From contig PLIQ01000092.1 in assembly GCA_003140115.1 (NCBI GenBank), positions 3,223 to 14,496 of the forward strand: a stretch of 11,274 nucleotides of DNA, read 5' to 3'. Each line of letters starts with the position of its first letter. The stretch's first letter is position 1. The notes beneath the pieces were generated by a model. That model was not told the DNA's origin. It saw only the letters and a list, made by a program, of their open reading frames with translations, and did not search any database. A program made the translations under genes and the position numbers. The stretch comes from Actinomycetota bacterium. GTDB lineage: Bacteria > Actinomycetota > Actinomycetes > Streptosporangiales > Streptosporangiaceae. Below, piece after piece: positions 1-11,274 of this stretch.

Positions 1-22
1 TAGCGGCGCCCTAGCGGCGCCC
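1..22. repeat. Two tandem 11-base units at the window edge
   Basis: TAGCGGCGCCC occurs at 1-11 and again at 12-22. It ends before the ATPase promoter. The array may continue beyond the window; nothing more can be said. Confidence 0.6.
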
Positions 23-55
23 TCGGGAAGCGGCCGAGGCGATGGGCGGCGGCCT

Positions 56-84
56 TTTACTACGTGACCCGTCCTGTTTAAGGT
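56..84 (+). promoter_or_regulatory. Probable sigma-70-type promoter of the HerA-like ATPase gene
   Basis: A TTTACT hexamer (56-61) and a TAAGGT hexamer (79-84, fitting the actinobacterial TANNNT -10 pattern) are separated by exactly 17 bases, inside a short stretch clearly richer in A+T than its surroundings. Transcription would begin near 91 and give a leader of about 35 bases before the GTG at 126. The promoter lies downstream of the ATG at 42, so it argues against that longer start. This is pattern matching only; no start site has been measured. Confidence 0.5.
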
Positions 85-112
85 ATCTGTGTCGGGACGT
101 AACAAAACATGT

Positions 113-119
113 GGAAAGG
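113..119 (+). promoter_or_regulatory. Ribosome binding site that selects GTG 126
   Basis: GGAAAGG at 113-119 sits 6 bases before the GTG at 126. No comparable purine-rich site was found before the ATG at 42. Codons between 42 and 125 include two TTA, one CTA, ACA, AAA and two TGT, unlike the GC-ending codons of the gene body. Together with the promoter at 56-84 this favours the GTG. Confidence 0.6.
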
Positions 120-125
120 CGCCTC

Positions 126-3095
126 GTGACCTTAGGCTGGCCCGAGCTGACCGCGCTTGACGCGTACCGGATTACCGACATACCACGCCGCCTCGGCCCG
201 GGCGAGACCGGAGCACCAGTCGGCCAGCCGAACGACCCCGGCCGCACGCAGCGGCTGGCCGCGCTGATCGCGGCCTACCACGCGAGCGTAGCCGCCCAGG
301 GCAACGGCCCGGGCGCGCTGGCCCTCGGCTGGGTGCGGCACCGGGCCGGCGGTCCGGTGCAGTTCCTCGCGGCCGGCCCCGGCCTGGTCGGCAGCCAGGA
401 CGACCGCGACGTCCTGCTCACCCTGCCCGGCGGCGCCCGGGCCGAGCCACTGGACCGCGGCGCCCTGGCCACCCTCATGTCCGAGCTGCCGAGCTGGCGG
501 GCCATCGGCGGGATCAGCGACGGGCTCCGGCCCGAGGCCGGGCGCCGCACCGGGCAGCGACCTCCGCCGTCGCTGGAAGAGTGCCTGCTGGCGGTGTGGC
601 CGGGGGCGTTCGGCTGGCTGCTGGTGGCCGAGCCGGCCGGAGGTGCCGAGATCGGGGCGATCGCCGAGCAGGTAGCCCGGCGGGAGGAGCAGGTCGCCGG
701 TCAGGGCGAGGGGTTCCCGGACCGAGCGGTGCAGGCTCACCGGCTCCGCCTGCGGCACGCCGAACTGCGCCAGGGCCTGTCGACCGGGCTGTGGCGGCTC
801 CGGCTGGCCGCGGGGGGCGCCGACGCGGACGCCGCGGCCCGGGTGGCCGGGCTGGTCTGCGCCTCCGCCGATCTGGCCGAACTGCCCTACGCCGTGGCCC
901 CGGCCGACGGCGACGCCCGCGGCCTGCCCGAGCTTATGCAGGACACCAGCCCGGCCCCGGCCGGCGGGGACGCCGTGCTGGGCTATCCCTGCTACGCCAG
1001 CACCGAGCTGGTCGCGGCGCTGGCCCGGCCGCCCGAGCGTGAGATCCCCGGGGTGCGGCTGGCGTTGCGGCCCGACTTCGACGTGACCCAGGAGCCGGCC
1101 GCCGCCCAGCGCGAGGCGATCGAGGTGGGTGAGGTGCTGGACCGCAGCCGCCGGCCTGCCGGGCCGCTGGTGCTGCCGCTCGACTCGCTGAACCGGCACG
1201 TGTTCGTCTGCGGCGCCACCGGGACGGGCAAGTCGCAGACGGTGCGCGCTTTGCTCGAGGCCGCCACCCGCGCCGGGATTCCGTGGCTGGTGGTGGAGCC
1301 GGCCAAGGCCGAGTACCGGCTGATGGCGGCGCGCCTCGGCGCCGGGGCGGTCGAGGTGGTACGGATCCGGCCCGGGGAATCCGATGCGATCGCGGCCGGG
1401 CTCAACCCGCTCGAGCCGGCCCCGGACGCCGCGGGCCGCCGGTTCCCGCTGCAGACCCACGCGGACCTGGTCAAGGCGCTGTTCCTCGCGTCGTTCCGGT
1501 CCGAGGAGCCGTTCTCCCAGGTCCTCAGCGCGGCCTTGACCCGGGTCTACGAGGACGCCGGATGGGACATGACGCTGGGCGAGACGATCACGGCGGACCC
1601 GAACCCCGGCTATCCGGGCCTGACCGAACTGCAGCGAGCCGCGATCAGGATGGTCCGCGAGGTCGGCTACAGCCAGCAGATCACCGACAACGTGCTCGGC
1701 TTCATCAAGGTACGGCTGGCTAGCCTGCGCCGGGGCACCACCGGCCGGTTCCTGGAGGGCGGCCATCAGCTCGACTTCGGCCGGCTGCTGCGGACCAACG
1801 CCGTGCTCGAGATGCAGGACGTGGGCGACGACAGCGACAAGGCATTCCTCATGGGGACGGTGCTGGTCCGGCTGGCCGAGCACCTGCGGATGGAGCACAA
1901 GGCCCAGCCGGCCGGCCAGGTCCGGCTGCGCCACCTGACCGTCATCGAGGAAGCCGGCCGGCTGCTGCGCCGCCCGGAAGCCCCAGGCGGTGCGGCCGCC
2001 CGCGCGGTCGAGATGTTCGCCGGCCTGCTGGCCGAGATCCGCGCTTACGGCGAGGGGCTCATCATCGTCGAGCAGATCCCCGAGCACCTGGTCCCGGACG
2101 TGATCAAGAACACGGCGGTGAAGATCACCCACCGCCTCCCGGCGGCCGACGACCGGGACGCGGTGGGCGCCACGATGAACATGACCCGGGCGCAGAACCG
2201 CTTCCTGGTCACCCTGCGGCCGGGCGAGGCTGCGGTCTTCGCCGACGGCATGGACTACCCGCTGCTGGCCCAGATGCCCGACGGCACCGGCCGGGAGGCG
2301 GCGGCCGAGGTCGCCACCGCGACCCCCGCCGGGGTGGTCCAGTCGCGTAGCACGACGTGCGGCGGGGACTGCACCGCACGCCCGTGCACGCTGCGGGATA
2401 TGCGAGTCGCCCAGCGGGCCCTGGACGAGTACCCCGCCATCCGGCTGTGGGCCGAGCTGTCGGTCCTCGGGCACCTGACCGGCTGGCCCATGCCGGTGCC
2501 CCGGACCGCGCTGCTGTCCCTGCTGCAGATGATGCCGTCCCGGCTGCGCGACTGCGCCATCTCGCACGGCGTGGACGCGGCGGTGAGCGTCCGGGTGCCG
2601 GTCATCGCCGGGCGGGTCAGCCCGGTCGGGCTGGCCGCGCACGTCAGCACCGCGATCCGGGCCCGGGTATCGCTGGGCAGCTGGCTCTGCCAGCGGGAGG
2701 AGCCTCGCTGGCTCGCGCCCGCCTACCAGTGGACGCTGGTGCTGGACGTGCTCAAGACCGCGGACCGGCAGAATCCCGGGGCGGGCCCGCACCCGCGCAG
2801 CTCGGAATGGGAGCGGACGTACGGGCAAGCCATCGCCGGAGATACCTGCGCCCGGCAGGTCGGCACCGTCCAGCGCTGGTACGACGGAGCGCAACGCGAT
2901 GCCTGGGAAGTGCGGGCGGTGGCGTTCGGGGTGGAGGTCCCGTCCGCCGCGGAACGGGCCGTCGGGGCCGCCGCGGAGGACGACGACTTCGAGGAACGGC
3001 TCACCGGATACCTCGACCAGTTTGTCGACTGCCGTTGGCCTCGGCTTTACCTGGCCGGGGACGCGCTCGGTGACCCTCCGGATCAGCCTTTGTAG
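126..3095 (+). CDS. HerA/VirB4-like P-loop ATPase (DUF87-type helicase core)
   Basis: This is a 989-residue protein counted from GTG 126. A variable N-terminal part of about 340 residues precedes a RecA-like ATPase core. Walker A is GATGTGKS at residues 363-370, followed by the strand PWLVVEPAKAEYRLM. Walker B is LTVIEEA near residues 604-610, with Glu-Glu instead of the usual Asp-Glu, as in many HerA-like proteins. EIRAYGEGLIIVEQIPEHL and ITHRLPAADDRDAVG match the C-terminal part of HerA/VirB4 cores, where a sensor glutamine and arginine finger are expected. After the core are three closely spaced cysteines (residues 745, 749, 754) and a further C-terminal domain of about 230 residues that I do not recognise. 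The family forms hexameric DNA translocases or helicases working with nucleases or in secretion and defence complexes; the substrate here is unknown. No signal peptide or membrane segment was seen, so it is probably cytoplasmic. Codon 3 is TTA, the only in-frame TTA I found in the window. The ATG at 42 would give 1017 residues but is disfavoured. No partner gene is visible inside the window. Confidence 0.85.
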   Translation: MTLGWPELTALDAYRITDIPRRLGPGETGAPVGQPNDPGRTQRLAALIAAYHASVAAQGNGPGALALGWVRHRAGGPVQFLAAGPGLVGSQDDRDVLLTLPGGARAEPLDRGALATLMSELPSWRAIGGISDGLRPEAGRRTGQRPPPSLEECLLAVWPGAFGWLLVAEPAGGAEIGAIAEQVARREEQVAGQGEGFPDRAVQAHRLRLRHAELRQGLSTGLWRLRLAAGGADADAAARVAGLVCASADLAELPYAVAPADGDARGLPELMQDTSPAPAGGDAVLGYPCYASTELVAALARPPEREIPGVRLALRPDFDVTQEPAAAQREAIEVGEVLDRSRRPAGPLVLPLDSLNRHVFVCGATGTGKSQTVRALLEAATRAGIPWLVVEPAKAEYRLMAARLGAGAVEVVRIRPGESDAIAAGLNPLEPAPDAAGRRFPLQTHADLVKALFLASFRSEEPFSQVLSAALTRVYEDAGWDMTLGETITADPNPGYPGLTELQRAAIRMVREVGYSQQITDNVLGFIKVRLASLRRGTTGRFLEGGHQLDFGRLLRTNAVLEMQDVGDDSDKAFLMGTVLVRLAEHLRMEHKAQPAGQVRLRHLTVIEEAGRLLRRPEAPGGAAARAVEMFAGLLAEIRAYGEGLIIVEQIPEHLVPDVIKNTAVKITHRLPAADDRDAVGATMNMTRAQNRFLVTLRPGEAAVFADGMDYPLLAQMPDGTGREAAAEVATATPAGVVQSRSTTCGGDCTARPCTLRDMRVAQRALDEYPAIRLWAELSVLGHLTGWPMPVPRTALLSLLQMMPSRLRDCAISHGVDAAVSVRVPVIAGRVSPVGLAAHVSTAIRARVSLGSWLCQREEPRWLAPAYQWTLVLDVLKTADRQNPGAGPHPRSSEWERTYGQAIAGDTCARQVGTVQRWYDGAQRDAWEVRAVAFGVEVPSAAERAVGAAAEDDDFEERLTGYLDQFVDCRWPRLYLAGDALGDPPDQPL

Positions 3096-3211
3096 CCGCG
3101 CGTTGTCCACAATTGAATCCACAGACATGTGCATTCAGTTGCCAGGGCCCCGTCCATACTGGGACGTTACGTTCTGAGTTATCCACAGCGCGTGCTTGTG
3201 GAGAACGTCCG
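3096..3211. promoter_or_regulatory. DnaA-box cluster in a convergent intergenic gap
   Basis: The gap between two converging genes contains TTGTCCACA (3103-3111, + strand, exact actinobacterial DnaA box), TTATCCACA (3179-3187, + strand, exact classical box) and TTCTCCACA (3197-3205, - strand, one mismatch). A degenerate GAATCCACA lies at 3115-3123. Both flanking genes end here, so no promoter function is needed. DnaA binding at such extra-origin clusters is known to titrate DnaA or alter its nucleotide state. The last two boxes also form an imperfect inverted repeat (TCCACA, 9-base loop, TGTGGA), which could be a terminator stem instead. A 5-bp hairpin (3151-3155 with 3162-3166) could also end transcription. 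DnaA binding is inferred. Confidence 0.6.
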
Positions 3212-4855
3212 TCAGGTCGCTGGCAGCAGCTCGGGAAGCCTGCCAGGGGACGCCGTGGACACCGATCGCCAGCCCCAGCGCCCGGACAAGCAGAGCCAGA
3301 CCAACGCCACGGCGGCCAGCAGGCGAACGCCGGGCGTCAGCCACGCGCCGTCGAACTGGCCGAGGTTAGCCAGCCAATGAGGCTGGAACGGGCTCTGCAC
3401 GGCCTGGACGTAAACGGTCGCGCCGGCCAGCAGGCGGATCAGCACCACCCAGTCCAGCCGCGAGGCCGAGTACAGCGCGAGCAAGCTGATGGCCATCACG
3501 TCGTACCAGGGCCGCTGGAAGGCGGTGAGGAAGAGCCAGGCCAGGCTCAGGGCTAGGGCCGGGGTCACGGCGGGCAGGCGCGGCACCGGGTCGGGGAAGC
3601 GCAGCACGGCCAGCACCGCTACGGCGGCGAACAGCAGGTACGCGATCAGTTCCAGGTGCGGCGGGACGCTGGTCACGCTGAACTGGGTGTAGCCGAGCAC
3701 CGGCCGCCAGAAAAGCTGGTACATGGTGTCCCAGGTGATCCCGGGGCTGCGGGTGAGGAGGATCTTGATCGCGGGGGTGCCCGCCGCCAGGTAGGCCGGG
3801 ACGACGACCAGCAGGAAGCCGGCCGCGGCGGCGGCCAGCGGCTTGACCGACCGGCGGCAAGCCCAGGCCACGGCCAGGCCGAACAGGGCGTACTCGGCCT
3901 TGATGCCGGTGGCCACGCCGATCGCCAGCCCGGCCAGGACCGCGTCACGCAGCCCGATCTGCCCACCGCCCCGCTCGGCGCGCGGTTCGCTGCCTGGCTC
4001 GCTGGCCGTTTCGCTGCCTGGGCGGCTGCTCTGGCTGGGGCGGATGCGCAGCGCGACCACGCCCAGCAGGCCGAACAGCGCGGCCAGCCCGTCGATATGA
4101 CCGCTGGCCACGATCTCCCACAGCAGCAGCGGGTTCACCGACCAGAGCAGGTGCGCGCGCAGGCGCTGCGCGGGATCGGCTCGGAGCAGGCGGTCCAGGA
4201 CCAAGATCACCGCGCCGAAGGCCAGCGCCTCCTCCAGCTTCAGCCAGAACGTGATCCGGGCCAGCGAAGATCCGCCCAGCTCGGCCGCGGCCCACTCGGC
4301 CCCGGTGGCCACCGGGCCGTACACCGACACCGTGGTCGTCCAGGTGGACGGTATCTCACTGAACGGGATCTGCCGGCCGATCGGGTCACCGCTGCGCTGC
4401 AACTCCAGCGGGGTCATGACGTAGGGGCTGCGCCCGATGACCGCCATCCGTCCATTGGCGGCGTACGAGATGGCGTCGGTCGAACCGGCCGCGGGCAGCA
4501 CGGTCACCACCGCGACAGCCAGGAACGCGGCCGCGATGACCGCGCGTACCGGCGGCCGCGCGCCGCGGGCCACGGCGAGCAGCCCGGCGATCACCCCGGC
4601 GCAGCCCAGCACGATCGCGGCCCACAGCGACACGGTCACGAACGTGGCGGTCAGGTGCAGCGCGTGCCACCAGGGCGGGCTGCCGGCCGGGTGGCGCAGG
4701 GCCGGCACGGAGACGTTCGGCCCGGCGGCCGAGATCGCGATGATGATAAGCGTCGAGATGGCGATGGCCGCCGCGGCCAGCCAGCCGAGGAGGCGGGTCA
4801 GTTCGGGCGAGCCGGAACGACTGATCCTTTCGTCGCCGTCGTGCTCGCCCACCAC
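3212..4855 (-). CDS. Polytopic GT-C-fold glycosyltransferase (polyprenol-phosphate mannosyltransferase-like)
   Basis: This 547-residue integral membrane protein has about 11-12 hydrophobic segments (roughly 23-44, 68-95, 103-122, 204-222, 238-268, 302-330, 337-358, 400-418, 428-445, 450-465, 470-487, 508-524). The loop after the third segment carries GSTDAISYAANGRMAVIGRSP (124-144), which resembles the first external loop of actinobacterial alpha-mannosyltransferases of the MptA/MptB and GT87 type; Asp127 is the likely catalytic or metal-binding acid. WSVNPLLLWEIVASGHIDG (238-256) is another typical GT-C segment. Such enzymes take sugar from a polyprenyl-phosphate donor on the outer membrane face to build lipoglycans or wall polysaccharides; the exact sugar and acceptor cannot be read from sequence. 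The GTG at 4855 was chosen because it directly precedes the N-terminal region and has a partial Shine-Dalgarno site (AGGCGGG) 5 bases upstream. Residues 277-295 form a short Gly-Ser-Glu-Pro repeat loop. The gene converges on the ATPase gene and follows the DUF5324-like gene across a hairpin. Confidence 0.75.
   Translation of the reverse strand: MVGEHDGDERISRSGSPELTRLLGWLAAAAIAISTLIIIAISAAGPNVSVPALRHPAGSPPWWHALHLTATFVTVSLWAAIVLGCAGVIAGLLAVARGARPPVRAVIAAAFLAVAVVTVLPAAGSTDAISYAANGRMAVIGRSPYVMTPLELQRSGDPIGRQIPFSEIPSTWTTTVSVYGPVATGAEWAAAELGGSSLARITFWLKLEEALAFGAVILVLDRLLRADPAQRLRAHLLWSVNPLLLWEIVASGHIDGLAALFGLLGVVALRIRPSQSSRPGSETASEPGSEPRAERGGGQIGLRDAVLAGLAIGVATGIKAEYALFGLAVAWACRRSVKPLAAAAAGFLLVVVPAYLAAGTPAIKILLTRSPGITWDTMYQLFWRPVLGYTQFSVTSVPPHLELIAYLLFAAVAVLAVLRFPDPVPRLPAVTPALALSLAWLFLTAFQRPWYDVMAISLLALYSASRLDWVVLIRLLAGATVYVQAVQSPFQPHWLANLGQFDGAWLTPGVRLLAAVALVWLCLSGRWGWRSVSTASPGRLPELLPAT
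3986..4021 (-). repeat. Short in-frame direct repeat in a glycosyltransferase loop
   Basis: The 12-mer TTCGCTGCCTGG occurs at 3986-3997 and again at 4010-4021, a 24-base (8-codon) period. It encodes a repeated Ser-Glu-Pro-Gly-Ser-Glu pattern in the hydrophilic loop around residues 280-291. It looks like slippage-generated linker expansion and keeps the frame. Confidence 0.6.
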
Positions 4856-4881
4856 TTGGCCCGCCTGCCGATCATGATCCC

Positions 4882-4910
4882 TGACTACGGAACCCGTAGG
4901 TCCGTGTCTA
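4882..4910 (-). promoter_or_regulatory. Possible promoter of the glycosyltransferase gene
   Basis: On the minus strand, TAGACA (4910-4905, five of six bases of TTGACA) and TAGTCA (4887-4882) are 17 bases apart. The predicted start near 4875 lies about 20 bases before the GTG at 4855. The -10 lacks the final T, so this is weak. It would let the gene be transcribed independently of the gene upstream, consistent with the hairpin at 4935-4965. Confidence 0.35.
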
Positions 4911-4934
4911 GACGGTACCGGATCAGGCGCAGGC

Positions 4935-4965
4935 AGGCGCGGCGTCCGGGCTGGACGCCGCGCCT
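4935..4965 (-). terminator. Strong hairpin terminator after the DUF5324-like gene
   Basis: AGGCGCGGCGTCC (4935-4947) pairs perfectly with GGACGCCGCGCCT (4953-4965) around a 5-base loop, a 13-bp GC-rich stem starting 13 bases beyond the stop codon at 4979-4981. No T-tract follows on the minus strand, which is common for actinobacterial hairpin terminators. It separates the gene from the downstream glycosyltransferase gene. Confidence 0.65.
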
Positions 4966-4978
4966 TCCCGTTGTGCCG

Positions 4979-5509
4979 CTACCTTTCGGGCGTGGTGACC
5001 CGCCCGTTGGCCGAGGAGGCCTCGGCCGCGGAGTCGTCGGCCGCCGCCTGCTCCGCGGCTTCCGGTTCGGTGGCGTCCTTGGCGTCGGCCGTGGCACTCG
5101 CGTACCGGCGCCGCATGGCGACGGCCGCCCCGGCGCCGGCCGCGGCCAGCAGGGCGCCCAGGCCAAACAGCCAGCGGCGGTCGAACCGCCGCCGCCCGCT
5201 GGTCTTGGCCGGCCTGACCTGGCTGGCGGTGGAGCGCAGCGCCGAAGAGACCTTTGGCGCGACCGAGGCGGTCACCGCTTCCGCGGCGTCCTCGAGCCGG
5301 GGTGCGACCCATTCCCGGGCGCCCCGGACGGCGTCCTGGACGTGCGGCGCGGCCCACTCCTTGGCGCCGGTAGCGCCCTGGAGGGCGCCCTGGACCGCTG
5401 TCGTTCCCGCGCGCTTTCCTATCGGGACGGCCTGAGCAGCGGCGTCCTTCGCGCGCGCGCCGATCGCCGCCGCCCCGGCCTTGGTGCGGTTGGTCTTGAT
5501 GAGGGACAC
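4979..5509 (-). CDS. DUF5324-like single-pass membrane protein
   Basis: This is a 176-residue protein starting at GTG 5509, preceded by GGAGG (5520-5516) with 6-base spacing. Residues 1-100 are Ala-rich and amphipathic. They contain three imperfect repeats of about 16 residues around the pattern (Glu-Trp/Ser)-x-Ala-Pro-x-x-x-(Asp/Ser)-Ala (near 51-60, 66-75 and 82-91). A strongly basic patch (GRRRFDRRW, 105-113) is followed by one transmembrane helix (about 113-132), an Arg cluster, and an acidic Ala/Glu/Asp-rich tail (about 137-176). Architecture and position next to ppiA/rhomboid match the actinobacterial DUF5324 family as I know it; no function is established. Basic residues flank the helix on both sides, so topology is not decided by them. 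It has its own terminator and is divergent from ppiA. Family assignment rests on resemblance rather than a search. Confidence 0.7.
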   Translation of the reverse strand: MSLIKTNRTKAGAAAIGARAKDAAAQAVPIGKRAGTTAVQGALQGATGAKEWAAPHVQDAVRGAREWVAPRLEDAAEAVTASVAPKVSSALRSTASQVRPAKTSGRRRFDRRWLFGLGALLAAAGAGAAVAMRRRYASATADAKDATEPEAAEQAAADDSAAEASSANGRVTTPER

Positions 5510-5659
5510 AGTAAACCTCCCGAGCGTAATGCCGTTATCACAGACTTCCCGTCCCGGCTGTCTTCAACCATCGCGCGCTACCGGTACGGTGATGATTGAA
5601 GGATGTTTTACGCCCACGAAATATAACGGATTGTAAGGCCATCGGATGGAGTCACACGC
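5510..5659. promoter_or_regulatory. Divergent promoter region between the DUF5324-like gene and ppiA
   Basis: This 150-base gap must carry the starts for both outward-reading genes. For ppiA the best match is TTGAAG (5596-5601), a 17-base spacer and AAATAT (5619-5624) in an A+T-rich patch, giving a leader of about 28 bases and a GGAG ribosome site at 5648-5651. For the minus-strand gene I could not find a -35/-10 pair with acceptable spacing; GATAAC (5539-5534) is the closest -10-like sequence. Confidence 0.35.
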
Positions 5660-6184
5660 ATGGCAGAGACGCTGACCGCGACATTGCAGACGAACCAGGG
5701 CCGGGTGGTCATCCGCCTTTTCCCTGATCACGCACCGAAGACCGTGCGCAACTTCGTGGAACTGGCCGAGGGCGGCAAGGAGTGGACCGACCCGCGCACG
5801 GGCCGCGCGACCACCAGCAAGCTGTATGACGGGACCATCTTCCACCGGGTCATTCCCGACTTCATGATCCAGGGCGGCGACCCGCTCGGCAGCGGCCGCG
5901 GCGGACCCGGTTACAAATTCGCCGACGAGATCCATCCCGACCTGCGCTTTGACCGGCCCTACCTGCTGGCCATGGCCAACGCCGGGCCCGGCACCAACGG
6001 CTCGCAGTTCTTCATCACGGTCGGCGCCACGCCCTGGCTCAACGGCAAGCACACCATCTTCGGCGAGGTCATCGAGGGTGCCGACGTGGTGGACGCGATC
6101 AGCCGGCTGAAGACCGGCAGCCAGGACCGGCCGGCGGAGGACGTCATCGTCGAGTCGGTCACCGTGGACCGCGTCGAGAGCTGA
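5660..6184 (+). CDS. ppiA: Peptidyl-prolyl cis-trans isomerase, cyclophilin type
   Basis: This 174-residue cytoplasmic cyclophilin catalyses cis-trans isomerisation of peptide bonds before proline. The fold signature is complete: FHRVIPDFMIQGGDP (61-75) carries the catalytic arginine (Arg63) plus Phe68 and Gln71, and NGSQFFIT (113-120) and PWLNGKHTIFGEV (125-137) supply the pocket phenylalanine, Trp126 and His131. An insertion at about 38-54 (GGKEWTDPRTGRATTSK) before the active-site strand is usual in actinobacterial PpiA. There is no signal peptide. ATG 5660 is preceded by GGAG with 8-base spacing. The gene is 14 bases upstream of the rhomboid gene and probably cotranscribed with it; the same pair sits near crgA and the pkn block in other actinobacteria. 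Confidence 0.95.
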   Translation: MAETLTATLQTNQGRVVIRLFPDHAPKTVRNFVELAEGGKEWTDPRTGRATTSKLYDGTIFHRVIPDFMIQGGDPLGSGRGGPGYKFADEIHPDLRFDRPYLLAMANAGPGTNGSQFFITVGATPWLNGKHTIFGEVIEGADVVDAISRLKTGSQDRPAEDVIVESVTVDRVES

Positions 6185-6198
6185 TCGGACCCTCAACC

Positions 6199-7152
6199 GT
6201 GAGCACGCCCAGGGACCCCGGATCGGGCGCAGCGGGTCAGTGGGACCAGCCCGGTGGGCCGGACCATCCAGGACCGAGCACACCGCAGGTCCCCACCTGT
6301 TACCGGCACCCTGGCCGGGAGACCTACGTCTCGTGCGTCCGGTGCGGGCGCCACGCGTGCCCGGACTGCATGCGATCGGCCGCGGTGGGTCAGCAGTGCG
6401 TGGATTGCGTCGGTGAGGGCAGCCGGGCTAGCCGGCCGGCCCGGACCGCGTTCGGCGGCCGCCCGGCCGCCGGCGCCGTCGTCACCTGGACGCTGGTCGC
6501 GATCAACGTCGCGATCTTCCTCGTCACCTGGGTCCGCCCGGGCATCGTCAACGACCTGGAGATGGTCGGGTACGCCACGTACGGATACGGCGGCCCGCTG
6601 CAAGGCGTCGCCGCAGGCCAGTGGTACCGGCTGATCACGTCGGCGTTCCTGGCCCCGGCCACCGGCCAGGGCGGCCTGGGCTTCCTGGACATCGCGTTCA
6701 ACATGTGGGCCCTGATCTTCGTCGGCCCGGCCCTGGAGGGCCTGCTCGGCCGGCTGCGCTTCCTGGGCGTGTACCTGCTCAGCGCGGTCGGCGGCGGGGT
6801 GATGTACTACTTCCTCGCGGCGCAGAACGCTCCCGCGGTGGGCGCGTCGGGCGCCATCTTCGGCTTGTTCGGCGCATGGTTCGTCGTGCCCTGGCGGCGC
6901 CGCCTGTACACCCGCGGGATCCTCGTGCTGATCGCCATCAACCTGGCCCTCAGCTTCTTCTGGCACAACGTCATCGCCTGGCAGGACCACATCGGCGGGC
7001 TGCTGACCGGCGTGCTCCTCACCGCGGCCTACGCGTACGCGCCGCGCAAGTACCGCCCCGCGTTGCAGGTGCTCGCGACCGTCGCGGTCGTGGTGCTGCT
7101 GGTGATCGCGATCGCGATCAGGAACGGGCAGCTGACCGGGGCGGGCGGCTGA
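6199..7152 (+). CDS. Rhomboid family intramembrane serine protease with N-terminal zinc-binding motif
   Basis: This is a 317-residue protein. Residues 1-32 are a Gly/Pro-rich leader. Residues 34-70 hold seven cysteines and several histidines (Cys34, His37, Cys46, Cys49, His52, Cys54, Cys57, Cys67, Cys70), a B-box-like zinc-binding module facing the cytoplasm. Six to seven transmembrane segments follow from about residue 93. The catalytic dyad is present: Ser217 in GASG (215-218) and His264 in WQDHIGG, with the likely oxyanion Asn168 in AFNMW. The fold is therefore predicted to be active in cleaving membrane-spanning substrates; the substrate is unknown. GTG 6199 was chosen because it begins 14 bases after the ppiA stop. 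No good Shine-Dalgarno site precedes it (only GGA), so translation may depend on coupling to ppiA. The gene converges with crgA across a hairpin. Confidence 0.92.
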   Translation: MSTPRDPGSGAAGQWDQPGGPDHPGPSTPQVPTCYRHPGRETYVSCVRCGRHACPDCMRSAAVGQQCVDCVGEGSRASRPARTAFGGRPAAGAVVTWTLVAINVAIFLVTWVRPGIVNDLEMVGYATYGYGGPLQGVAAGQWYRLITSAFLAPATGQGGLGFLDIAFNMWALIFVGPALEGLLGRLRFLGVYLLSAVGGGVMYYFLAAQNAPAVGASGAIFGLFGAWFVVPWRRRLYTRGILVLIAINLALSFFWHNVIAWQDHIGGLLTGVLLTAAYAYAPRKYRPALQVLATVAVVVLLVIAIAIRNGQLTGAGG

Positions 7153-7156
7153 GGGC

Positions 7157-7179
7157 CTGACCTCAGCGCGCGAGGTCAG
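7157..7179. terminator. Hairpin between convergent rhomboid and crgA genes
   Basis: CTGACCTC (7157-7164) pairs with GAGGTCAG (7172-7179) over a 7-base GC-rich loop, giving an 8-bp stem centred in the 36-base gap between the two stop codons. Neither strand shows a T-tract. Placement suggests a bidirectional terminator. Confidence 0.55.
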
Positions 7180-7188
7180 CGCGCGGCG

Positions 7189-7440
7189 TCAGCGCCAGCG
7201 GGTGGACAAGGTAACGCCGGCGATGATGAAGGCGAAGCCCACCACCAGGTTCCACGCGCCCAGCGCTGACATGCCGGGGAACTTCCCGTTGGTGATGTAA
7301 TACGCCACGATCCAGGCCAGGCCGAAGATCAGGCTGCCCGCGATGGCCGGCCCGACCCACGGCGCGCTGACCTTCCGTCGCGCCGACTTCGGCGGCGGCG
7401 GCGTGTAGACCGTCCTCTTGCGGACACGCGACTTGGGCAC
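7189..7440 (-). CDS. crgA: Cell division protein CrgA
   Basis: This 83-residue membrane protein starts at GTG 7440. The N-terminus (PKSRVRKRTVYTPPPPKSA) is the CrgA signature. Two transmembrane helices follow at about 28-49 and 63-79, ending in STRWR, the usual C-terminus; length fits the family. CrgA is a divisome factor that binds FtsZ and septal peptidoglycan enzymes in mycobacteria and restrains septation in Streptomyces aerial hyphae. The start is set by AGGAGG (7451-7446) 5 bases upstream; the open frame continues to 7587, but that extension has no CrgA character. The gene lies downstream of pknB on the same strand with a 171-base gap, so it may have its own promoter. trpG and a class E sortase, often found between pknB and crgA, are absent. 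Confidence 0.95.
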   Translation of the reverse strand: MPKSRVRKRTVYTPPPPKSARRKVSAPWVGPAIAGSLIFGLAWIVAYYITNGKFPGMSALGAWNLVVGFAFIIAGVTLSTRWR

Positions 7441-7471
7441 GACGGCCTCCTGCATGGCAAACCCCGCGGGG

Positions 7472-7494
7472 GTCCGGGGGGCCGTCCCCCGGGC
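7472..7494 (-). promoter_or_regulatory. GC-rich stem-loop in the crgA leader or pknB 3' region
   Basis: CCGGGGG (7474-7480) pairs with CCCCCGG (7486-7492) around a 5-base loop, extendable by a G-U and a G-C pair to 7472-7494. The palindrome CCCCGCGGGG (7462-7471) lies next to it. Both are between the putative crgA promoter and its ribosome site. The element could end transcripts coming from pknB, or act on the crgA leader; sequence alone does not decide. Confidence 0.4.
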
Positions 7495-7517
7495 AAGCAA
7501 CAGCGATGCGGAACCTA

Positions 7518-7523
7518 AGCGTA
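7518..7523 (-). promoter_or_regulatory. Possible -10 element of a crgA promoter
   Basis: TACGCT (7523-7518, minus strand) matches TANNNT. No convincing -35 hexamer lies 16-18 bases upstream. A start near 7511 would give a leader of about 70 bases carrying the stem-loop at 7472-7494. Confidence 0.25.
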
Positions 7524-7580
7524 GCCGCTCCTGGCGGTGGTCGCCTCGATTGCCGTGCTCCGGACCGGGATGGTTACCGA

Positions 7581-7606
7581 CGGGCATCCTCGCGTGCCGG
7601 TGCCCG
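7581..7606 (-). terminator. Weak hairpin just downstream of pknB
   Basis: CGGGCA (7581-7586) and TGCCCG (7601-7606) form a 6-bp stem with a 14-base loop, 5 bases beyond the pknB stop codon. The stem is short and there is no T-tract, so it may not terminate efficiently. Confidence 0.25.
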
Positions 7607-7611
7607 CGGGG

Positions 7612-9375
7612 TCAGAACCCTGTGCCGAACCCGGGGCTGCCGGTGGGGCTCGGGGTGGTTGAGGGCGACGTGGTGGGCGGGGACGGGGACGGTGAGGCCC
7701 CGTTCTGGACGAAGATGGTCACCGTGGAGCCCTTGGCCTCCATGCTGCTGGCGTTGGGCTGCTGAGAGAACACGGTCCCGTTCGCGTACTGGGACGGACC
7801 CGACCCTGACTGGACGGTGACCGCGAACCCGGCCGTGGTCAGGATCTGGTTGGCGGTCTGCTGGGAATCGCCGATGACCGACGGCACCGAGATGGCTCCG
7901 CCGGAGACGGTCAGCGCCACCGTGGAACCCGGCGCGGCCGTACCCCCGCTCGGACTCTGGCTGACCACCGTCCCCGATGGTGACGTGGAGGTGGGGTCGG
8001 TCTTGACCGTGACCTGGAAGCCCTTGGCCTGGAGGGTGGACTGGGCCTGGTTCTCCTGCTGGCCGACCACGTACGGAACCGATACCGGCGCCGCTCCGGT
8101 AGAGACGTAGAGCGTGACCAGGGTGTTGGCGGCCACGTTGTTGCCCTCCGGCGGATTGGAGCTGATCACCAGGCCCTTGCCGACGCTGCTACTGGGCTGG
8201 TCGACCACGGTCGAACGCAGATGCTGCTGGGCGATGTCCTGCTCTGCGGCGGCCACGGGCTGGTTGTTCACCAGCGGCACCGAGTACGTCTTGCCCCCGG
8301 CCAGCAGGTAGTAGGCCACGCCGATGACCACGCCGAGCACGAGCACCAGCCCCAGCACCCACGGTATCCACCGGTGCCCGCCGCCGCCGCGGCCACGGTC
8401 ATAGCCCTGGCCGGCGTACTCGTAGTCGGACACCGGGGGGATCGCGGACGTCCGGCCCGTCATCATCGGGTCCGAGCCCATCCGCTGGGTGTTCGGGTAC
8501 ATTTCCACCCGGGTCGGCGGCGCGGCCGTCACTGGCAGGCCGGACGCGGCGCGCTGCAGGTCAGCGCGCATGTCGGCGGCCGTCTGGTACCGGTCGGCGG
8601 GAGACTTGGCCATGGCCTTCAGCACGATCGCGTCGGCCCAGGACGGGACGTCCGGGTCCACCCGGGACGGCGGGATCGGGTTCTCCCGGACGTGCTGGTA
8701 GGCGATCGCGACCGGCGAGTCGCCGGTGAACGGCGGCCGGCCGGTGAGCAGTTCGTACAGCAGGCAGCCGGTGGAGTACAGGTCGCTGCGGGAATCGACC
8801 CGCTCGCCCCGGGCCTGCTCGGGCGACAGGTACTGGGCGGTGCCGATCACCTGGGCGGTCTGGGTCATGGTGGCCTGCGCGTCGCTCATCGCGCGGGCGA
8901 TGCCGAAGTCCATGACCTTGACGTCGCCGTTGCGGGTCACCATCACGTTGCCCGGCTTGATGTCCCGGTGCACGATGCCGGCCTGGTGGCTGTAGTCCAG
9001 GGCGCGCAACACGCCGTCGATGATCTCCAGCGACCGCTCCGGCAGCAGCCGGTGACCGTCTTGCAGCAGGTCACGCACGGTGCGGCCGTCGACGAACTCC
9101 ATCACGATGTACGGCACGGGGAACCCGCTCGCCATGTCCTCGCCGGTGTCGTAGACCGCCACGATGGACGGGTGGTTCAGCGAGGCCGCCGACTGCGCCT
9201 CGCGGCGGAACCGGGCCTGGAATATCTGGTCCCGGGCCAGGTCGGCGCGCAGCGTCTTGATCGCGACGATCCGGTCCAGCCGGATGTCGCGCGCACGGTA
9301 CACCTCCGCCATGCCGCCGCGGCCGACCACGCCGTCGAGCTCATAGCGGCCGCCGAGGAGACGGGGCTGTGTCAT
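7612..9375 (-). CDS. pknB: PASTA-domain Ser/Thr protein kinase PknB
   Basis: This is a 587-residue membrane receptor kinase. The N-terminal kinase domain (about 11-275) shows the Gly-rich loop GRGGMAEVY, Lys40 in VAIK, HRDIKPGN with catalytic Asp138, and Asp156 of DFG. The activation segment TMTQTAQVIGTAQYLSPEQ contains Thr171 and Thr173, the positions autophosphorylated in mycobacterial PknB. A juxtamembrane linker leads to one transmembrane helix (about 336-358). Outside are three PASTA domains (about 364-427, 431-492, 495-558), which in this family sense muropeptides and lipid II, then a Pro/Ser/Thr-rich tail. M. tuberculosis PknB has four PASTA domains. The kinase phosphorylates cell-wall and division proteins. 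ATG 9375 was preferred because alignment with known PknB N-termini and threonine numbering fit it; an in-frame GTG at 9384 would add three residues. The gene follows pknA by 41 bases and is probably in one operon with it. Confidence 0.95.
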   Translation of the reverse strand: MTQPRLLGGRYELDGVVGRGGMAEVYRARDIRLDRIVAIKTLRADLARDQIFQARFRREAQSAASLNHPSIVAVYDTGEDMASGFPVPYIVMEFVDGRTVRDLLQDGHRLLPERSLEIIDGVLRALDYSHQAGIVHRDIKPGNVMVTRNGDVKVMDFGIARAMSDAQATMTQTAQVIGTAQYLSPEQARGERVDSRSDLYSTGCLLYELLTGRPPFTGDSPVAIAYQHVRENPIPPSRVDPDVPSWADAIVLKAMAKSPADRYQTAADMRADLQRAASGLPVTAAPPTRVEMYPNTQRMGSDPMMTGRTSAIPPVSDYEYAGQGYDRGRGGGGHRWIPWVLGLVLVLGVVIGVAYYLLAGGKTYSVPLVNNQPVAAAEQDIAQQHLRSTVVDQPSSSVGKGLVISSNPPEGNNVAANTLVTLYVSTGAAPVSVPYVVGQQENQAQSTLQAKGFQVTVKTDPTSTSPSGTVVSQSPSGGTAAPGSTVALTVSGGAISVPSVIGDSQQTANQILTTAGFAVTVQSGSGPSQYANGTVFSQQPNASSMEAKGSTVTIFVQNGASPSPSPPTTSPSTTPSPTGSPGFGTGF

Positions 9376-9416
9376 GTCTCGCACTCTGCCAAACCACCCT
9401 GCGTTATTGCCAGTTT

Positions 9417-10781
9417 CTAGGACGTCGACGACGGCGACGACGAGGCACTCGCCGACGCCGACGCCGAAGACGATGAAGAAGCACTTGCCGATGTGGAACT
9501 GCTCGCCGACGACGAGACGGGACTCGACGACGATGGTGAGATCTTGGGAGATGATGTCGGTTTGGTTGATTTACTGGGCTTCGGACTCACCGAGGTCGGG
9601 GGCACCGTGGACGCCGGTTCCACCGTACTCGGACTCGGACTGGTCGTGACGGACTGACTGATGGACAAGGACGACCGAACGGCCGACGAGGTCAGCTGCT
9701 GTATCGCGCTATTGCCCACATCCCCGCTGGTCTGGCCGTGAATGTGCCCGCTGAGATACAGGCCGGTGGCAGCGGCCAGGGCGCACAGCATCGCGGCCAG
9801 GCCCGCCGTCACCCAGCGGCGGCCGTTGCCGGGCGGGCGCGGGCCGGGGCGGCCCGGGCCAAAGTCGTCCGCGGGCAGGGCCCCGGTGAGGGCGGCCGGC
9901 AGGTCAGCTCTGGTCCCCCGCGGGAACTCGCCGGTCCGGCCGGACGCGCCCAAGGCCAGGGCCTCCCGCAGCATGTCGGCCCGGTCCGCCACCACCTGGG
10001 CGCTGACCGGACGCCCGGCCGGGGTCTTGGCCAGCATGTCGTAGACCAGGTCGGCGACCGGCTCCGGCACGTCCGGCGGCAGCGCGGGCACCGGCGCGTG
10101 CTTGTGCGCATACGCGATGGCCAGCGGTTCGGCGGCCATGAACGGCACGTGCCCGGCCAGGCATTCGTACGCCACCACCCCCAGCGAGTAGATGTCGGAA
10201 GAGGCGTCCACCGGCGCGCCGGTGGCCTGCTCGGGCGAGACGTACATAGCCGTGCCCATCACCATGCCGGTCTCGGTCAGGTGCGAGGCCTGCGCGGCGC
10301 GCACCGCGGTGGCGATCCCGAAGTCCGTGATCTTCGTCGTGCCGCCGCCGGCCACCAGCAGATTGCCCGGCTTGATGTCGCGGTGCACGATGCCGGCCTG
10401 GTGCGCCGCGTCGAGCGCCCGGGCCGCCTGGCCGATGATGTCCAGGGTGGCATCGGGCGAGAGCCGGCCCGCCCGGGCCAAGATCGCGGACAGCGGCTCG
10501 CCCTTGACCAGCTCCATGATCAGGTACGCGCCACCGAACTCGGCCGACTCGCCGTAGTCATAGACCCGGGCGATGCCCGGATGGGACAGGCTGGCCGCGT
10601 ACCGGGCCTCGGCGCGAAACCGGGCCAGGAAGGACCCGTCGCCGGCCCGGCCGGTGGGCAGCAGCTTCACCGCGACGGCGCGGTTGAGCAGCACATCCTC
10701 ACCGCGCCAGACCTCTCCCATGCCGCCGGCCGCGATCCGGTCGGTCAGCCGGTAGCGGCCCGCGAGCAGGTAATCGGTCAC
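9417..10781 (-). CDS. pknA: Transmembrane Ser/Thr protein kinase PknA with Ser-rich extracellular tail
   Basis: This is a 454-residue protein. The kinase domain (about 9-270) has the loop AAGGMGEVW, Lys39 in VAVK, HRDIKPGN with Asp135, Asp153 of DFG, and an activation segment HLTETGMVMGTAMYVSPEQ with candidate phosphothreonines Thr169 and Thr171. A Pro/Gly/Arg linker (about 305-322) leads to one transmembrane helix (about 324-344). The outer part has no PASTA domain; residues 364-454 are about 60% Ser plus Thr (54 of 91 by hand count), with Pro and Lys in the first half and Ser-Ala runs at the end. The kinase partners PknB in control of cell shape, peptidoglycan synthesis and division. The identity call rests on kinase motifs plus gene order. 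The GTG at 10781 begins one base after the pbpA stop codon, with GGGA upstream inside pbpA, so translation is probably coupled. Confidence 0.93.
   Translation of the reverse strand: MTDYLLAGRYRLTDRIAAGGMGEVWRGEDVLLNRAVAVKLLPTGRAGDGSFLARFRAEARYAASLSHPGIARVYDYGESAEFGGAYLIMELVKGEPLSAILARAGRLSPDATLDIIGQAARALDAAHQAGIVHRDIKPGNLLVAGGGTTKITDFGIATAVRAAQASHLTETGMVMGTAMYVSPEQATGAPVDASSDIYSLGVVAYECLAGHVPFMAAEPLAIAYAHKHAPVPALPPDVPEPVADLVYDMLAKTPAGRPVSAQVVADRADMLREALALGASGRTGEFPRGTRADLPAALTGALPADDFGPGRPGPRPPGNGRRWVTAGLAAMLCALAAATGLYLSGHIHGQTSGDVGNSAIQQLTSSAVRSSLSISQSVTTSPSPSTVEPASTVPPTSVSPKPSKSTKPTSSPKISPSSSSPVSSSASSSTSASASSSSSASASASASSSPSSTS
9420..9660 (-). repeat. Low-complexity Ser-codon tract encoding the PknA tail
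   Basis: This stretch consists of near-repetitive Ser and Ala codons (TCG, TCA, TCT, GCG, GCC and similar) on the minus strand, with no long perfect unit. On the plus strand it reads as GAC/GAA-rich triplets, giving a misleading acidic frame. Such tracts are prone to in-frame slippage, so tail length may vary between strains. Confidence 0.6.
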
Positions 10782-10782
10782 A

Positions 10783-11274
10783 CTATTTCCCGAGGGATGC
10801 CAGGTAGGCCTTGATGACCTGGACAGCGATGGGTGCGGCCGCGGTTGCTCCGTAGCCCCCGCCTTGAATTATGACGCCGACGGCGATCTGCGGGTTGTCG
10901 TAGGGCGCGTAACAAGTGAAAACGGCGTCGTTGAGGCCGGTGTTGTTCACTCCGTTCTGCGCGGTACCGGTCTTGCCGGCCATGGTGAAGCCCACCGCCG
11001 CGGTGTTGTACGCGTTCGCCGTGCCGTCGGAGTCCTGGACCACGGCGAGCATCATCTGGCCCAGGTCAGACGCGACGGTGGGCGAGACCGGCTGGCTCAG
11101 CTGGGCCGGCGAGGTCGTCTCAACCGTGCTCAGGTCGCTGGCGGTGACCTGCTTGACCAGGTATGGCGTCATCAGCTTGCCGCCGTCGGCGACGGTCGCC
11201 GCGAACATGGCCTCCTGCAGCGGGGTCACCGTGTCGCTGTACTGCCCGATGGCCGAGAACGCGGTCAGCGCCTT
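10783..11274 (-). CDS. pbpA: Penicillin-binding protein PbpA, C-terminal part (partial)
   Basis: The frame is open to the window edge and gives the last 163 residues of a class B penicillin-binding protein. SAIGQ and TPLQEAMFAATVADGG, followed by the KTGTAQ box (Lys codon at 10974-10972), are the C-terminal transpeptidase signature. The catalytic SxxK and SxN motifs lie outside the window. The enzyme cross-links peptidoglycan outside the membrane and acts in elongation and septation. The GTG at 11229 falls inside the conserved domain and is not the start. The stop codon TAG (10785-10783) is one base from the pknA start, so the gene is cotranscribed with pknA and pknB; rodA and pstP would be expected further right. 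Confidence 0.93.
   Translation of the reverse strand, partial: KALTAFSAIGQYSDTVTPLQEAMFAATVADGGKLMTPYLVKQVTASDLSTVETTSPAQLSQPVSPTVASDLGQMMLAVVQDSDGTANAYNTAAVGFTMAGKTGTAQNGVNNTGLNDAVFTCYAPYDNPQIAVGVIIQGGGYGATAAAPIAVQVIKAYLASLGK

What the first reader, a model, noticed from the sequence alone, without database searches (positions are those of the whole stretch)
3103..3205. DnaA-box cluster in a gap between convergent genes, away from dnaA/dnaN
Two exact DnaA boxes (TTGTCCACA at 3103, TTATCCACA at 3179), one 8/9 box on the opposite strand (3197-3205) and a degenerate box (3115) fall within about 100 bases of noncoding DNA. Two perfect A+T-containing 9-mers so close together are unlikely by chance in a high-GC genome. 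Both neighbouring genes end here, so the cluster is not a promoter. DnaA-binding sites outside oriC are known to titrate DnaA or change its ATP/ADP state in other bacteria. The pbpA-pknA-pknB neighbourhood is usually close to oriC, so this site would be duplicated early in the cell cycle. The role is inferred.
Basis: partly seen in the sequence, partly recalled or inferred. Interest (0 to 1): 0.72.

Follow-up and report, generated by a model that had tools for sequence, protein, structure and literature searches.

The report
Conserved DnaA-binding cluster outside the origin
A short stretch between two genes of an actinobacterium carries a fixed arrangement of likely binding sites for DnaA, the protein that starts chromosome copying; close relatives keep the sites while the DNA between them has changed, so it probably holds DnaA to help time replication.

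Summary
The 116-bp gap between a HerA-like ATPase gene and a convergent gene holds five DnaA-box-like sites at 0, +12, +25, +76 and +94 (3103, 3115, 3128, 3179, 3197). The same layout (within 1 bp) occurs at the equivalent place in three related genomes; there 37 of 45 box columns are invariant against 15 of 64 others. Four more distant relatives keep two or more boxes in the same gap. Loci with rearranged gene order, and loci of the flanking gene without its usual neighbours, lack clusters. The first pair is a 'double DnaA box' (3-bp spacer), preferred by E. coli DnaA in ChIP-seq. The first three sites repeat a layout found upstream of dnaA in 10 of 18 relatives examined (0 in 100 shuffled sets). 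The probable oriC of the closest relatives has weaker boxes. In 12 of 12 measurable relatives the neighbouring gene crgA lies 42-140 kb from dnaA. Best reading: a high-affinity, probably oriC-proximal DnaA-binding cluster that limits free DnaA, of a kind known in Streptomyces coelicolor, Bacillus subtilis and E. coli. Binding and function are inferred. A DARS-like role is possible but the geometry is not exact.

The parts
42..3095 (+). HerA-like (DUF87/HerA_C) ATPase gene, ends at the gap
   Evidence: ORF; Pfam PF01935/PF05872; 1455 homologues, 120 listed
3096..3211 (.). convergent intergenic gap holding the cluster, 116 bp, GC 0.56 against 0.714 for the window
3103..3111 (+). R1, TTGTCCACA, exact actinomycete DnaA box
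   Evidence: 9 of 9 columns invariant in 4 loci
3115..3123 (+). R2, GAATCCACA, second box of a double DnaA box (3-bp spacer, +12)
   Evidence: 7 of 9 columns invariant in 4 loci
3128..3136 (-). R3, inverted weak box-like site (TGTGCATTC on + strand, +25); near-palindromic in three deeper relatives, so its orientation is uncertain there
   Evidence: 5 of 9 columns (TGTGC) invariant in 4 loci
3139..3147 (+). possible degenerate direct site TTGCCAGGG at +36 (inferred); the same offset is an exact TTGTCCACA in L008
   Evidence: and reading
3179..3187 (+). R4, TTATCCACA, exact box (+76)
   Evidence: 8 of 9 columns invariant
3197..3205 (-). R5, TTCTCCACA, inverted box facing R4 across 9 bp (+94)
   Evidence: 8 of 9 columns invariant
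3212..4855 (-). convergent gene, called GT here; hydrophobic, glycosyltransferase-like only by my reading of the sequence, no Pfam match
   Evidence: relatives

Best explanation
It is a conserved high-affinity DnaA-binding cluster lying outside oriC, non-coding in the window. DnaA binds the double box R1-R2 cooperatively, R3 extends that complex, and R4-R5 form a second, inverted pair about 50 bp away. The cluster is probably oriC-proximal, so it doubles early in replication and takes up DnaA, lowering free DnaA at the weaker boxes of oriC and at the dnaA upstream sites, and so limits re-initiation. Shown: the sites, fixed spacing, conservation in place in three genomes and looser conservation in four more, the layout shared with the dnaA upstream region, and oriC proximity of the neighbourhood in kin. 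Inferred: DnaA binding, titration, effect on initiation.
For: Same five-site layout in L002 and L011, and within 1 bp in L001: 37 of 45 box columns invariant against 15 of 64 others, Fisher p = 1.5e-9 with columns treated as independent. Of 7 GT loci whose neighbours show synteny, 6 carry two or more boxes (up to 1 mismatch) at the 3' end of GT; of 23 without such neighbours, none has an exact box in the 3' flank and 3 have a single 1-mismatch box (these 30 are all the loci that handed out, of 223 genomes with a match). R1-R2 is a direct pair 3 bp apart; E. coli DnaA prefers 2-3 bp pairs in vivo (PMC11317965 Results). Exact TTVTCCACA boxes, element against dnaA-dnaN gap: L002 3 against 0, L011 3 against 1, L001 2 against 1 (DnaN confirmed). 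crgA is 42-140 kb from dnaA in 12 of 12 measurable kin. Precedent: DnaA-box clusters near oriC can repress untimely initiation in S. coelicolor and B. subtilis (PMC4585315 and PMC5742627 passages).
Against: No binding data. The strict five-site form is narrow: 3 of 297 family genomes (stricter filters that lose weak matches), the three that built the model, plus the window. Of 13 HerA-like loci, 8 have no cluster. In L001, R4 and R5 lie inside the 3' end of the GT reading frame, so 'non-coding' does not hold throughout. Distance to oriC is unmeasured in every genome that carries the cluster. Few boxes could hold only a handful of DnaA molecules unless binding is strongly cooperative. In B. [quoted passage not shown]
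Confidence: 0.66

Rival explanations
1. It is a catalytic DnaA site, like E. coli DARS (ADP release, reactivation) or datA (ATP hydrolysis), where box geometry rather than number does the work.
For: Spacing is fixed while between-box DNA diverges. R1-R2-R3 is a direct pair then an opposing site at +25; E. coli DARS1 and DARS2 read 0, +12, then an opposing box at +26. DARS cores have three uniquely arranged boxes with I and II opposed (PMC8682772 passages).
Against: Spacing differs by 1 bp; R3 is weak; in three deeper relatives that site is near-palindromic and reads better as a direct box. A closely similar layout (third site at +23 to +25) sits upstream of dnaA, so it is not specific to reactivation. 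Fis, which activates DARS2, and the DARS2 core are described as confined to gamma-proteobacteria related to E. coli (PMC4245941 passage).
Confidence: 0.15
2. It is a second or relocated replication origin, or an outlying part of oriC.
For: It is among the densest exact-box clusters in G001, G002 and G005, and the dnaA-dnaN gap there is short with weak boxes: 248 bp in L025, 267 bp in L026, 428 bp in L032.
Against: Only 116 bp at GC 0.56 in the window, and a meeting point of converging genes. The dnaA-dnaN gap still holds 11-12-bp-phased runs of boxes in L024, L025 and L032, and shorter ones in L026 and L027. Unwinding was not modelled.
Confidence: 0.05
3. The inverted sites form an RNA hairpin or bidirectional terminator between the convergent genes, and likeness to DnaA boxes is incidental.
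For: All four members fold better than shuffles as RNA on the + strand: z -3.07 (window), -2.03 (L002), -2.15 (L011), -2.15 (L001).
Against: The predicted folds differ: R1 pairs with R5 in L002 and L011, R2 with R5 in L001, neither in the window (by eye). No terminator-like site at 2900-3400; no Rfam match at gathering cut-offs; invariant columns coincide with boxes. Inverted boxes pair as RNA by construction.
Confidence: 0.05
4. DnaA bound here acts on transcription, as a roadblock between the converging genes or on a distant promoter.
For: The layout resembles the dnaA upstream region.
Against: No sigma-70-like promoter in the gap; both genes end there.
Confidence: 0.09

Closest known systems
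Streptomyces coelicolor DnaA-box clusters (Smulczyk-Krawczyszyn et al. 2006; paper not held, seen only as cited in PMC4585315 and PMC5742627; further details recalled)
   Same: Actinomycete, cluster of DnaA boxes outside but close to oriC; stronger binding than oriC (recalled)
   Different: Location and layout could not be compared; here the site lies between converging HerA-like and GT genes
Bacillus subtilis DnaA-box clusters (DBCs; Okumura et al. 2012, not held, seen as described in PMC5295017)
   Same: Clusters outside oriC whose joint removal gives early initiation
   Different: Six clusters there; here one strict element, with one or two other close pairs of exact boxes per genome
E. coli DARS1/DARS2 core
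   Same: Direct double box then an opposing box downstream
   Different: +25 instead of +26, weak third site, orientation not kept in deeper relatives; IHF or Fis sites were not sought
E. coli datA
   Same: Contains a double box (PMC11317965 Table 1)
   Different: Minimal datA is 262 bp with an IHF site (PMC5742627 passage)
DnaA boxes upstream of dnaA in the same bacterial family
   Same: Direct pair at 12 bp followed by TGYGC within 9 nt
   Different: Here there is no promoter or dnaA gene; boxes are closer to consensus than in the dnaA upstream regions of G001, G002 and G005; an opposed pair R4-R5 follows

Membership tests
Extra-oriC DnaA-box cluster (datA / DBC / S. coelicolor cluster kind) | Several consensus DnaA boxes close together outside oriC, more than chance | tested here: met
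Extra-oriC DnaA-box cluster (datA / DBC / S. coelicolor cluster kind) | Boxes kept in relatives while surrounding DNA changes | tested here: met
   strict form in 3 genomes, looser in 4 more; absent in others
Extra-oriC DnaA-box cluster (datA / DBC / S. coelicolor cluster kind) | Near oriC | tested here: inconclusive
   crgA-dnaA 42-140 kb in 12 of 12 measurable kin; the 7 cluster-bearing genomes were not measurable
Extra-oriC DnaA-box cluster (datA / DBC / S. coelicolor cluster kind) | Binds DnaA and restrains initiation | not testable with these tools
   no binding or cell data
DARS (DnaA-reactivating sequence) | Core of three boxes at 0, +12 and opposing +26 as in both E. coli cores | tested here: not met
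   +25, weak third site, orientation not kept in deeper relatives
DARS (DnaA-reactivating sequence) | Promotes ADP release from DnaA | not testable with these tools
   biochemistry
oriC | Beside dnaA | tested here: not met
   box arrays found in dnaA-dnaN gaps of relatives
oriC | A+T-rich unwinding element | tested here: inconclusive
   gap GC 0.56 against 0.714; unwinding not modelled
dnaA upstream (operator) sites | 12-bp double box plus TGYGC within 9 nt | tested here: met
   in the element by reading; in 10 of 18 dnaA loci
dnaA upstream (operator) sites | Lies upstream of dnaA | tested here: not met
Intrinsic terminator | G+C-rich hairpin followed by a T run | tested here: not met
   0 found at 2900-3400

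The most novel reading that the evidence does not exclude
The element is a promoterless copy of the layout of the dnaA upstream sites, with improved boxes: a decoy operator whose gene dosage, rising just after initiation, feeds back on both DnaA availability and dnaA autoregulation. Its opposed sites may also reset DnaA's nucleotide state, which would make it perhaps the first DARS-like site outside proteobacteria.
Probability: 0.15. Interest if true: 0.75.

Novelty: new member of a known kind. Interest (0 to 1): 0.52.

Why it matters
How actinobacteria keep replication to once per cycle is less well understood than in E. coli, whose main DnaA-switch proteins are not known from them (recalled). 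A compact site with fixed geometry, stronger boxes than the probable oriC and a layout shared with the dnaA upstream region makes the titration idea directly testable with a fragment of about 110 bp.

Tried and rejected
Chance: rejected. Promoter: not supported. Structured RNA or terminator: rejected as the main reading. oriC: considered because dnaA-dnaN gaps in the lineage are short, but they carry phased boxes. DARS membership: attractive because of the 0/+12/+25 layout, reduced when deeper relatives showed a near-palindrome read better as a direct box and when dnaA upstream regions showed a similar layout.

Led nowhere: plasmid search (no match); paper search by cluster name (0 papers); DARS in actinobacteria (3,087 papers hold at least three of the five terms, 12 listed, none with 'DnaA-reactivating sequence'); PMC5835720 find (0 places). 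Of the 11 genomes over the limit, 8 are weak (22-30 bits): L040, L041 and L043 have DnaA within about 3 kb, L042 only a DnaN match; L045 lies between dnaB and a MATE gene (tested on L047, the wider stretch); L046 looks alike by eye; L039 and L044 were not assigned.

Rows left out of the dnaA count: L028 (start estimate failed), L095 and L097 (no DnaA), L096 and L098 (chosen by the pattern itself). In L026 the trio is visible but missed the mismatch limit and counts as lacking it. The same scan on the dnaA sense strand gave 6 of 18 pairs and 0 trios.

Full report
What is there. The window is an 11.3-kb actinobacterial contig; some named homologues of its HerA-like protein are Streptosporangiaceae. 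Genes: HerA-like ATPase (42-3095, +), a gene without Pfam match (3212-4855, -; called GT here, glycosyltransferase-like only by my reading), a small protein without Pfam match, a cyclophilin-type isomerase, a rhomboid protein, CrgA, two protein kinases (one with PASTA domains) and a transpeptidase end. The 116-bp gap 3096-3211 lies between two genes that both end there. It holds R1 TTGTCCACA (3103, +), R2 GAATCCACA (3115, +), R3 TGTGCATTC (3128, read as an inverted weak box), R4 TTATCCACA (3179, +) and R5 TTCTCCACA (3197, -).

More than chance. In the window there are 5 matches to TTRTCCACA with up to one mismatch, three of them in this gap; 1.28 are expected and 1 of 200 shuffles had at least 5. 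The window's genome is not held, so relatives were counted: exact TTRTCCACA occurs 44 times in G001 (9.5 Mb), 18 in G002 (6.7 Mb) and 19 in G005 (4.3 Mb), with reversed-pattern controls of 17, 14 and 9. So single boxes are hardly in excess in G002. At those rates 0.020, 0.005 and 0.008 pairs within 100 bp are expected per genome. The element is one of two such places in G001 and one of three in G002 and in G005.

Conservation in place. A genome scan with an alignment of 14 HerA-like proteins gave 13 loci. L002 and L011 have R1, R2, R4 and R5 at exactly the window's spacing; L001 has them at 0, +12, +77, +95. L001 has about 1.2 kb between the HerA-like frame and R1, and its R4-R5 lie inside the 3' end of the GT frame; the boxes are kept there all the same. 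Across these four, 37 of 45 box columns are invariant and 15 of 64 others; pairwise identity is 0.90 against 0.49. A sequence-only model of the four scores them at 87-96 bits (by construction) and finds full copies in only 3 of 297 family genomes, the three used to build it. L005 and L008 have boxes in the gap in a looser form. The other 8 of 13 loci have no cluster: L003, L004, L006, and L007, L009, L010, L012, L013, where no GT was matched beside the HerA-like gene (L013 has one TTCTCCACA just past that gene).

Looser relatives and controls. GT searched in the same 297 genomes matched in 223; the 30 loci handed out were all examined. Seven have HerA-like, small-protein or isomerase neighbours. 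Six of these carry two or more boxes (up to one mismatch) at the 3' end of GT: L055 (same place as L002), L057, L058 (L008), L059 (L005, 778 bp away), L075 (L001) and L078. The seventh, L056 (L004), has none; there the two genes are not convergent. Of the other 23, none has an exact box in its 3' flank (496-2331 bp) and 3 have one 1-mismatch box each. In G006 the HerA-like gene (L003) and GT (L074) lie on different loci and neither has a cluster; L006 has no GT match. In sum, eight loci carry boxes: seven with the convergent pair (window, L001, L002, L005, L008, L057, L078) and L011, whose contig ends 316 bp past the HerA-like gene, so GT is not proven there.

Layout. R1-R2 is a direct pair with a 3-bp spacer. 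In E. coli, 15 of 16 DnaA-bound ChIP-seq regions have a close match to a double box with 2-3 bp spacing; mutating either box or inserting a base pair greatly reduced binding (PMC11317965, Results section). S. [quoted passage not shown] R1-R2 with a third site recurs in L057, L008 and L005, where that site is TGCGCAC, near-palindromic. At +36 the window has TTGCC and L008 an exact TTGTCCACA, which suggests an older 12-bp-phased array (inference).

Shared layout with the dnaA upstream region. The four best model hits outside the members lie upstream of dnaA in L024, L025, L026 and L032 (E 0.005-0.015); an Actinomadura locus, L022, scores equally at 0.015. Of 18 dnaA loci scanned (up to 500 bp upstream of the homology-based start), 10 have a 12-bp double box followed by TGYGC within 9 nt on the strand opposite dnaA, and 17 have an 11- or 12-bp phased pair there; 100 shuffled sets gave 0.04 pairs on average (at most 1) and no trio. 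A strict pattern of this layout matched 3 of 394 genomes of the class: twice upstream of dnaA (L096, L098) and once at this element in G001. G001 was the centre of that search, so its match is not independent.

Relation to oriC. The gap between dnaA and dnaN (dnaN confirmed in L025, L026 and L032; by position in L024 and L027) carries 11-12-bp-phased, mostly weak boxes: runs of four or five in L024, L025 and L032, shorter in L026 and L027. It is the probable origin (inferred). It has 0, 1 and 1 exact TTVTCCACA boxes in G002, G005 and G001, against 3, 3 and 2 in the element. crgA, in the window's neighbourhood, lies 42-140 kb from dnaA in 12 of the 19 genomes searched for it, all that have both on one contig (genomes of 6.0-12.9 Mb). 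The other 7, all of which carry the cluster, have them on different contigs or gave no dnaA over the cut-off (G141).

Mechanism. DnaA-box clusters near oriC are said to repress untimely initiation in B. subtilis and S. coelicolor (passages of PMC4585315 and PMC5742627), though another review gives B. subtilis clusters less weight (PMC5295017 passages). E. coli boxes are enriched near oriC, which favours titration (PMC12371093 abstract and one section). A conserved cluster with stronger boxes than the probable oriC fits this. Catalytic action as at DARS is the main rival: E. coli DARS1 and DARS2 read 0, +12 and an opposing box at +26, here +25. The mismatch, the weak third site and its altered form in deeper relatives argue against membership. 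Binding, titration and any effect on initiation are inferred.

Novelty. The kind is known. This member, its five-site layout and its likeness to the dnaA upstream sites were not named in the titles or abstract starts listed by eight literature searches, which cover only open-licence papers. The two founding papers on such clusters were not held.

Noticed in passing
L016:4168-4194 and L018:6406-6430: In two element-bearing genomes (G005, G002) an everted pair of exact TTATCCACA boxes lies at the 5' end of a DUF4192 gene, before the Pfam domain; the true start codon is uncertain. It may be a DnaA-responsive promoter of a gene of unknown function.
   Followed up: partly
L014:6997-7035, L015:6589-6627, L017:5904-5942: Each of three genomes has one direct pair of TTATCCACA exactly 30 bp apart, apparently beside different genes (in L017 next to a RarA/MgsA-type AAA gene). 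Unexplained.
   Followed up: partly
L047:9962-10101 (same place as L045), L021:5476-5540; L048 and L049 look alike by eye: A DnaA-box cluster lies between the replicative helicase gene dnaB and a divergent MATE transporter gene in L047 and L021 (Pfam); possibly the counterpart of a Streptomyces cluster (recalled lead, untested).
   Followed up: partly
L019:5248-5811: In the Actinomadura pelletieri genome ten DnaA-box-like sites (up to 1 mismatch) lie within 564 bp, about 14 kb from dnaA; flanking genes not identified.
   Followed up: no
L025:1229-1476, L026:1210-1476: The dnaA-dnaN gap in G005 and G002 is only 248 and 267 bp with mostly weak boxes, against about 640 bp and many more boxes in A. 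pelletieri (L031), so oriC looks compact in this lineage.
   Followed up: partly
L047:7316-9940: The DnaB gene carries a homing-endonuclease-like insertion (LAGLIDADG_3 and Hom_end matches), as expected of an intein.
   Followed up: no
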